Source of the DNA: a virus | Length of the DNA: 49,390 nt | IMG/VR virus record: IMGVR_UViG_3300046488_000055 | Location: 1-49,390 of that record | Reading direction: 5' to 3' (one strand) | Shown here: positions 1 to 49,390 of the stretch, in pieces | Layout of the letters: each line of letters opens with the position of its first letter | Position numbering within the stretch: position 1 is the first letter of the stretch | The notes under the pieces: model-generated | What the model was told of the DNA's origin: nothing | The model's input: the letters and a program-made list of their open reading frames with translations, nothing else | Databases searched by the model: none | Translations under genes and position numbers: made by a program

Positions 1-1
1 A

Positions 2-238
2 AAGATCACAGTACTAGCAGACCGTTCAGCTCCTCCACAGACTGCCTACGTGCTCACTATGAGCACACTTAAGTTGAGAAGTTTAGGCAAGGTGCCCCAC
101 ATACTCACTTACGGTATGGAGGGGTTAGAGGGATTACGTGTAGGAAATGCAGATGCTTTAGAGATCCGCATTGGCTATTATGGAAATCTCATATGTTCCG
201 CCCCCGGATGGAATATGGTAGTACAATTAAGCGCTTAG
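2..238 (+). CDS. C-terminal part of a gene entering from the left edge
   Basis: The frame is open from base 2 to a TAG at 238, so this is best read as the last 78 residues of a gene that starts outside the window, not as a small ORF beginning at the ATG at 50. I do not recognise the family. The visible tail is mixed in charge and ends in a hydrophobic stretch with an APGWN segment. A strong terminator follows 33 bp later, which is common after highly expressed phage genes such as the major capsid gene. Together with the virion genes that resume at 3.65 kb, this makes a structural protein plausible, but that is inference only. Confidence 0.5.
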   Translation, partial: KITVLADRSAPPQTAYVLTMSTLKLRSLGKVPHILTYGMEGLEGLRVGNADALEIRIGYYGNLICSAPGWNMVVQLSA

Positions 239-270
239 GCGATTATTGTTCGTAATATGTTCGTACAATG

Positions 271-300
271 CCCTCGGATACTATGTATTCGGGGGTTTTT
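271..300 (+). terminator. Rho-independent terminator
   Basis: An 11-bp stem pairs CCCTCGGATAC (271-281) with GTATTCGGGGG (285-295) through two G-U pairs, closes on a TAT loop and is followed at once by TTTTT (296-300). It ends the gene that enters from the left and insulates it from the accessory strip. Confidence 0.85.
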
Positions 301-351
301 GTTTATAAATACATTTACATACAGAATCGAGAGGTAAACTTAAAATACTTA

Positions 352-380
352 TTGACGTTGCTTTTTATATAGGTTATTCT
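352..380 (+). promoter_or_regulatory. Sigma70-like promoter for the GIY-YIG gene
   Basis: TTGACG (352-357), a 17-bp spacer and TATTCT (375-380) predict a start near 387. That leaves a leader of about 10 nt carrying CAGGAGA before the ATG at 397. The same -10 recurs at 1026, 34152 and 40991. Confidence 0.7.
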
Positions 381-396
381 ATACTCAGGAGACAAT

Positions 397-993
397 ATGA
401 TAATCTATAAAATAACAAACAAGCTTAACGGTAAACTATACATCGGACAAACAGTTCAAAAACTACATGATAGATGGAGTGACCACGCCCGCCCTTGCTT
501 AGGTAAAAATGTAAATAGGTCTGCGATAGGATCAGCTATTCGTTTATATGGAAAAGAGAATTTTACAATTGAACAGATTGACTCCGCAGAGACCTTAGAA
601 CAGCTTAATACCATGGAAATCACATACATAAAAGCTTTCAATACCTTAGCCCCAAACGGGTATAATCTTGAATTAGGTGGAGAGAGTAAAGCTTGTCATG
701 ACGATACGAAAGCGAAGATCAGCGCTACTCTCAAAGGCCGTCCTATTAAGAATCGCATGAATGGTGCGCCTAAAGGCCGTCCAGTATCAGCAGAACGTAG
801 AGCTCAAATTAGCGCTACTTTAACTGGTAAAGCGCAGCCTAGTAAATATAAAACCGTAGAGTGTTCTAATGGCGTTACTTACGAATCAGTTAACGCTGCA
901 GCTAAGGCTTTAAATGTAAATCGTGTAACTATATCATCTCTAATCAAATCTGGTAAAGTAGGACGTTTAGGATTTATTTTCAAGTTTAAATAA
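397..993 (+). CDS. GIY-YIG homing endonuclease with C-terminal DNA-binding repeats
   Basis: A 198-residue protein that probably nicks or cleaves DNA to drive its own homing. The N-terminus has the GIY-YIG core as IYKITN (residues 3-8) and LYIGQT (14-19), with an Arg in the following helix (DRW, 26-28) and a Glu in MEIT (73-76) in the catalytic positions. Residues about 105-150 hold two copies of a K-x-K/R-ISATLxG segment, the NUMOD3-type DNA-binding motif of phage homing enzymes. The C-terminal 50 residues (NAAAKALNV...) resemble a NUMOD1/HTH-like recognition module. It has its own promoter, stands alone between a terminator and the next promoter, and is not inside a recognisable intron. Confidence 0.9.
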   Translation: MIIYKITNKLNGKLYIGQTVQKLHDRWSDHARPCLGKNVNRSAIGSAIRLYGKENFTIEQIDSAETLEQLNTMEITYIKAFNTLAPNGYNLELGGESKACHDDTKAKISATLKGRPIKNRMNGAPKGRPVSAERRAQISATLTGKAQPSKYKTVECSNGVTYESVNAAAKALNVNRVTISSLIKSGKVGRLGFIFKFK

Positions 994-1002
994 AATAACC
1001 CC

Positions 1003-1031
1003 TTGACTCCAGCCCCCATCCCATGTATTCT
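1003..1031 (+). promoter_or_regulatory. Sigma70-like promoter of the small accessory operon
   Basis: TTGACT (1003-1008), a 17-bp spacer and TATTCT (1026-1031) put the start near 1038. The in-frame ATG at 1023 lies inside this promoter, upstream of the predicted start. This is why the next gene is placed at the ATG at 1053. Confidence 0.7.
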
Positions 1032-1052
1032 AATCAAAGAGGTAAAAGAGAT

Positions 1053-1256
1053 ATGCTAAAATTACATAGTCGTAAAAGTAAATACCGCGTTCAATCCGCT
1101 AATGAGTTCAAACGCGCACTAGAAGCTAAGATAGCTGCCAACAATCGCCCCGTTATCGTCATCCCCCATGGTGATCGTCAAGTAGAACAACTGACTGGTA
1201 GACAATTAGAGAGATTCTTATCAAGAGTTTCTCGTCGTAAGGAGAATTTAGTATGA
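1053..1256 (+). CDS. small basic protein of unknown function
   Basis: A 67-residue, strongly basic protein, rich in Arg and Lys at both ends, with a central VIVIPHGDRQVEQLTG segment. I do not recognise a family; the charge would fit nucleic-acid binding. The start at 1053 is preceded by AAGAGG about 10 nt upstream, whereas the upstream ATG at 1023 overlaps the promoter -10. Its stop overlaps the ATG of the next gene (1253), so it is the first gene of a translationally coupled chain of small genes. Confidence 0.7.
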   Translation: MLKLHSRKSKYRVQSANEFKRALEAKIAANNRPVIVIPHGDRQVEQLTGRQLERFLSRVSRRKENLV

Positions 1257-1534
1257 ATCAGGTATTTATGTCTTCTCAAAGTCCTCGCGTTGAGCTTCGT
1301 CCAATCGCCTATATAGTAGCTAAAGGCGATGAGCAGGAGCGCTTCCACTCTTGGCGTGAGCTCACCTCAGAGTGCCGTGAGTGGCATGGTGTATCGGATT
1401 TCTTAAATGCCATGTTTCATTCTGATGTCTCTTGTGGTAACATTACAAAAGATGTTAGCCTATTTTCATGGCAATATGATAATATTGAATTAGCTTTAAA
1501 TGAATGTGGTTGGACCGTAAGAAAGGTGTATTAA
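1253..1534 (+). CDS. hypothetical protein, 93 aa
   Basis: A soluble-looking 93-residue protein with many Trp and Cys residues (WREL, CREWHGV, WQYD, CGWTVRK). GGAGAA sits 7 nt before the ATG, and the start overlaps the preceding stop by 4 bp. No domain is recognised. It belongs to the run of small early-type genes read from the promoter at 1003. Confidence 0.75.
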   Translation: MNQVFMSSQSPRVELRPIAYIVAKGDEQERFHSWRELTSECREWHGVSDFLNAMFHSDVSCGNITKDVSLFSWQYDNIELALNECGWTVRKVY

Positions 1535-1535
1535 T

Positions 1536-1724
1536 ATGTGCGATAAAGAATGTAAGAAATTAGATGAGCGTAAATATTTTAGAGCACAGTTCGCAGGAAT
1601 GGCCTTACAAGGGTTATTGGCTAGTCCTGACGTACTTCCAGCTAATACCGATGGTACGGTGTATCTCGCTGAACTAGCTGTAATCTATGCGGATGAACTA
1701 ATCAAAGCTTTAAATAAGGAGTAG
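1536..1724 (+). CDS. hypothetical protein, 62 aa
   Basis: A short acidic protein that begins one base after the previous stop, with GAAAGG as the likely ribosome-binding site. The second half looks helical (YLAELAVIYADELIKAL). A Cys near the start (MCDKECKK) gives a C-x3-C pair, but no partner pair is present, so a zinc site is unlikely. Function unknown. Confidence 0.7.
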   Translation: MCDKECKKLDERKYFRAQFAGMALQGLLASPDVLPANTDGTVYLAELAVIYADELIKALNKE

Positions 1725-1726
1725 AT

Positions 1727-1942
1727 ATGACTAGAGCAGAAGCATTATGCTTAAAATCAGGAGACCTAGTAACTTGTATCGATCCAAGTGGTACTAATCC
1801 CTGGAGAGCTACAGATTATGAGGCATTAGTGTTGTATAAGCAATATACCGTAAAATATATACTAGATAAAATCCCATATGGTGTGATTATCATAGACGAA
1901 AATCCTAGATGGACGTTTTCTCATGAACGCTTTATTAAATAA
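1727..1942 (+). CDS. hypothetical protein, 71 aa, SH3-like strand pattern
   Basis: The protein begins LCLKSGDLVTCIDP and then alternates strands (YTVKYIL, YGVIIID, WTFSHERF). This pattern is seen in small phage proteins of a beta-barrel or SH3-like type. AAGGAG lies 7 nt upstream of the ATG. It is coupled to its neighbours, and no specific function can be assigned. Confidence 0.7.
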   Translation: MTRAEALCLKSGDLVTCIDPSGTNPWRATDYEALVLYKQYTVKYILDKIPYGVIIIDENPRWTFSHERFIK

Positions 1943-1952
1943 GGAGAGCAGT

Positions 1953-2210
1953 ATGCAAAAAGTAGATGTACATCATAAGGTACAAAACATGGCAAATTGT
2001 ACGCCCCAAGGTACAATTAAGATCCGTTGTCCGAGATGTGGATGCCCTGAACATGAAACTATTCAATATCAACGACCTCTATATGATATTGATGTAGATG
2101 ATACTGATGTAGATGACATTGAAGTCGCAGGTAATATCCAACATTATGAAATGAAAGAGTGTACTTATTGCGGTATTAAATTTGGAAAAAAGGATGTGCA
2201 GAATGTTTAA
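1953..2210 (+). CDS. small zinc-ribbon protein
   Basis: An 85-residue protein with a CPRCGC knuckle in the first third and a CTYCG knuckle near the C-terminus, separated by a very acidic segment rich in D-V-D repeats. The two C-x2-C pairs make a zinc ribbon likely. The start at 1953 follows AAGGAG by 6 nt; an in-frame ATG at 1923 lies inside the previous gene and lacks a good site. The 3' end overlaps the next gene by 8 bp. Confidence 0.7.
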   Translation: MQKVDVHHKVQNMANCTPQGTIKIRCPRCGCPEHETIQYQRPLYDIDVDDTDVDDIEVAGNIQHYEMKECTYCGIKFGKKDVQNV

Positions 2211-2778
2211 AAGAATCATTAAAGCTTGGAAGAATAGAAGAAAGCCACAAGCTAAATCAAAAATACTGGTAAATACGTCTTATATACAAAATCTTAAACC
2301 ATGTCAGGACCGATTTGACAATTGGACCGCTCACTATCTTGGTTGGAGAGGTAACCTCAGTGACTTTCTAGAGCTAACTCATATCACTAGCGCTGATAAA
2401 TGCTGGGTATTTTTTAGATCTATTGATATTAAAACTATCCCCTTAGTATCAGCTGATATTGCTGAGCTTACTTTGGCTAACTACGAGAAAGCTTATCCTG
2501 GAGATAAGAGAGTTAGAGCAGCTATTGAAGCAGCTAGAACACCTGGAATAAGTGCCAAGGCAGCAGACTCGGCAGCATACTCGGCATACTCGGCAGCATA
2601 CTCGGCAGCATCCTCGGCAGCATCCTCGGCAGCATACTCGGCAGCATACTCGGCATCCTCGGCAGCATACTCGGCAGCATACTCGGCAGCATACTCGGCA
2701 GCATACTCGGCATCCTCGGCAGCATACTCGGCAGCAAATGAAGCTGAACAAATCAAGATTATGACGAGGTACTGCTAA
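2203..2778 (+). CDS. phage protein with a long Ala-Tyr-Ser tandem-repeat tail
   Basis: A 191-residue protein. Residues 1-20 are very basic. Residues about 30-115 form a globular domain (LKPCQDR, DKCWVFFRSI, PGDKRVRAAIEAAR) of a type I have seen in phage and bacterial proteins that carry Ala-rich repeats. From about residue 120 the chain is an almost perfect run of S-A-A-Y and related quartets, ending in NEAEQIKIMTRYC. The ATG at 2203 has AAGG 9 nt upstream; the in-frame TTG at 2182 is less likely. The repeat tail would form a long helix or coiled-coil-like rod. Function unknown. Confidence 0.75.
   Translation: MFKRIIKAWKNRRKPQAKSKILVNTSYIQNLKPCQDRFDNWTAHYLGWRGNLSDFLELTHITSADKCWVFFRSIDIKTIPLVSADIAELTLANYEKAYPGDKRVRAAIEAARTPGISAKAADSAAYSAYSAAYSAASSAASSAAYSAAYSASSAAYSAAYSAAYSAAYSASSAAYSAANEAEQIKIMTRYC
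2569..2736 (+). repeat. 12-bp in-frame minisatellite encoding AAYS units
   Basis: About fourteen tandem units built on TCGGCAGCATAC, with variants lacking one GCA codon (TCGGCATAC, TCGGCATCC) or carrying TCC for TAC. All unit lengths are multiples of three, so length changes keep the reading frame. The array lies in the 3' half of the gene at 2203-2778. It is not CRISPR: there are no spacers. Confidence 0.9.
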
Positions 2779-3051
2779 TTGAAAGTCGACTACTCTATCC
2801 TCACATTCGGCCAAATCATTCGCTTAGCCAGAGAAGAAAAGCATCTCTCGCGTAGCCAACTTATTAAAGCTCTTAATTGGTCGCTTGAGACTTTAATCTC
2901 AGTAGAAGAAGATAAACATATGCCAGTGTCAGTAGTTAATCGCCTGTGTAACTACTTTACCCTAGATAAGGTAATCATGGCTCGTCTTAATCTATACAAT
3001 TCCCGAATCTGGAAAGATTACTACAACTATATCAAAAAGCAAGAATCCTAA
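2779..3051 (+). CDS. XRE-type helix-turn-helix protein
   Basis: A 90-residue protein starting at a TTG that immediately follows the stop of the previous gene, with GAGG about 10 nt upstream. Residues about 9-55 read as a Cro/CI-type HTH: FGQIIRLAREEKHLSRSQLIKALNWSLETL is followed by the usual E-D-K-H-x-P segment. The C-terminal 35 residues (LDKVIMARLNLYN) are helical and could dimerise. It is the best DNA-binding repressor candidate in the window and sits directly before the structured leader of the endonuclease VII gene. Whether it controls lysogeny or late timing cannot be told. Confidence 0.7.
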   Translation: MKVDYSILTFGQIIRLAREEKHLSRSQLIKALNWSLETLISVEEDKHMPVSVVNRLCNYFTLDKVIMARLNLYNSRIWKDYYNYIKKQES

Positions 3052-3058
3052 AGACAAG

Positions 3059-3087
3059 TTGCCTATAGTGAAGCTCTGAGATATCCT
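3059..3087 (+). promoter_or_regulatory. promoter embedded in the endonuclease VII leader
   Basis: TTGCCT (3059-3064), a 17-bp spacer and TATCCT (3082-3087) predict a start near 3094. The -10 box is part of the segment 3080-3089 that is complementary to the downstream ribosome-binding site. Transcripts from here would therefore lack the sequestering arm that read-through transcripts carry. Confidence 0.5.
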
Positions 3088-3182
3088 TAGACTTTCCTGT
3101 ATAGCAGGCTTAGAATGCGATATGGTGAGAAGCTCAACTAACAGTTTAGCTCAATTCTAAGCAAAAAACATAAGGATATCAT
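3080..3182 (+). promoter_or_regulatory. structured leader that can sequester a ribosome-binding site
   Basis: GATATCCTTA (3080-3089) is perfectly complementary to TAAGGATATC (3171-3180), which contains the AAGGA site of the following gene. The enclosed RNA can fold further: CTTAGAAT (3109-3116) with ATTCTAAG (3154-3161), inside it AGCT-c-AACT (3131-3139) with AGTT-t-AGCT (3143-3151), plus a small CCTG/CAGG hairpin (3096-3108). The result resembles a three-way junction closed by the RBS helix. No known riboswitch consensus was recognised. Confidence 0.65.
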
Positions 3183-3647
3183 CTGTTTAAGGCTTGTACT
3201 CGATGCCACATAGCTAAACCCCTCAGTGCTTATTACCCTAAACGTAATAGCTATACTACAGCCTGTAAAGACTGTCAGGATACTTATCGTTTAGCATATT
3301 ACGCTAAAAACCCAGATAAAAAAGAAGCTAAAAATAGAGTGAGTCAACTCAGCAAATATGGTATGACACCGGCTGACTATGATGCGCTCTATCTAGCTCA
3401 AACTGGTAAATGTAGGGGTTGCGAGAGACATCAATCTGAGTTTAAAAAACGATTATACGTAGATCATGACCATAATACAGGAGCGGTTCGAGGACTTTTA
3501 TGTCACAGCTGCAATGTAATATTAGGCGCGGCTCAAGATAATACAAAAACTCTAACAAATTTAATCAGTTATCTACAACCAAACTCTGGGTTAGCAGACC
3601 AATCTAACATAATCAGCTTTCGAGCTGTTAAGAAAGTAGTAGGGTAA
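3183..3647 (+). CDS. recombination endonuclease VII-like nuclease, CTG start
   Basis: A 154-residue nuclease of the T4 endonuclease VII (gp49) type, which resolves Holliday junctions and branched DNA before packaging. Residues 5-8 and 28-31 are two C-x2-C pairs (CTRC, CKDC) forming an N-terminal zinc knuckle that is common in phage members. The core follows with CRGC, then YVDHDHNTGAVRGLLCHSCN, which holds the catalytic Asp/His and the second Cys pair. The frame is open only back to a TAA at 3171. No ATG, GTG or TTG precedes the zinc knuckle; CTG at 3183 is 6 nt after AAGGA and is the likely start. A GTG at 3339 would remove the knuckle. Confidence 0.8.
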   Translation: MFKACTRCHIAKPLSAYYPKRNSYTTACKDCQDTYRLAYYAKNPDKKEAKNRVSQLSKYGMTPADYDALYLAQTGKCRGCERHQSEFKKRLYVDHDHNTGAVRGLLCHSCNVILGAAQDNTKTLTNLISYLQPNSGLADQSNIISFRAVKKVVG

Positions 3648-3651
3648 TTAT

Positions 3652-4332
3652 ATAGCAAATCGTAATTGGGCATCTGGCGGGAAAATATATTCAATGCATG
3701 TCAAGCCGGTCTTATTAGACTGTAACTTCGTAGTAGACTCAACAAATGGCAATGGACTAGGGATTCGTTCTCTAAAAGGTCCAGCAATTACAGCTGTATA
3801 TATGCACACAAGTGCAACTCCAGCAGCTGGTAATCCAAATCCAGCAGCTGGTACAATCGTAATTCAATTAGATGATAAGTATAATCGCTCATTTAGTGGT
3901 TTTAATGCTATTGTCTCTCCAGTAAGCGGATCATCTGTTAAAGTGGATAATTCTGCACTAACTCAAGGTCAAGCATATATCATCACTTCTCTTGGTGATG
4001 CTACTACCGCGCAATGGCACACACTTGGTGTACCAGCAGGCGTAACTCCAGCAGTTGGTGTAAGCTTTATTGCTGCTTCCGTAGGAGCAGGAGCGAATAG
4101 TTCTACTTCTAGAGTAATGACTTCCGCAGCAGCGGGATCTAATATTGCTTCAATCGAAACAGTTGGTGATCCTAATCTATCTTGTAACCCAGCTCCTAGC
4201 GCTAATAAAGGCGCTCAATTTATTCTTCAATGCCGCGATTACGCAGGCGCTCTTGCAGCTCCAGCTGCTGGATCAGTAATTAGTCTTTCATTTTACCTTA
4301 GCGATTCAAGTATCGTTATTCAAGGAGAATAA
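3652..4332 (+). CDS. virion structural protein, first of a tandem pair (possible ATA start)
   Basis: Paralogue of the next gene, with the shared segments LLDCNFVVDSTNGNGLGIRSLKGP near the N-terminus (split here as LLDCNFVVD and NGNGLGIRSLKGP), then GFNA-VSPVSG, a Y-I-x-TSLGDAT segment and GAQFILQC-DYAG near the end. The type is an abundant decoration or head-fibre-like protein; I cannot say which. The first ATG is at 3694, but homology to the paralogue (RNWASGGK here, RNWANGGK there) continues upstream to an ATA codon at 3652 that lies exactly where the paralogue has its ATG. Read from 3652 the protein is 226 residues, against 227 for the paralogue. AGGG at 3641-3644 is a possible ribosome-binding site. 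Confidence 0.75.
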   Translation: MANRNWASGGKIYSMHVKPVLLDCNFVVDSTNGNGLGIRSLKGPAITAVYMHTSATPAAGNPNPAAGTIVIQLDDKYNRSFSGFNAIVSPVSGSSVKVDNSALTQGQAYIITSLGDATTAQWHTLGVPAGVTPAVGVSFIAASVGAGANSSTSRVMTSAAAGSNIASIETVGDPNLSCNPAPSANKGAQFILQCRDYAGALAAPAAGSVISLSFYLSDSSIVIQGE

Positions 4333-4334
4333 TC

Positions 4335-5018
4335 ATGGCTAAAAGAAACTGGGCAAACGGGGGTAAGACTTACTCCACGCACACAGGCATGACTTTAGTT
4401 GATTGCAATTTCGTAGTTGATTCTACAAATGGTAATGGACTAGGCATTAGGTCTCTTAAAGGACCGACTGTTAAAAACGTATTCATGCATACGACAGCTA
4501 CACCAGCTAGAGGTAATCCAAATCCAGCAGGACCGACAGGTGGAGGTGTAATCGTTGTACAACTCGAAGACAATTACAACCGCTCTCTTTGTGGTTTTAA
4601 TGCAAATGTCGCTCCAGTAAGTGGAACAGCATTAAAAATCGACAACACAGCATTAACTCCTGGAGTAGCTTATATCGTCACCTCTCTTGGTGATGCTACA
4701 GCAGCTAAATGGACTGCAATGGGCGTACTTAATGGTACAACACCAGCAGTAGGCGTTAGCTTTATTGCAGCGTCTGATGGTGGAGCCGCTAATACTTCAA
4801 GTTCAAGAGTAATGGCGACAGCAGCCGCAGGTTCTGGTATCTGTAGAATTGAAACAGTAGGAGATCCTAATCTCTCTATTGCTCCAGATCCTACAAAGAA
4901 TCAAGGTTTTGGCGCTCAATTTATTCTACAGTGCAAAGATTATGCAGGAGCTAATACAGCTCCAGCTGATGGCACTGTAATCAGTCTAGCATTTTTATTA
5001 AACTCTAATAAAATCTAG
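4335..5018 (+). CDS. virion structural protein, second of a tandem pair
   Basis: A 227-residue, Gly/Ala/Thr/Ser-rich beta protein paralogous to the preceding gene over its full length. It starts at an ATG preceded by AAGGAGA. The middle holds an ITSLGDATAAKW segment and a GVSFIAASDG segment. Such ITSLG-type domains are frequent in virion proteins of marine-type phages. Its position just after the capsid end and before the adaptor gene suggests a capsid decoration or head-tail surface protein, but that is inference. A stable hairpin follows the stop. Confidence 0.75.
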   Translation: MAKRNWANGGKTYSTHTGMTLVDCNFVVDSTNGNGLGIRSLKGPTVKNVFMHTTATPARGNPNPAGPTGGGVIVVQLEDNYNRSLCGFNANVAPVSGTALKIDNTALTPGVAYIVTSLGDATAAKWTAMGVLNGTTPAVGVSFIAASDGGAANTSSSRVMATAAAGSGICRIETVGDPNLSIAPDPTKNQGFGAQFILQCKDYAGANTAPADGTVISLAFLLNSNKI

Positions 5019-5025
5019 ATGTTAT

Positions 5026-5056
5026 GGCGAGTGGAGCGTAAAGCACTTCACTCGCC
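5026..5056 (+). terminator. intergenic hairpin after the structural pair
   Basis: GGCGAGTGGAG (5026-5036) pairs with CTTCACTCGCC (5046-5056) through one G-U, closing a 9-nt loop. No U-run follows, only CCATTAAAGG. It is either a weak or partial terminator, or an mRNA-stability or processing hairpin between a highly expressed gene pair and the downstream operon. Confidence 0.5.
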
Positions 5057-5073
5057 CCATTAAAGGAGAATAG

Positions 5074-6111
5074 ATGATAGCAGCTATACCTGGCAATTTT
5101 AATGTTCAACAAGGGGATGGAAAAGTATTCCTCTCTTGGAACCTAATAGCTGGGGCTACATCATATACAATTCAACGTAGTACCGATGGTGTTACATATA
5201 GTATTATCGCAAGTCCCGCAGTAAACAAATATCTAGACACCACAGCAGCGTTAGGGACAATCTATTACTACCAAGTAGCGTCTACCAATCTAAGCGGCAC
5301 CAGTGGCTATACAAGCCCTCAGAGTGTTGTCCCTACCATGGGTAGTGAGATGTCCTTAGGAGAGCTAGGAACGCGTTGTAGAGAGCGTGCAGACCGTTTA
5401 AACTCTAACTTTGTAACACTCCCAGAACTAAACTCAATGATCAATCAAAGTCAATATGAGCTATATGACATACTGATCACTCAATCAGAAGATTACTTTA
5501 AAGCTCCAGTAGCAGTATTTTATAGCGTAGGTGGAAATCAAAGATTATATCCTATGCCAAATGGTATCTTGACATTTAAAGATGATGCTGGTAATGATTT
5601 CGTACCTGTACCAGCTTATAAGCTATTAGGACTTGATCTAGGTTTAAATACCTCTAACAACGGATGGGTAACTGTACCTAAATATAATTTTATGGATAGA
5701 AACAAGTTCTTCTATCCTAATACAGCTTCTACTATCTATGGTGTATTCAACACTAGCTATAGATGGATGGGCGCTAATCTTGAATTAATTCCAGTACCTA
5801 GCAGTGGACAGCCGTTTCGTATTCAATACATCCCAAGACTTCCAGTACTCCTCCAAGATACTGATATGACTACTACTTCTATTAGTGGATGGCTTGAGTA
5901 TGTAATTACTGATGTAGCTATTAAGATATTACAAAAAGAAGAATCAGATGTGATGGTGCTAGCAGCTCAAAAGCAAGCGCTTATTAAACGTATCGAAGAG
6001 AGTAGCGCTAATAAAGATGCTGGACGCCCTGATACAGTAACTGATGTACGCGTTAATGGATCATGGGGCAGCGGTACAGGTCCACATGGGTGGAATCATG
6101 GGGGTTTTTAA
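5074..6111 (+). CDS. fibronectin type III domain fused to a head-tail adaptor-like protein
   Basis: A 345-residue protein. Residues about 4-88 form an Fn3 domain (VFLSWNLIAGATSYTIQRS, TIYYYQVASTN, GYTSP). From residue about 91 begins a phage virion protein (MSLGELGTRCRERADRLN, LPELNSMINQSQYELYD, then VFYSVGGNQRLYPMP and GWLEYVITDVAIKIL). I recognise this second part as a common short-tailed-phage adaptor or connector-type protein that normally begins near MSLGEL. The Fn3 unit is a frequent surface-binding add-on in phage particles. AAGGAG precedes the ATG, so the fusion is probably real, although an internal start at 5344 or 5350 would give the unfused form. The stop overlaps the next ATG. 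Confidence 0.75.
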   Translation: MIAAIPGNFNVQQGDGKVFLSWNLIAGATSYTIQRSTDGVTYSIIASPAVNKYLDTTAALGTIYYYQVASTNLSGTSGYTSPQSVVPTMGSEMSLGELGTRCRERADRLNSNFVTLPELNSMINQSQYELYDILITQSEDYFKAPVAVFYSVGGNQRLYPMPNGILTFKDDAGNDFVPVPAYKLLGLDLGLNTSNNGWVTVPKYNFMDRNKFFYPNTASTIYGVFNTSYRWMGANLELIPVPSSGQPFRIQYIPRLPVLLQDTDMTTTSISGWLEYVITDVAIKILQKEESDVMVLAAQKQALIKRIEESSANKDAGRPDTVTDVRVNGSWGSGTGPHGWNHGGF

Positions 6112-6416
6112 TGGCGTTACCTAGTTTTAATACTCCAGACGTCACTCTTAGCTTAGTTCAAAGTAAATGGGCGGCTATCCTAGATCCAGTCATTGATCTT
6201 CCTATTAATCATGGTATTACGCTTAAGAATGTTAAGCTAGTGACTGGTAACAATAAAGTAAATCATAGACTTGATCGTAAGCTACAAGGGTGGATCATAG
6301 TGCGTAAGCGTCAAGCAGCTGATATTTATGATCAACAAGACACCAATCAACAACCTACTTTAACTCTAGCTCTAAACTCTAGCGCAGATTGCGTGGTCGA
6401 TATTTATGCCTACTAA
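6111..6416 (+). CDS. small virion/tail protein
   Basis: A 101-residue protein that starts at the ATG in TAATG, sharing one base with the previous stop. Its strands KLQGWIIVRKRQAADIY and TLTLALNSSADCVVDIYAY are the usual pattern of a small structural protein found between adaptor and fibre genes in many podovirus-like phages. It probably contributes to the tail or fibre interface. It overlaps the next gene by 11 bp. Confidence 0.7.
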   Translation: MALPSFNTPDVTLSLVQSKWAAILDPVIDLPINHGITLKNVKLVTGNNKVNHRLDRKLQGWIIVRKRQAADIYDQQDTNQQPTLTLALNSSADCVVDIYAY

Positions 6417-7560
6417 TACAAATCCTTCGCTTAATATGCTAATGCCAGTGCCGGTCGTAGGAGTAGATCCAGGACCGGATTGGGCAGTACAGATTGATAA
6501 CTGCTTAACAATTATTGACGGGCATGATCATTCACCTGGCTATGGTGTTAAGATTAATCCAGCAGGTATTGATATCAATGGGCCTCTAAGCTTTAACACT
6601 AATAGTGCGACTACTCTCCTCTCTGCTCAATATGTCTCTCAAATGACGACTTTAGTTGGAGCATCAAGTACTTACGTAGTTAATGGCGATCTCTATTATA
6701 ACAATGGTGCAGGTGTGCCTGTTCAACTCACTAGCGGTGGATCTATTGTAGGTGCTGCAGGATCTATTGCAGGACTAGTTTCTCCAGCTAGTGCGTCTTA
6801 TGTATCTGGATCTAGTACGTTTGTATGGCAAAGTAACGCGTTTACTCCAGCTAATATGGATATGGCGAGTATTACATTACGTAATTTGATTGCCAATAGT
6901 AATGGCTTAACACTAGAAGCTCCTGCAGCAATGGGAGTGAGTTACACTTTAGTACTGCCAGCTTTGCCAGTTGGTGGAACTAGATTAATGACCTTAGATA
7001 CTAGCGGTAACATGGCTGCTAATACTACCATCGACAACGTAACACTCACTAACGTCGGTGGAGTTATTGGAGTGCCAGCTAGTGGAATAACAGATACACA
7101 GATTGCTCCAGCTACAATTACTAAAGATAAGTTAGCTGCTCTTGGACAACAGATTAGTGCAAGTTGTGGAGTGTTTACTACTACATCAACTACTGCCGTA
7201 CCCGTGACTAATCTCACAGTTACTATTATAACAACCGGAAGGCCTATAATGATCGGACTTCAAAATAGCTGCACCGCGCCAGGATCTGAAGGACAGATAG
7301 GTGCAAATACAAACGGCAATGGAGGATTAATACTTTCTTTATATAAGGGAGCAGCACTAATATCAAATTATACTCTTGCATTTACTGCAGAACCTAATGA
7401 TGGGTGGACCACTTACCCAACCTTAACGACTCCGCCTCCTTCTGTATTTTTAATTGATCCAGTCGCGGCAGGGACTTATACTTATACAGTAAAACTTCAA
7501 GCGCTACCAGGATCTCTCGCTTATTGTGATTTCGTACAACTATTCGCCTATGAGCTTTAA
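6406..7560 (+). CDS. virion/tail fibre-type protein
   Basis: A 384-residue protein. The N-terminus (NMLMPVPVVGVDPGPDWA, DNCLTIIDGHDHSPGYGVKI, AGIDINGPLSF) is a recognisable phage virion module often placed just upstream of the stabilisation or nozzle protein. The middle (DLYYNNGAGVPVQLTSGG, TPANMDMASITLRN) continues this family. The C-terminal 150 residues form a Thr/Val-rich beta region (VTNLTVTIITTGRPIMIGL) like a receptor-facing or trimerising domain. It is tightly packed between small structural genes and begins inside the end of the previous gene. Confidence 0.7.
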   Translation: MPTNTNPSLNMLMPVPVVGVDPGPDWAVQIDNCLTIIDGHDHSPGYGVKINPAGIDINGPLSFNTNSATTLLSAQYVSQMTTLVGASSTYVVNGDLYYNNGAGVPVQLTSGGSIVGAAGSIAGLVSPASASYVSGSSTFVWQSNAFTPANMDMASITLRNLIANSNGLTLEAPAAMGVSYTLVLPALPVGGTRLMTLDTSGNMAANTTIDNVTLTNVGGVIGVPASGITDTQIAPATITKDKLAALGQQISASCGVFTTTSTTAVPVTNLTVTIITTGRPIMIGLQNSCTAPGSEGQIGANTNGNGGLILSLYKGAALISNYTLAFTAEPNDGWTTYPTLTTPPPSVFLIDPVAAGTYTYTVKLQALPGSLAYCDFVQLFAYEL

Positions 7561-7562
7561 AT

Positions 7563-10500
7563 ATGGCACTAAATAAGCAGCCCGCATCAATTAACTTTGC
7601 CCAAGGATTAGACACTAAGTCTGATCCTTGGCAGGTTCAAGCAGGCAGCATGCTACAACTAGTGAACTCAATATTCACTAAAGGCGGCATGTTACAAAAG
7701 CGTAATGGCAATAAGCTATTAGCTACACTCAACTCCGCAGCTGATCAACTCGCAGTATTTAAAGGTAATGCAATTGCTATTGGTGATAGGGTTCAAATGC
7801 TTAGCCAATCTACTAATACTTGGATTGATAAGGGACCATATAAAGAAGTAAGCCTTAATGCAGTTCCGACAGTTCGTACGGCTACTAGCCAACTCACAGT
7901 AGACGTAGCAGTGAATAATGATCTAGCTTGTTCTGCTTGGATGGATTCAGATACAAAGTGCTACTATCAAATAACGGATTCAACTACTGGCCAAATAACA
8001 ATTCCAAGGGTTCAACTATCAACAGGCGCGGCAATGCCTCGAACCTTCAGTCTAGGCGCTTACCTTATTGTCACTTATCTTATCCCAGTATCAGGCTTCA
8101 GCTTAGCTTACATTGCTATTCCGATTAATAACCCTGGATCACCAATAGCGCCCGTAGCGCTCAGTACTCAAGCTAAAAGCTTAACCGCAGGCTATGATGG
8201 CTACGTAGCTAACAATACCCTCTATTTAGCTTTTAACGGCTCTGACATTGGCGGCAGTATCAGGGCTACTACCGTCGACCAACACCTCATTCAACACGGC
8301 GTAGTGACCTTTGCAGGCAAAACAGCCGACCTACTATCTTTGACCGCCGATGAGACCACCACAGCACCTACAATATACATAACGTATTGGAATAGCAGCT
8401 CGACTAATGGCAGCGTTTTAAAAACAGATCAGAACTTAGCTTCATCAGGAACAGCTACGCCTATTATTACAGGCGAAAACCTCGTAGCTCTCACTAGTGT
8501 CGCTGCCAATAACCAAGTAAAAGTATATTATGAAGTGTCTAATACTTATACATATTCAAGCGTTCGTACCGATTACATAAAGAAAACCACTTGTACAAAT
8601 CTTGGAGTTACAACAGCACCAACAATAGTACTTAGATCTGTAGGCTTAGGCTCTAAAGCTTTCATAGTTAATGGTGTCGTCTATATGGTAGTAACCTATT
8701 CAGGTACCCTACAGCCTTCTAACTTCTTAATATCAGAGATTGGGACAATTATTCCTAAAACGGGACAAATTGTGTCCCGATTCGCATATTCTAATGCTGG
8801 TGGATATGCAATTAATCAAATACTTCCATCAGTTACTGTAATAGACAATGTAGCCTCATTGGGATACCTGTTTAAAGATCAGCTCACAGCTGTTAACAAG
8901 AGCCAAAACGCACCAGCTGTTAACGGCATTTACTCCCAGACTGGTATTAACCTTGCTAACTTCACTATCGGTAACGTCACTGTAGGATCAGCTGAACTTG
9001 GCGGCGCATTACATCTTACTGGCGGTATGCTATGGATGTATGATGGTGGTTATCCAGTAGAGCACGGCTTTAACGTATTCCCAGAAGATATTGGATACAC
9101 AGCAAATACTACCGGCGGATTAATGTCAGCGCAGCTATATAACTATCAAGTCACTTATGAATGGACAGATGCTTCAGGTAACCTTCATAGATCAGCGCCT
9201 AGTATCCCTACTGCAGTTACGACCGTAGCTGGTATCGCTTCAGTTACCTTGCAGATACCAACACTTAGGCTAACGTATAAAGTCGCTCCTAATCCAGTGA
9301 GAATAGTAATCTATCGTTGGAGTGTCGCACAAGAGAACTTTTACCAAGTAACCTCGATTATGAATCCCATAATCAATGATACAACTGTAGATTCTATTAC
9401 ATACGTTGACACATTATCTGACAGCGCTATTATCGGCAATCAACTCCTATACACAACTGGTGGAGTACTAGAAGATATCCCAGCTCCCAGCGTTAAAGCG
9501 TTAACTATCTTTAAATCTCGTCTGTGGATCATTGATGGTGAAGATCAGAACACGCTTTGGTACTCTAAAATCACACTACAAAACACACCTGTGGAGATGA
9601 GTGATCTTCAAACTATCTATGTCTCCCCTACAATCTCTTCTCAAGGTTCAACAGGCACTAACCAATGCTTATTCCCAATGGATGATAAGCTGTGTTTATT
9701 TAAGTCAGATGCCATATATTACATCACAGGTAATGGTCCCGATATTACAGGAGCTAATAGTGATTATGGTGATCCTACATTTATTACTGCCACAGTCGGC
9801 TGTTCTAACCCTAATTCTATTGTATTTACTCCAAATGGATTAATGTTTCAATCTGATAAAGGTATTTGGCTATTAGGAAGAGATCTCAGCTCTAAGTACA
9901 TTGGAGCTCCAGTAGAAGCCTATAATAAAAATAAAGTACTTTCAGCTGTTGCTATCCCAGGACAAAATCAAATCAGATTTACACTCGATAATGGTGTTAC
10001 ATTAATGTATGATTATTACTACAATCAATGGGGTACTTTTGAGGGAATGCCAGGAACTTCATCAGTAATTTATCAAGGATTACATACATATATCAATTCT
10101 AATAGCGAAACACTACAAGAGAACCCAGGATCATATCTTGATGCAACAAGACCTGTCAATATGAAGTTTAAAACTGCTTGGATTCAACTCGCAGGGCTCC
10201 AAGGCTTTCAACGTGCATACTACTTTTACCTGCTCGGGCAGTATTATTCGCCACATAGGTTAAACATAGAAGTCGCCTATGACTTTAATCCCTCTCCCAC
10301 ACAAACCACTACTGTTATGCCAGTAAATTTCAATGGTTTCTATGGTGATGATCCATTGTATGGTGATAGTTCTCCATACGGCGGAGAGAGTCAAGTAGAG
10401 CAATGGAGAATCTTTTTAGATCAACAAAAATGCTCTAGCTTTCAGATTACTATCAGTGAAGCATTCGATCCTCAGTTCGGAGCATCACTTGCTGGTGCTG

Positions 10501-10583
10501 GACTTACACTATCAGGTTTAAATTTAGTTGTGGGCGTCAAAAAAGGCTACAGGCCTCTCGCCGCTCGAAACTCTACAGGTTAA
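7563..10583 (+). CDS. large beta-propeller nozzle / DNA-stabilisation protein
   Basis: A 1006-residue beta-rich protein. The N-terminus (PASINFAQGLDTKSDPWQV, LQLVNSIFTKGGMLQKRNG) and the late region (MDDKLCLFKSDAIYYITG, TVGCSNPNSIVFTPNGLMF, SDKGIWLLGRDLS) match the style of P22 gp10 / T7 gp12-type proteins that close the head-tail channel. The central 450 residues are divergent repeats of short strands, as in a propeller. The C-terminal 150 residues (DDPLYGDSSPYGG) are typical of this class in unclassified podoviruses. It is the main argument for a short tail. The exact family needs a profile search. Confidence 0.7.
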   Translation: MALNKQPASINFAQGLDTKSDPWQVQAGSMLQLVNSIFTKGGMLQKRNGNKLLATLNSAADQLAVFKGNAIAIGDRVQMLSQSTNTWIDKGPYKEVSLNAVPTVRTATSQLTVDVAVNNDLACSAWMDSDTKCYYQITDSTTGQITIPRVQLSTGAAMPRTFSLGAYLIVTYLIPVSGFSLAYIAIPINNPGSPIAPVALSTQAKSLTAGYDGYVANNTLYLAFNGSDIGGSIRATTVDQHLIQHGVVTFAGKTADLLSLTADETTTAPTIYITYWNSSSTNGSVLKTDQNLASSGTATPIITGENLVALTSVAANNQVKVYYEVSNTYTYSSVRTDYIKKTTCTNLGVTTAPTIVLRSVGLGSKAFIVNGVVYMVVTYSGTLQPSNFLISEIGTIIPKTGQIVSRFAYSNAGGYAINQILPSVTVIDNVASLGYLFKDQLTAVNKSQNAPAVNGIYSQTGINLANFTIGNVTVGSAELGGALHLTGGMLWMYDGGYPVEHGFNVFPEDIGYTANTTGGLMSAQLYNYQVTYEWTDASGNLHRSAPSIPTAVTTVAGIASVTLQIPTLRLTYKVAPNPVRIVIYRWSVAQENFYQVTSIMNPIINDTTVDSITYVDTLSDSAIIGNQLLYTTGGVLEDIPAPSVKALTIFKSRLWIIDGEDQNTLWYSKITLQNTPVEMSDLQTIYVSPTISSQGSTGTNQCLFPMDDKLCLFKSDAIYYITGNGPDITGANSDYGDPTFITATVGCSNPNSIVFTPNGLMFQSDKGIWLLGRDLSSKYIGAPVEAYNKNKVLSAVAIPGQNQIRFTLDNGVTLMYDYYYNQWGTFEGMPGTSSVIYQGLHTYINSNSETLQENPGSYLDATRPVNMKFKTAWIQLAGLQGFQRAYYFYLLGQYYSPHRLNIEVAYDFNPSPTQTTTVMPVNFNGFYGDDPLYGDSSPYGGESQVEQWRIFLDQQKCSSFQITISEAFDPQFGASLAGAGLTLSGLNLVVGVKKGYRPLAARNSTG

Positions 10584-10981
10584 TGAGAATAGAACGATTC
10601 AATATATTAGATCATATGGACCACATAGAGTTTATGTGTATGCTCAGACAAGCCTATACACCAACTAGCGACGAGATGCCGTCTATTGGTTATATCGCAT
10701 TTGAAGATGAGATGCCAATAGCCGCTGCGTTCCTACGTAAAGTAGAAGGTGGATATGGTCAAATTGATGGATTGGTGTCTAATCCAGAGTGTCCATGTCA
10801 TCTTCGTCATATTGCAATGGATATAGTAATCAAGAGATGCATATCAGATGCAAAAGCTCTTAAGATTACGCAACTTATGGCCTTTTGTAAAGACGAATCG
10901 CCTATAATGAGATCTAAGCGACTAGGTTTTGTGGAGTTACCGCATAAACTAATGGCTTTGGATCTTAACGGAAAGGCATAA
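10583..10981 (+). CDS. GNAT-like acetyltransferase
   Basis: A 132-residue protein with a GNAT-like strand-helix order: GYIAFEDEMPIAAAFLRK (strands 2-4), IDGLVSNPECP, a helix HLRHIAMDIVIKRCISDAK, then ITQLMAFCKDESPIMRSKRLGF, which is the usual C-terminal RSxxLGF ending. The acetyl-CoA P-loop (Q/R-x-x-G-x-G/A) is not clean; LRHIAMD occupies its place, so activity is uncertain. Similar small GNAT proteins often sit among ejection genes in podoviruses. It shares one base with the preceding stop. Confidence 0.6.
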   Translation: MRIERFNILDHMDHIEFMCMLRQAYTPTSDEMPSIGYIAFEDEMPIAAAFLRKVEGGYGQIDGLVSNPECPCHLRHIAMDIVIKRCISDAKALKITQLMAFCKDESPIMRSKRLGFVELPHKLMALDLNGKA

Positions 10982-10983
10982 TC

Positions 10984-12171
10984 GTGGGCTTCTTAGGTGG
11001 ATTATTAGGCGGTGGATCAGGATCTAACTTTAAAGCAACGGGTGCTCCTGCAATTCAAGGAGCTAATGCCGGTCAAGCCAACACAGCTTATGATCAAACT
11101 CAACAAGGTTTACTTCAACAACAAGCATTCGCTCAAGCACTTCAAGCTCAAAACGGTATTGGTAATCAATCAAGCGTATTTAATCAACTTCAAGGCGTAG
11201 CTAATGGTACAGGACCTAATCCTGCGCAAGCACAACTAGCTCAAGCAACAGGCGCTAACGTTGCTAATCAAGCATCATTAATGGCTGGACAACGTGGCGC
11301 ATCTGCTAATCCTGGTATGATTGCACGTCAAGCAGCACAACAAGGCGCTGCTACTCAGCAACAAGCTGCAGGACAAGGCGCAACACTACAAGCTCAACAA
11401 AGTTTAGCTGCAATGAATCAATTAGGCGGTATTGCAGGACAACAAGTCGGACAACAACAAGCGGCTAACATGGGATATAATCAAGCAGCTCAAGGACAGC
11501 AAAGTAATATCTTAGGCGCTATTAACGCGCAAAACGCTAATGCAACAGCTATGCAAAGCAATATGAATAACGCAAACGCTGGTGTTGCAGTAGAAAATGC
11601 AAAACAACAAGGTGGTTTATTAGGAGGCGCGTTAGGTGGTATTGGTACGGCAGCTCTCGGCGCATTAACCGGCGGAGCATCTACAGCACTCGGTGCAATA
11701 GGTAGCGCGGCGGGAGGAGGTATGGGTAATAGTTCTTCTACATCTCAATTCGGTGGATTAGGCGGGAACTTATCGTTTATGGCTCAAGGGGGACAAGTAC
11801 CTCCAATGGTTTCAGGCGGTCCTAAGTCTAGAGTAGGAGCGCATCTTAAAGGTGAATCTATTCCTATGCAAGCTCCAATGCTTGCTCAAGGCGGCGCAGT
11901 ACCAGCTATGGTATCACCAGGTGAAATGTACCTTCCACCAAAAGCAGCGGCTAAAGTAGCTGCGGGTAAAGAATCACCAAAAGCTGAAGGCCAAGTAATC
12001 CCAGGTAAAGCTAAAGTATCTGGAGATAGTACAGAAAATGATACAGTAGCTAAAACATTAGAAGCCGGTGGATGTGTGATCCCGCGCACTCACATGAAAG
12101 ACGAAAAGACTGCAATCGCTTTCGTTAGAGCTCATATGTCTAAAGCTGCAGCATTAAAAGGTAATAAGTAA
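10984..12171 (+). CDS. Gln/Ala-rich internal (ejection) protein
   Basis: A 395-residue protein beginning at GTG. Residues 1-12 are Gly-rich (GFLGGLLGGGSGS), residues about 20-200 are a Gln/Ala/Asn-rich helical segment, and residues 205-240 form a Gly/Ala hydrophobic stretch (LLGGALGGIGTAALGAL) that could insert into membrane. The C-terminus has repeated GGxVPxMVSxGE blocks (GGAVPAMVSPGEMYLPP) frequent in phage internal virion proteins. Low complexity and position fit a podoviral DNA-injection protein delivered into the cell envelope. It shares a base with the next start. Confidence 0.65.
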   Translation: MGFLGGLLGGGSGSNFKATGAPAIQGANAGQANTAYDQTQQGLLQQQAFAQALQAQNGIGNQSSVFNQLQGVANGTGPNPAQAQLAQATGANVANQASLMAGQRGASANPGMIARQAAQQGAATQQQAAGQGATLQAQQSLAAMNQLGGIAGQQVGQQQAANMGYNQAAQGQQSNILGAINAQNANATAMQSNMNNANAGVAVENAKQQGGLLGGALGGIGTAALGALTGGASTALGAIGSAAGGGMGNSSSTSQFGGLGGNLSFMAQGGQVPPMVSGGPKSRVGAHLKGESIPMQAPMLAQGGAVPAMVSPGEMYLPPKAAAKVAAGKESPKAEGQVIPGKAKVSGDSTENDTVAKTLEAGGCVIPRTHMKDEKTAIAFVRAHMSKAAALKGNK

Positions 12172-13853
12172 TGGCTAAGCTCTCCTTAGACCTAAAACAT
12201 TTTAAAAAGATTGGCGGAGATGACCAATCTACGGTTCTTCGCCATGCTAACGGGCATGAGATGAAGATTATGCATTCGGCATTATCTCCAGAGCAACAAT
12301 CCGTTTTTAAAGCTCTTCCCGCTCTTGCTCAAGCATCTAGTGGTGAACCACAACAGAAAGTACAAAAATATGCTGATGGAACTCCAGACGGTGGAGCTCA
12401 AGATGCGCCACAGGACGCGAATCCTGCAACACCCCAGCCCGTAACTATTAACATTGCTCCGCAAGGCGCGCCTTCCGGTCAAATGCAACAGCAAGTACCT
12501 GAGAACTTAGCTAATCCTAATCCAGGTGCTCAAGCTATGGCTCAGGCACCACAACCTGCTCCAGCGCGAGCTCCGGATCAATACGGTATTGATAAAGAAG
12601 CATTTGCAGCAGCTAATATTCCTAAGAGTGTAGCAGGTAAAGAAGATGCTATTGGGCATGGGACACCAGCAATGGCTGGAGAGCAGGCGGCGCCAACAGA
12701 AGCTGATCCTTATGGACTTAATGCCCAAACGGAAGCATTTGGTCGGGGCTTAGGTGAAAAACAATTAGGTATTGTTGGTGAATCTCTAGCATCACAACAA
12801 CAAGCTCAAATGCAAGCAGATGTTGCACATCAAGCTGCAAATGCTGCACAAGGTATTCAATCTACCTACATGAAACATAATACAGATCTAGAGCAAGAGC
12901 GTCAAAACTTTAGAGATGACCTTCAAAATCAACATATTGATCCAAATCATTACCTTAACTCTATGGGTACGGGCGGTAGAATTGCGACGGCTATTGGACT
13001 AATACTAGGTGGTATGGGCGGCGGACTTACACACCAACAAAATCCAGCTTTGCAGTTCCTTAATCAACAAATTGATCGAGACATTGATAGTCAAAAGCAA
13101 GAACTAGGCAAAAAAGAAAATCTATTAAACGCTAATCTTCGTCAGTTTGGTAATCTTCGTGATGCTACAGACATGACTCGCGTTATGCAAAATGATATCG
13201 TTAGTATGAAGTTAAGAGAAGCAGCAGCTAAAGCCGGTACGCCAGCAGCTGCAGCGGCGGCATTAAAAGCAGCTGGTGATCTTGATATGCAATCAGCGCC
13301 TATTCAAGCGCAAATGGCTTTACGTAAAACCGTAATGAGCTCAATGGGTAATGTAGGACAAAATCCAGATCAAATGGGTACAATGATTCAAGGTATGCGC
13401 ATGCTTAGTCCTGAATTAGCAAAGTCTATGGAAGAACGCTTTGTACCTGGTATTGGTATGGCAAGTATTCCAGTTCCTAATGATGCTCGTAATACACTAA
13501 TCGCTAAGAATCAATTAAATAAGATGGCGACAGACTTCTATCAATGGAGTCAAAAGCATTCCGGTACATTAGATCCGCGCATTGTAAATGAAGGTAAGAC
13601 TAAAGCAGCTGAGCTTCAATCATTATATCGTAATAGTATCAATGGCGGCGTATTTAAAAAAGGTGAGCAGGATTTCATCGACAACATCATTGACTCAGAT
13701 CCTACTAAGTTTTTCAACTCTCTTCGTGTACTCCCAAAACTAAAAGAAGTAATTAATAATAACAATTCTCAACTCAATACACTTAAAAAAGGTTTAGGTC
13801 TTCCTAGTGCTCCACAAATTCAAGAGAGCGCTCCCGTTTTTAACAAAAAGTAG
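12171..13853 (+). CDS. internal virion (ejection) protein, 560 aa
   Basis: The N-terminal 150 residues are Pro/Gln/Ala-rich and probably disordered (DGTPDGGAQDAPQDANPAT). Residues about 195-250 are a long Gln-rich coiled helix, about 265-285 a Gly-rich hydrophobic segment (TAIGLILGGMGGGLTHQQ), and the rest is helical (FLNQQIDRDIDSQKQELGKKENLLN). This architecture matches the second member of a podoviral ejection trio. It is preceded by the Gln/Ala-rich protein and followed after 6 bp by the giant internal protein. Confidence 0.65.
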   Translation: MAKLSLDLKHFKKIGGDDQSTVLRHANGHEMKIMHSALSPEQQSVFKALPALAQASSGEPQQKVQKYADGTPDGGAQDAPQDANPATPQPVTINIAPQGAPSGQMQQQVPENLANPNPGAQAMAQAPQPAPARAPDQYGIDKEAFAAANIPKSVAGKEDAIGHGTPAMAGEQAAPTEADPYGLNAQTEAFGRGLGEKQLGIVGESLASQQQAQMQADVAHQAANAAQGIQSTYMKHNTDLEQERQNFRDDLQNQHIDPNHYLNSMGTGGRIATAIGLILGGMGGGLTHQQNPALQFLNQQIDRDIDSQKQELGKKENLLNANLRQFGNLRDATDMTRVMQNDIVSMKLREAAAKAGTPAAAAAALKAAGDLDMQSAPIQAQMALRKTVMSSMGNVGQNPDQMGTMIQGMRMLSPELAKSMEERFVPGIGMASIPVPNDARNTLIAKNQLNKMATDFYQWSQKHSGTLDPRIVNEGKTKAAELQSLYRNSINGGVFKKGEQDFIDNIIDSDPTKFFNSLRVLPKLKEVINNNNSQLNTLKKGLGLPSAPQIQESAPVFNKK

Positions 13854-13859
13854 GTTTTA

Positions 13860-16800
13860 ATGTCCGAGAAAAAATCAATCGTTGATTCCATTATGGAGAA
13901 GCGTCGAAAACTAGCGGATGGTGGAGATGTGTTGCCAGAAGCAACACCAACGCCAGAAGCCGGTCCAGGCAATGAAGAGACGCAAGTTAATCCTCCAGGT
14001 AACTTAGCTTATAATGCAGCTAAAACCTTTCTAGGTGATAAGCCTCAAGCTGAAGGCGTTACCGAGAGTATGTCGCCCATTGACTTCGTTACTCCAGGCG
14101 CTATTGGCGAAGGTGTAGGAATGGGAGCTAGAGGCGTTAAAGCTATGGCTGAGGCCGCTCCTCGTATTCTTGGTAATGAGATTGGTACAGCAGGAGCTAG
14201 AGCGGCAGCTCCAGCTTTAAACAATCTTGGAATGTATTCTAAGCTAGAGCAGACCATTGCTAGTAAGATGGGCGGTAAAGCATCTCCTGATGAAATCATG
14301 GGAATGATTAAGAATGATGTTAAACCTGATGAAGTAAAATATTCTGGTTTACAAGACTTTTTTGATAAGAAAGTAATAGACGAGAAAGAGCGCTTGTATC
14401 CTTCTAGGCACGACGATCCGTTTGAAGTTGTATCTGCGCTAGGTAAACAGCAAGATAATGAAGCAGCTATACGTAAAGGCGTTAAGATTGATAAGAATGA
14501 GTTACTAGCTCATCTAGAAGCTAATAGACTTCCAGTACAGGAAAAAACCTTAGGCGGTTCGCTCAATAATAAGATAATGTATGATGATAAACAATTTACT
14601 CCAGATGAAATGGCTAACAAGGAGTTTGGTGTTGGTTATAATTATCTTGATTCACAACAAAGAGAAATAATAGATTCGTGGGTGCCTAGCAACGGAAAAA
14701 CTATTTACGGAGACTATACCCTCCCAGGCGGTAAAAACTATAGAGAGAATCTTTATACTTTATCCGATAAGACTGCCCTACCTCCAGGATATAAGATGAA
14801 ACCTATCGGCGCGTTGGGTGATGTAATGGTGACTCGCGGAGATGGTACTAATATAGGTACTTGGTCTAATGAAGATGCTGCAATACGCGCATTTAAAAAT
14901 GATCCTAGCTCAGGGACATATCAATCATCCCACTTCGACGAGCCTAACATCCTTGCCCACAGCCGCGTCAATGACCGCGTAGATGCACAAGGTAACAAAC
15001 ATCTATTTGCTGAAGAGATCCAAAGCGATTGGCACCAAGCTGGTAGAGAAAGAGGCTACCAAAATAAAGCACCATCAGAAAATGAGTTTAAACAATGGTA
15101 TGAAAAATCTGGAAAGCTAACACCGTATGATGCGCTATCTGATGAAGCCAAAGACACAATGAAAAGTGTTATGTCTAAAGAAGGCGTACCTGATGCCCCC
15201 ATGAAGAAGAATTGGCATGAGTTTGTATCTAAAAAACTATTACATGATGCCGCTGAAGGTGGATATGATAATCTCTCTTGGACTACGGGTGAACAACAAG
15301 CTGAGCGTTATGATCTAAGCAAAAAGATCAATAATATTCAGTATAATCCAATGTCTAAAACATTATTCGCTGAAGGCAAAGGTGGAACAACCGTTCTAGA
15401 TCAAAGTGGTGTTATGCCTGAAGACTTACCAGGAATTATAGGGAAAGATGCTGCAAGTAAATTGCTACATGAGGATAGTATCATCTCTAAAAATAAAAAA
15501 GGTGAAGCTTTCTTACATGAAATATCAGGCCAAGATCTCAAAGTCGGCGGCGAAGGCATGAAGGGATTCTATGATAAAATGGTCCCTGATTACATGGGTA
15601 AGATTGGTAAACGCTTTGGGGTTAAGCCCGAGCTTACTAAATTAAATGGGCATGAAGTGCACACAATGAAGCTTACGCCTGAGATGAAAGATACTATCCT
15701 TAAAGAAGGCCTTCCAATGTATGCTAAAGGCGGTCAAGTTCAGAATTACGCTAACGGGGGTGATGTCTCCGGTACTATGGATACACCACAAGATCTCCAG
15801 GCTTATGGTATTCAAGATCCTAATTCGCAATCTATTGTTGCTAATCAGGAGCAGACTCCAGATGCTGTAAACGTATTTAATCCGAATGGCGAACTAGTCT
15901 CCATACCTAGTCATCAGGTTAATGATGCGGTTAATGGTGGATACACATTAGCTACTGATGAGGATATACAAAAGCATCAAAACGAAGCTCAATACGGTAC
16001 ACCTGGACAACAAGCTATTGCAGGTATTGAAGGCGTTGCTAAAGGTATTGCAGGTCCACTTGCTACTGGAGCTGAATTAGCCGCAGGCGTCAGTCCTGAA
16101 GCTATGCGTGGTAGAGAAGAAGCCAATCCTTGGACTGCAGGAGTGGGTGAAGCAGGCGGCTTACTAGGCGGAATGTTTACAGGTACAGGTGAAGCGGCGC
16201 TTGCTGCCAAAGTAGGGATACTAGGCGCTAAAGCTTTACTAGGCACAGCCGCGCCTACATTAGTTACTAAAATCGGATCGCATGCAGTCACAGCGGCTAT
16301 TGAGAATATGGTAATTCAAGGAAGTAATGAAACTTCTAAGATGATCTTAAAAGATCCTGGACAAACAATAGATACTGCAGCTGTTGACATTGGCCTTGCA
16401 GGATTATTAGGCGGAACTATGGGCGCAGGGATTGGCGCGGTGTCTCCGCTATGGCACGCTACTGTTGGCTCTAAAGTAGGTCAAGCACTTAGCTCTATTG
16501 CTAAACGTGCTGGTGGTATAGAGGGTCAAATTCCTACTGCTATGGACGATGTGATTAATCATACTGGAATGACCATAGCTCCAGAGATTCGCGCCGGGTT
16601 GAGTGATGATCCAATGATGCAAAAAGCATTTAGCACATTAAATCAATCAGATACTACAGCGAGCGGTCAAAAGCTTCAAGCAGCGGTAAAAGCTTTTAAA
16701 AATGATGTTATCGCCGCTATGATCAATGCTTTTGGTAGAACACCAGAAGAAGTAGCAGGAATGCCCGAGATCAATAACTATGATCGTGGTAAGGATATTG

Positions 16801-18686
16801 GACATACTTTAGCTAAAGAATATTCCAGCCAGATTGACCCCGTGGTGAAAGAATTTGAAGATCTAAAAGGCAAATATAAAGATGCTCCATTAGTGCCTAC
16901 AACTCGCGGTGCTGCAACATGGGACTATAGTAATCCGTACTCACCGCAAGAGATTCCTGGCACAGTGATTCCAGGTACTGACGGTCAAATTGCAGATAAG
17001 ATTGGACATCTTGTAGCTGAACAAGCTTGGGATGGTAGCGCTGATATCATGAAAGAAGTGCGTAATACATTACAGCGCTTGCCTAAACTAAAAACATTAA
17101 ATGATTTAAATCAATTATCAACAGCTGTAGGTAATAACACTGCAAGTACTCTTCCATTTGGACAACAAACTCCATTATCTAGAGCAGGCATGATGCTTAA
17201 AGGAATATTGAGAGACGCTGAATCAGATGCTGCAGAAGCTTATCTAGGAGAAAAAGCACCTGAATTGGTCGGTCGTTATCAAGCAGCTCGTAAAGCTTAT
17301 GCTGCTCAAGCTAATATTAAAGAGGCATTAGACGCTCGTCTAGGTGTTCGCGGCAGTATTGGCGGATATGCTAAAGGTTTACGTGAGATGGCTAATACGG
17401 ATGGTGAAGCGATTGTTAAAAAGCTATCAGGTAAAAATGATAATGATATCTTGCAATTACTTCAAGCTAAGTTTCCACAAACAGCTGAAGCTATTAAGAA
17501 CTTTCATATTGATAGCGTATTACAGAAAGCAGTAAATACAGCTAAAGAAGGCGATTTGATTTCTTCTAAGTCATTACGTAAAGGTATTGATTCAATGGAC
17601 CCAAATCTTAGAGAGTTTGTATTTGCACCAACTGCTGGTATGACTCGATTAGATCCTAGACCGAAGATTGACGCTATTAGTCAAATTGTAGATAAGTTAA
17701 ACAGTATTCCTAATCATAACTTTAGTAATACAGCTAGAACAATGGATAAACTCTTTGAACATCTGCCGTCCACAGCTGCTGGTATGGCTACAGTATTGAC
17801 AGGGCATGGTGTAGGAGCCGCCGCAGCTATTGGTTATCTAACGAAACTGATCGGTAAAGATGCTCCAGACGCTATTAAGCTTGCTATGCTTAAATTCTTA
17901 GGTAGTGATAAGCAAATTTCTCCTGGTGCATTTAAATCAATGGTAGATTATATGCACTCTACTGTAAAAGGCGAGAACATGATCTCAAGCGCTACAAAGA
18001 ATGTATTTAAAGCTGGTAGAGAAGTACTCCCAGGCAGTGCTATTCCTAGTGATACAGATCGTAGGAATTTAGATAAGAAACTCAAAGAGATTCAAACTAA
18101 TCCAATGACTCTTACTCAACAGAATCATCCAATGAGTCATTATATGCCAGAACATGCTCAAGCAGCGGCTACAACAGCAGCTAATGCTTCGGCGCATCTT
18201 AATAGCTTACGTCCAACTACAGCACAAGCTAGTCCATTAGATACCAAACAACTAGTAGATCCAATAAAAGCCGTAGCGTATCAAAGAGCACTAACTATTG
18301 CTCAGCAGCCATTAACCGTACTAGCTAAGCTAAAGGCTGGGACCTTAACGCCTGATGATGTGGTGAACATGCAAAAAATGTATCCAGATTTGCATACAAA
18401 ACTCACTCATCAGCTAGTAGATCAGATGACCAAAATGGTGCATAAAGGTGAAATTATTCCCTATCATACGCGTATGGGGCTCTCTATGTTCCTTGGACAG
18501 CCTTTGGACTCTACAATGTCGCCAGCCTCCATATTAGCCGCACAAGGCGTTTATGCAGCTCAGAAAACCGCCGCTACTCCCCCACAGGGTATAGGCAACA
18601 AAGGCTCTACAAAGTCATTACAGAGCTTGCCAGCCTCATACCAGACGCCAGGTCAAAACAGAGAAGCGGATAAACAGAAGCATTAA
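13860..18686 (+). CDS. giant polyvalent internal virion protein
   Basis: A 1608-residue protein, probably ejected with the DNA. The N-terminal 620 residues hold a large domain I associate with phage polyvalent proteins: LYTLSDK, SSHFDEPNILAHSRVNDR, LFAEEIQSDWHQAGRERGY, then KKLLHDAAEGGYDNLSWTTG with QQAERYDLSK, and FYDKMVPDYMGKIGKRFGV. Its biochemical activity is not established to my knowledge. Residues about 620-760 are a linker. About 720-860 there are several Gly/Ala hydrophobic segments suited to membrane insertion. The remainder is helical, with an amphipathic C-terminal third. It is the last of the three ejection-type genes. Confidence 0.65.
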   Translation: MSEKKSIVDSIMEKRRKLADGGDVLPEATPTPEAGPGNEETQVNPPGNLAYNAAKTFLGDKPQAEGVTESMSPIDFVTPGAIGEGVGMGARGVKAMAEAAPRILGNEIGTAGARAAAPALNNLGMYSKLEQTIASKMGGKASPDEIMGMIKNDVKPDEVKYSGLQDFFDKKVIDEKERLYPSRHDDPFEVVSALGKQQDNEAAIRKGVKIDKNELLAHLEANRLPVQEKTLGGSLNNKIMYDDKQFTPDEMANKEFGVGYNYLDSQQREIIDSWVPSNGKTIYGDYTLPGGKNYRENLYTLSDKTALPPGYKMKPIGALGDVMVTRGDGTNIGTWSNEDAAIRAFKNDPSSGTYQSSHFDEPNILAHSRVNDRVDAQGNKHLFAEEIQSDWHQAGRERGYQNKAPSENEFKQWYEKSGKLTPYDALSDEAKDTMKSVMSKEGVPDAPMKKNWHEFVSKKLLHDAAEGGYDNLSWTTGEQQAERYDLSKKINNIQYNPMSKTLFAEGKGGTTVLDQSGVMPEDLPGIIGKDAASKLLHEDSIISKNKKGEAFLHEISGQDLKVGGEGMKGFYDKMVPDYMGKIGKRFGVKPELTKLNGHEVHTMKLTPEMKDTILKEGLPMYAKGGQVQNYANGGDVSGTMDTPQDLQAYGIQDPNSQSIVANQEQTPDAVNVFNPNGELVSIPSHQVNDAVNGGYTLATDEDIQKHQNEAQYGTPGQQAIAGIEGVAKGIAGPLATGAELAAGVSPEAMRGREEANPWTAGVGEAGGLLGGMFTGTGEAALAAKVGILGAKALLGTAAPTLVTKIGSHAVTAAIENMVIQGSNETSKMILKDPGQTIDTAAVDIGLAGLLGGTMGAGIGAVSPLWHATVGSKVGQALSSIAKRAGGIEGQIPTAMDDVINHTGMTIAPEIRAGLSDDPMMQKAFSTLNQSDTTASGQKLQAAVKAFKNDVIAAMINAFGRTPEEVAGMPEINNYDRGKDIGHTLAKEYSSQIDPVVKEFEDLKGKYKDAPLVPTTRGAATWDYSNPYSPQEIPGTVIPGTDGQIADKIGHLVAEQAWDGSADIMKEVRNTLQRLPKLKTLNDLNQLSTAVGNNTASTLPFGQQTPLSRAGMMLKGILRDAESDAAEAYLGEKAPELVGRYQAARKAYAAQANIKEALDARLGVRGSIGGYAKGLREMANTDGEAIVKKLSGKNDNDILQLLQAKFPQTAEAIKNFHIDSVLQKAVNTAKEGDLISSKSLRKGIDSMDPNLREFVFAPTAGMTRLDPRPKIDAISQIVDKLNSIPNHNFSNTARTMDKLFEHLPSTAAGMATVLTGHGVGAAAAIGYLTKLIGKDAPDAIKLAMLKFLGSDKQISPGAFKSMVDYMHSTVKGENMISSATKNVFKAGREVLPGSAIPSDTDRRNLDKKLKEIQTNPMTLTQQNHPMSHYMPEHAQAAATTAANASAHLNSLRPTTAQASPLDTKQLVDPIKAVAYQRALTIAQQPLTVLAKLKAGTLTPDDVVNMQKMYPDLHTKLTHQLVDQMTKMVHKGEIIPYHTRMGLSMFLGQPLDSTMSPASILAAQGVYAAQKTAATPPQGIGNKGSTKSLQSLPASYQTPGQNREADKQKH

Positions 18687-18697
18687 GACAAATCGCC

Positions 18698-18703
18698 TAT
18701 AAT
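18698..18703 (+). promoter_or_regulatory. possible -10 box before the fibre cluster
   Basis: TATAAT lies 43 bp upstream of the fibre-cluster start at 18746, but no acceptable -35 is visible 16-18 bp further upstream. The 59-bp gap otherwise holds only CAGGGAG, the ribosome-binding site of the next gene. Weak support. Confidence 0.25.
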
Positions 18704-18745
18704 AGATGCTAGAGCCAACAGCTCGAACCTAACAGGGAGTAATAG

Positions 18746-19126
18746 ATGAGTGGACGTAAGTCGAATTTAAAGCGTTTTAAAACAATCACTTCAGGTGATA
18801 TGTCAGGTTCTCTGACATCAGCCATCACAGCTATCGAGTTTATGGATAACATAGGTTATCAGATTAGCTTCTCCGGAGCCCCAGTCGGCAATTTTCAAGT
18901 TCAAGTTTCAATGGATTATGACCAAGATATCAATGGTAACGTCATTCATGCAGGTGAATGGATAGCCATTCCATTATCTAATGGCAGTATTGACGTTCCT
19001 ACTTCTTTAGGGAGTCCAATTTATATTGATTTAAACCAACTTACAGCTCCTTGGATTAAGCTTGTATATACACGTACATCAGGATCTGGGACTTGCAACA
19101 CATTTATATCAGGGAAAATGGTTTAG
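18746..19126 (+). CDS. small beta-rich virion protein
   Basis: A 126-residue protein with GYQISFSGAPVGNFQVQVS followed by GEWIAIPLSNG and a C-terminal WIKLVYTRTSGSGTCNTFISG. The same ending appears in the protein at 24406-24771 (WVRLIYTRSSGSATANAVI), so the two share a fold and probably a role at the tail or fibre surface. CAGGGAG precedes the ATG. It opens the fibre cluster. Confidence 0.7.
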   Translation: MSGRKSNLKRFKTITSGDMSGSLTSAITAIEFMDNIGYQISFSGAPVGNFQVQVSMDYDQDINGNVIHAGEWIAIPLSNGSIDVPTSLGSPIYIDLNQLTAPWIKLVYTRTSGSGTCNTFISGKMV

Positions 19127-19129
19127 TTT

Positions 19130-22100
19130 ATGAGCGCATATTTAAGTAATTTAATTGGTGGAGGTAGTGGTGGAGTGGCAACTATAAACGGATTAAGTGG
19201 ACCGCTAGTATTATCAGCCGGTACAGGCGTTACAATCACTGATAATGGTAGTAATATTATCACTATCACCAACAGCCAAGCGCCTGTAACATTGACAACT
19301 GTAGGAATTAGTCCTAATGCTAATGGTGCAAGTTTAAGCGGGCAAGCAATTACACTACAACCAGCTAATGCTTCATTCCCAGGCGTATTGTTAGCGGCTG
19401 ACTGGAATACATTTAACAGTAAACAAGCAGCTGGTAGTTATATCACTGATTTAACTGGTGAAGTTACAGCATCAGGTCCTGGTAGCGCTGTCGCTTCTTT
19501 ATCTGCAGTAGGTAGTGCAGGTACTTATACTAAAGTAACAACTGATTCTAAAGGACGTGTCACCGCCGGTACAACATTATCAAGCGGCGATATTCCAAAT
19601 AACGCAGCAAATACAACAGGATCTGCAGCTCTAAATCTATTATTGACCGGCGGTACCATGTCAGGTGCTATCAATATGGGAAGTAGTAAGATTACTTCTC
19701 TTGGTACACCAACTTTAGCAACTGATGCTGCTACTAAAGCTTATGTAGATTTAATTACTGCTGGATTGATTCCACAACAGTCAATTAAAGATCCTGATTT
19801 AATTGATGATAGTCTTTCCACTCCTCCAGGTTCTCCTGTAGTAGATCGTACTTATCTAATTGGAGCTGCTCCAACTGGCGCGTGGACTGCGATAGGTGCG
19901 GGACATATCACATATTGGAATGGTAGTGCGTGGATCGACGGTTTAAATCGCGCAGTTATCATTGGTGATCGTTTTGGTGTTGATTTTGAAAATGCTGGAT
20001 CAATTGGTGGAGGATTAACTGGACAACAAAATACAATTGCTACTATTACTAATGCTACTCCAGGATCTTACGCTTATACCTTTACTGCTCCTGTAGCTCA
20101 ATGGACAGCAAGTACCGCAAATGCTTACTCTCAAAGTTCTGGTGATACTTATTACTATACTGGATCTGGATGGATTGAAATTAGTACTGGTTTCGTACCT
20201 ATCGCAGGTGTAGCTATTAGTACTTCTGGTACAGTTATCAATGCTCTGGTAGATACAACTACAATTTCTACCAATGGAAGCAATCAGTTAACAGTATTAA
20301 GTGCGCCAAATGTTACTGGTATTGTAGCTGTTCCTCATGGTGGTACAGGTTTAGCAACATTAACTGCTAATAACGTAATCTTAGGTAATGGTACAAGTAC
20401 TCCTACTTTTGTTGCTCCTAGCACAACTGGTAATATCTTAACTTCTAATGGTATTACATGGGTTAGTAGTGCGGCTCCTGCAACAGGTGCAAATCAGCAA
20501 CTTAGTAACTTATCTGGTACAACTGCTATCAATCGTGATTTATTGCCAGATGCTCCAGGCATTAGAAGTGTCGGTAACTTCAGTAATAGATTTTATCGCA
20601 TGTACGCAGATACTTTTGCAGCTGTTGATCCAGCATATGGATTTGAAGTTGCTACTCTTAGTGCTATTGCGGCGGCTCAAACTCCATGGGCGGCTGATTC
20701 AATGGGGATTACAAAGCTCGGAACTAATCCTCTAGCTGTGATCTCTGGTAGTGGCGCTGGTGGTGGATCTACAACTGCGGCTTTGTATCTTGCAACTGGT
20801 AATAATAATACAGGCGGCACAGGCGTAGGTTATTCTGGTGATATTGTCGTAATGCCAGGTCTTGCAAATACTACTCGTGGTCACTTGGTTATTAAAGATG
20901 GCTCTGAAGGAACTAGCGGACAGGTTTGGACAAGTACGGATACGCTAGGTTCTGGACATTGGGCTGCAGCGGCTGCAACTGGTGTTACTTCATTGTCTAT
21001 CACCTCAGCAAATGGTTTTGCTGGTACTTCTAGTGGTGGAAGTACACCAGCTTTGACATTGACTACTACTATTACTGGAATGTTAAAAGGTAATGGTACA
21101 GCTATTAGCGCAGCTACTTCTGGTACTGACTATAGTGCAGGAACTTCCGCTCTTGCTACTGGCATTTTAAAATCTACGACAACTACTGGAGCTTTGAGTA
21201 TCGCTGTAGCTGGTGACTTTCCTACTTTAAACCAAAATACAAGCGGAACTGCCGCTGGATTATCGACTACACTTGCGGTAGCGAGTGGTGGTACTGGACT
21301 TACAACTTTAACAGCTAACAATGTGATCTTAGGTAATGGTACTTCAGCTCCAACATTCGTTGCTCCAGGAACTAGTGGTAATGCTCTAGTCTCTAATGGA
21401 ACAACTTGGACCTCTACTCCTATAGCCAATTCTATACCGATGGTTTTTGCATTTGCTAATAATATTGCTGGTGGAGCTTATACCTCCGGTACTGTATTTC
21501 CTTTTACAAATGTTACTGTAGATACCGTTAGTGGATTTTCTGCTGGGACTTATACAGTAAAAGTACCTGGTGTTTATAGCGTCTCAACTAGTATATTTAG
21601 CGGACTTACTGCTAGCTCAAATATTACTGTATTAAAAAATGGTGTTGTTCTTCAATATAACTATCAACCTGCAACAAGTACGCCGCCGACAATGAGCATT
21701 ACACCAGTTACTTTTAATGCTGTTGTGAACGACACTATCACAGTCACTGTCTCAGGCTCATTTACTATTCCAGCATCATCTCCTGACATGTGGATTTCAA
21801 TCCAAGGAACTCCTACAGGCTCAGGTACTATCACTACTGTGTTACCTTCTGCAAATATATTTGTAGGTAATGCCTCAAATTTAGCAACAGCTACAGCAAT
21901 GAGTGGTGACGCTACAATATCAAATACAGGAGCTTTAACTCTTGCAAGTACTGCAGTTACTCCAGGATCATATACTAGCGCAAATATTACTGTAGATGCT
22001 AAAGGTCGTATAACAGCAGCTTCTAATGGTTCTGGTTCAACATCAAGTGTTAGAGCTATTGACGCTCAATCTGGGACTACTTATACATTTGTTTTGACGG

Positions 22101-22375
22101 ATGGTAGTGGAAATGGAAATAATCCACTAGTTACTTTCAGTAGCGCAAGTGCGACCACTGTTACTGTGCCATTAAATTCCAGTGTGGCGTTTCCAGTAGG
22201 AACACAAATTGATTGTATTCAACAAGGAGCAGGTAAAGTTACATTTGTGGGCGCAGGTGGAGTTACTATTAATTCTAAGGGTGGTAACTTAAGTATTGGT
22301 GCTCAATATGTCGGGTGTAGTTTAGTACAAACTGCAGCTAACACTTGGACATTAATGGGAGACTTAATAGCCTAA
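19130..22375 (+). CDS. long tail fibre protein
   Basis: A 1081-residue fibre. The N-terminus (INGLSGPLVLSAGTGVTITDNG) is a typical phage fibre collar. The shaft holds repeated units: residues about 400-445 and 715-760 share GGTGL-TLTANNVILGNGTS followed by PTFVAP, and TVDAKGRITAASNG echoes the earlier TTDSKGRVTAGT. A segment MGSSKITSLGTPTLATDAATKAYVD is the common fibre repeat. The C-terminal 70 residues form a strand-rich cap with GQIDCIQQGAGKVTF-like sequence. It probably binds the receptor or carries a tip protein. It overlaps the next gene by one base. Confidence 0.8.
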   Translation: MSAYLSNLIGGGSGGVATINGLSGPLVLSAGTGVTITDNGSNIITITNSQAPVTLTTVGISPNANGASLSGQAITLQPANASFPGVLLAADWNTFNSKQAAGSYITDLTGEVTASGPGSAVASLSAVGSAGTYTKVTTDSKGRVTAGTTLSSGDIPNNAANTTGSAALNLLLTGGTMSGAINMGSSKITSLGTPTLATDAATKAYVDLITAGLIPQQSIKDPDLIDDSLSTPPGSPVVDRTYLIGAAPTGAWTAIGAGHITYWNGSAWIDGLNRAVIIGDRFGVDFENAGSIGGGLTGQQNTIATITNATPGSYAYTFTAPVAQWTASTANAYSQSSGDTYYYTGSGWIEISTGFVPIAGVAISTSGTVINALVDTTTISTNGSNQLTVLSAPNVTGIVAVPHGGTGLATLTANNVILGNGTSTPTFVAPSTTGNILTSNGITWVSSAAPATGANQQLSNLSGTTAINRDLLPDAPGIRSVGNFSNRFYRMYADTFAAVDPAYGFEVATLSAIAAAQTPWAADSMGITKLGTNPLAVISGSGAGGGSTTAALYLATGNNNTGGTGVGYSGDIVVMPGLANTTRGHLVIKDGSEGTSGQVWTSTDTLGSGHWAAAAATGVTSLSITSANGFAGTSSGGSTPALTLTTTITGMLKGNGTAISAATSGTDYSAGTSALATGILKSTTTTGALSIAVAGDFPTLNQNTSGTAAGLSTTLAVASGGTGLTTLTANNVILGNGTSAPTFVAPGTSGNALVSNGTTWTSTPIANSIPMVFAFANNIAGGAYTSGTVFPFTNVTVDTVSGFSAGTYTVKVPGVYSVSTSIFSGLTASSNITVLKNGVVLQYNYQPATSTPPTMSITPVTFNAVVNDTITVTVSGSFTIPASSPDMWISIQGTPTGSGTITTVLPSANIFVGNASNLATATAMSGDATISNTGALTLASTAVTPGSYTSANITVDAKGRITAASNGSGSTSSVRAIDAQSGTTYTFVLTDGSGNGNNPLVTFSSASATTVTVPLNSSVAFPVGTQIDCIQQGAGKVTFVGAGGVTINSKGGNLSIGAQYVGCSLVQTAANTWTLMGDLIA

Positions 22376-24054
22376 TGTTTAGTCTAGGAATAATCGGGTA
22401 TTCAGGTAATATATTAGCCTACACTAATTGGGTTGGTGTTACTAATGGAGTATGGAGCAATACCGCAAATTGGAGCCCTACGGTCGTACCTAATAGCACA
22501 ACTGCTAATGCTAATATAGGTAATACAAGTGGCGCGTCAGGTAACGTTGATATAGATGTAAATACAACATTAAATCAATTAAAATTTTCATCAAGCGGAA
22601 CAACGTGGACAGTAAAAACATCAACAGCAAAAACACTTACCTTTGGTGGGACTACACCAACAATTCTATCAACAACCGGGTTTACTGGTGTTGTTACAGC
22701 ACCAATTATTTTAAGTTCTGATTTACTTATTGACTCAACTGTTAATACCGCTATTACAATAGGCGGAACAATAACCGGTGCAAGTAAAAGTATTACACAA
22801 ATAGGTACAACAACGGTTGCAATAAATGTATCAAATACAGCTACGTTAACAGGTACCGGGAGCTATAATTTCTCTAGTACCGCATTAAATTTAAATAATT
22901 TAACTGCCCTTGGTAGTCTAGGTATTGTTTGGACAAATACAAAACCAACAAGCACTGTTAAAGTAGTTAGTGGTACTTTTTCTAGTCCTATTGCATTTAA
23001 TGATACTGGATCTGGTAAATATTTACTTATAAACGATACAGTTACTAATGATTTTAGTGGTACATGGACTGGTAGTTTACAACACGAACTTGAGATCAAT
23101 GGTTCTTCTACCGCATGGACTGGTATTTTAGATGTGTCTGGTAATTTATCGGGTCTAGTTGCTTCTGGAGGTTTTTTACATTTTTCAGGTTTTAGTAATT
23201 CCGGTACTTTTGTCGGAGCGGCAACTACCGTAATGAGAATTACAGGTACGGCTGCGACTACCCTATCAACAAGTATGCCTATTTCTATAGGGAATACTTT
23301 ATTTGGATACGCAAATGCTACTTTTGGTAACCAGTTTACTTTTAACAAAACGGGGACGATCTCAAACCCAATTTCAATAATATCTTCCGTATCAGGTGCT
23401 AATGCGTCTATAATATCTTTAACGGCAGCATCAGGTGGAGACTTTACCGGTGCTATGGTTCTAAATTCAAATTCGTCAGCCAAAGTAAATACTTTTAAAA
23501 CACTAGGGACTATTACGATTAGCGGTAACATATCAAATGGTGCCTCAAATGCTGCAAGTTTAACATTCTCTCCAACTGGTACATTAACCTTAAGTGGTAC
23601 TAACTCATTTACAAGTCCGATTTTATTAGATTCTGGTATTTTAAACGTAACAGGATCAACTTTAAATACTGTAATTACAGTAAATGGTAATGGTGGGACT
23701 TTAAAAGGAACAGGTTCCATTGGTACAGTAGTAACAACTGGAGCGACTCCCCATTTAGAAGCTCGTGGTCTTGTCAGTCCCTCAACATCGGATATTTTAA
23801 CTATTAATGGGTCGCTTACGGAAGGTGCTGGTACCACACATACTTTTCAATCAGACGCAACAGGTGCATCTAGTAAATTACAAGTAAATGGCAGTCCTAC
23901 AATGAACGGTACAGTTACAGTATCCACAGCTACAGTAGGTAAAACTTATACAATCATGACTTATACAGGAACATCTAGTGGAAGTTGGACTTCTACTCAA
24001 GGTGGAACAGTAGTTAATAATACAGGAACTAAAACAGTAACAGTAGCATTCTAA
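22375..24054 (+). CDS. beta-helix tail protein with autotransporter-type repeats
   Basis: A 559-residue Ser/Thr/Gly/Asn-rich protein that opens with a hydrophobic stretch and TNWVGVTNGVWSNTANWSP, then many short strands. It ends with LTLSGTNSFTSPILLDSGILNVTG and GTLKGTGSIGTVVTTG, the pattern of autotransporter-associated beta-strand (PATR-like) repeats seen in passenger domains. In this context it is a tailspike or fibre-tip component, not a secreted autotransporter: no translocator domain follows. ATG at 22375 shares a base with the previous stop. A long antisense frame over this gene is a composition artefact. Confidence 0.7.
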   Translation: MFSLGIIGYSGNILAYTNWVGVTNGVWSNTANWSPTVVPNSTTANANIGNTSGASGNVDIDVNTTLNQLKFSSSGTTWTVKTSTAKTLTFGGTTPTILSTTGFTGVVTAPIILSSDLLIDSTVNTAITIGGTITGASKSITQIGTTTVAINVSNTATLTGTGSYNFSSTALNLNNLTALGSLGIVWTNTKPTSTVKVVSGTFSSPIAFNDTGSGKYLLINDTVTNDFSGTWTGSLQHELEINGSSTAWTGILDVSGNLSGLVASGGFLHFSGFSNSGTFVGAATTVMRITGTAATTLSTSMPISIGNTLFGYANATFGNQFTFNKTGTISNPISIISSVSGANASIISLTAASGGDFTGAMVLNSNSSAKVNTFKTLGTITISGNISNGASNAASLTFSPTGTLTLSGTNSFTSPILLDSGILNVTGSTLNTVITVNGNGGTLKGTGSIGTVVTTGATPHLEARGLVSPSTSDILTINGSLTEGAGTTHTFQSDATGASSKLQVNGSPTMNGTVTVSTATVGKTYTIMTYTGTSSGSWTSTQGGTVVNNTGTKTVTVAF

Positions 24055-24067
24055 GGAGAAAAAAAAT

Positions 24068-24406
24068 ATGGCAAATACATTAAAAGAAAATCAATCAAAC
24101 GTAATCTGTGGTTTAGGTACATTCACTCGTACCATCTCTAATACCAATATGTATAAGGTAAAGGCGAGAGCTACTGAGAATCCCACTTCTAGCCTCAGTA
24201 TCTCTATTACCCAATCAGGTAGCGCGTCGGCTACGATTACCTCTGATGCACCAGCTGCGGATCAAAATAACATTACCGTATCAAAAGTCTTTAACTGCGT
24301 AGCTGGTGACGTTATTACCATAGTGATTAGTTCTGCAGCGGCAACTGACAACCAATTAAATACAGTTAAAACAACTGTAGCAATTAGTGAAGGATCATAC
24401 GCATAA
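24068..24406 (+). CDS. small virion protein
   Basis: A 112-residue protein with VICGLGTFTRTISNTNMYKVKARAT and SSLSISITQSGSASATIT, a compact beta sandwich pattern found in small phage particle proteins next to fibre genes. AAGGAGA lies 7 nt before the ATG. Its stop overlaps the next ATG. Receptor-side accessory function is inferred only from location. Confidence 0.65.
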   Translation: MANTLKENQSNVICGLGTFTRTISNTNMYKVKARATENPTSSLSISITQSGSASATITSDAPAADQNNITVSKVFNCVAGDVITIVISSAAATDNQLNTVKTTVAISEGSYA

Positions 24407-24771
24407 TGAGACAAGCACCAATAATCTTAGAAACAAACCAAAGCATGGGAGCGAGTTTTATCTCTCAAGGTGTTAATCTAATTAGCATTTATATGTATTC
24501 TATCCAAATTCATTGGGATACAGGAAGTTCACCTGCTGGGACATTTAAATTACAAGGCAGTAATGATCCAGGTGATAATGGCAGTGGACAGGGTGTAAGT
24601 CAGCCAACAAATTGGACTGATATTGCTGATAGCTCTCAAGCTATCGCTGGTGGTCCTGGTAGTGTGTTATATGACGTTGTAGCATGTTCCTATCGATGGG
24701 TGCGCCTGATCTACACTCGCAGTTCTGGAAGCGCTACAGCTAACGCAGTGATCAATGTAAAGGGTGTCTAG
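24406..24771 (+). CDS. small virion protein related to the one at 18746
   Basis: A 121-residue beta protein (GTFKLQGSNDPGDNG, TNWTDIADSSQAI) ending WVRLIYTRSSGSATANAVI, which mirrors the C-terminus of the protein at 18746-19126. Proteins of this kind occur in phage fibre clusters. It is translationally coupled to both neighbours. Confidence 0.65.
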   Translation: MRQAPIILETNQSMGASFISQGVNLISIYMYSIQIHWDTGSSPAGTFKLQGSNDPGDNGSGQGVSQPTNWTDIADSSQAIAGGPGSVLYDVVACSYRWVRLIYTRSSGSATANAVINVKGV

Positions 24772-24773
24772 AT

Positions 24774-25484
24774 ATGACTGACTACTACGTTTCAATGCCA
24801 AAAGAAGGTAAGGTCGTTGATTCAATCGACGGTCGTTCTGGCGTTGTAGTACTCACAAAAGCAGACGTAGATCTTGCGAATGTTGATAATACATCGGACG
24901 CTAGTAAACCAGTATCTACAGCTCAACAAACAGCTTTAAATTTAAAAGCTAGTTTAGTTGACATTACAGCATCTTTGACAGTACCTGATCCCCTACCACA
25001 AGGTATTATGCGCCTGCAAGAAGTACCTGAAATTCCTACAACAGGGATGACTGGGGGTAGTATGCTTGCTACTGGTATAGGCTCGGTTAATTTTTCAATT
25101 ATTAGCTCAGTTTTAGATGATCTTACAAAATTTGGATCTTATGATGGAACTTATGGCTATGTTAGTTTTACGGCAGCTGATGCTCCTACTGGAATGGTAG
25201 TGATAACACCATCTCCACCTCAGATGGGTAATCTTAATATTTTGTTTGGTACTACTTCTACTTGGAATGATGTTATTGCAGCAGTTAATGCCTGGGCAGC
25301 GACTAATCTAAGTTCTGGAGTTGCTCCAATCTGTAGTTTATCTGAGCCAGCTGATGGTACTTTAATTCCTAGTCCATATCAGAGCGGTGTTTATTTAAAT
25401 GGTAATGGCGCGCAAGCAGTAATGAATATATTTATTCAATCTATTGTTAATCCTACAAAAGTTTATCAAGGATCAATTTATTAA
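24774..25484 (+). CDS. short tail fibre protein
   Basis: A 236-residue protein. The N-terminus (VDSIDGRSGVVVLTKADVDL) is followed by NVDNTSDASKPVSTAQQ, the standard phage fibre shaft motif also seen in T4- and lambda-type fibres. The C-terminal 150 residues are a globular domain that I do not recognise. It resembles the N-terminus of the Gly-rich protein at 25691, so both may plug into the same attachment site. Confidence 0.75.
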   Translation: MTDYYVSMPKEGKVVDSIDGRSGVVVLTKADVDLANVDNTSDASKPVSTAQQTALNLKASLVDITASLTVPDPLPQGIMRLQEVPEIPTTGMTGGSMLATGIGSVNFSIISSVLDDLTKFGSYDGTYGYVSFTAADAPTGMVVITPSPPQMGNLNILFGTTSTWNDVIAAVNAWAATNLSSGVAPICSLSEPADGTLIPSPYQSGVYLNGNGAQAVMNIFIQSIVNPTKVYQGSIY

Positions 25485-25492
25485 AGGAACTT

Positions 25493-25681
25493 ATGAGTTT
25501 AAAACTATTAACATTTAAATGCCTTGATTTCACAAAAACAATACCTTTTGCGGAATTTGGTGTAATTCCACGTAAAGACGACGTTATTACTTTTAATGGT
25601 GTCAAATATTTAGTCACTCAATGTATTTTACCATTTCCACAAAATGGTAACGCGGACGTACTTTTAACGAAAATAACATAA
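25493..25681 (+). CDS. hypothetical protein, 62 aa
   Basis: A small beta-type protein (FKCLDFTKTIPFAEFGVIP, GVKYLVTQCILPF) between two fibre genes, with AAGGAA before the ATG. No family is recognised. It may be a fibre chaperone or accessory subunit, by position only. Confidence 0.6.
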   Translation: MSLKLLTFKCLDFTKTIPFAEFGVIPRKDDVITFNGVKYLVTQCILPFPQNGNADVLLTKIT

Positions 25682-25690
25682 GGATATCAT

Positions 25691-27055
25691 ATGGCAGATT
25701 ATTATATTAAATTACCAAAAGTAGCTGGCGGCGGCGGTGGAGCGGTGAGCTCGGTTAATGGACAAACGGGTACAGTTGTTATAACTAAGTCTGATGTAGG
25801 TTTAAGTAATGTTGTCAATCTTGACACCTCTAATCCTGCTAATATTACCCAAGATGCTACCCATAGATTTGCTACGGATACTGAAAAAGCTACTTGGAAT
25901 GCTAAACAAGCAGCATTAGGCTACACACCTGAGGATGTAGCGAATAAAACTACGGATGGAACTTTATCCGCTAATAGCGACACTTTATATCCATCAGAAA
26001 AAGCCGTTAAAACTTATGTAGATGGTAAAGGTTTAACTCACTATCAAATATTTAACTCATCAGGTTCTTTTGTCGTCCCTGATGGTGTTACTAGCGGTAC
26101 AATTTATTTACGTCCCGGCGCTGGCGGTGGTAGCGGAGGCGGCGGCGGCGGCGGTGGTTACGGCGGCGCAACTGGCGGCGGAGGCGGTGGAGGTAAGGGC
26201 GGCGGTAGCGGCGGTCAAACTCAATTTATTATATCAACAGTTAGCGTGACTCCCGGTTCAACATTAACAATCACCATTGGAGCGGGCGGAGTAGGTGGAA
26301 ATGGCGGGTTAGGCGGAGTGGGTGCCGTGGGCGCGCCAAGCGCTGCAACGGGCGTCGGTTCATCTACTTACGGAAGTAATGGAAATGCTAGTAGCGTTAC
26401 TGGAGCAGGTATTAATTTTATTGCTGGAATATTAGGAATTGGCGGAGCCGCTGGAAATATTGGAAATGTTTACGGAGCAGCCGGAACTGTTTACGGAGCA
26501 GCCGGAACTGTGAGTGGAGGCGGTAACGGTAATACTGGAGCTGTGATAGCTGGTACTAGATATTTACCTACTTATACGGTTCAACCCGGAGTTGGTGCCT
26601 CCGGTAACGGTGGAAATGGTGCTGCCACTGGTTCAGGCGTCGTTGGCGGTAATCAATCGGCTTCTACTTTGTATGACGCTGTTTTTGGAATGACTGATAT
26701 TACTCAAGCCTTGGGCGGATTAGCTGGTACTGGTACGGCTACTCATGGCGGAGGCGGGGGCGGAGGTGCTGGTTCTGCTACTGGTTATGGTGATATTGGA
26801 TATTTTAATAGCGGTACTCCGTCGGGCGGCCTTGGCGGAACAGGTGGTAACGGCGGAAACGGGAATGACTCTGGAGCTGGCGTAGCCGGAACGGCTGGAA
26901 CTGCTGGAAGTGACGGCTTAAATGGTCGTGGCGGCGGTTCTGGAGCTGGCGGCGGCGGCGGTGGTGCGGGTTCTACGTTAGGCGGTAATGGTGGAGCGGG
27001 TGGAAATGGCGGCGCGGGAAGTGCTGGCGCTGCGGTAATTGTGTGGGTTAAATAG
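25691..27055 (+). CDS. glycine-rich tail fibre adhesin
   Basis: A 454-residue protein. Residues 15-115 are a fibre shaft (SSVNGQTGTVVITKSDVGL, then FATDTEKATWNAKQAALGY and the PSEKAVKTYVDGKG repeat). Residues 118-140 (YQIFNSSGSFVVPDGVTSG) form the entry strand of a Gly-rich domain. Residues about 145-450 are extreme in Gly, with runs of GGGG and GGAGG, as in T4 gp38-type tip adhesins and polyglycine sandwich domains. This is likely the host-recognition tip. The start has the same ACATAAGGATATCAT leader as the endonuclease VII gene, but here it is followed by ATG. Confidence 0.8.
   Translation: MADYYIKLPKVAGGGGGAVSSVNGQTGTVVITKSDVGLSNVVNLDTSNPANITQDATHRFATDTEKATWNAKQAALGYTPEDVANKTTDGTLSANSDTLYPSEKAVKTYVDGKGLTHYQIFNSSGSFVVPDGVTSGTIYLRPGAGGGSGGGGGGGGYGGATGGGGGGGKGGGSGGQTQFIISTVSVTPGSTLTITIGAGGVGGNGGLGGVGAVGAPSAATGVGSSTYGSNGNASSVTGAGINFIAGILGIGGAAGNIGNVYGAAGTVYGAAGTVSGGGNGNTGAVIAGTRYLPTYTVQPGVGASGNGGNGAATGSGVVGGNQSASTLYDAVFGMTDITQALGGLAGTGTATHGGGGGGGAGSATGYGDIGYFNSGTPSGGLGGTGGNGGNGNDSGAGVAGTAGTAGSDGLNGRGGGSGAGGGGGGAGSTLGGNGGAGGNGGAGSAGAAVIVWVK
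26468..26509 (+). repeat. two perfect 21-bp tandem units in the adhesin gene
   Basis: Two identical in-frame 21-bp copies beginning GTTTACGGAGCAGCC encode VYGAAGT twice. This is a recent in-frame duplication in the Gly-rich tip, consistent with rapid variation of the receptor-binding part. Confidence 0.85.
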
Positions 27056-27064
27056 GGATAATTT

Positions 27065-27250
27065 ATGAGATATGCATTAATTGAAAATGGAATAGTAAAA
27101 AATATAATTATTTGGAATGGTGTATCAGAATATGCTAGATCAAATGAGTTAATTCAAATCACCGATCAAATATGTGATATAGGATATTCATATGTAGATG
27201 GAAATTTTATAGCGCCTATTGAACAAATTGTTGATCAACCCCAGGAATAA
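27065..27250 (+). CDS. tail fibre accessory protein
   Basis: A 61-residue protein (MRYALIENGIVKNIIIWNG, then IGYSYVDGNFIAP). This pattern is common in small phage proteins after fibre adhesins, often annotated as fibre assembly or tail protein. GGGATAA precedes the ATG. Its exact role is unknown. Confidence 0.65.
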   Translation: MRYALIENGIVKNIIIWNGVSEYARSNELIQITDQICDIGYSYVDGNFIAPIEQIVDQPQE

Positions 27251-27253
27251 TTT

Positions 27254-27505
27254 ATGGCAAATGATAGAGATTCAAGGATAGAAGCTAAGCTAGATACTGT
27301 AGTTGAAAAGATTAGTGAAATTAAGGTTACGCTTGGAGAGCAACATATATCTCTGAATGAACATATGCGTAGAACAGAATTGTTAGAAAAAGAGATTAAA
27401 CCTTTGCAAAAACAACATACTATCATTAATTTTTGTGCTAAGCTAGTGACTATGATCTTTGGATCAGCTTTAGTCGTAGCTATTATTAGAAAACTTTTAG
27501 CTTAG
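27254..27505 (+). CDS. coiled-coil membrane protein, possible holin
   Basis: An 83-residue protein. Residues 5-50 are a charged coiled coil (IEAKLDTVVEKISEIKVTL), residues about 57-78 a single transmembrane helix (FCAKLVTMIFGSALVVAII), followed by RKLLA. The layout matches XhlA/hemolysin-type phage membrane proteins that assist lysis. It is the last plus-strand gene before the convergent lysozyme-bearing block, which supports a lysis role without proving it. Confidence 0.6.
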   Translation: MANDRDSRIEAKLDTVVEKISEIKVTLGEQHISLNEHMRRTELLEKEIKPLQKQHTIINFCAKLVTMIFGSALVVAIIRKLLA

Positions 27506-27574
27506 AGAATCCCCTCATCCTTCGCGAGTGTTTAAGTTTAAATCTGCGAATCAAAAGAGATGATAATGGTTCAC

Positions 27575-27832
27575 TCATTTGTTCCTCGATTTCAAATAAC
27601 CTAAAATAAACATTTTTCTTGATAGTGGAAAATTCATCGACCCGGAATAACCATTAACTTTATGTTCATGCTCGCAAGATTTTACCCATGCTCGATGTGC
27701 TGGTGTTGCTTGACCTGTTTTATCATTTACGTCTACATGATAATCAATCCCATGATTTTTAAACCATTCGATTTCTCTCAGGTAAGATTCTTCAAGTTGT
27801 TTCGCCAATTCTGGCGTGATTAAATTTTTCAT
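27575..27832 (-). CDS. hypothetical protein, 85 aa
   Basis: A polar protein (LEESYLREIEWFKNHGIDYH, HRAWVKSCEHEHKVNGYSG). No family is recognised. Its ATG overlaps the stop of the upstream minus-strand gene by 4 bp. It is the last gene of the leftward transcript and runs toward the rightward structural operon. The 69-bp gap between them has only a weak hairpin (27521-27550) and no clear terminator. Confidence 0.65.
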   Translation of the reverse strand: MKNLITPELAKQLEESYLREIEWFKNHGIDYHVDVNDKTGQATPAHRAWVKSCEHEHKVNGYSGSMNFPLSRKMFILGYLKSRNK

Positions 27833-28242
27833 TTTGTTCCTCGGATCTTTGCTAGTGCTTGATTGACAATTGAATCAATAATTCTATGCGCAGCGTATGA
27901 AACGTCTTTATTTTCTAGGCTTGGGTTTATAGATTCAAACGCCTCCACCGCCACCTCCAACTTGCTTTTCAGCGCATCAATCTCCGCGTACAATTGGAGC
28001 ATGTAAGAGGGGTTGTGATGGGCGATGTGCTTTGCTAAATTTTCGTAGGCTGATTCTACATTTTCAGTATCTTTAATTTCATGACAAGGCCACATGAAGC
28101 AACACAGTTCTTCTACTTCATTATTCCTCCATTTATTTTTAAATTTAATTCTAACAGCTTCGTTATTTTCATAGATGCTTGCGATTGGTTCAATGTCAAT
28201 CGCTGCTTTCGCCAATTCAACTCCCTTTGTGTGGTCGGTCAT
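27829..28242 (-). CDS. hypothetical protein, 137 aa
   Basis: A protein starting MTDHTKGVELAKAAID, preceded by GGAGAG about 7 nt upstream. The upstream in-frame start at 28272 lies inside the small gene before it and lacks a site. The middle contains a CCFMWPCHEI segment, and the C-terminal half is helical with a short coiled coil (YAEIDALKSKLEVAVEAFE). This Asp/Glu-rich type recurs in phage ead/Ea22-like accessory proteins, but I would not assign it. Confidence 0.65.
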   Translation of the reverse strand: MTDHTKGVELAKAAIDIEPIASIYENNEAVRIKFKNKWRNNEVEELCCFMWPCHEIKDTENVESAYENLAKHIAHHNPSYMLQLYAEIDALKSKLEVAVEAFESINPSLENKDVSYAAHRIIDSIVNQALAKIRGTK

Positions 28243-28243
28243 T

Positions 28244-28372
28244 TTAAACTCTCCAATCTTGCTTTGTAACAACCTCTACACAATCAACACCATCTGAATC
28301 ATGCAAATCTTTATTGTCATTGTAGTGTTTATTTGCAAGCTCATCCATTTTTAATTTAAGAGCGGGGGTCAT
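28244..28372 (-). CDS. small protein, 42 aa, coupled to the lysozyme gene
   Basis: An overlooked short ORF. Its ATG overlaps the lysozyme stop as GTATGA, AAGGAG sits 6 nt upstream inside the end of the lysozyme gene, and it ends 2 bp before the next ATG. The product begins MTPALKLKMDELANKHYND and is polar with no membrane segment. Spacing and site make it very likely translated; function unknown. Confidence 0.65.
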   Translation of the reverse strand: MTPALKLKMDELANKHYNDNKDLHDSDGVDCVEVVTKQDWRV

Positions 28373-28809
28373 ACTAGCTCCTTCGTAAACAAGTCCCGTT
28401 CAGCTTCACGACGTCTGAGTAATCCAGCGACTTCCTTACCGCCAGCATGTGACCATCGCACGAATTGTTCAGCCGCTTGCGTGAAATTATCGCTATTCAC
28501 CAATAATAATAGGTGCGATTCCCTCAAATTCCCTAGACCGAGGTTAAAAGCGAAGGATACGAGAGCCGAGAACTGATTATCGTTAATTGACGATGTTATG
28601 ATATGCGTTACACCATGCTCAAAGCGTTCGAGATCTTCGATTAGGATATTATCCGCTGTCTCTTGATCAATCACGTTACCTGGCGTAGCTAAGTCTCCTG
28701 TATGTCCCCAGCCTATAGTATTTACACCTACGATATCCTTATAGGTGTTGAGTCTACAGCTTTCAAATGATTTAATTAGATTTAATCCCAAATCATTAAT
28801 TTTTCTCAT
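28369..28809 (-). CDS. endolysin, T4-type lysozyme (GH24)
   Basis: A 146-residue N-acetylmuramidase that cleaves the MurNAc-GlcNAc bond of peptidoglycan at lysis. The catalytic set Glu16, Asp25 and Thr31 has exactly the T4 lysozyme spacing (E-x8-D-x5-T) and is followed by GWGHTGD. There is no signal peptide or SAR anchor, so export needs a holin. It sits between lipoprotein genes and small genes, with 4-bp overlaps on both sides. Confidence 0.92.
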   Translation of the reverse strand: MRKINDLGLNLIKSFESCRLNTYKDIVGVNTIGWGHTGDLATPGNVIDQETADNILIEDLERFEHGVTHIITSSINDNQFSALVSFAFNLGLGNLRESHLLLLVNSDNFTQAAEQFVRWSHAGGKEVAGLLRRREAERDLFTKELV

Positions 28810-29012
28810 GGTGCAGTTATTCCTCCTAAAGCAGCTAAAAAGTCAGTTATGCACTTATCAGTACAAATCTGAACATTAATATCAGCTGCACACTTATCTT
28901 TACAATACGGTGCAATTGCTGATAAGTCAAGTTTATGCGTGACAATAATTGGATCTGATGTGACGTGGATACCGCAACCTGATAGGATGAGTGTCAATAT
29001 AAAGTATCTCAT
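28806..29012 (-). CDS. small Cys-rich lipoprotein, possible outer spanin
   Basis: A 68-residue protein starting MRYFILTLILSGCG: a short signal peptide with an LSGC lipobox, then a 50-residue periplasmic part with four Cys residues in two C-x3-C pairs (CKDKC, CTDKC). The ATG overlaps the preceding stop (ATGA), so the start at 29012 is better than 29024. Location directly before the lysozyme and the lipobox are compatible with an o-spanin, but the Cys pairs and the lack of a Pro-rich segment are unusual. Confidence 0.7.
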   Translation of the reverse strand: MRYFILTLILSGCGIHVTSDPIIVTHKLDLSAIAPYCKDKCAADINVQICTDKCITDFLAALGGITAP

Positions 29013-29512
29013 TGGATACCACAATTCGCTGTAATGGTGAATGTGCAGCTAGCGTTAATTCCATTTGAGCTATAAACACCTGGGGGGAGGACGGCTAGGA
29101 AGCCGCCATTAGCTGAGTAGACTCCATATAAATGATTAGACACGCAAAGAGCTGATTCTGGGAAGACTGAAGGGTAGGTAGCTACAAAGCTCGCAGGACA
29201 GAGCTGAACTGGTGTCACTACAATCCCTGGAGCACCAGCTTGACCTTGAGCGCCATTGGCTCCTGTTGCTCCTATAGCGCCATTACAGACCATAGAACTG
29301 CTAGTAGCCTCCGATGGCTCTAATAGGTTATTATCGTTTAAATCGAGTCCTACGCTCAATATGAAGCCTCCAGTAGGGCATTGTTGCGCGTTGGCGGCTG
29401 TAGTGCTAAAAGCTGCATTATGACCGTTGGTGCCATTAGCTGGTACTTTGAATGGATGGAAGCCATTACCGCATCCTGCTAGCATTAAACTGAGTATTAT
29501 TAGTTTTTTCAT
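29009..29512 (-). CDS. lipoprotein with a collagen-like segment
   Basis: A 167-residue protein. The signal peptide MKKLIILSLMLAGCG has an LAGC lipobox. The middle has CPTGGFILSVGLDLNDNNLL, a Cys- and Asp-rich module that I associate with Bdellovibrionota and myxobacterial surface proteins, followed by a collagen-like run of G-x-y triplets around residues 80-96 (GATGANGAQGQAGAPG). The C-terminal 70 residues have three more Cys. It is probably displayed on the host surface after infection and may be of host origin. It has its own promoter. Confidence 0.75.
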   Translation of the reverse strand: MKKLIILSLMLAGCGNGFHPFKVPANGTNGHNAAFSTTAANAQQCPTGGFILSVGLDLNDNNLLEPSEATSSSMVCNGAIGATGANGAQGQAGAPGIVVTPVQLCPASFVATYPSVFPESALCVSNHLYGVYSANGGFLAVLPPGVYSSNGINASCTFTITANCGIQ

Positions 29513-29529
29513 TTTTCTACCTCTTTCTA

Positions 29530-29802
29530 TTAGTATCGCCTACGTAAACCGCAATTGCAAGGTTCTTTTTTATATAATTCAGAATCTTTCCAATGATGGA
29601 TCTTCTGAGCCGATCCAAAGCAGGGAGGTACCGCATGACACAGCTGTCGCACCCAACAAGGGCTCTCGCTAAGGAAGTGTAATTCTATGCAACTAACCTC
29701 TTTTTTACACTTAGTGCAGAAGTAATACATGAGAGCGGGACTATGATACATCCACACCGAATCAGTATAGCAGCATTTAGGCGGAGAGTTAATTGCTTTC
29801 AT
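29530..29802 (-). CDS. Cys-rich hypothetical protein, 90 aa
   Basis: A protein with ten Cys residues: a CTKCKKEVSC knuckle in the middle, then ESPCWVRQLCHAVPPCFGS and EPCNCGLRRRY at the end. A zinc-binding fold is likely. The Shine-Dalgarno site is weak (AGAAAAG). The reading frame fills the gap exactly between neighbours, and a promoter for the next gene sits in its 3' end. Function unknown. Confidence 0.6.
   Translation of the reverse strand: MKAINSPPKCCYTDSVWMYHSPALMYYFCTKCKKEVSCIELHFLSESPCWVRQLCHAVPPCFGSAQKIHHWKDSELYKKEPCNCGLRRRY
29532..29560 (-). promoter_or_regulatory. minus-strand promoter for the lipoprotein/lysozyme genes
   Basis: Read on the minus strand: TTGCAA (29560-29555), a 17-bp spacer and GATACT (29537-29532). 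The start is predicted near 29525, just ahead of AAAGAGG and the lipoprotein ATG at 29512. The -10 matches the one at 47266. Confidence 0.55.
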
Positions 29803-29812
29803 TTAGTCTTTT

Positions 29813-30130
29813 CTACCAGAGCGTATGTTCTAGATTTTTTGGGTTAAAAGCAAGAGCTAAGGGCGTTGTTTTCTTTGGTTTTTCTTCTTTTGGTGAAGGC
29901 ACTAAGCGTAGAGCTCTTGTTTTGACTATTTTAGGTCTAATAGCTTCAATTTGATAGTTGGTGAGTCTCATCACCAATGTGGTGCGATTGAGCCCTAATA
30001 GAGCTGCAGCTTCCTTGACGTTATTATTCGTTGCTAGAAGGGCGCGTTTAATGAACTCTACTTCTGTATCAAACAGCAGTTGATTTAGGTTTACGGGGAG
30101 GACGAGAGGCTCTAGGTTTTTTGTCTGCAT
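29813..30130 (-). CDS. Fis-type helix-turn-helix protein
   Basis: A 105-residue protein. Residues about 20-57 (DTEVEFIKRALLATNNNVKEAAALLGLN, split: DTEVEFIKRALLATNNN, VKEAAALLGLNRTTLVMRL) form the classical Fis/NtrC C-terminal HTH. The tail is basic (KEEKPKKTTPL). It is a plausible DNA-bending or transcription factor. AAGGAG lies 9 nt before the ATG. It overlaps the end of the preceding gene by 62 bp, an unusually long overlap here. Confidence 0.75.
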   Translation of the reverse strand: MQTKNLEPLVLPVNLNQLLFDTEVEFIKRALLATNNNVKEAAALLGLNRTTLVMRLTNYQIEAIRPKIVKTRALRLVPSPKEEKPKKTTPLALAFNPKNLEHTLW

Positions 30131-30296
30131 TTGGAGTACTCCTTCCTGTTATAGTCATGAAATATTCACACTTACCTTTTTTATCTGGTTTAAATTCAGC
30201 ATAGCTTTGTTGATATGGATCTGGTAGCGCTTTGAAGCGATAACAGCCTTCACACAAAGGACACCTGAAATTACGACACATACTTATGTCACACAT
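30069..30296 (-). CDS. small Cys-rich protein with a zinc-knuckle-like N-terminus
   Basis: A 75-residue protein starting MCDISMCRNFRCPLCEGCY, with several Cys and a later KGKCEYF. It is of a common small phage type (CYRFKALPDPYQQSY). The second half is basic and Pro/Arg-rich (PRASRPPRKPK) and is encoded in the region overlapping the Fis-like gene in another frame, so the true end or start of one of the two could be misjudged. An internal start at 30281 is possible. Confidence 0.6.
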   Translation of the reverse strand: MCDISMCRNFRCPLCEGCYRFKALPDPYQQSYAEFKPDKKGKCEYFMTITGRSTPNADKKPRASRPPRKPKSTAV

Positions 30297-30298
30297 GA

Positions 30299-30508
30299 TT
30301 ACTTCTCTTCTTTCTCTACTTCTAGTATATCAGGACATTTTTTGGCTAACTGCTCTACATATAAAGACCAAGGATAATGACGGAGTACGCGGTAAGCGCG
30401 TACTCGTATTTCTCTAGGAACTCTAGGAGTCTTTTTAGGATCTAGAAGATCTCTTAGAAACTCTCGTGCATAATTAATAGCGCGTGCGCGCTCCGATGGC
30501 ATCGTCAT
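30299..30508 (-). CDS. hypothetical basic protein, 69 aa
   Basis: A protein with ARAINYAREFLRDLLDPKKTP and a tail KKCPDILEVEKEEK; the first two thirds are helical and Arg-rich. It is a recurring type of small phage protein of unknown role. It begins two bases after the stop of the hexapeptide-repeat gene. Confidence 0.6.
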   Translation of the reverse strand: MTMPSERARAINYAREFLRDLLDPKKTPRVPREIRVRAYRVLRHYPWSLYVEQLAKKCPDILEVEKEEK

Positions 30509-30509
30509 C

Positions 30510-31088
30510 TTATGGTTTCTCCTTAACTAATCTTAGTGCACCTTTAATCATATCAGCATATCCTTTATGAAATTCAGCGGGTAAGCCTAATTCTATGGCT
30601 TTTTTTCTTGTAATAGTCTTCAGATCTGAACGTTTAAAGACTGTACATCCTATAAAAATTAAAGTGCGTGTGATTGTTACGGAATACTTCATAGCAAGAC
30701 AAAGGACGATAATTGCGCCAATTGAATCAACGTGCGCATCCCCATATACCCACGCATCCCCATATACCCACGCATTCCCATATACCTGCGCATTCCCATA
30801 TACCCACGCATTCCCATATACCTGCGCATCCCCATATACCCGCGCATCCCCATATACCCGCGCATCCCCAGATACCTGCGCATCCCCAGATACCTGCGCA
30901 TCCCCATATACCTGCGCATTCCCATATACCCACGCATTCCCAGATACCTGCGTGTCTTTCTCAACAAAACCGCCCGTATCTCCTTTTTTAACTCCTCTTG
31001 CTGGAATGTCTATTAACGCTTCAATGCGATAAACGACTACAAAACCCAAATTTAATTTTTCTGACGTTAGTTTAATTGTTTTAGACAT
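30510..31088 (-). CDS. left-handed beta-helix (hexapeptide-repeat) protein
   Basis: A 192-residue protein. Residues 1-45 form a cap (SKTIKLTSEKLNLGFVVVY, KGDTGGFVEK). Residues about 48-125 are tandem units of the type V-x-G-D/N-A in triplets, which fold as a left-handed triangular beta-helix. The C-terminal 70 residues are mixed (TRTLIFIGCTVFKRSDLKTI). Phage proteins with this repeat are widespread but have no settled function. The ATG at 31088 has AAAGGA upstream and overlaps the end of the DksA gene; the longer frame from 31160 lies inside that gene and is rejected. Confidence 0.75.
   Translation of the reverse strand: MSKTIKLTSEKLNLGFVVVYRIEALIDIPARGVKKGDTGGFVEKDTQVSGNAWVYGNAQVYGDAQVSGDAQVSGDARVYGDARVYGDAQVYGNAWVYGNAQVYGNAWVYGDAWVYGDAHVDSIGAIIVLCLAMKYSVTITRTLIFIGCTVFKRSDLKTITRKKAIELGLPAEFHKGYADMIKGALRLVKEKP
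30730..30953 (-). repeat. 18-bp in-frame minisatellite encoding beta-helix coils
   Basis: About twelve tandem 18-bp units on the minus strand, consensus roughly TGGGTATATGGGAATGCG, varying mainly at the codons for the outward-facing residues (TGG/CAG/CGG and GAT/AAT). Unit length is a multiple of three, so expansion or contraction keeps frame and adds or removes whole helical rungs. Confidence 0.85.
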
Positions 31089-31431
31089 AAGATTTTCCTT
31101 TCTTTTCATGCTGCTCTGCACAAGGTAAACAGCGAATAGTTTGAGGATTCGCCGCCACACGCGTTACTTCTAACGTTTCTTCGCAGTCGTCACAAATACC
31201 ATACGTTCCTTCTGAGATCTTATGCAAAGCAATATTAATGCTTTGTAAAAGTTTATATTCTCTAGCTCTTTGCGCTCGTTGAAGTTCTTGCTCATGCATA
31301 GCTGCGGCTTGATCTAGAACATCAGATCTATCATCCTCTGATGTAGTGATATTCTTGGTATTAGCCATAGCTGAATTTAAGATCTGCTCTCTCATTTTTA
31401 ATAGTGCTTCTTTTGCTGTGTTAGGCGTCAT
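31081..31431 (-). CDS. DksA/TraR-family protein
   Basis: A 116-residue protein that probably binds the secondary channel of host RNA polymerase. The N-terminal coiled coil (KEALLKMREQILNSAMAN, DVLDQAAAMHEQELQRAQR) is followed by GTYGICDDCEETLEVTR and IRCLPC, a complete C4 zinc finger. The acidic coiled-coil tip (EDDRSDVLDQAA) is near the position of the DksA DxxDxA motif and reads D-V-L-D-Q-A. The ATG at 31431 follows AAGGAG; the longer start at 31494 overlaps the promoter. It could retune host transcription during infection. Confidence 0.85.
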   Translation of the reverse strand: MTPNTAKEALLKMREQILNSAMANTKNITTSEDDRSDVLDQAAAMHEQELQRAQRAREYKLLQSINIALHKISEGTYGICDDCEETLEVTRVAANPQTIRCLPCAEQHEKKGKSYV

Positions 31432-31451
31432 ATTATTTTTCTCCTTCAAAT

Positions 31452-31480
31452 AGGATATAACACCTGATTGGAAAAAGCAA
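31452..31480 (-). promoter_or_regulatory. minus-strand promoter for the DksA gene
   Basis: Read on the minus strand: TTGCTT (31480-31475), a 17-bp spacer and TATCCT (31457-31452), with the start near 31445 and a 14-nt leader carrying AAGGAG. The -10 is identical to that at 3082. Confidence 0.6.
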
Positions 31481-31535
31481 GAACTATTTTGCATGTGAAT
31501 GAAAAATAGATTTGTGTGTGAAAAATTGAATGGTA

Positions 31536-32567
31536 TTAGATAGTTAGGAGCACCGGAATACAGGAAAATTCATCTTTTAAGATTTTTTTCTGCGCAGCAA
31601 AGTGCGAGCGTGTCCACTTATGCGACAAATCCTTGATTATAATGACTTTGGCAGTTTCTTTGCCTGGGTAGTTCCTAACGGCTCTACCGACCTGCTGCAT
31701 AAAAACGTTCTTGCTCTTTCCTAGTCCAGCGATAATAACATATTCTGCTGCGCGTGAATCTATGCCCTCTCCCATCACTCCGGTAGTACCGATTAAGGAC
31801 TTTATCTTTCCAGAATTAAACGCACTAATATACTTTTTAGATTCTGCATCTTCACCACATACAAAATGAGAATGACAGCTTAGCGCTAATAAATTTTCGC
31901 CGTGTTTTATCTCTTTGACTAAGCATAATGTGCTAAGATTTGCCTCTGCGAGGGATGATAATAGTCTTCGTAGAAGTTCATTGCGTGCTGGGTTATTCAC
32001 CACTAATTCTGAGTACACCTGCGCCCATGTGAATCCTTCAATTTCATTCTGTTTTGGGGATTCAATAAAATAAGCTTCTACCGGCACAATGTACTTAGCT
32101 TTTATGGCTTCTTGATAGGTGAGTCTATATATCACCTGTCCTACGACGCTCTCCATCAATAGTCGCTCTTCATCATTTGAACGAAAGGCGGTAGCAGTAA
32201 AGAAAAATTTATAATAGATACCATCCCAGACTTTTTTATTTAAAATTTGATAAGTCTTTGCAGCTGCGTGGTGAGCCTCGTCCAGCAAAAGCAGATCATA
32301 GTTTCCACGAGTCTCCAGCGCTGTTGCATCAATGTTTTCAATAGTAATGTTTTTCAAACTACCAAACCATTTAATAAAATCTGCTTGTAGTTGTTTTTTT
32401 AATTCACAAGTAGGGACTACAATTAACGTGCGTACTTGTAACGCATTAACAAGAAGTGCCATAGTATAGCTCTTACCAGTTCCGGTAGGACAGCTTAGTG
32501 TGCCTCTATGATACCGAAGAGCTGCTTTAACCGCGTCAAGCTGTGCTTTATATGGTATCATACCCAT
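31536..32567 (-). CDS. SF2 DNA helicase core, UvsW/D10-like
   Basis: A 343-residue DNA-dependent ATPase. It has a Q-motif-like IPYKAQLDAV, Walker A PTGTGKS (27-33), a DEAH box (96-99), motif III FFFTATAF, then a C-terminal RecA lobe with GVMGEGIDS and motif VI QQVGRAVRN. This is the DEAD/ResIII core of UvsW-type phage helicases that unwind branched DNA and R-loops. It starts at the motif region with no N-terminal accessory domain. That domain appears to be the separate upstream ORF (32558-32848), with which it overlaps by 10 bp. Confidence 0.85.
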   Translation of the reverse strand: MGMIPYKAQLDAVKAALRYHRGTLSCPTGTGKSYTMALLVNALQVRTLIVVPTCELKKQLQADFIKWFGSLKNITIENIDATALETRGNYDLLLLDEAHHAAAKTYQILNKKVWDGIYYKFFFTATAFRSNDEERLLMESVVGQVIYRLTYQEAIKAKYIVPVEAYFIESPKQNEIEGFTWAQVYSELVVNNPARNELLRRLLSSLAEANLSTLCLVKEIKHGENLLALSCHSHFVCGEDAESKKYISAFNSGKIKSLIGTTGVMGEGIDSRAAEYVIIAGLGKSKNVFMQQVGRAVRNYPGKETAKVIIIKDLSHKWTRSHFAAQKKILKDEFSCIPVLLTI

Positions 32568-32848
32568 TTAAACATCCCAAGCGTACTTTTAGGAAGTACG
32601 CGATTATCTAATACCTTATAAGGTATCTTAAACTTGTTTAACATAGCCTTTGCTATATACAAAATACCAGTGGGAAACTCACCGCGAGCAGTTAAGAGCT
32701 TTCGTCTATATTTAAGTCCTCCGTATCCTGCACCATCCGCTGCGAGCGTATAAGACATTAGGTTAGATAATCGCTTAAAATGATCCGCAGGTAAGTCTAA
32801 GATCTTACATGTACTATTGCCGATGACTATTGTAACGACGGGTGCCAT
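32558..32848 (-). CDS. N-terminal domain of a UvsW-like helicase as a separate ORF
   Basis: A 96-residue protein with GLKYRRKLLTARGEFPTGIL followed by AKAMLNKFKIPYKVLDNRVLP. The FPTGIL...D-x-R-x-x-P signature is what I know from the region directly ahead of the helicase core in single-chain phage helicases. Here the frame stops after MFKWV, and the core restarts at an overlapping ATG (GATGTTTAAATGGGTATGA). The core frame has a TAA just before its ATG, so simple frameshifting is unlikely; coupled translation of two chains is expected. The start at 32848 (ATG) is preferred over a TTG at 32857. Confidence 0.65.
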   Translation of the reverse strand: MAPVVTIVIGNSTCKILDLPADHFKRLSNLMSYTLAADGAGYGGLKYRRKLLTARGEFPTGILYIAKAMLNKFKIPYKVLDNRVLPKSTLGMFKWV

Positions 32849-33039
32849 GGCTGCCAATTCTCAATATCATCGCGTTTTATGAAGATGTTATCTTTTGCGA
32901 TAGGACGAGGACGTCCGCTCGTGACGATAAACCAAATACCCGTCATTTTTAGGCCCTCCTCAGTTTCATGTATAATGATAGGATCAAAAGCCGAATCTAG
33001 ACTATCAACATGTTTGTACAATGTATTTACGTACAGCAT
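32827..33039 (-). CDS. hypothetical protein, 70 aa
   Basis: A small mixed protein (SAFDPIIIHETEEGLKMTG, WFIVTSGRPRPIAKDNIFI). No domain is recognised. Its ATG shares a base with the protease stop (TAATG), and its 3' end overlaps the helicase N-terminal ORF by 22 bp, so it is part of the same leftward operon. Confidence 0.65.
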   Translation of the reverse strand: MLYVNTLYKHVDSLDSAFDPIIIHETEEGLKMTGIWFIVTSGRPRPIAKDNIFIKRDDIENWQPWHPSLQ

Positions 33040-33659
33040 TAGATTTCCTCGATAAAGTTTTTAATCTTGGTGAATGGTATAAAGCCTCCGCGTTCATTTT
33101 CGTCTTTAATGGTGATAATACCGACCATCTCTAATTTTGAATTAAACACAGGTCCGCCAGAGTTACCGCCAATAACTCTATTATTCATCATGATATAACG
33201 ATCTTCGCTTCCCATTACCTCAATAACTCTACTGCCAAGAACTCTAGCACTAAAGATAGAGAGCCCGAGCTGAGCAGGAAAGCCTGAGTATTCCACCTGC
33301 TCCCAATGTTTTATATCCTTAGCTAACTTTAGCTCTACTACACCATCCAAGGGCTCAACAGCGCATAGGTCTGAGCCAGGGCTAATGGCGATGATTTTTC
33401 TAAGAGATAACGCTCCTTTACGATTTACAGTAGTTACTCGCACATAACCATCTGGCGATTCCATGCATAAGTGTCTATTAGTCACCATAAACATTCGATT
33501 TTGAACTGTTTTTAGCTGAAATGCGGAGCCATGATATTCTCCTGCTTGGAGATAGATAATATCTCTAGAGGCTTGCTCGTATGTTAAGTGTTTAGGCGCC
33601 GTAACTGCTGCTATACAGACACCGAAGATAAAACAAGAAAAAGCTAAGAAATATTTCAT
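33039..33659 (-). CDS. secreted trypsin-like serine protease
   Basis: A 206-residue protein. Residues 1-20 form a signal peptide (MKYFLAFSCFIFGVCIAAVT) without a clear lipobox. The chymotrypsin-fold motifs are complete: GSAFQL (44-49), TNRHLC with His63, SDLCAVE with Asp97, and GGNSGGPVF with Ser167, then MVGIITIKDENERGGFIPF for the substrate-binding strands. There is no PDZ domain, so it is shorter than DegP/HtrA. It is the first gene of the leftward operon, behind a long structured leader, with ATAGGAG before the ATG. A periplasmic or extracellular protease in a phage early position is unusual; superinfection exclusion or envelope remodelling are guesses. Confidence 0.85.
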   Translation of the reverse strand: MKYFLAFSCFIFGVCIAAVTAPKHLTYEQASRDIIYLQAGEYHGSAFQLKTVQNRMFMVTNRHLCMESPDGYVRVTTVNRKGALSLRKIIAISPGSDLCAVEPLDGVVELKLAKDIKHWEQVEYSGFPAQLGLSIFSARVLGSRVIEVMGSEDRYIMMNNRVIGGNSGGPVFNSKLEMVGIITIKDENERGGFIPFTKIKNFIEEI

Positions 33660-33719
33660 TAAAACTCCTATAATTAGTGTGTCATATAGGACAAGCTATT
33701 GCAAGGATTATTTTTGTGT

Positions 33720-33950
33720 GCGAAGAGCAGTTCCTCTTACACCTTCACCATGATGAGGTTTTCGTGCAAAACCTATAGCTCGACCCTTAAGCGTCTTTGG
33801 GAACCTTGGGGGGCTTCGCCTCCCCAAACCCCTGAGTGCCTTCGGCACTGCTATAGCTCTTTTCTCATGCTGAATCGCTCTTTCTCTACATTAGCGCTTT
33901 TGCTAAACACCTATGAACCTAGAAGCTTATAGGTCTCACATATGAGACGC
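33720..33950 (-). ncRNA. highly structured non-coding region, likely 5' leader of the leftward transcript
   Basis: No credible gene lies between 33660 and 34391. Within it, at least four stable hairpins are clustered: AGGTTTT/AAAACCT (33756-33774); a GC-rich one around 33806-33829 (TTGGGG-GGC with GCC-TCCCCAA); AGTGCC/GGCACT around TTC (33835-33849), which on the plus strand is a C(UUCG)G tetraloop; and GTCTCA/TGAGAC (33933-33948). TTAAGCGTC (33787-33795) is nearly complementary to GACGCTTTAA (33946-33955), which could close the whole domain. A leftward promoter at 34039-34011 would transcribe it as a leader of about 340 nt before the protease gene. Strand and function are not settled. Confidence 0.45.
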
Positions 33951-34010
33951 TTTAAAGTTACTAAAATAAAATCTAAACGCGTTTATGCTAGAAATCTTAA
34001 TGTAAGTAAT

Positions 34011-34039
34011 ACATTACCACATTATTGTATTTATGTCAA
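34011..34039 (-). promoter_or_regulatory. leftward promoter of the divergent control region
   Basis: Read on the minus strand: TTGACA (34039-34034), a 17-bp spacer ending TGG, then TAATGT (34016-34011), an extended -10 type. The palindrome GTAAT-ac-ATTAC (34006-34017) and the repeat AATGTA/TACATT (33999-34015) overlap the -10 and start, as an operator would. The -10 is poor, so confidence is moderate. Confidence 0.45.
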
Positions 34040-34074
34040 TAGATTTCTTCATTAATGATAACAAGCCTTTAGAT

Positions 34075-34098
34075 GATACAAAATGATCTTATTGTATC
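34075..34098. repeat. operator-like inverted repeat between divergent promoters
   Basis: GATACAA (34075-34081) and TTGTATC (34092-34098) are perfect inverted 7-mers separated by 10 bp, centred between the leftward TTGACA (34034-34039) and the rightward TTGACA (34130-34135). One helical-turn spacing would suit a dimeric repressor. The surrounding 120 bp is very AT-rich and otherwise has no gene. Confidence 0.5.
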
Positions 34099-34129
34099 AG
34101 TTAATCAATTATTAGGCTTAAAATAAATA

Positions 34130-34157
34130 TTGACAATAATATAGCGTGTGCTATTCT
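34130..34157 (+). promoter_or_regulatory. rightward promoter of the divergent control region
   Basis: TTGACA (34130-34135), a 16-bp spacer ending TGC (extended -10) and TATTCT (34152-34157), predict a start near 34164, just upstream of the long hairpin. Confidence 0.75.
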
Positions 34158-34163
34158 ATTACT

Positions 34164-34262
34164 GCATGGTCCCCCTCAAAGAGACCTAGATAGTTCAGGA
34201 AGTCCCCTACATCTCTCTTTCTCTCAACTTCCTGAGAATTAATCTAGGTCTCTTTATTTTTG
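34164..34262 (+). ncRNA. short hairpin RNA with its own promoter and terminator
   Basis: From the predicted start the RNA would fold into one long stem: AAAGAGACCTAGAT (34178-34191) with ATCTAGGTCTCTTT (34242-34255), 14 perfect pairs, then TCAGGAAGT (34195-34203) with ACTTCCTGA (34227-34235), 9 perfect pairs, and a pyrimidine-rich 23-nt loop. The stem is followed by TATTTTTGT. Promoter, stem and U-run make a self-contained transcript of about 95 nt. It may be a small RNA, or a terminator/attenuator that antitermination must pass. Confidence 0.6.
34242..34262 (+). terminator. terminator arm and U-run of the hairpin RNA
   Basis: The 3' arm ATCTAGGTCTCTTT plus TATTTTTGT forms a Rho-independent terminator with the 5' arm at 34178-34191. 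A second promoter begins immediately after it (34265), as expected if the first transcript normally stops here. Confidence 0.6.
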
Positions 34263-34264
34263 TA

Positions 34265-34293
34265 TTGACTATTGTAACTTATACTTATAGACT
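34265..34293 (+). promoter_or_regulatory. promoter of the rightward early operon
   Basis: TTGACT (34265-34270), a 17-bp spacer and TAGACT (34288-34293), start near 34300. The leader of about 90 nt can fold CTCTTT/AAAGAG and ATCAA/TTGAT (about 34305-34342) before AAGGAG and the ATG at 34392. Confidence 0.5.
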
Positions 34294-34391
34294 GTAGTAG
34301 CTGGCTCTTTTTGATATCAACAGGATCTCATTGATAAAGAGGTATTCTGAAGACGGACTAGGAGGAGTCAGCGCCTATTTAAGGAGAACAT

Positions 34392-34505
34392 ATGACAGAC
34401 GTAATGATAGTAAAAATATTTTGTTTGTTTATGATGTTAATGTCTATCGGAGCATTAGCCTCTGCTTTTTCTGAGCAAAACGACGATGAGGATGATAATA
34501 AATGA
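34392..34505 (+). CDS. small membrane peptide, 37 aa
   Basis: A short ORF with AAGGAG 7 nt upstream. The product is MTDVMIVKIF, then a hydrophobic run (CLFMMLMSIGALASAF) and a very acidic tail ending EDDNK. One transmembrane helix with an acidic cytosolic tail is expected. The stop overlaps the next ATG (ATGA). Position at the head of the early operon fits a host-takeover or exclusion peptide, which is conjecture. Confidence 0.65.
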   Translation: MTDVMIVKIFCLFMMLMSIGALASAFSEQNDDEDDNK

Positions 34506-34768
34506 GCTGTAATAAACCTATTTGGAAGACCTATACCGGATTAACAGGATTACATCCATTTGAGTATTGTGATGCGTGCGGAATGAAGAAAGAAGATCAT
34601 CCAGTTAAAGATGAAATAGAATTAACGTGTTCGGAGACCATCTATTTTTTTGGGGGAGAGCCTTTTGATAGCTATCAATACTTAGGGCATATTCCTCCAC
34701 CGCCTCCGTCATCACCCTCTGAGGCTGAGATGGCTGAATATTTGGAGATGCTAAATGGTCTTAATTAA
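34502..34768 (+). CDS. hypothetical protein with Cys pairs, 88 aa
   Basis: A protein with GLHPFEYCDACGMKKEDHP, an N-terminal Cys and a later Cys, then a Pro-rich segment HIPPPPPSSPSEAEMAEYL. The C-x2-C knuckle suggests a zinc site; the C-terminus is acidic. No family is recognised. It is coupled to the 37-residue membrane peptide upstream and overlaps the next gene by 14 bp. Confidence 0.65.
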   Translation: MSCNKPIWKTYTGLTGLHPFEYCDACGMKKEDHPVKDEIELTCSETIYFFGGEPFDSYQYLGHIPPPPPSSPSEAEMAEYLEMLNGLN

Positions 34769-34991
34769 ATCAGCAAAAGAACACCCTACAACTTCAATGG
34801 CAATTATAGTTGTCGCTGTATGCGCACTACGGTTCCTTTTTGATGGTGTAATATTCTCTATAGCTGGACATATTATCACCATCCCACACGTAGATCCGCT
34901 ATCTTATGGATCAATTCTAACTCCTGTTCTAGCTGCGCATGGGTATTTGCGCGGCAAAATTAAACAAAAAGAAGCAAATGATGCAAACTAA
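34755..34991 (+). CDS. membrane protein, holin-like
   Basis: A 78-residue protein with one or two membrane segments: TSMAIIVVAVCALRFLF (about 14-30) and FSIAGHIITIPHV (about 35-47), then YGSILTPVLAAHGYLRGK, a C-terminal pattern seen in small phage holin- or R1-type membrane proteins. Lys-rich tail. Membrane location is well supported; a lysis function is not proven. Confidence 0.6.
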   Translation: MVLIKSAKEHPTTSMAIIVVAVCALRFLFDGVIFSIAGHIITIPHVDPLSYGSILTPVLAAHGYLRGKIKQKEANDAN

Positions 34992-35412
34992 AAATCAAGT
35001 AATCTTATTTATTGTACTCCTAGCCGGATCATTTTGCGCAGGACGCTACTTCGCACCAATAAAGATTCATGAAGTAATAACGGAAGTAGAAAAAAAGCAT
35101 GAAGTGACTGATACTGATAAACACGAGACTATCGTGGAAATTACCCAGCCAGACGGATCTAAAAAAAAGACCACAGAGATTATAACCGAGACAAAAAAGA
35201 ATGTCAATTTAACCCTAGATAAGATTGATGATATCACTAAAGAATATAAACGTAATACAACGTCAATCTCAGTATTAATTGGAGGTCAAATACCACTCTC
35301 GCCGCCCATATATGGCATTCAGGTGCAAAAACAACTTCTAGGTCCAATCATCTTTGGTGTTTGGGGGATGACAGATAAGACTGCTGGAATCAGCGTAGGA
35401 CTCACATTTTAA
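34978..35412 (+). CDS. membrane-anchored protein, possible spanin-like
   Basis: A protein of 144 residues with an N-terminal transmembrane helix (VILFIVLLAGSFCAGRYF), a charged coiled middle (VITEVEKKHEVTDTDKHE, then QPDGSKKKTTEIITETKK) and a beta C-terminus (LGPIIFGVWGMTDKTAGIS). The sequence is of a common phage type of unknown role. Start codons at 34978 and 34981 are adjacent ATGs. It overlaps the previous gene by 14 bp and closes this short operon. Confidence 0.65.
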   Translation: MMQTKNQVILFIVLLAGSFCAGRYFAPIKIHEVITEVEKKHEVTDTDKHETIVEITQPDGSKKKTTEIITETKKNVNLTLDKIDDITKEYKRNTTSISVLIGGQIPLSPPIYGIQVQKQLLGPIIFGVWGMTDKTAGISVGLTF

Positions 35413-35413
35413 C

Positions 35414-35443
35414 CGTGACATTTTGTCACGACCTTGATATATT
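35414..35443 (+). promoter_or_regulatory. replication-operon promoter with overlapping palindromic operator
   Basis: GTGACA (35415-35420), a 17-bp spacer and TATATT (35438-35443) form a promoter. The -35 is embedded in a perfect palindrome, CGTGACA-ttt-TGTCACG (35414-35430). No U-run follows the palindrome, so it reads as an operator and not a terminator. AAGGAGAG precedes the ATG at 35461. Confidence 0.6.
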
Positions 35444-35460
35444 AATAAGAAGGAGAGAAT

Positions 35461-35859
35461 ATGGAAAAAACATTTAAAGAATTAAAAGCAACAATTGATC
35501 GAATTTACAATGAGGGCTGCACCATAATCGAGGCTGAGAGATTAGCGGCTAGAACTCTAAGTATTCGACTAGATATCTCAGACCGTATTAAAGAAGTAGA
35601 TCTAGACGCCAGGATGAAACGACACGGTGTTAAGGCTATTAGAGCTCAAGCTTATATGGATGAGCTGGTTAAATATGACAAGAAACCAGCTGAAGGCCTT
35701 TTGGACCACGCAGTTAATCTCAGTGAGCTAGTAAGCGCGGCTGAAGGATTATATAGTAGCGCAGATACTGAAGTGGATAGACTAAAAGCGTATCTAGATG
35801 TATTTAAAGATGCACATCTTTATTTTCGTAATATAGCACGAGGCACTTATGAAGGTTAA
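35461..35859 (+). CDS. hypothetical protein preceding the RecA-like gene
   Basis: A 132-residue, almost all-helical protein (AERLAARTLSIRLDISDRIKE in part, MKRHGVKAIRAQAYMDELV, YSSADTEVDRLKAYLDVFKD). It overlaps the recombinase gene by 11 bp and shares its promoter. A recombination accessory role is plausible from position. I recognise no family. Confidence 0.7.
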   Translation: MEKTFKELKATIDRIYNEGCTIIEAERLAARTLSIRLDISDRIKEVDLDARMKRHGVKAIRAQAYMDELVKYDKKPAEGLLDHAVNLSELVSAAEGLYSSADTEVDRLKAYLDVFKDAHLYFRNIARGTYEG

Positions 35860-36775
35860 TATACAAAATATAGTATCAGACATTCAAGCATTATATGTTA
35901 AAGATAAAAAAATCTCATCTATTATCTGTACAGGCGATTCAGTAAAAACAGCTTATACGCTAAAAGATGTAATCCCGCTACCTGACGGACATCCATTCCG
36001 ACAACTCTTAGGACTTCCAGGACTTCCATATAATAAAATTGCTCAGATTGCTGGAAAACCAGATTGCGGCAAGAGCACTTGGGGGTGCGAATTAGTAGTT
36101 GCAGCACAAAAGGCAGGTGTTCAAGTAGTATATTGGGATTCAGAAGACAAATTCGATGGAAATCGTTTAACTATGCTTGGTGGTAAGCCTAAAGATATTT
36201 TGATGATCAAAACGAATGAAACGCTTAAAGGCGCAGAGCTAGCTCGTAAGTATATATTAGCTATTAAGGCTCAAGTACCAGAAGCTAAGATTTTGTTTGT
36301 CTGGGATAGTGTCGGAGGCTCGCAAAGTAGGTCTCATGCCGAACGAGAACTTGATAGTGAAAAACACGCACAACCTGGACAGGACGCTAAAGAGAACGGC
36401 TCAGTATGTAAAGTATTAGTAGCTCTAATAAACAAATTCCCAGATAGTATCGCAGTATATCTAGCTAATCAAACATATGCAAAAATCGGATTTATGCAAA
36501 AAGGAGATGCCACTAGCGGAGGTACTAAAATAGAATATCATAGCTCTTTTATTGTGATGTTAAAACGAATTAAAGTATTGACTAAAACAGTAAAAGGAGT
36601 TATAACTAAATACGGGATTATAACAAGAGCTGTAGCGTCTAAAAATCATCTTTCTCAGTCTGAAACCTCAGTGCATCAGATTGATTTTGAAGTAACCGCT
36701 AGCGGCTCTAAAATTGCAAGTAAACAAGGAGCAACAACAGATGACGATAGCAGCGAAGACGAAGAATCCGAATAG
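35849..36775 (+). CDS. RecA/UvsX-like recombinase
   Basis: A 308-residue RecA-fold ATPase. Walker A GKPDCGKST is at 69-77, a strand QVVYWDSEDKFD at 92-103, Walker B ILFVWDSVGG at 148-157, then the L1/L2-like loop region around NQTYAKIGFMQKG and SGGTKIEYHSS. The C-terminal tail is very acidic (DDDSSEDEESE), as in RecA and UvsX. It should coat ssDNA and promote strand exchange for recombination-dependent replication. It overlaps the SbcD-like gene, whose ATG is at 36741. Confidence 0.85.
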   Translation: MKVNIQNIVSDIQALYVKDKKISSIICTGDSVKTAYTLKDVIPLPDGHPFRQLLGLPGLPYNKIAQIAGKPDCGKSTWGCELVVAAQKAGVQVVYWDSEDKFDGNRLTMLGGKPKDILMIKTNETLKGAELARKYILAIKAQVPEAKILFVWDSVGGSQSRSHAERELDSEKHAQPGQDAKENGSVCKVLVALINKFPDSIAVYLANQTYAKIGFMQKGDATSGGTKIEYHSSFIVMLKRIKVLTKTVKGVITKYGIITRAVASKNHLSQSETSVHQIDFEVTASGSKIASKQGATTDDDSSEDEESE

Positions 36776-37757
36776 AAGGCCAAAAGCGGTATTAATCAGT
36801 GATATCCATTGGAGCCTTAAAAATCTAGAATTATCTGAAGCAGCTACGAAAGCTGCTTTAGACTATGGCGCTAAGCATGCTCTCCCAGTAATTATAGCTG
36901 GTGATATCCACGACACTAAAGCGATACTTCGAGGAGAAGTAGTAGCTCGTATGATCAAAACTTTTGAAGGATATCGAAAGCCTTATATCCTAGTCGGAAA
37001 TCATGACCGGATTAACGAGAAAAATCAAGCACATGCATTAGAGTTTCTACGCCCACACGCTCGCATTATTGATGCGCCTACGCCTATATCGGAACTCGAT
37101 ATAGTATTCTTTCCATACAGTCACGACGTAGAAGAATTAAAAGCAGACCTGAAAAATTGGGCTCGAGCAGGTGATACACTAGTGATGCACCAAGGCGTTA
37201 CAGCGGCTGATAAAGGGGATTATATTGTCGATAAGTCTGCAATTGACGTCGAGTTATTGTCGAATTATACAGTATTCTCAGGACATTATCATAAGCATCA
37301 AACTATAGGTACTTGTACCTACATAGGAAATCCATTTACTATGAGTTTTGGCGAGGCTAAAGACGGTCCTAAAGGCTTTCTAATCTTATACTCAGATGGC
37401 ACATTTACGCGCAAGACTCTAGATTATCGCAAGCATGTGGTGATTGAATGTTCTTATGACCAAATCCTTTATTCTAGCTCTGGTATGTTTGATAATTTAA
37501 AGCCTAATGACCTCGTATGGCTAAAAATTTCTGGTCCTATATCTGAGCTCAATAAGATTAAAAAATCTGAACTCGCTAGAGAGATCGGACATATGAATTT
37601 TAAACTTGACAAGATCGCTACAGAAGTGCAACAATTACAAGAGACGAATATACCAAAAACTGATCAGCAAATTCTAGATGAGCTTATTGATAGTTCGGCA
37701 GAATCAGCGGATCAGAAAAAAAGATTAAAGAATCTTTGGAGAGAAGTGATACAATGA
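36741..37757 (+). CDS. SbcD/Mre11-like (gp47-type) nuclease subunit
   Basis: A 338-residue calcineurin-type metallophosphoesterase. Motifs in order: LISDIHW (Asp21, His23), AGDIHD, GNHDR, VMHQG and SGHYHKH, which together make the two-metal site. The ATG at 36741 has AAGGAG 9 nt upstream; an in-frame TTG at 36714 is less likely. The stop overlaps the SbcC ATG (ATGA). With SbcC it forms the end-resection complex that feeds ssDNA to the RecA-like protein. Confidence 0.9.
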   Translation: MTIAAKTKNPNRRPKAVLISDIHWSLKNLELSEAATKAALDYGAKHALPVIIAGDIHDTKAILRGEVVARMIKTFEGYRKPYILVGNHDRINEKNQAHALEFLRPHARIIDAPTPISELDIVFFPYSHDVEELKADLKNWARAGDTLVMHQGVTAADKGDYIVDKSAIDVELLSNYTVFSGHYHKHQTIGTCTYIGNPFTMSFGEAKDGPKGFLILYSDGTFTRKTLDYRKHVVIECSYDQILYSSSGMFDNLKPNDLVWLKISGPISELNKIKKSELAREIGHMNFKLDKIATEVQQLQETNIPKTDQQILDELIDSSAESADQKKRLKNLWREVIQ

Positions 37758-39496
37758 AGCTCGGACGCTGTAAAATCAATAACTTCGGAAGCTACCAGAG
37801 CTTTGATTTTGACTTCGGCCAAGAAGGGCTATCTTTGGGGTACGGTGCCACAGGATCTGGGAAAAGCACCATCCCAGACATTAGTTGCTGGATGCTATTT
37901 GGCATCACCGCCAAGGACGGCGCGGCAGATGATGTAAGATCCTGGCACACGCCAAATGAATCTACATCCGGTACGTTAGAAGTATCCTTACCTACTGGAG
38001 ATATCACGATCACACGAATTAGAGGGAAAGCAAATCAAAATGACTTATTTTGGACGGACGAGAACAGCGAAGAGCCGAAACGCGGTAAGGATCTTACTGA
38101 GACGCAGAAGAAACTTGAGGCATTACTGGGCTTTAACTCAGATACATACATTGCAAGTGCTTATTTCCACGAGTTCAATCCTACGGGCTCTTTTTTTGTA
38201 GCTAAGGCTAAAGATCGTAGACAATTGTTTGAAAAACTAGCTAACCTCGAACTTCCTCGTAGATTAGCAGAAAGTACTACACATGAGAAGAAGAGCACGA
38301 AGGCTGAAATCGAAGAAACAAAACTCAATCTCTCTCGAACAGCTGGGCAACTTACTCAGCTTGCCAATAATATCGAATCCGGTGTCAAAAGCCTCCAAAA
38401 ATGGGATCAAGGACGGGCGGCTGAGCTCGAAAGCATTAACAAACTATTATCGAGCTTTGACGAGGATCAATGGCATAAGATTACGGGACTTAGTGCGCAG
38501 TCCAGTACCTTTGAATCTAGCCGAAATAGTAAAATTGATTCTATAGTCACTCAGCTAGAAGGCTTGGACAGGGATATATTACCTGACGTATATTTTGAAG
38601 AGCACATAGCTTCGATTAGATCAGCAAAAGCTAATCAAACGTCTCAATCTGATATATGTCCTACCTGCGGCACCGCATTGGGCGACTGCGAGGATACCTC
38701 TTTTCAAGACGCCATAGACCTAGTGAAAGATCAAAAGCGACATAATCAGAATCTAAAGCTTCAGCACTCGTATGATATAAAAGAGCTAAAGCGATTACAA
38801 GGTGAAGTTAATCCATATACGGTTCAAATGAACGAGGAGATGCATCGAGCCAATCCTTATTATGATCAACTTAATAATGAGAAGACCCGAATAAATCCAT
38901 TTAGAGCACAAGTGGCACAAGATTCACATGAATTTGAGCAATTAGAAATAGCCGAGAAACGCACTGCTTTCGTTTTAGATAGCCTAGAAACTCATTTAAG
39001 CGACTTATCTTTCCTTTACGATATTTCCTCTAACTTACGAGGAGAGCTTCTTAAACAGGCAGTTAAAGCGATTGAAACCGCCACTAATAATTGTTTGGAT
39101 ACTCATTTTGATGCGGAGATTAGAGTCTCTTTTCTCCTTACGGATGCGGACAATCTGGACGTTGAAATTCAGAAGTCTGGACACTCCTGCAACTATAAGC
39201 AGCTCTCAAAAGGACAGCGTGGACTTCTAAAACTTGCGTTTACCACTTCTGTCATGGCTGCGGCATCAGATAGAGCAGGTGTACACTTCAGTAATCTCGC
39301 ATTCGATGAGGCGCTTGACGGACTGGATTCTAATATGAAAGTACAAGCATTTGGCTTATTACAAGAACTATCTCTAGATCATGAATCCATTCTGGTGATA
39401 GACCATGACCTAACTTTCCAGAGTCTTTTCGAGCGTAAGTTTAAAGTAACAATGATTGATGATATTAGTCATATTGAGGAAGAACTTGAATCCTAG
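37754..39496 (+). CDS. SbcC/Rad50-like (gp46-type) ATPase subunit
   Basis: A 580-residue SMC-type ATPase. Walker A GATGSGKST is at 31-39, coiled coils flank a zinc hook (Cys302-P-T-Cys305, in ICPTCGTALGDC), the ABC signature is SKGQRGLLKL and Walker B FDEALDGLD starts at 517, followed by VIDHDL. It is much shorter than bacterial SbcC (about 1000 residues), as in T4 gp46 and T5 D13. Preferred start ATG 37754, overlapping the SbcD stop. Confidence 0.9.
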   Translation: MKLGRCKINNFGSYQSFDFDFGQEGLSLGYGATGSGKSTIPDISCWMLFGITAKDGAADDVRSWHTPNESTSGTLEVSLPTGDITITRIRGKANQNDLFWTDENSEEPKRGKDLTETQKKLEALLGFNSDTYIASAYFHEFNPTGSFFVAKAKDRRQLFEKLANLELPRRLAESTTHEKKSTKAEIEETKLNLSRTAGQLTQLANNIESGVKSLQKWDQGRAAELESINKLLSSFDEDQWHKITGLSAQSSTFESSRNSKIDSIVTQLEGLDRDILPDVYFEEHIASIRSAKANQTSQSDICPTCGTALGDCEDTSFQDAIDLVKDQKRHNQNLKLQHSYDIKELKRLQGEVNPYTVQMNEEMHRANPYYDQLNNEKTRINPFRAQVAQDSHEFEQLEIAEKRTAFVLDSLETHLSDLSFLYDISSNLRGELLKQAVKAIETATNNCLDTHFDAEIRVSFLLTDADNLDVEIQKSGHSCNYKQLSKGQRGLLKLAFTTSVMAAASDRAGVHFSNLAFDEALDGLDSNMKVQAFGLLQELSLDHESILVIDHDLTFQSLFERKFKVTMIDDISHIEEELES

Positions 39497-39878
39497 GATT
39501 ACAGCAAAAGAATGGAATTTAATTAAGGGTGCTATAAGACGAGTCTTTAGCCGCTCTGAATTACGTAAAACTGTAATTGAACGTACTATAGTCAAAGGCT
39601 ATACTGACGAAACACGCAAAAGAGTCAAAACATGGTGTCGCTGTGAACAATGCGGAAAACTAGATGCAAAATCATCGCTTGCGGTCGATCACATTTCACC
39701 GGTTGTCCCGACTAACTCATCTTTTGCTGATATGTCGTTAGAAGAGTTGACAGATCGTATATGGTGTGATATTGTCAATCTACAGGCGATTTGTTCCGAC
39801 TGCCATGAGGCTAAATCCAAGATTGAAAACAAAGAACGTCGTAAATATAAGAAGGAGAAAAAAGAAAATGGGAAATGA
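39486..39878 (+). CDS. HNH endonuclease
   Basis: A protein of about 130 residues. An N-terminal helical part (TAKEWNLIKGAIRRVFSRS) precedes CRCEQCGKL, then LAVDHISPV with the HNH-type Asp-His, and VNLQAICSDCHEAKSK with the second Cys pair and His. The TTG at 39486 follows GAGGAAG and gives N-P-R-I-T-A-K-E-W; alternatives at 39456/39459 lie deeper in SbcC. It overlaps the SbcC end and the next gene start, as free-standing HNH genes or replication-linked nucleases do. Confidence 0.8.
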   Translation: MNPRITAKEWNLIKGAIRRVFSRSELRKTVIERTIVKGYTDETRKRVKTWCRCEQCGKLDAKSSLAVDHISPVVPTNSSFADMSLEELTDRIWCDIVNLQAICSDCHEAKSKIENKERRKYKKEKKENGK

Positions 39879-40164
39879 AGCAAAAGTAATTAGAGGACAA
39901 GTTAGACAGATAGCGCAGGAGCTCTTACCATCAATTTTAAATCAAGAGTTTTCACAACAGATATATAGCCAGTTGCAAAAAGAAATCACCTTCAAACTAG
40001 AAGAGATTCAAGCAATGGTGAACACCACGCTAAACGATATGAACAAACGAGCTCAAGACGTACAGGCGTTTATGATGAGCCAAATTCAAGCAGATATGGC
40101 TAAAAACGCACAGCCATTACCGGAAGTCGATACTACCTCAAATAACCTAGAAGCTGGAGTTTAA
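39868..40164 (+). CDS. coiled-coil hypothetical protein, 98 aa
   Basis: A helical protein (VIRGQVRQIAQELLPSILN, EEIQAMVNTTLNDMNKRAQ, FMMSQIQADMAK). The ATG at 39868 has AAGGAGA 9-10 nt upstream; the longer frame from 39766 would overlap the HNH gene heavily. No family is recognised. It lies between two nuclease genes. Confidence 0.65.
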   Translation: MGNEAKVIRGQVRQIAQELLPSILNQEFSQQIYSQLQKEITFKLEEIQAMVNTTLNDMNKRAQDVQAFMMSQIQADMAKNAQPLPEVDTTSNNLEAGV

Positions 40165-40165
40165 C

Positions 40166-40966
40166 ATGATAAAAGCACAAGGTCCAAAGATTCTCCTATT
40201 TGACATTGAAACTGCGCCGATGCTTGGATACGTATGGAGTCTCTGGGACAATAATGTCGCTTTAAATCAAATCTACAATGATTGGCATATTATATCCTGG
40301 GCTGCAAAGTGGTTAGACCTAAAATCTAATAAGACTATGTACCAAGATCAGCGGAATGCTAAGAACGTAGAAGATGATAAGAAAATTCTACAGGGTATCT
40401 GGAAGCTTCTGGATGAGGCGGACATAGTAATCACTCAAAATGGTAAGGCTTTTGATCAGAAGAAACTTAATGCTAGATTTATTCTACAAGGAATGCAGCC
40501 TCCGAGTAGCTTTAAACACATTGATACGCTTCTACTTGCTAAAAAGCATTTTGCCTTCACTAGCAATAAATTGGAGTATATGTCTGATAAACTTTGCACG
40601 AAATACAAAAAGCTAAAACATGAAAAATTTAGCGGTTTTGAAATGTGGAGCGAATGTTTGAAGGGCAACAAAGAAGCTTGGAAAGAGATGGAAAAATACA
40701 ATCGCTACGACGTATTAGCACTTGAAGAGTTATACACAAAACTAATTCCATGGGATAATGCGGTTAACTTTAATGTGTACCACGACGATCAAATCACTAG
40801 GTGTACGTGTGGAAATGAGGATCTCGTTAAGAATGGACACACTTATACCTCAGTAGGTAAATATCAACGATATCGATGTATGAAATGTGGCTCCGAGATC
40901 CAAGGACGGGTTAATTTATTCTCTAAAGAGAAAAAAACCTCATTAAAACGAGGTACTACGCGCTAG
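40166..40966 (+). CDS. 3'-5' exonuclease (RNase H fold) with C-terminal zinc ribbon
   Basis: A 266-residue DnaQ-superfamily nuclease. ExoI is LLFDIETAP (Asp13, Glu15), ExoII TQNGKAFDQKKL, and ExoIII YNRYDVLALEEL. The C-terminal 60 residues add CTCGNEDLVKNG and YRCMKCGSEIQ, a four-Cys zinc ribbon. Proteins of this type in phages are thought to process 3' ends during replication or recombination. Directly downstream is a strong promoter. Confidence 0.85.
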   Translation: MIKAQGPKILLFDIETAPMLGYVWSLWDNNVALNQIYNDWHIISWAAKWLDLKSNKTMYQDQRNAKNVEDDKKILQGIWKLLDEADIVITQNGKAFDQKKLNARFILQGMQPPSSFKHIDTLLLAKKHFAFTSNKLEYMSDKLCTKYKKLKHEKFSGFEMWSECLKGNKEAWKEMEKYNRYDVLALEELYTKLIPWDNAVNFNVYHDDQITRCTCGNEDLVKNGHTYTSVGKYQRYRCMKCGSEIQGRVNLFSKEKKTSLKRGTTR

Positions 40967-40967
40967 C

Positions 40968-40996
40968 TTGACATGGATGTCAGGTTAGGCTATTCT
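40968..40996 (+). promoter_or_regulatory. strong promoter giving a leaderless transglycosylase mRNA
   Basis: TTGACA (40968-40973), a 17-bp spacer and TATTCT (40991-40996). The canonical start position, 7 nt after the -10, is 41003, which is the A of the first ATG. No Shine-Dalgarno sequence precedes that ATG. Confidence 0.75.
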
Positions 40997-41002
40997 TTAT
41001 GA

Positions 41003-41410
41003 ATGATGACACTCATTATGGCTTTTGCCGCAACTACCGCTATGTTTGATCTTCCTCCAGGACTTCTCTCTGCAGTTTGTTATGTGGAGACTAAGCATAC
41101 CGCTTCTGCTATTCACCACAATGACGGCGGAAGCGACAGCTTAGGAGTTTGCCAGATCAAGTTTCAAACAGCTAAAGAACTTGGCTTTAAAGGTACTCCA
41201 GAAACTCTAAGACATGACAGTAAAGCCAACATCCATTACGCAGGGAAGTATCTCAAGAAACAACTGCATAGATATGATGGTGATGCTATCAAAGCTATCG
41301 CAGCTTATAATGCAGGGACATACCGCGTCAATACTAAAGGACGTATAAAGAATCTACATTACGTAAATAAAGTCTTCAATGTTTGGACAGGTGAGTATGC
41401 TAATAATTAA
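41003..41410 (+). CDS. lytic transglycosylase (SLT type)
   Basis: A 135-residue enzyme that cleaves the peptidoglycan glycan strand. Catalytic Glu29 lies in VCYVETKH, followed by SLGVCQIKFQTA (the usual S-x-G-x-x-Q motif) and AIAAYNAGTYRV. The N-terminal 15 residues are hydrophobic (MTLIMAFAATTAMF), so export is possible. It has its own promoter inside the replication block, which is odd for a structural lysin; it could aid DNA entry, lysis or an envelope function. Confidence 0.8.
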   Translation: MMTLIMAFAATTAMFDLPPGLLSAVCYVETKHTASAIHHNDGGSDSLGVCQIKFQTAKELGFKGTPETLRHDSKANIHYAGKYLKKQLHRYDGDAIKAIAAYNAGTYRVNTKGRIKNLHYVNKVFNVWTGEYANN

Positions 41411-41762
41411 TTTTGAGATTTTAGGTAAAGAGTGGAAGTTAAAAGTTCTTAAAAATAGACGCTATAAAAAGAAAAATGGCGAAGATAGCGTAGGGATGAC
41501 TAAGGGCTGGAAACGGCAAATTGACCTACCTATCCTCGGTGTAGAATTAGAGACTATCATCCACGAGCTTGTACATGCATATTTAACTGAGATGTGCCAC
41601 GACGGTACAGCTCCTACTGTGGCAGATCTAGAAGAAATCTATTCAGAATTAATGGCAAAACGAGGACAAGAGCTTCTTAATCTTGCTGCTGATTTATTTG
41701 ATCAGATCTTAAAACACACCAAATCTAATATTAGTCTAGTTAAAAGAGTAAATAATGACTAA
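41397..41762 (+). CDS. putative zinc metallopeptidase (HExxH)
   Basis: A protein of about 121 residues with an ETIIHELVHAYLTEMC segment, where HELVH is the zinc-binding HExxH motif. The upstream part is strand-rich (INFEILGKEWKLKVLKNRRY). It resembles small SprT/ImmA-like or minimal gluzincin phage proteins, but the family is not certain. An alternative ATG at 41379 exists. The 3' end overlaps the next gene. Confidence 0.65.
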   Translation: MLIINFEILGKEWKLKVLKNRRYKKKNGEDSVGMTKGWKRQIDLPILGVELETIIHELVHAYLTEMCHDGTAPTVADLEEIYSELMAKRGQELLNLAADLFDQILKHTKSNISLVKRVNND

Positions 41763-42042
41763 TGCTTGGCCTTTCATTATCATAATCTTATTATCTTGGG
41801 GCTTATATGCTGCTATGTATCACATCATTAAAGTCCAGTCGCCCTTGAATAAAAAGAAAGCTGAGCCTGCAAAAGATCAGCCAGTAGCTAAAATATATTT
41901 TATGAAAAGATCTGTTAGAAGACTTTGCGCTGATCATATCCACATATATCCAATCAGCAAGAAACATTTTGCTATTGTCGCAGATAAAGAAAATTGCATT
42001 TATTGTAAAAAAGATATTGACGACGGAAAAAATAAAGCGTAA
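41755..42042 (+). CDS. membrane protein with Cys pair, 95 aa
   Basis: One N-terminal transmembrane helix (PFIIIILLSWGLYAAMYHI), then a basic soluble part with RRLCADHIHIYP and ENCIYCKKDI, a likely metal-binding C-x2-C site. It is coupled to the metallopeptidase gene by an 8-bp overlap. Function unknown. Confidence 0.65.
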   Translation: MTNAWPFIIIILLSWGLYAAMYHIIKVQSPLNKKKAEPAKDQPVAKIYFMKRSVRRLCADHIHIYPISKKHFAIVADKENCIYCKKDIDDGKNKA

Positions 42043-42066
42043 GATAGATAAAGAGGAGAATTAATT

Positions 42067-42435
42067 ATGAGTGACGCAGGATTAGGTACATCACATTTTG
42101 ACAAGCTAACTGGCATTAAACACGACGGTGAAAAAGTAAGACTCGATCTACTGTCTACCCAATGGCTAAACGGCGTAGGACAAGTACTCACCTTCGGAGC
42201 TAAAAAATATGCAGCTCATAATTGGAGAGGAGGCCTAGCGCACTCGCGTACACTCGGAGCCGCTCTACGCCACATACTTGCTTTTAACTCAGGTGAAGAT
42301 CTAGATCCTGAGACAGGACTCTCGCATCTTCACCATGCGTCATGTTGCTTGATGTTTGCATCAGAGCTACACGCTACAAAACAAAAATTAGTGGATGACC
42401 GCTATAAAACCGAAGCTTTAGCTTCAAAGGAGTAA
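42067..42435 (+). CDS. dATP/dGTP diphosphohydrolase-like protein (DUF5664 type)
   Basis: A 122-residue protein with KHDGEKVRLDLLSTQWLNG, VLTFGAKKYAAHNWRGG, ALRHILAFNSGEDLDPETG and SHLHHASCCLMF. I recognise this as the phage family described as dATP/dGTP diphosphohydrolase N-terminal domain, a MazG-like helical fold. In phages it may adjust nucleotide pools. No PurZ gene is visible here, so diaminopurine DNA cannot be claimed. GAGGAGA precedes the ATG. Confidence 0.75.
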   Translation: MSDAGLGTSHFDKLTGIKHDGEKVRLDLLSTQWLNGVGQVLTFGAKKYAAHNWRGGLAHSRTLGAALRHILAFNSGEDLDPETGLSHLHHASCCLMFASELHATKQKLVDDRYKTEALASKE

Positions 42436-42437
42436 CT

Positions 42438-43019
42438 ATGGGATTCAAAGAAGTTAGCAGCTTAGACGCTGATAACACAACTGCATTAGGCGGAGTTAAC
42501 AAGAAAACCGGCAGGGCTAACCCCAAGACCGCTGAAGGTTATTATCTAGGTACACGTAAAGTAGAGTCTAAGATGTCTCTATCAGGTGAAGCTAGTATTC
42601 ACTTTTTGCAGACCTCAAAGGGTAACCTAGGTATCTGGGGTAAAACAGACCTAGATCGTAAGATTCAAACCGTGGTGCCTGGCCAAATGATTCGTATTAC
42701 CCAGACAAGCATGCAAGCTGTGCCAGGTAAAAAAGATATGTACAAATTCAAAGTAGAAGTCGACGCTGAGAATACCATTGAAGTTGAAGGACTTAACTCC
42801 AATGATTCTCAATCTGACGATAACTTTGAAGAAGATGTACCAGATCAAGGTACATATGAAGAAGAAACTGATGTAGACGCTGAAGAAGAACAACTAGATG
42901 AGGCTCCAGTAACTAGAGCGGCTCGTCCTGCAGCCCCTACTGCGACTCCAGATGCCGCTCGACAAGCAAAAGTACAGGCGCTACTTAATAAAGGCCGCAC
43001 TCAAACAGCAAAAAGATAG
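42438..43019 (+). CDS. single-stranded DNA-binding protein
   Basis: A 193-residue protein. The N-terminal 120 residues (FKEVSSLDADNTTALGGVN, GYYLGTRKVESKMS, LGIWGKTDLDRKIQTVVPG, KKDMYKFKVEVD) are a recognisable phage SSB-type OB-fold family. The next 45 residues are strongly acidic (FEEDVPDQGTYEEETDVDA), as in SSB tails that bind partner proteins, followed by a basic Ala-rich end. AAAGGAG precedes the ATG. It fits between nucleotide metabolism and the primase-helicase. Confidence 0.75.
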   Translation: MGFKEVSSLDADNTTALGGVNKKTGRANPKTAEGYYLGTRKVESKMSLSGEASIHFLQTSKGNLGIWGKTDLDRKIQTVVPGQMIRITQTSMQAVPGKKDMYKFKVEVDAENTIEVEGLNSNDSQSDDNFEEDVPDQGTYEEETDVDAEEEQLDEAPVTRAARPAAPTATPDAARQAKVQALLNKGRTQTAKR

Positions 43020-43040
43020 ACACCTAAAAGCCGTCTAAGT

Positions 43041-43084
43041 CCGCCAACTTCATTCAGCACTAGACTTGTGAGTGGAGTTGGCGG
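43041..43084 (+). terminator. large hairpin after the SSB gene
   Basis: CCGCCAACTTCATTCA (43041-43056) pairs along its full 16 bp with TGAGTGGAGTTGGCGG (43069-43084), two of them G-U, with a 12-nt loop. CAACATTTT follows, so the U-run is not adjacent. It may attenuate or protect the highly needed SSB mRNA. It shares the sequence GAGTGGAG with the hairpin at 5026. Confidence 0.55.
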
Positions 43085-43109
43085 CAACATTTTAACCAAA
43101 GGAGTAACC

Positions 43110-43301
43110 ATGTCAGAAGATAAAACGAAGAAGTCATACGGATCAGCACAAAGTTATTTAGGTAGAAATCTAGAGAATTACAAGAAACTCCAATCATCCA
43201 TAGCTGAAAAGAAAAAACTTGTAAAAGAATTAAAAGAGGCCGACACCCTTACTAAAGCAAGAAAACTATTATACGGGTTGAAAAAAGGTAACTTAAAGTG
43301 A
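43110..43301 (+). CDS. small basic protein, 63 aa
   Basis: A Lys-rich helical protein (LGRNLENYKKLQSSIAEKK, EADTLTKARKLLYGLKK) starting at an ATG with AAAGGAG upstream; the longer frame from 43068 runs through the hairpin and is rejected. It may be a helicase loader or accessory factor, by position only. It ends 12 bp before the primase-helicase gene. Confidence 0.65.
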   Translation: MSEDKTKKSYGSAQSYLGRNLENYKKLQSSIAEKKKLVKELKEADTLTKARKLLYGLKKGNLK

Positions 43302-43313
43302 GAGGAGGTTTTC

Positions 43314-45206
43314 ATGATACATCGGTGTATATTACCCGACTGGGCAAAAAAGAAACATCCTGCCAGTCGAAAAGTAATAGAAGGAAAATTAGATGAGCAT
43401 CAATTACACAGTCTTAACGAGAATTATTATAATATCTACTATCTTCCTAATAGCCCAAGTACTTATGAGGAAGGGAAGACAGTAGACGGCTCTCAGATAG
43501 ATACTTTCTCCTATGTTTTCGTAGATATGGATCTAAAGGACGGAGTACATCAAAGCAAGGAAAGCTTTGTTCAGGTAGTATTTGATAGTCCCATCCCTCC
43601 CACACGTATCATTTATTCTGGTAATGGTGTGCATGTGTATTGGAAAGTAACCGATCTTGATGCTATGACCTATTTAAAGCTACAACGTCGTTTAGCTAGG
43701 TATTTTGATACGGATTTAGCGGTAAGTAAAATCTATCAGCTAATGCGCACGCCAGGGACACTAAACACTAAAGATCCTGATAATCTAAAGCCTTGCACTG
43801 AGGAATGGTCGGAAGACATAAGTTATTCTAGTGAGCAGTTAGATAGCCTTCTTCCTATTTTGACTAAAGAAGACGAAGTGTATTGTCAGGGTCATTTTGA
43901 TAAAACTTATCAAGTGGATACTTCAGACACAAAGATCAACACTAAACTCCCCGTGAAGTTCGGCGCCTTATTAAAGAATAGTCAAGAAGTTAAAGATATC
44001 TGGCTTGGTAACACCACAGACAGAAGCGAAGCGGATTATCGTCTAGGACATATCCTATTTGCTTCAGACTTTACTAGAGCTGACGCACTATCGGTGCTAG
44101 TAAACTGTAAAAAAGCTATGGATAGGATGCCAAAGCATCGCGTAGCTTATGCAACTAATATTATTGATAAAATATGGACGTATGAGCAGGAGCCAGATGA
44201 TCTAGGCTTAAACCTATCCGACTCAATCAAAGATATCCTAGCTAAAAGAGGAGGGAATCTTAAAGGAATCAGATTTCCATGTTATAAGTGGCTAGATGAT
44301 ACCGCGCATGGTTTTCGACTAGGACAAGTCTTTGGACTCGTTGGAGGCTCTGGTGTCGGGAAAACTGCAGTAGCCTTAAATATGTTCATGGGCTTTGTGG
44401 AGCTCAATCCAGATTATCATCATTTTATCATACCGCTAGAACAGCCCGCAGAGGAGATTGCAGAGCATTGGAGGACTATGTGTGGTGAGAAGACTTACCT
44501 ACACGACAAAGTGCATGTAATGAGCAACTACGACGAAGTAGGAGGGTATAGGCAGCTATCCCTAGAAGACATTGAAGCTTATATCCTTAAATTCCAAACA
44601 ACGACTAAAACTAAGATCGGATGCGTCGTAATTGACCACATCGGAGCACTAAAGAAAGCAGGCGGGAAGGGCGAACAGCAGGATCTAATGGACATCTGCC
44701 ATAGTCTAAAACCTTTTGCCCAAAAGACCCAAACGCTCTTAGTAATCCAATCTCAGACTAGCCGCGAGAAGGCAGGGATTGGTGACTTAGAGCTAAACAA
44801 AGATGCCGCCTATGGTACTATGCTATTTGAGGCTTACTGTGATTACATGGTGACAATCTGGCAGCCTCTAAAGCGCTGTTATGAGAACTCAGCATGCCCG
44901 ACAATTACCGCCTATAAATTTTGTAAAATTAGACATAAAAAAATAGGTGTAGACGTAATACGAGAAGATGTGCGATACTTACTTTACTTTGATCCGATAA
45001 CTGAATGTCTAAGAGATATGACTCAAGAAGATGAGACCTCTTTTAATTGGTTCAATAAAGCAGCCACTAAGGACAGAGGCAAAGATAGAAAAACTGACTT
45101 AGTGACTTATGTGAGCATGAGGAGTGACCCCGATGGAGAAGCTAGTAATAATCAAAACCCTAAAACAATTAGAAGACCTGCGTCTACACCTAGAGAATCA
45201 TCCTGA
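43314..45206 (+). CDS. AEP-type primase fused to a DnaB-like helicase
   Basis: A 630-residue replication protein. N-terminal archaeo-eukaryotic primase motifs: VFVDMDLKDG (Asp71, Asp73), YSGNGVHVYW (His107) and RRLARYFDTDLAV with LMRTPGTLN (145-151), as in RepB/prim-pol proteins. After a linker comes a RecA-type motor with Walker A GGSGVGKT (344-351), Walker B CVVIDHIGAL (Asp441), and IQSQTSREK as motif 3. Priming and unwinding on one chain, with this primase class instead of TOPRIM, distinguishes it from T7 gp4. AGAGGAGG precedes the ATG. It overlaps the polymerase gene by 74 bp. Confidence 0.85.
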   Translation: MIHRCILPDWAKKKHPASRKVIEGKLDEHQLHSLNENYYNIYYLPNSPSTYEEGKTVDGSQIDTFSYVFVDMDLKDGVHQSKESFVQVVFDSPIPPTRIIYSGNGVHVYWKVTDLDAMTYLKLQRRLARYFDTDLAVSKIYQLMRTPGTLNTKDPDNLKPCTEEWSEDISYSSEQLDSLLPILTKEDEVYCQGHFDKTYQVDTSDTKINTKLPVKFGALLKNSQEVKDIWLGNTTDRSEADYRLGHILFASDFTRADALSVLVNCKKAMDRMPKHRVAYATNIIDKIWTYEQEPDDLGLNLSDSIKDILAKRGGNLKGIRFPCYKWLDDTAHGFRLGQVFGLVGGSGVGKTAVALNMFMGFVELNPDYHHFIIPLEQPAEEIAEHWRTMCGEKTYLHDKVHVMSNYDEVGGYRQLSLEDIEAYILKFQTTTKTKIGCVVIDHIGALKKAGGKGEQQDLMDICHSLKPFAQKTQTLLVIQSQTSREKAGIGDLELNKDAAYGTMLFEAYCDYMVTIWQPLKRCYENSACPTITAYKFCKIRHKKIGVDVIREDVRYLLYFDPITECLRDMTQEDETSFNWFNKAATKDRGKDRKTDLVTYVSMRSDPDGEASNNQNPKTIRRPASTPRESS

Positions 45207-47241
45207 TGCCTTCACCGCATATGACACTGAAACAACAGGCGTCAATAAAGGCGCTCAAATTATCGGCTTCTCTATCGCTATTGATGTGGACGTCGGCTAT
45301 TACGTTGTTCTCTCGTATTGGGACACCAAAACAAAAACGCTTATCAATCTAGAAACTCTTAAAGGCGCAAAAGCCTTCATAAGAACGCTAATAGGGCGCC
45401 AACTCATATGTCAAAACGCGCCTTTTGATTGCGCTAAAACTTTTGAAAACTTTGGCATTGAACTCATGCCATATGTCCATACAGATACTCTAATCTTAGG
45501 ACATCTTCTCAATGAAAATCGTAGTAACGGACTCAAGGAACGCGGTGTCGAACTCTACGGAGAAGACGCCAGAGCGGAGCAGGCAGCCATGAAAGAAAGC
45601 GTAGCCAGGAATGGCGGAGTCCTAACAAAAGCCTGCTACGAGCTCTATAAGGCTGATGTAGACCTCATAGCACACTATGGTGCCAAAGACGCCATACTCA
45701 CCTTAAAAGTCTTCTATAACGACGTACCGATTCTCTACGAAGAAGGTTTAGATCAATTTTTCTATGAAGATGAATCTATGCCTCTTCTCCGTGGACCTAC
45801 CTATGACATGAACACGACAGGGCTTAAAGTAGACCCAGTAAAACTACAAACCCTAAAAGCCGAACTAGAAGCTGAGTGCGCAGAAGGTATTGCGTTCATC
45901 AACGATGAAGTACGCGAACACGTTAAGAAAAAATACCCTGGTACTGGAAAAACTAATCACTTTAATGTTGGTGCGACTCAGCAACTCGCATGGCTCCTAT
46001 TCATTGAGCTAGAAAACGATTTTAATACACTAACTAAAGGTGGTAAAGAAGTTTGTAAAGCATTAGAACTTCCAATCCCATATGCTATTGGAGCAAAAAA
46101 TGATTTTATTCAGATGTGTAGAGAGCGTAAAGGCTATATTTATAAGCCAGCGGGTATTAATAAGAAAACAGGAAAACCTACACGACCTGGTAAAATTGGA
46201 GACCCTTGGCAGTATCTCGCCTGTGGTAGAGAAACACTCGCAAAACTAGCCAATAAGTATAAATGGGTAGAGCGCCTCCTAGCTTATAAGAAGAGCCTAA
46301 AGATCTTAAATACCTACGTGGAAGGTATTCAAACTAAAATGACTTATAACATCATTCGTCCTAGCTTCCTGCAACATGGTACGACCTCTGGACGCTATTC
46401 CAGTAAAACACCTAATTTCCAAAATCTACCCAAAGACGATAAACGCGTAAAAGCGTGTATCGTGTCACGACCTGGAAAAGTCTTTGTGGGCGCCGATTAT
46501 GATCAACTAGAGCCTAGAGTGTTCGCTAGTGTGAGTAAAGACAAAAGTTTACTTGACTGCTTTAAAAGAGGAGATGACTTCTATTCTGTGGTAGGCGCAC
46601 CAATATTTAAGAAAAGAGGATTATCACTAAAGAAAGACGATCCGAACTCATTTGCTAAGAAATTTCCAGCATTAAGAGACTTATCCAAGAAAGTACCACT
46701 CGCTGCCACATATGGCACAACTGCTTTTAAGATGGGACCGATGTTAGGTAAAACCACAGAAGAGGCACAAACTATCATCGATACGTATTTTGAGAATTTC
46801 CCAGGTGTATATACCTTCATGATTGCGTCACATGAGCAGGCTAAAACAACAGGTAAAGTCTACAGCCTATATGGGAGACCACGTAGGATTCCAGATGCAA
46901 TGCAAATCCCTCAATTATTTGGAAATGCGGAACACGCAAAACTTGATTACGTATGGAGAAGTCTTTTGAATCTCTCTGTAAATCATCGCGTACAAAGCAG
47001 CGGCGCCTCTATCATGAATAGGGCGGCTATCGCCTGTTGGAATGAGATTAACGCTAGAGGCTGGACAGAAGTAAAAATAATACTTCAGGTCCACGATGAG
47101 CTAATTCTCGAAGGTCCAGAGCATCTCGAAGATGAAATGAAGGAAGTCCTTAAAACTGCTATGGAAAACACTACAATACTCCCAGGTGTCGATTTAACAG
47201 CAAAACCCGCAAGTGCTCGAAATCTCTCTGATTTAAAATAA
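45133..47241 (+). CDS. family A DNA polymerase
   Basis: A 702-residue replicative polymerase. The N-terminal 3'-5' exonuclease is intact: YDTETTG, ICQNAPFDCAKTF and YGAKDAILTLK. Motif A is DYDQLEPRV (Asp455), motif B is R515-x3-K519-x3-L523-x3-Y527, and motif C is VHDEL (HDE 654-656). There is no 5'-3' exonuclease domain. The residue equivalent to E. coli Phe762 is Leu523. ATG 45133 has AGGAG 8 nt upstream; a GTG at 45124 would overlap that site and is rejected. Confidence 0.92.
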   Translation: MEKLVIIKTLKQLEDLRLHLENHPDAFTAYDTETTGVNKGAQIIGFSIAIDVDVGYYVVLSYWDTKTKTLINLETLKGAKAFIRTLIGRQLICQNAPFDCAKTFENFGIELMPYVHTDTLILGHLLNENRSNGLKERGVELYGEDARAEQAAMKESVARNGGVLTKACYELYKADVDLIAHYGAKDAILTLKVFYNDVPILYEEGLDQFFYEDESMPLLRGPTYDMNTTGLKVDPVKLQTLKAELEAECAEGIAFINDEVREHVKKKYPGTGKTNHFNVGATQQLAWLLFIELENDFNTLTKGGKEVCKALELPIPYAIGAKNDFIQMCRERKGYIYKPAGINKKTGKPTRPGKIGDPWQYLACGRETLAKLANKYKWVERLLAYKKSLKILNTYVEGIQTKMTYNIIRPSFLQHGTTSGRYSSKTPNFQNLPKDDKRVKACIVSRPGKVFVGADYDQLEPRVFASVSKDKSLLDCFKRGDDFYSVVGAPIFKKRGLSLKKDDPNSFAKKFPALRDLSKKVPLAATYGTTAFKMGPMLGKTTEEAQTIIDTYFENFPGVYTFMIASHEQAKTTGKVYSLYGRPRRIPDAMQIPQLFGNAEHAKLDYVWRSLLNLSVNHRVQSSGASIMNRAAIACWNEINARGWTEVKIILQVHDELILEGPEHLEDEMKEVLKTAMENTTILPGVDLTAKPASARNLSDLK

Positions 47242-47242
47242 C

Positions 47243-47271
47243 TTGACTATTTCCCTCCACTAAGAGATACT
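47243..47271 (+). promoter_or_regulatory. promoter after the polymerase gene
   Basis: TTGACT (47243-47248), a 17-bp spacer and GATACT (47266-47271), start near 47278, followed by AAGGGAG before the ATG at 47295. Confidence 0.6.
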
Positions 47272-47294
47272 CATTAAAAGGTAAGGGAGATTAT

Positions 47295-47483
47295 ATGAAT
47301 ATAACAGAACGCATCGAGATGGTATTAGAGGCTATTAAAGGATCGAAAGCAAGAGCACAAGCTGCTAGAGCTAAAGGAGAGCTAAAAGACTATGCTATAG
47401 CTATGGAAGATGTAATTGCTTTAGAGGCGACGCTAGTAGGAGAAGCAGAAATCTTGGTGGATGAAATCAAGAAAGCTGCATAA
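47295..47483 (+). CDS. small helical protein, 62 aa
   Basis: A monocistronic gene with its own promoter. The product is entirely helical and charged (ERIEMVLEAIKGSKARAQA, ALEATLVGEAEILVDEIKK). No family is recognised. It is followed by a 155-bp AT-rich gap with inverted repeats. Confidence 0.7.
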   Translation: MNITERIEMVLEAIKGSKARAQAARAKGELKDYAIAMEDVIALEATLVGEAEILVDEIKKAA

Positions 47484-47525
47484 TTTCAATTAGTTGTAGC
47501 TTTATTTGCATGAATTTTGGATAGG

Positions 47526-47602
47526 ATTACACTATGTAATTTCATATATTTACTAATAATGTAAATAATAATCTAAAATAATAGAATATTTTACTATTCT
47601 AT
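47526..47602. repeat. three successive AT-rich inverted repeats
   Basis: ATTAC-actat-GTAAT (47526-47540), TATTTAC-taataat-GTAAATA (47547-47567) and ATAGAATA-ttttac-TATTCTAT (47581-47602) lie in tandem in a gap with no gene (47484-47638). The last abuts the -35 of the promoter at 47604. Operators or a replication-origin element are both possible. Confidence 0.6.
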
Positions 47603-47603
47603 A

Positions 47604-47632
47604 TTGACACTATTCCATTTTTATGGGATAGT
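47604..47632 (+). promoter_or_regulatory. promoter giving a second leaderless mRNA
   Basis: TTGACA (47604-47609), a 17-bp spacer and GATAGT (47627-47632). The predicted start, 47639, is the A of the ATG, with no Shine-Dalgarno sequence at a normal distance. Confidence 0.65.
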
Positions 47633-47638
47633 TGATGT

Positions 47639-48040
47639 ATGAACAATGCTTTAGTAAAAATTAAAAACATAATCGCAAGAATCAGAGGAGCTTTTCCTAG
47701 TTCTTTGCCCCAAGGAGTAACTGAGTTTAACGCTTGGTCTCAATCAATCATAGATACATATGCCCCTCCGATGGATGAGCGATCTGTACGCTTTAGCCTT
47801 TGTGCGCTATTAATGCGCTTAGGACAAACAGAAGCTTATAAGCCAAAAAGATACTTCGCGCTAGCCATACACAAAGGAGCCGCAAGCCAAATTGCAGCTT
47901 ATGTTATGGAAGATATTAAGAACGAACAAAAAGCGGAATATGACAAGCAAGTCGCCGCAGAAGCCGCAGCAAAATTAGAAGCTACCACAACACCCCAGGT
48001 AGCTGACGATGTCCACCCAATACAAAACGCCCCAGTTTAA
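47639..48040 (+). CDS. hypothetical protein, 133 aa
   Basis: A protein with IIARIRGAFPSSLPQGVTEFN (split: IIARIRGAF, PQGVTEFNAWSQSIIDTY), DERSVRFSLCALLMRLG and an Ala/Glu-rich helical C-terminus. It looks like a common small phage protein in replication or early regions; function unknown. It opens the last operon from a leaderless promoter and overlaps the next gene by 32 bp. Confidence 0.7.
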   Translation: MNNALVKIKNIIARIRGAFPSSLPQGVTEFNAWSQSIIDTYAPPMDERSVRFSLCALLMRLGQTEAYKPKRYFALAIHKGAASQIAAYVMEDIKNEQKAEYDKQVAAEAAAKLEATTTPQVADDVHPIQNAPV

Positions 48041-48407
48041 AAAACTACAAGAAAAATGGTACAAGAAGTTGAAAGACGAAGGCTTTAACGATATTGAAAA
48101 AGGCGAGGACACGTTAATGGTTTGTAATTCAACTGCTTTTAGAAAATCTAGGTATCCCATCGAATCTTATAACGCTAAAGTTAGATATTTTGCCTTAGCA
48201 GGACAATTCCTAAACGATAATAAATTTGAGACTCGAAAAGATAAAATTGTCTGGGAACTACATACTAATGGTAAAAGCACTAGAGAAATTGAAACTGAAC
48301 TCAAACGCAGAAAAATCTTAAACCCTTCTCGTGATATGACTAATAAAATCATCAGACGCCTAGCAAAGGAAATGCTTAAAAAATATGACCTCTCCGACGA
48401 CCTTTGA
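48009..48407 (+). CDS. putative DNA-binding phage protein, 132 aa
   Basis: A very basic protein (FKKLQEKWYKKLKDEGFND) with a helical second half reading like an HTH: KIVWELHTNGKSTREIETEL followed by KRRKILNPSRDMTNKIIRRL. Phage proteins of this shape occur near replication or packaging genes. DNA binding is inferred. It overlaps both neighbours. Confidence 0.65.
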   Translation: MSTQYKTPQFKKLQEKWYKKLKDEGFNDIEKGEDTLMVCNSTAFRKSRYPIESYNAKVRYFALAGQFLNDNKFETRKDKIVWELHTNGKSTREIETELKRRKILNPSRDMTNKIIRRLAKEMLKKYDLSDDL

Positions 48408-48840
48408 CCGAAAAAGTCTCATAGAAATTAGAGACTACCAACTAAATGACCGAAATTTTATTCTTGCAACCTGGCTGCGAGGCTTATACTACGGGGATAC
48501 TTTCTTCGGTGAAGTTCCGAAGGACATATTCATGGAATCTTATCATGTAATATTAGAGCGTTATCTAGATCGAGAAGGCGTGAGAGTTAAGATAGCCTGC
48601 CTAAAAGATGATCCCGACGTTATACTAGGATATGCAGCATTCCGCACCATTCCTATTCATGGCGATCCCACCCAGGTGTTAGATTGGATCTTTGTGAAAA
48701 GCTCTTGGCGGCATATTGGTATTGGTAAGTCTTTAATACCTTCACAATTACGCGCCTTTACGCACGCTACTAAATCTGGGCTATCAATTGCAAAGACAAA
48801 ATACCCACATCTTATCTATAACCCTTTTATCTTCGGATAA
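48385..48840 (+). CDS. GNAT-family acetyltransferase
   Basis: A 151-residue protein with EIRDYQLNDRNFILATWLRG, then VKIACLKDDPDVILGYAAF (strands 2-3) and VLDWIFVKSSWRHIGIGKSL, where RHIGIGKSL is the acetyl-CoA-binding Q/R-x-x-G-x-G/A loop. It is more convincing than the GNAT-like protein at 10.6 kb. The substrate is unknown. It overlaps the preceding gene by 23 bp. Confidence 0.75.
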   Translation: MTSPTTFDRKSLIEIRDYQLNDRNFILATWLRGLYYGDTFFGEVPKDIFMESYHVILERYLDREGVRVKIACLKDDPDVILGYAAFRTIPIHGDPTQVLDWIFVKSSWRHIGIGKSLIPSQLRAFTHATKSGLSIAKTKYPHLIYNPFIFG

Positions 48841-48867
48841 TTAACCCGCCCCTGAAAGGAGCAACAT

Positions 48868-49128
48868 ATGGCAAAAGCCAAAGCCCAACAAGTAAAAGTA
48901 GACCTACCAGCTACAGAAGTAAAACCAGAGGAGAAAGCTAGAACACTCCAAGACATTCAATCTGAGTTTTCTGCATTATGTACTAGAGCAGGACATCTGA
49001 CATATCAAGCATTTACATTTCAAAAGGATGTAGATCTTCTAAATAACCGTATGCGCGAACTTAACTTTGAAGCAGCCGCTCTACAAGGCGCTAAAGTAGG
49101 CGAGAAACAGGCGGACGCAAATGGGTAA
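48868..49128 (+). CDS. coiled-coil hypothetical protein, 86 aa
   Basis: A Lys/Ala-rich start (AKAKAQQVKVDLPATEVKP) is followed by a helical segment (LQDIQSEFSALCTRAGHLT, DLLNNRMRELNFEAAALQ). AAAGGAG lies 6-7 nt before the ATG. Such proteins are frequent in phage late/early junctions; no function is recognised. It overlaps the last gene by 8 bp. Confidence 0.65.
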   Translation: MAKAKAQQVKVDLPATEVKPEEKARTLQDIQSEFSALCTRAGHLTYQAFTFQKDVDLLNNRMRELNFEAAALQGAKVGEKQADANG

Positions 49129-49384
49129 GCCCGTAATCTACGCTCAGTTCCATACAACCTTTTTCATCCCAGGTGTCACTAATGGCGGAAATATGAAAAC
49201 CACCCTTACGCCTGGTAGCAGTTCATTACGTAATCTAGAGATGAATCTAGAAGACAATGGTATGCTGCTACTAGAGTGGACAGACGGAGGTTTTAGACAT
49301 CGCTATCGTGTAGCTGCTGCTAACATCATTGGAGTCAAAGAGGAGTCCACACGCGTCGTTAAAGCCGAAATTAATGGCGCGTAA
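49121..49384 (+). CDS. hypothetical protein, 87 aa
   Basis: A small beta-rich protein (VIYAQFHTTFFIPGVTNGG, MLLLEWTDGGFRHRYRVAA, NIIGVKEES) of a type seen after terminase- or polymerase-proximal small genes in phages. It ends 6 bp before the window edge. Function unknown. Confidence 0.65.
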   Translation: MGKPVIYAQFHTTFFIPGVTNGGNMKTTLTPGSSSLRNLEMNLEDNGMLLLEWTDGGFRHRYRVAAANIIGVKEESTRVVKAEINGA

Positions 49385-49390
49385 AATAAT

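Follow-up and report, generated by a model that had tools for sequence, protein, structure and literature searches.

A conserved pseudoknotted leader RNA of a capsid-region gene in uncultured phages, probably captured by an endonuclease VII gene

In bacteriophage T4, the genes e, soc, 49, and I-TevI, together with other endonuclease genes, are controlled by sequestration of the Shine-Dalgarno sequence (PMC3014915, PMC2988022); the soc product is a capsid-associated protein and the gene 49 product is endonuclease VII (PMC2988022, PMC3014915). The free-standing homing endonuclease genes of T4 (seg, mob) reside beside phage genes and use existing phage expression signals (PMC2988022). Inspection of the T4 sequence identified a short hairpin (AATAAATACCCTTA...TAAGGGTTTATT) over the Shine-Dalgarno sequence of gene 49. 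Pseudoknots also occur in leaders of phage mRNAs: that of T4 and T2 gene 32 mediates autogenous repression by gp32, in which the protein spreads from the pseudoknot and no covarying Shine-Dalgarno stem of the kind described below is known to be involved. In the translational SAM/SAH, SAM-II, and preQ1 riboswitches, a compact pseudoknot likewise governs access to the Shine-Dalgarno sequence.

Here we analyzed a viral DNA of 49,390 nucleotides (IMG/VR record IMGVR_UViG_3300046488_000055, hereafter the window), for which a translational switch resembling that of T4 gene 49 had been proposed upstream of an endonuclease VII-like gene. The reading we favor, with a probability of about 0.8, is that this locus contains the pseudoknotted leader of a capsid-region gene, likely a translational repressor, which was captured by endonuclease VII. 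The elements of the leader are as follows (loci of relatives carry L numbers).

3077..3182, + strand: leader-RNA element, whole (match to covariance model R2, E = 8.3e-13, with the window included in R2; E = 3.2e-5 with model R1, built from L077/L079 only)
3075..3091, + strand: P0, competing local hairpin TCTGAG-ATATC-CTTAGA, with an extension to 3059-3107 (fold ensemble)
3080..3089, + strand: P1 5' arm, the anti-Shine-Dalgarno strand, GATATCCTTA; 10 bp with 3171-3180; covaries
3097..3102, + strand: P3 5' strand CUGUAU, pseudoknot, outside the model (family 0/20,000 permutations)
3108..3116, + strand: P2 5' strand, GCTTAGAAT (= GCUUAGAAU); 9 bp with 3154-3162; covaries
3120..3125, + strand: P3 3' strand AUAUGG
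3131..3151, + strand: P4 hairpin, at the family P4 position (from the fold; family P4 covaries)
3154..3162, + strand: P2 3' strand, ATTCTAAGC (= AUUCUAAGC); covaries with the 5' strand
3171..3180, + strand: P1 3' arm, TAAGGATATC; carries the Shine-Dalgarno UAAGGA 3171-3176

P1 is the outer stem of a conserved RNA. Its arms are perfectly complementary at the positions originally given for them, and the 3' arm, in which the ribosome-binding site had been placed, holds a full Shine-Dalgarno core that is covered by the stem. The further helices expected between the arms were recovered as the 9-bp P2 and the small hairpin P4, which is weak in the window. P3, formed in the window by six pairs of which two are G-U, crosses P2, and the unpaired motif GGUG (3124-3127) is invariant, occupying the same column in 32/32 members of the family described below. 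The element is thus a pseudoknotted RNA of ~105 nt rather than a simple hairpin. The fold of 3078-3182 has z = -3.2, with 0.8% of shuffles equally good, and z drops to about -0.9 or weaker for 3059-3200 or with added flanks. Because the flanks bring z down in this way, folding energy alone is weak evidence and covariation settles the structure; the nearest-neighbor calculation, furthermore, cannot score the pseudoknot. For flanks between 0 and 60 nt, the Shine-Dalgarno sequence is predicted to have a mean unpaired probability of 0.07-0.14 over the 32 members.

Covariation among homologous leaders had been suggested as a check of the pairing. Since relatives of the endonuclease VII are distant (sharing at most ~43% identity across most of the protein) and the R2 search of loci L002-L022 yielded no such leader, covariation was tested through the capsid-region gene, for which 80 further loci encoding it were taken and then another 80, partly overlapping. 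As MAFFT placed the arms out of register and RNAalifold therefore recovered no structure from its alignment of the leaders, a single-sequence model (two identical rows) followed by iteration was used in place of such an alignment. The initial covariance model, R1, was built on the single sequence L077 (L079, entered as the second row, has the same leader sequence), comprised P1, P2, and P4, and left the window out. In a search of 294 kb, R1 detected the window element and the leaders of 19 other relatives, all directly 5' of a start. The refined model R2 detects 32 distinct IMG/VR members, each adjoining a start, with the window among its training sequences and the few matches above E = 0.1 left uncounted. 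None of 29 control loci, among them the T4 gene 49 region, contained a match to R2. No match was obtained with Rfam 15 at the gathering threshold in the window or in 29 relatives, and an open-access literature search found no described phage leader of this kind. The window element thus appears to belong to a previously undescribed, apparently uncatalogued leader-RNA family of uncultured phages.

The arms of P1 change jointly, reading UCCUUA/UAAGGA in the window, UCCUCAG/CUGAGGA in L024, GATACTCTC/GAGAGTATC in L064, and GGATTCCCC/GGGGAATTC in L086. When 26 leaders were compared at fixed anchors, the strands of each sequence paired better with each other than strands dealt among the sequences, a result matched by none of 20,000 permutations for P1 and P2, by 18 for P3, and by 6 for P4; such covariation of the arms is what the proposed check called for. 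In the R2 alignment of 32 members, 91.0% of the cells are paired, compared with 64.6% after shuffling, and double-sided changes occupy 168 cells (46 shuffled) and are present in 20/22 pairs. The covariation score reaches 0.624, compared with 0.179 after shuffling and no more than 0.078 when slid. For P3, which is absent from the model, 0/20,000 permutations equaled the observed pairing and the score is 0.318, compared with 0.130. The caveats are that P1, P2, and P4 guided the alignment, that the window took part in training R2, and that the member sequences are related; most of these points are answered by the detection with R1, the slid controls, and the unfitted P3.

Elsewhere in the family (31 members), the leader runs up to the capsid-region start codon with no endonuclease between, and the capsid-region gene is flanked by an SU10-like gene for the major capsid protein and an adaptor gene of the SU10 type. 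L024, L041, and L047 carry the same element as the window directly 5' of ATGGC (GCTGGGATATCCTCAGCC...CACTGAGGATACCATGG in L047). Because of the gene behind it in these 31 members, we regard the element as the leader of the capsid-region gene. Of the gene 49-like switch initially envisaged, the sequestration of the Shine-Dalgarno sequence stands and the ownership by endonuclease VII does not. The window has the P1 (10 bp), P2 (9 bp), P3, and P4 of the family, but its leader is not directly before the capsid-region gene, which begins at 3652, behind the endonuclease VII gene. The genes concerned are listed below.

5..238, + strand: major capsid gene, C-terminal end, truncated at the start of the window (from tblastn to the L023 homologue)
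3183..3647, + strand: endonuclease VII gene (PF02945, E = 4e-25; putative CTG start)
3652..4332, + strand: capsid-region gene, the owner of the leader (AUA start by homology; listed as 3694 from the first ATG)
4335..5018, + strand: tandem paralogue of the capsid-region gene, with its own Shine-Dalgarno sequence and ATG
5074: SU10 adaptor gene

Relatives match SU10_MCP, and the gene order from the capsid gene onward is common to L023 and the window. The two tandem copies, 3652-4332 and 4335-5018, are 67% identical from codon 1, and their starts align as ATA GCA AAT CGT AAT TGG (3652) and ATG GCT AAA AGA AAC TGG (paralogue). The capsid-region protein matched no recognized family, and Foldseek on its structural model (pLDDT 83) gave no usable match, so its role is assigned from gene order; nine capsid-region proteins, when aligned, proved too divergent for use as a search query. 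A virion protein of 1006 aa is encoded in 31 IMG/VR loci and had no relative in genome contigs or in the phage collection; because both searches were empty, no cultured relative and no host were found. Just past the major capsid gene, the window has a strong terminator-like hairpin followed by a T run (270-296), and ~3 kb of accessory genes separate this hairpin from the leader.

The gene behind the window leader is indeed endonuclease VII-like, as had been predicted, and it also matches PHROG endonuclease VII families; its translation contains CTRC...CKDC, the putative N-terminal CxxC zinc ligands. The frame is closed upstream by TAA at 3171-3173 and has no ATG, GTG, or TTG before the first zinc-ligand cysteines. 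CTG 3183 is the sole NTG codon there, with the Shine-Dalgarno core 6 nt upstream. The leader ends at AT (3181-3182), the endonuclease VII frame then runs to 3647, and the capsid-region gene resumes behind it at ATAGCAAATCG without an ATG; in nearly all relatives, the leader adjoins the ATG of the capsid-region gene. A second lineage (L075, L076, and L078, identical over the stretch compared) has an endonuclease VII gene at the same site. Its protein is 43% identical to that of the window, its leader is partly different, and its capsid-region gene starts with the non-ATG codon ATC (about 2501 in L075). L080 carries the leader without an endonuclease, and ATC stands where the start codon is expected (179).

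This arrangement is most simply read as insertion of the endonuclease VII gene exactly at the start codon of the capsid-region gene, so that the ribosome-binding site and its RNA structure would have been captured. The reverse order, in which the leader arrived with the endonuclease, is very unlikely because 31 members have the leader without an endonuclease. With the endonuclease VII gene between leader and capsid-region gene, it is the first frame behind the leader. Such an insertion differs from the T4 seg and mob genes in being at the start codon itself, and landing on the start codon of an already controlled gene may offer a mobile endonuclease a route into translational control. A group I intron carrying endonuclease VII was rejected, as there is no Rfam intron match and the joined flanks give no ATG in the right frame. 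In three sequences, the first capsid-region copy has AUA or AUC in place of AUG, and two of them have endonuclease VII just upstream.

How the leader might work can be weighed against several alternatives. The original prediction followed the T4 scheme: P1 would close the long transcripts that read through early, and the short late ones, started at a promoter within the leader (TTGCCT-17 bp-TATCCT), would be open for want of the 5' arm. This is how T4 e, soc, 49, and I-TevI behave (PMC3014915, PMC2988022), the P1 arms covary, and the hairpin at 270-296 after the capsid gene suggests that the genes downstream may need their own promoter. The promoter sequence is present, but its 8/12 match is at chance level, sites of this grade occurring 3.9 times per kb per strand in the window. 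Averaged over the family, the promoter score reaches its maximum at this offset (6.3 of 12, z 3.7), mainly owing to -10-like letters, and the -35 is not significantly kept in relatives (z 1.8). The resemblance to a -10 is explained by pairing with the Shine-Dalgarno sequence, and in several members the hexamer is TGTCCT, which lacks the critical A of a -10; an upstream Gibbs search yielded no convincing shared promoter motif. Predicted folding does not yield a clean rule by which long transcripts are off and short ones on, contrary to what had been anticipated. In the long transcript, the hairpin 3059-3107 uses the upstream P1 arm and is predicted to be a close competitor of the sequestering stem. 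The predicted probability of P1 in the window ranges from near 0 to 0.99 depending on the ends chosen and is thus marginal, so the long form does not appear to be firmly closed. A conserved pseudoknot would, moreover, be superfluous for this kind of timing, which we consider unlikely.

A somewhat better candidate, although still rather improbable, is a fixed brake or RNA-stability element that imposes constant low translation or protects the mRNA without switching. It would fit the prediction that P1 is stable in 28/32 members without flanks, and the fact that several phages (window 4335, L064, L077, and L080) have, behind the first copy of the capsid-region gene, another that appears to be unregulated. 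However, the invariant unpaired motif and the conserved pseudoknot exceed the needs of a brake, and competing strands are present. A metabolite-sensing riboswitch could be considered inasmuch as small riboswitches (preQ1, SAM/SAH) are typically pseudoknotted, hide the Shine-Dalgarno sequence, and have invariant cores; nevertheless, only a virion gene or an inserted endonuclease was seen behind the leader and no Rfam riboswitch matched, so that we give this option little credence. Chance complementarity can be regarded as already refuted by the covariation in 32 sequences and the independent detection with R1, even though the fold energy is ordinary with flanks (z -0.9) and a stem of at least this length is found at the start of 0.8% of background genes.

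The most likely role of the leader is translational repression. Closed P1 would keep ribosomes off the Shine-Dalgarno sequence; the stem encloses a pseudoknot, in which P3 crosses P2, together with hairpin P4 and the invariant GGUG. Because the core is invariant and the pseudoknot conserved, we infer that a trans-acting factor, most likely a phage protein, reads the leader; our first guess would be feedback by a virion protein. Competition between P0 and P1 for the shared strand could be the moving part. P0 recurs in many members, with weak comparative support (24/20,000 permutations). In the window, endonuclease VII would be translated weakly, from a captured ribosome-binding site and a poor start codon. 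Taken as a whole, the family can be described as a conserved leader hiding the ribosome-binding site of the capsid-region gene, a description that appears well supported by comparative evidence as regards structure and sequestration; repression in vivo is a proposal. A more ambitious and tentative possibility, to which we attach less than even odds, is a new class of phage regulatory RNA, a pseudoknotted sensor that responds by strand exchange to a phage protein (capsid protein, free or assembled, would be one example). It would time translation of a capsid-associated protein, and mobile endonucleases would exploit it by insertion at the start codon, so taking over the controlled ribosome-binding site.

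Compared with the described systems, the window leader resembles T4 gene 49, e, soc, I-TevI, segB, and Aeh1 mobE in that an RNA stem hides the Shine-Dalgarno sequence. Those leaders, however, are simple local hairpins relieved by late promoters, whereas the window leader is a ~105-nt element with a pseudoknot and an invariant core, lacks a supported internal promoter, and has a capsid-region gene as its original owner. Relatedness to T4, which had been left as one option, is at odds with this architecture and with the silence of R2 in the T4 gene 49 region. By analogy, the window is expected to act like the T4 set at the ribosome-binding site, and it falls outside this set in architecture, ownership, and promoter. 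With gene 32, it shares a pseudoknotted phage mRNA leader before a structural or binding-protein gene, and a protein partner is known for gene 32 only. From the SAM/SAH, SAM-II, and preQ1 riboswitches, it differs in sequence, in the lack of an Rfam match, and in the virion gene behind it. The family thus carries Shine-Dalgarno sequestration beyond the simple hairpins of T4, to an RNA that combines a pseudoknot and an invariant core, and places a strongly supported leader RNA with no Rfam match before a virion gene of phages for which we found no cultured relative.

In more distant relatives, the capsid-region gene is preceded by other leaders, and H-type pseudoknots near the Shine-Dalgarno sequence are clear in several of them. 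Leaders that R2 does not match and that have apparent H-type pseudoknots are those of L037, L043, L044, L054, L045, L048, L101, L108, L135, and L136. The pseudoknot of L054 combines CCGCGTA/TACGCGG with ATAGGGG/CCCCTAT, and that of L135 combines CATTGCTAGA/TCTAGCAATG with ATTCCCTGA/TCAGGGAAT. As a set, the R2-unmatched leaders score 30.4, compared with 26.3 when shuffled, an excess that is only suggestive. If the leader is a sensor as proposed above, the differing pseudoknot leaders that precede this gene elsewhere in the phage group would represent the same sensor in diverged form.

Endonuclease genes of the GIY-YIG, HNH, and endonuclease VII types cluster around the major capsid gene and the gene that follows it in this phage group (window 397-993, L023 3100-3603, L034 4074-4484, L046 3477-3917, L062 1154-1516, and L068 3310-3699). 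In the window, a tandem repeat at 2559-2753 with 9- and 12-nt units (GGCAGCATACTC) encodes an Ala/Tyr/Ser-rich stretch in the ORF 2182-2778. In addition, an ice-binding-like domain (PF11999, E = 1e-24 to 1e-32) is inserted in frame after about residue 60 of the second of the tandem capsid-region copies in L064 (3225-4565), L077 (3186-4496), and L080 (862-2205), which suggests that this copy might be a surface-displayed decoration protein.
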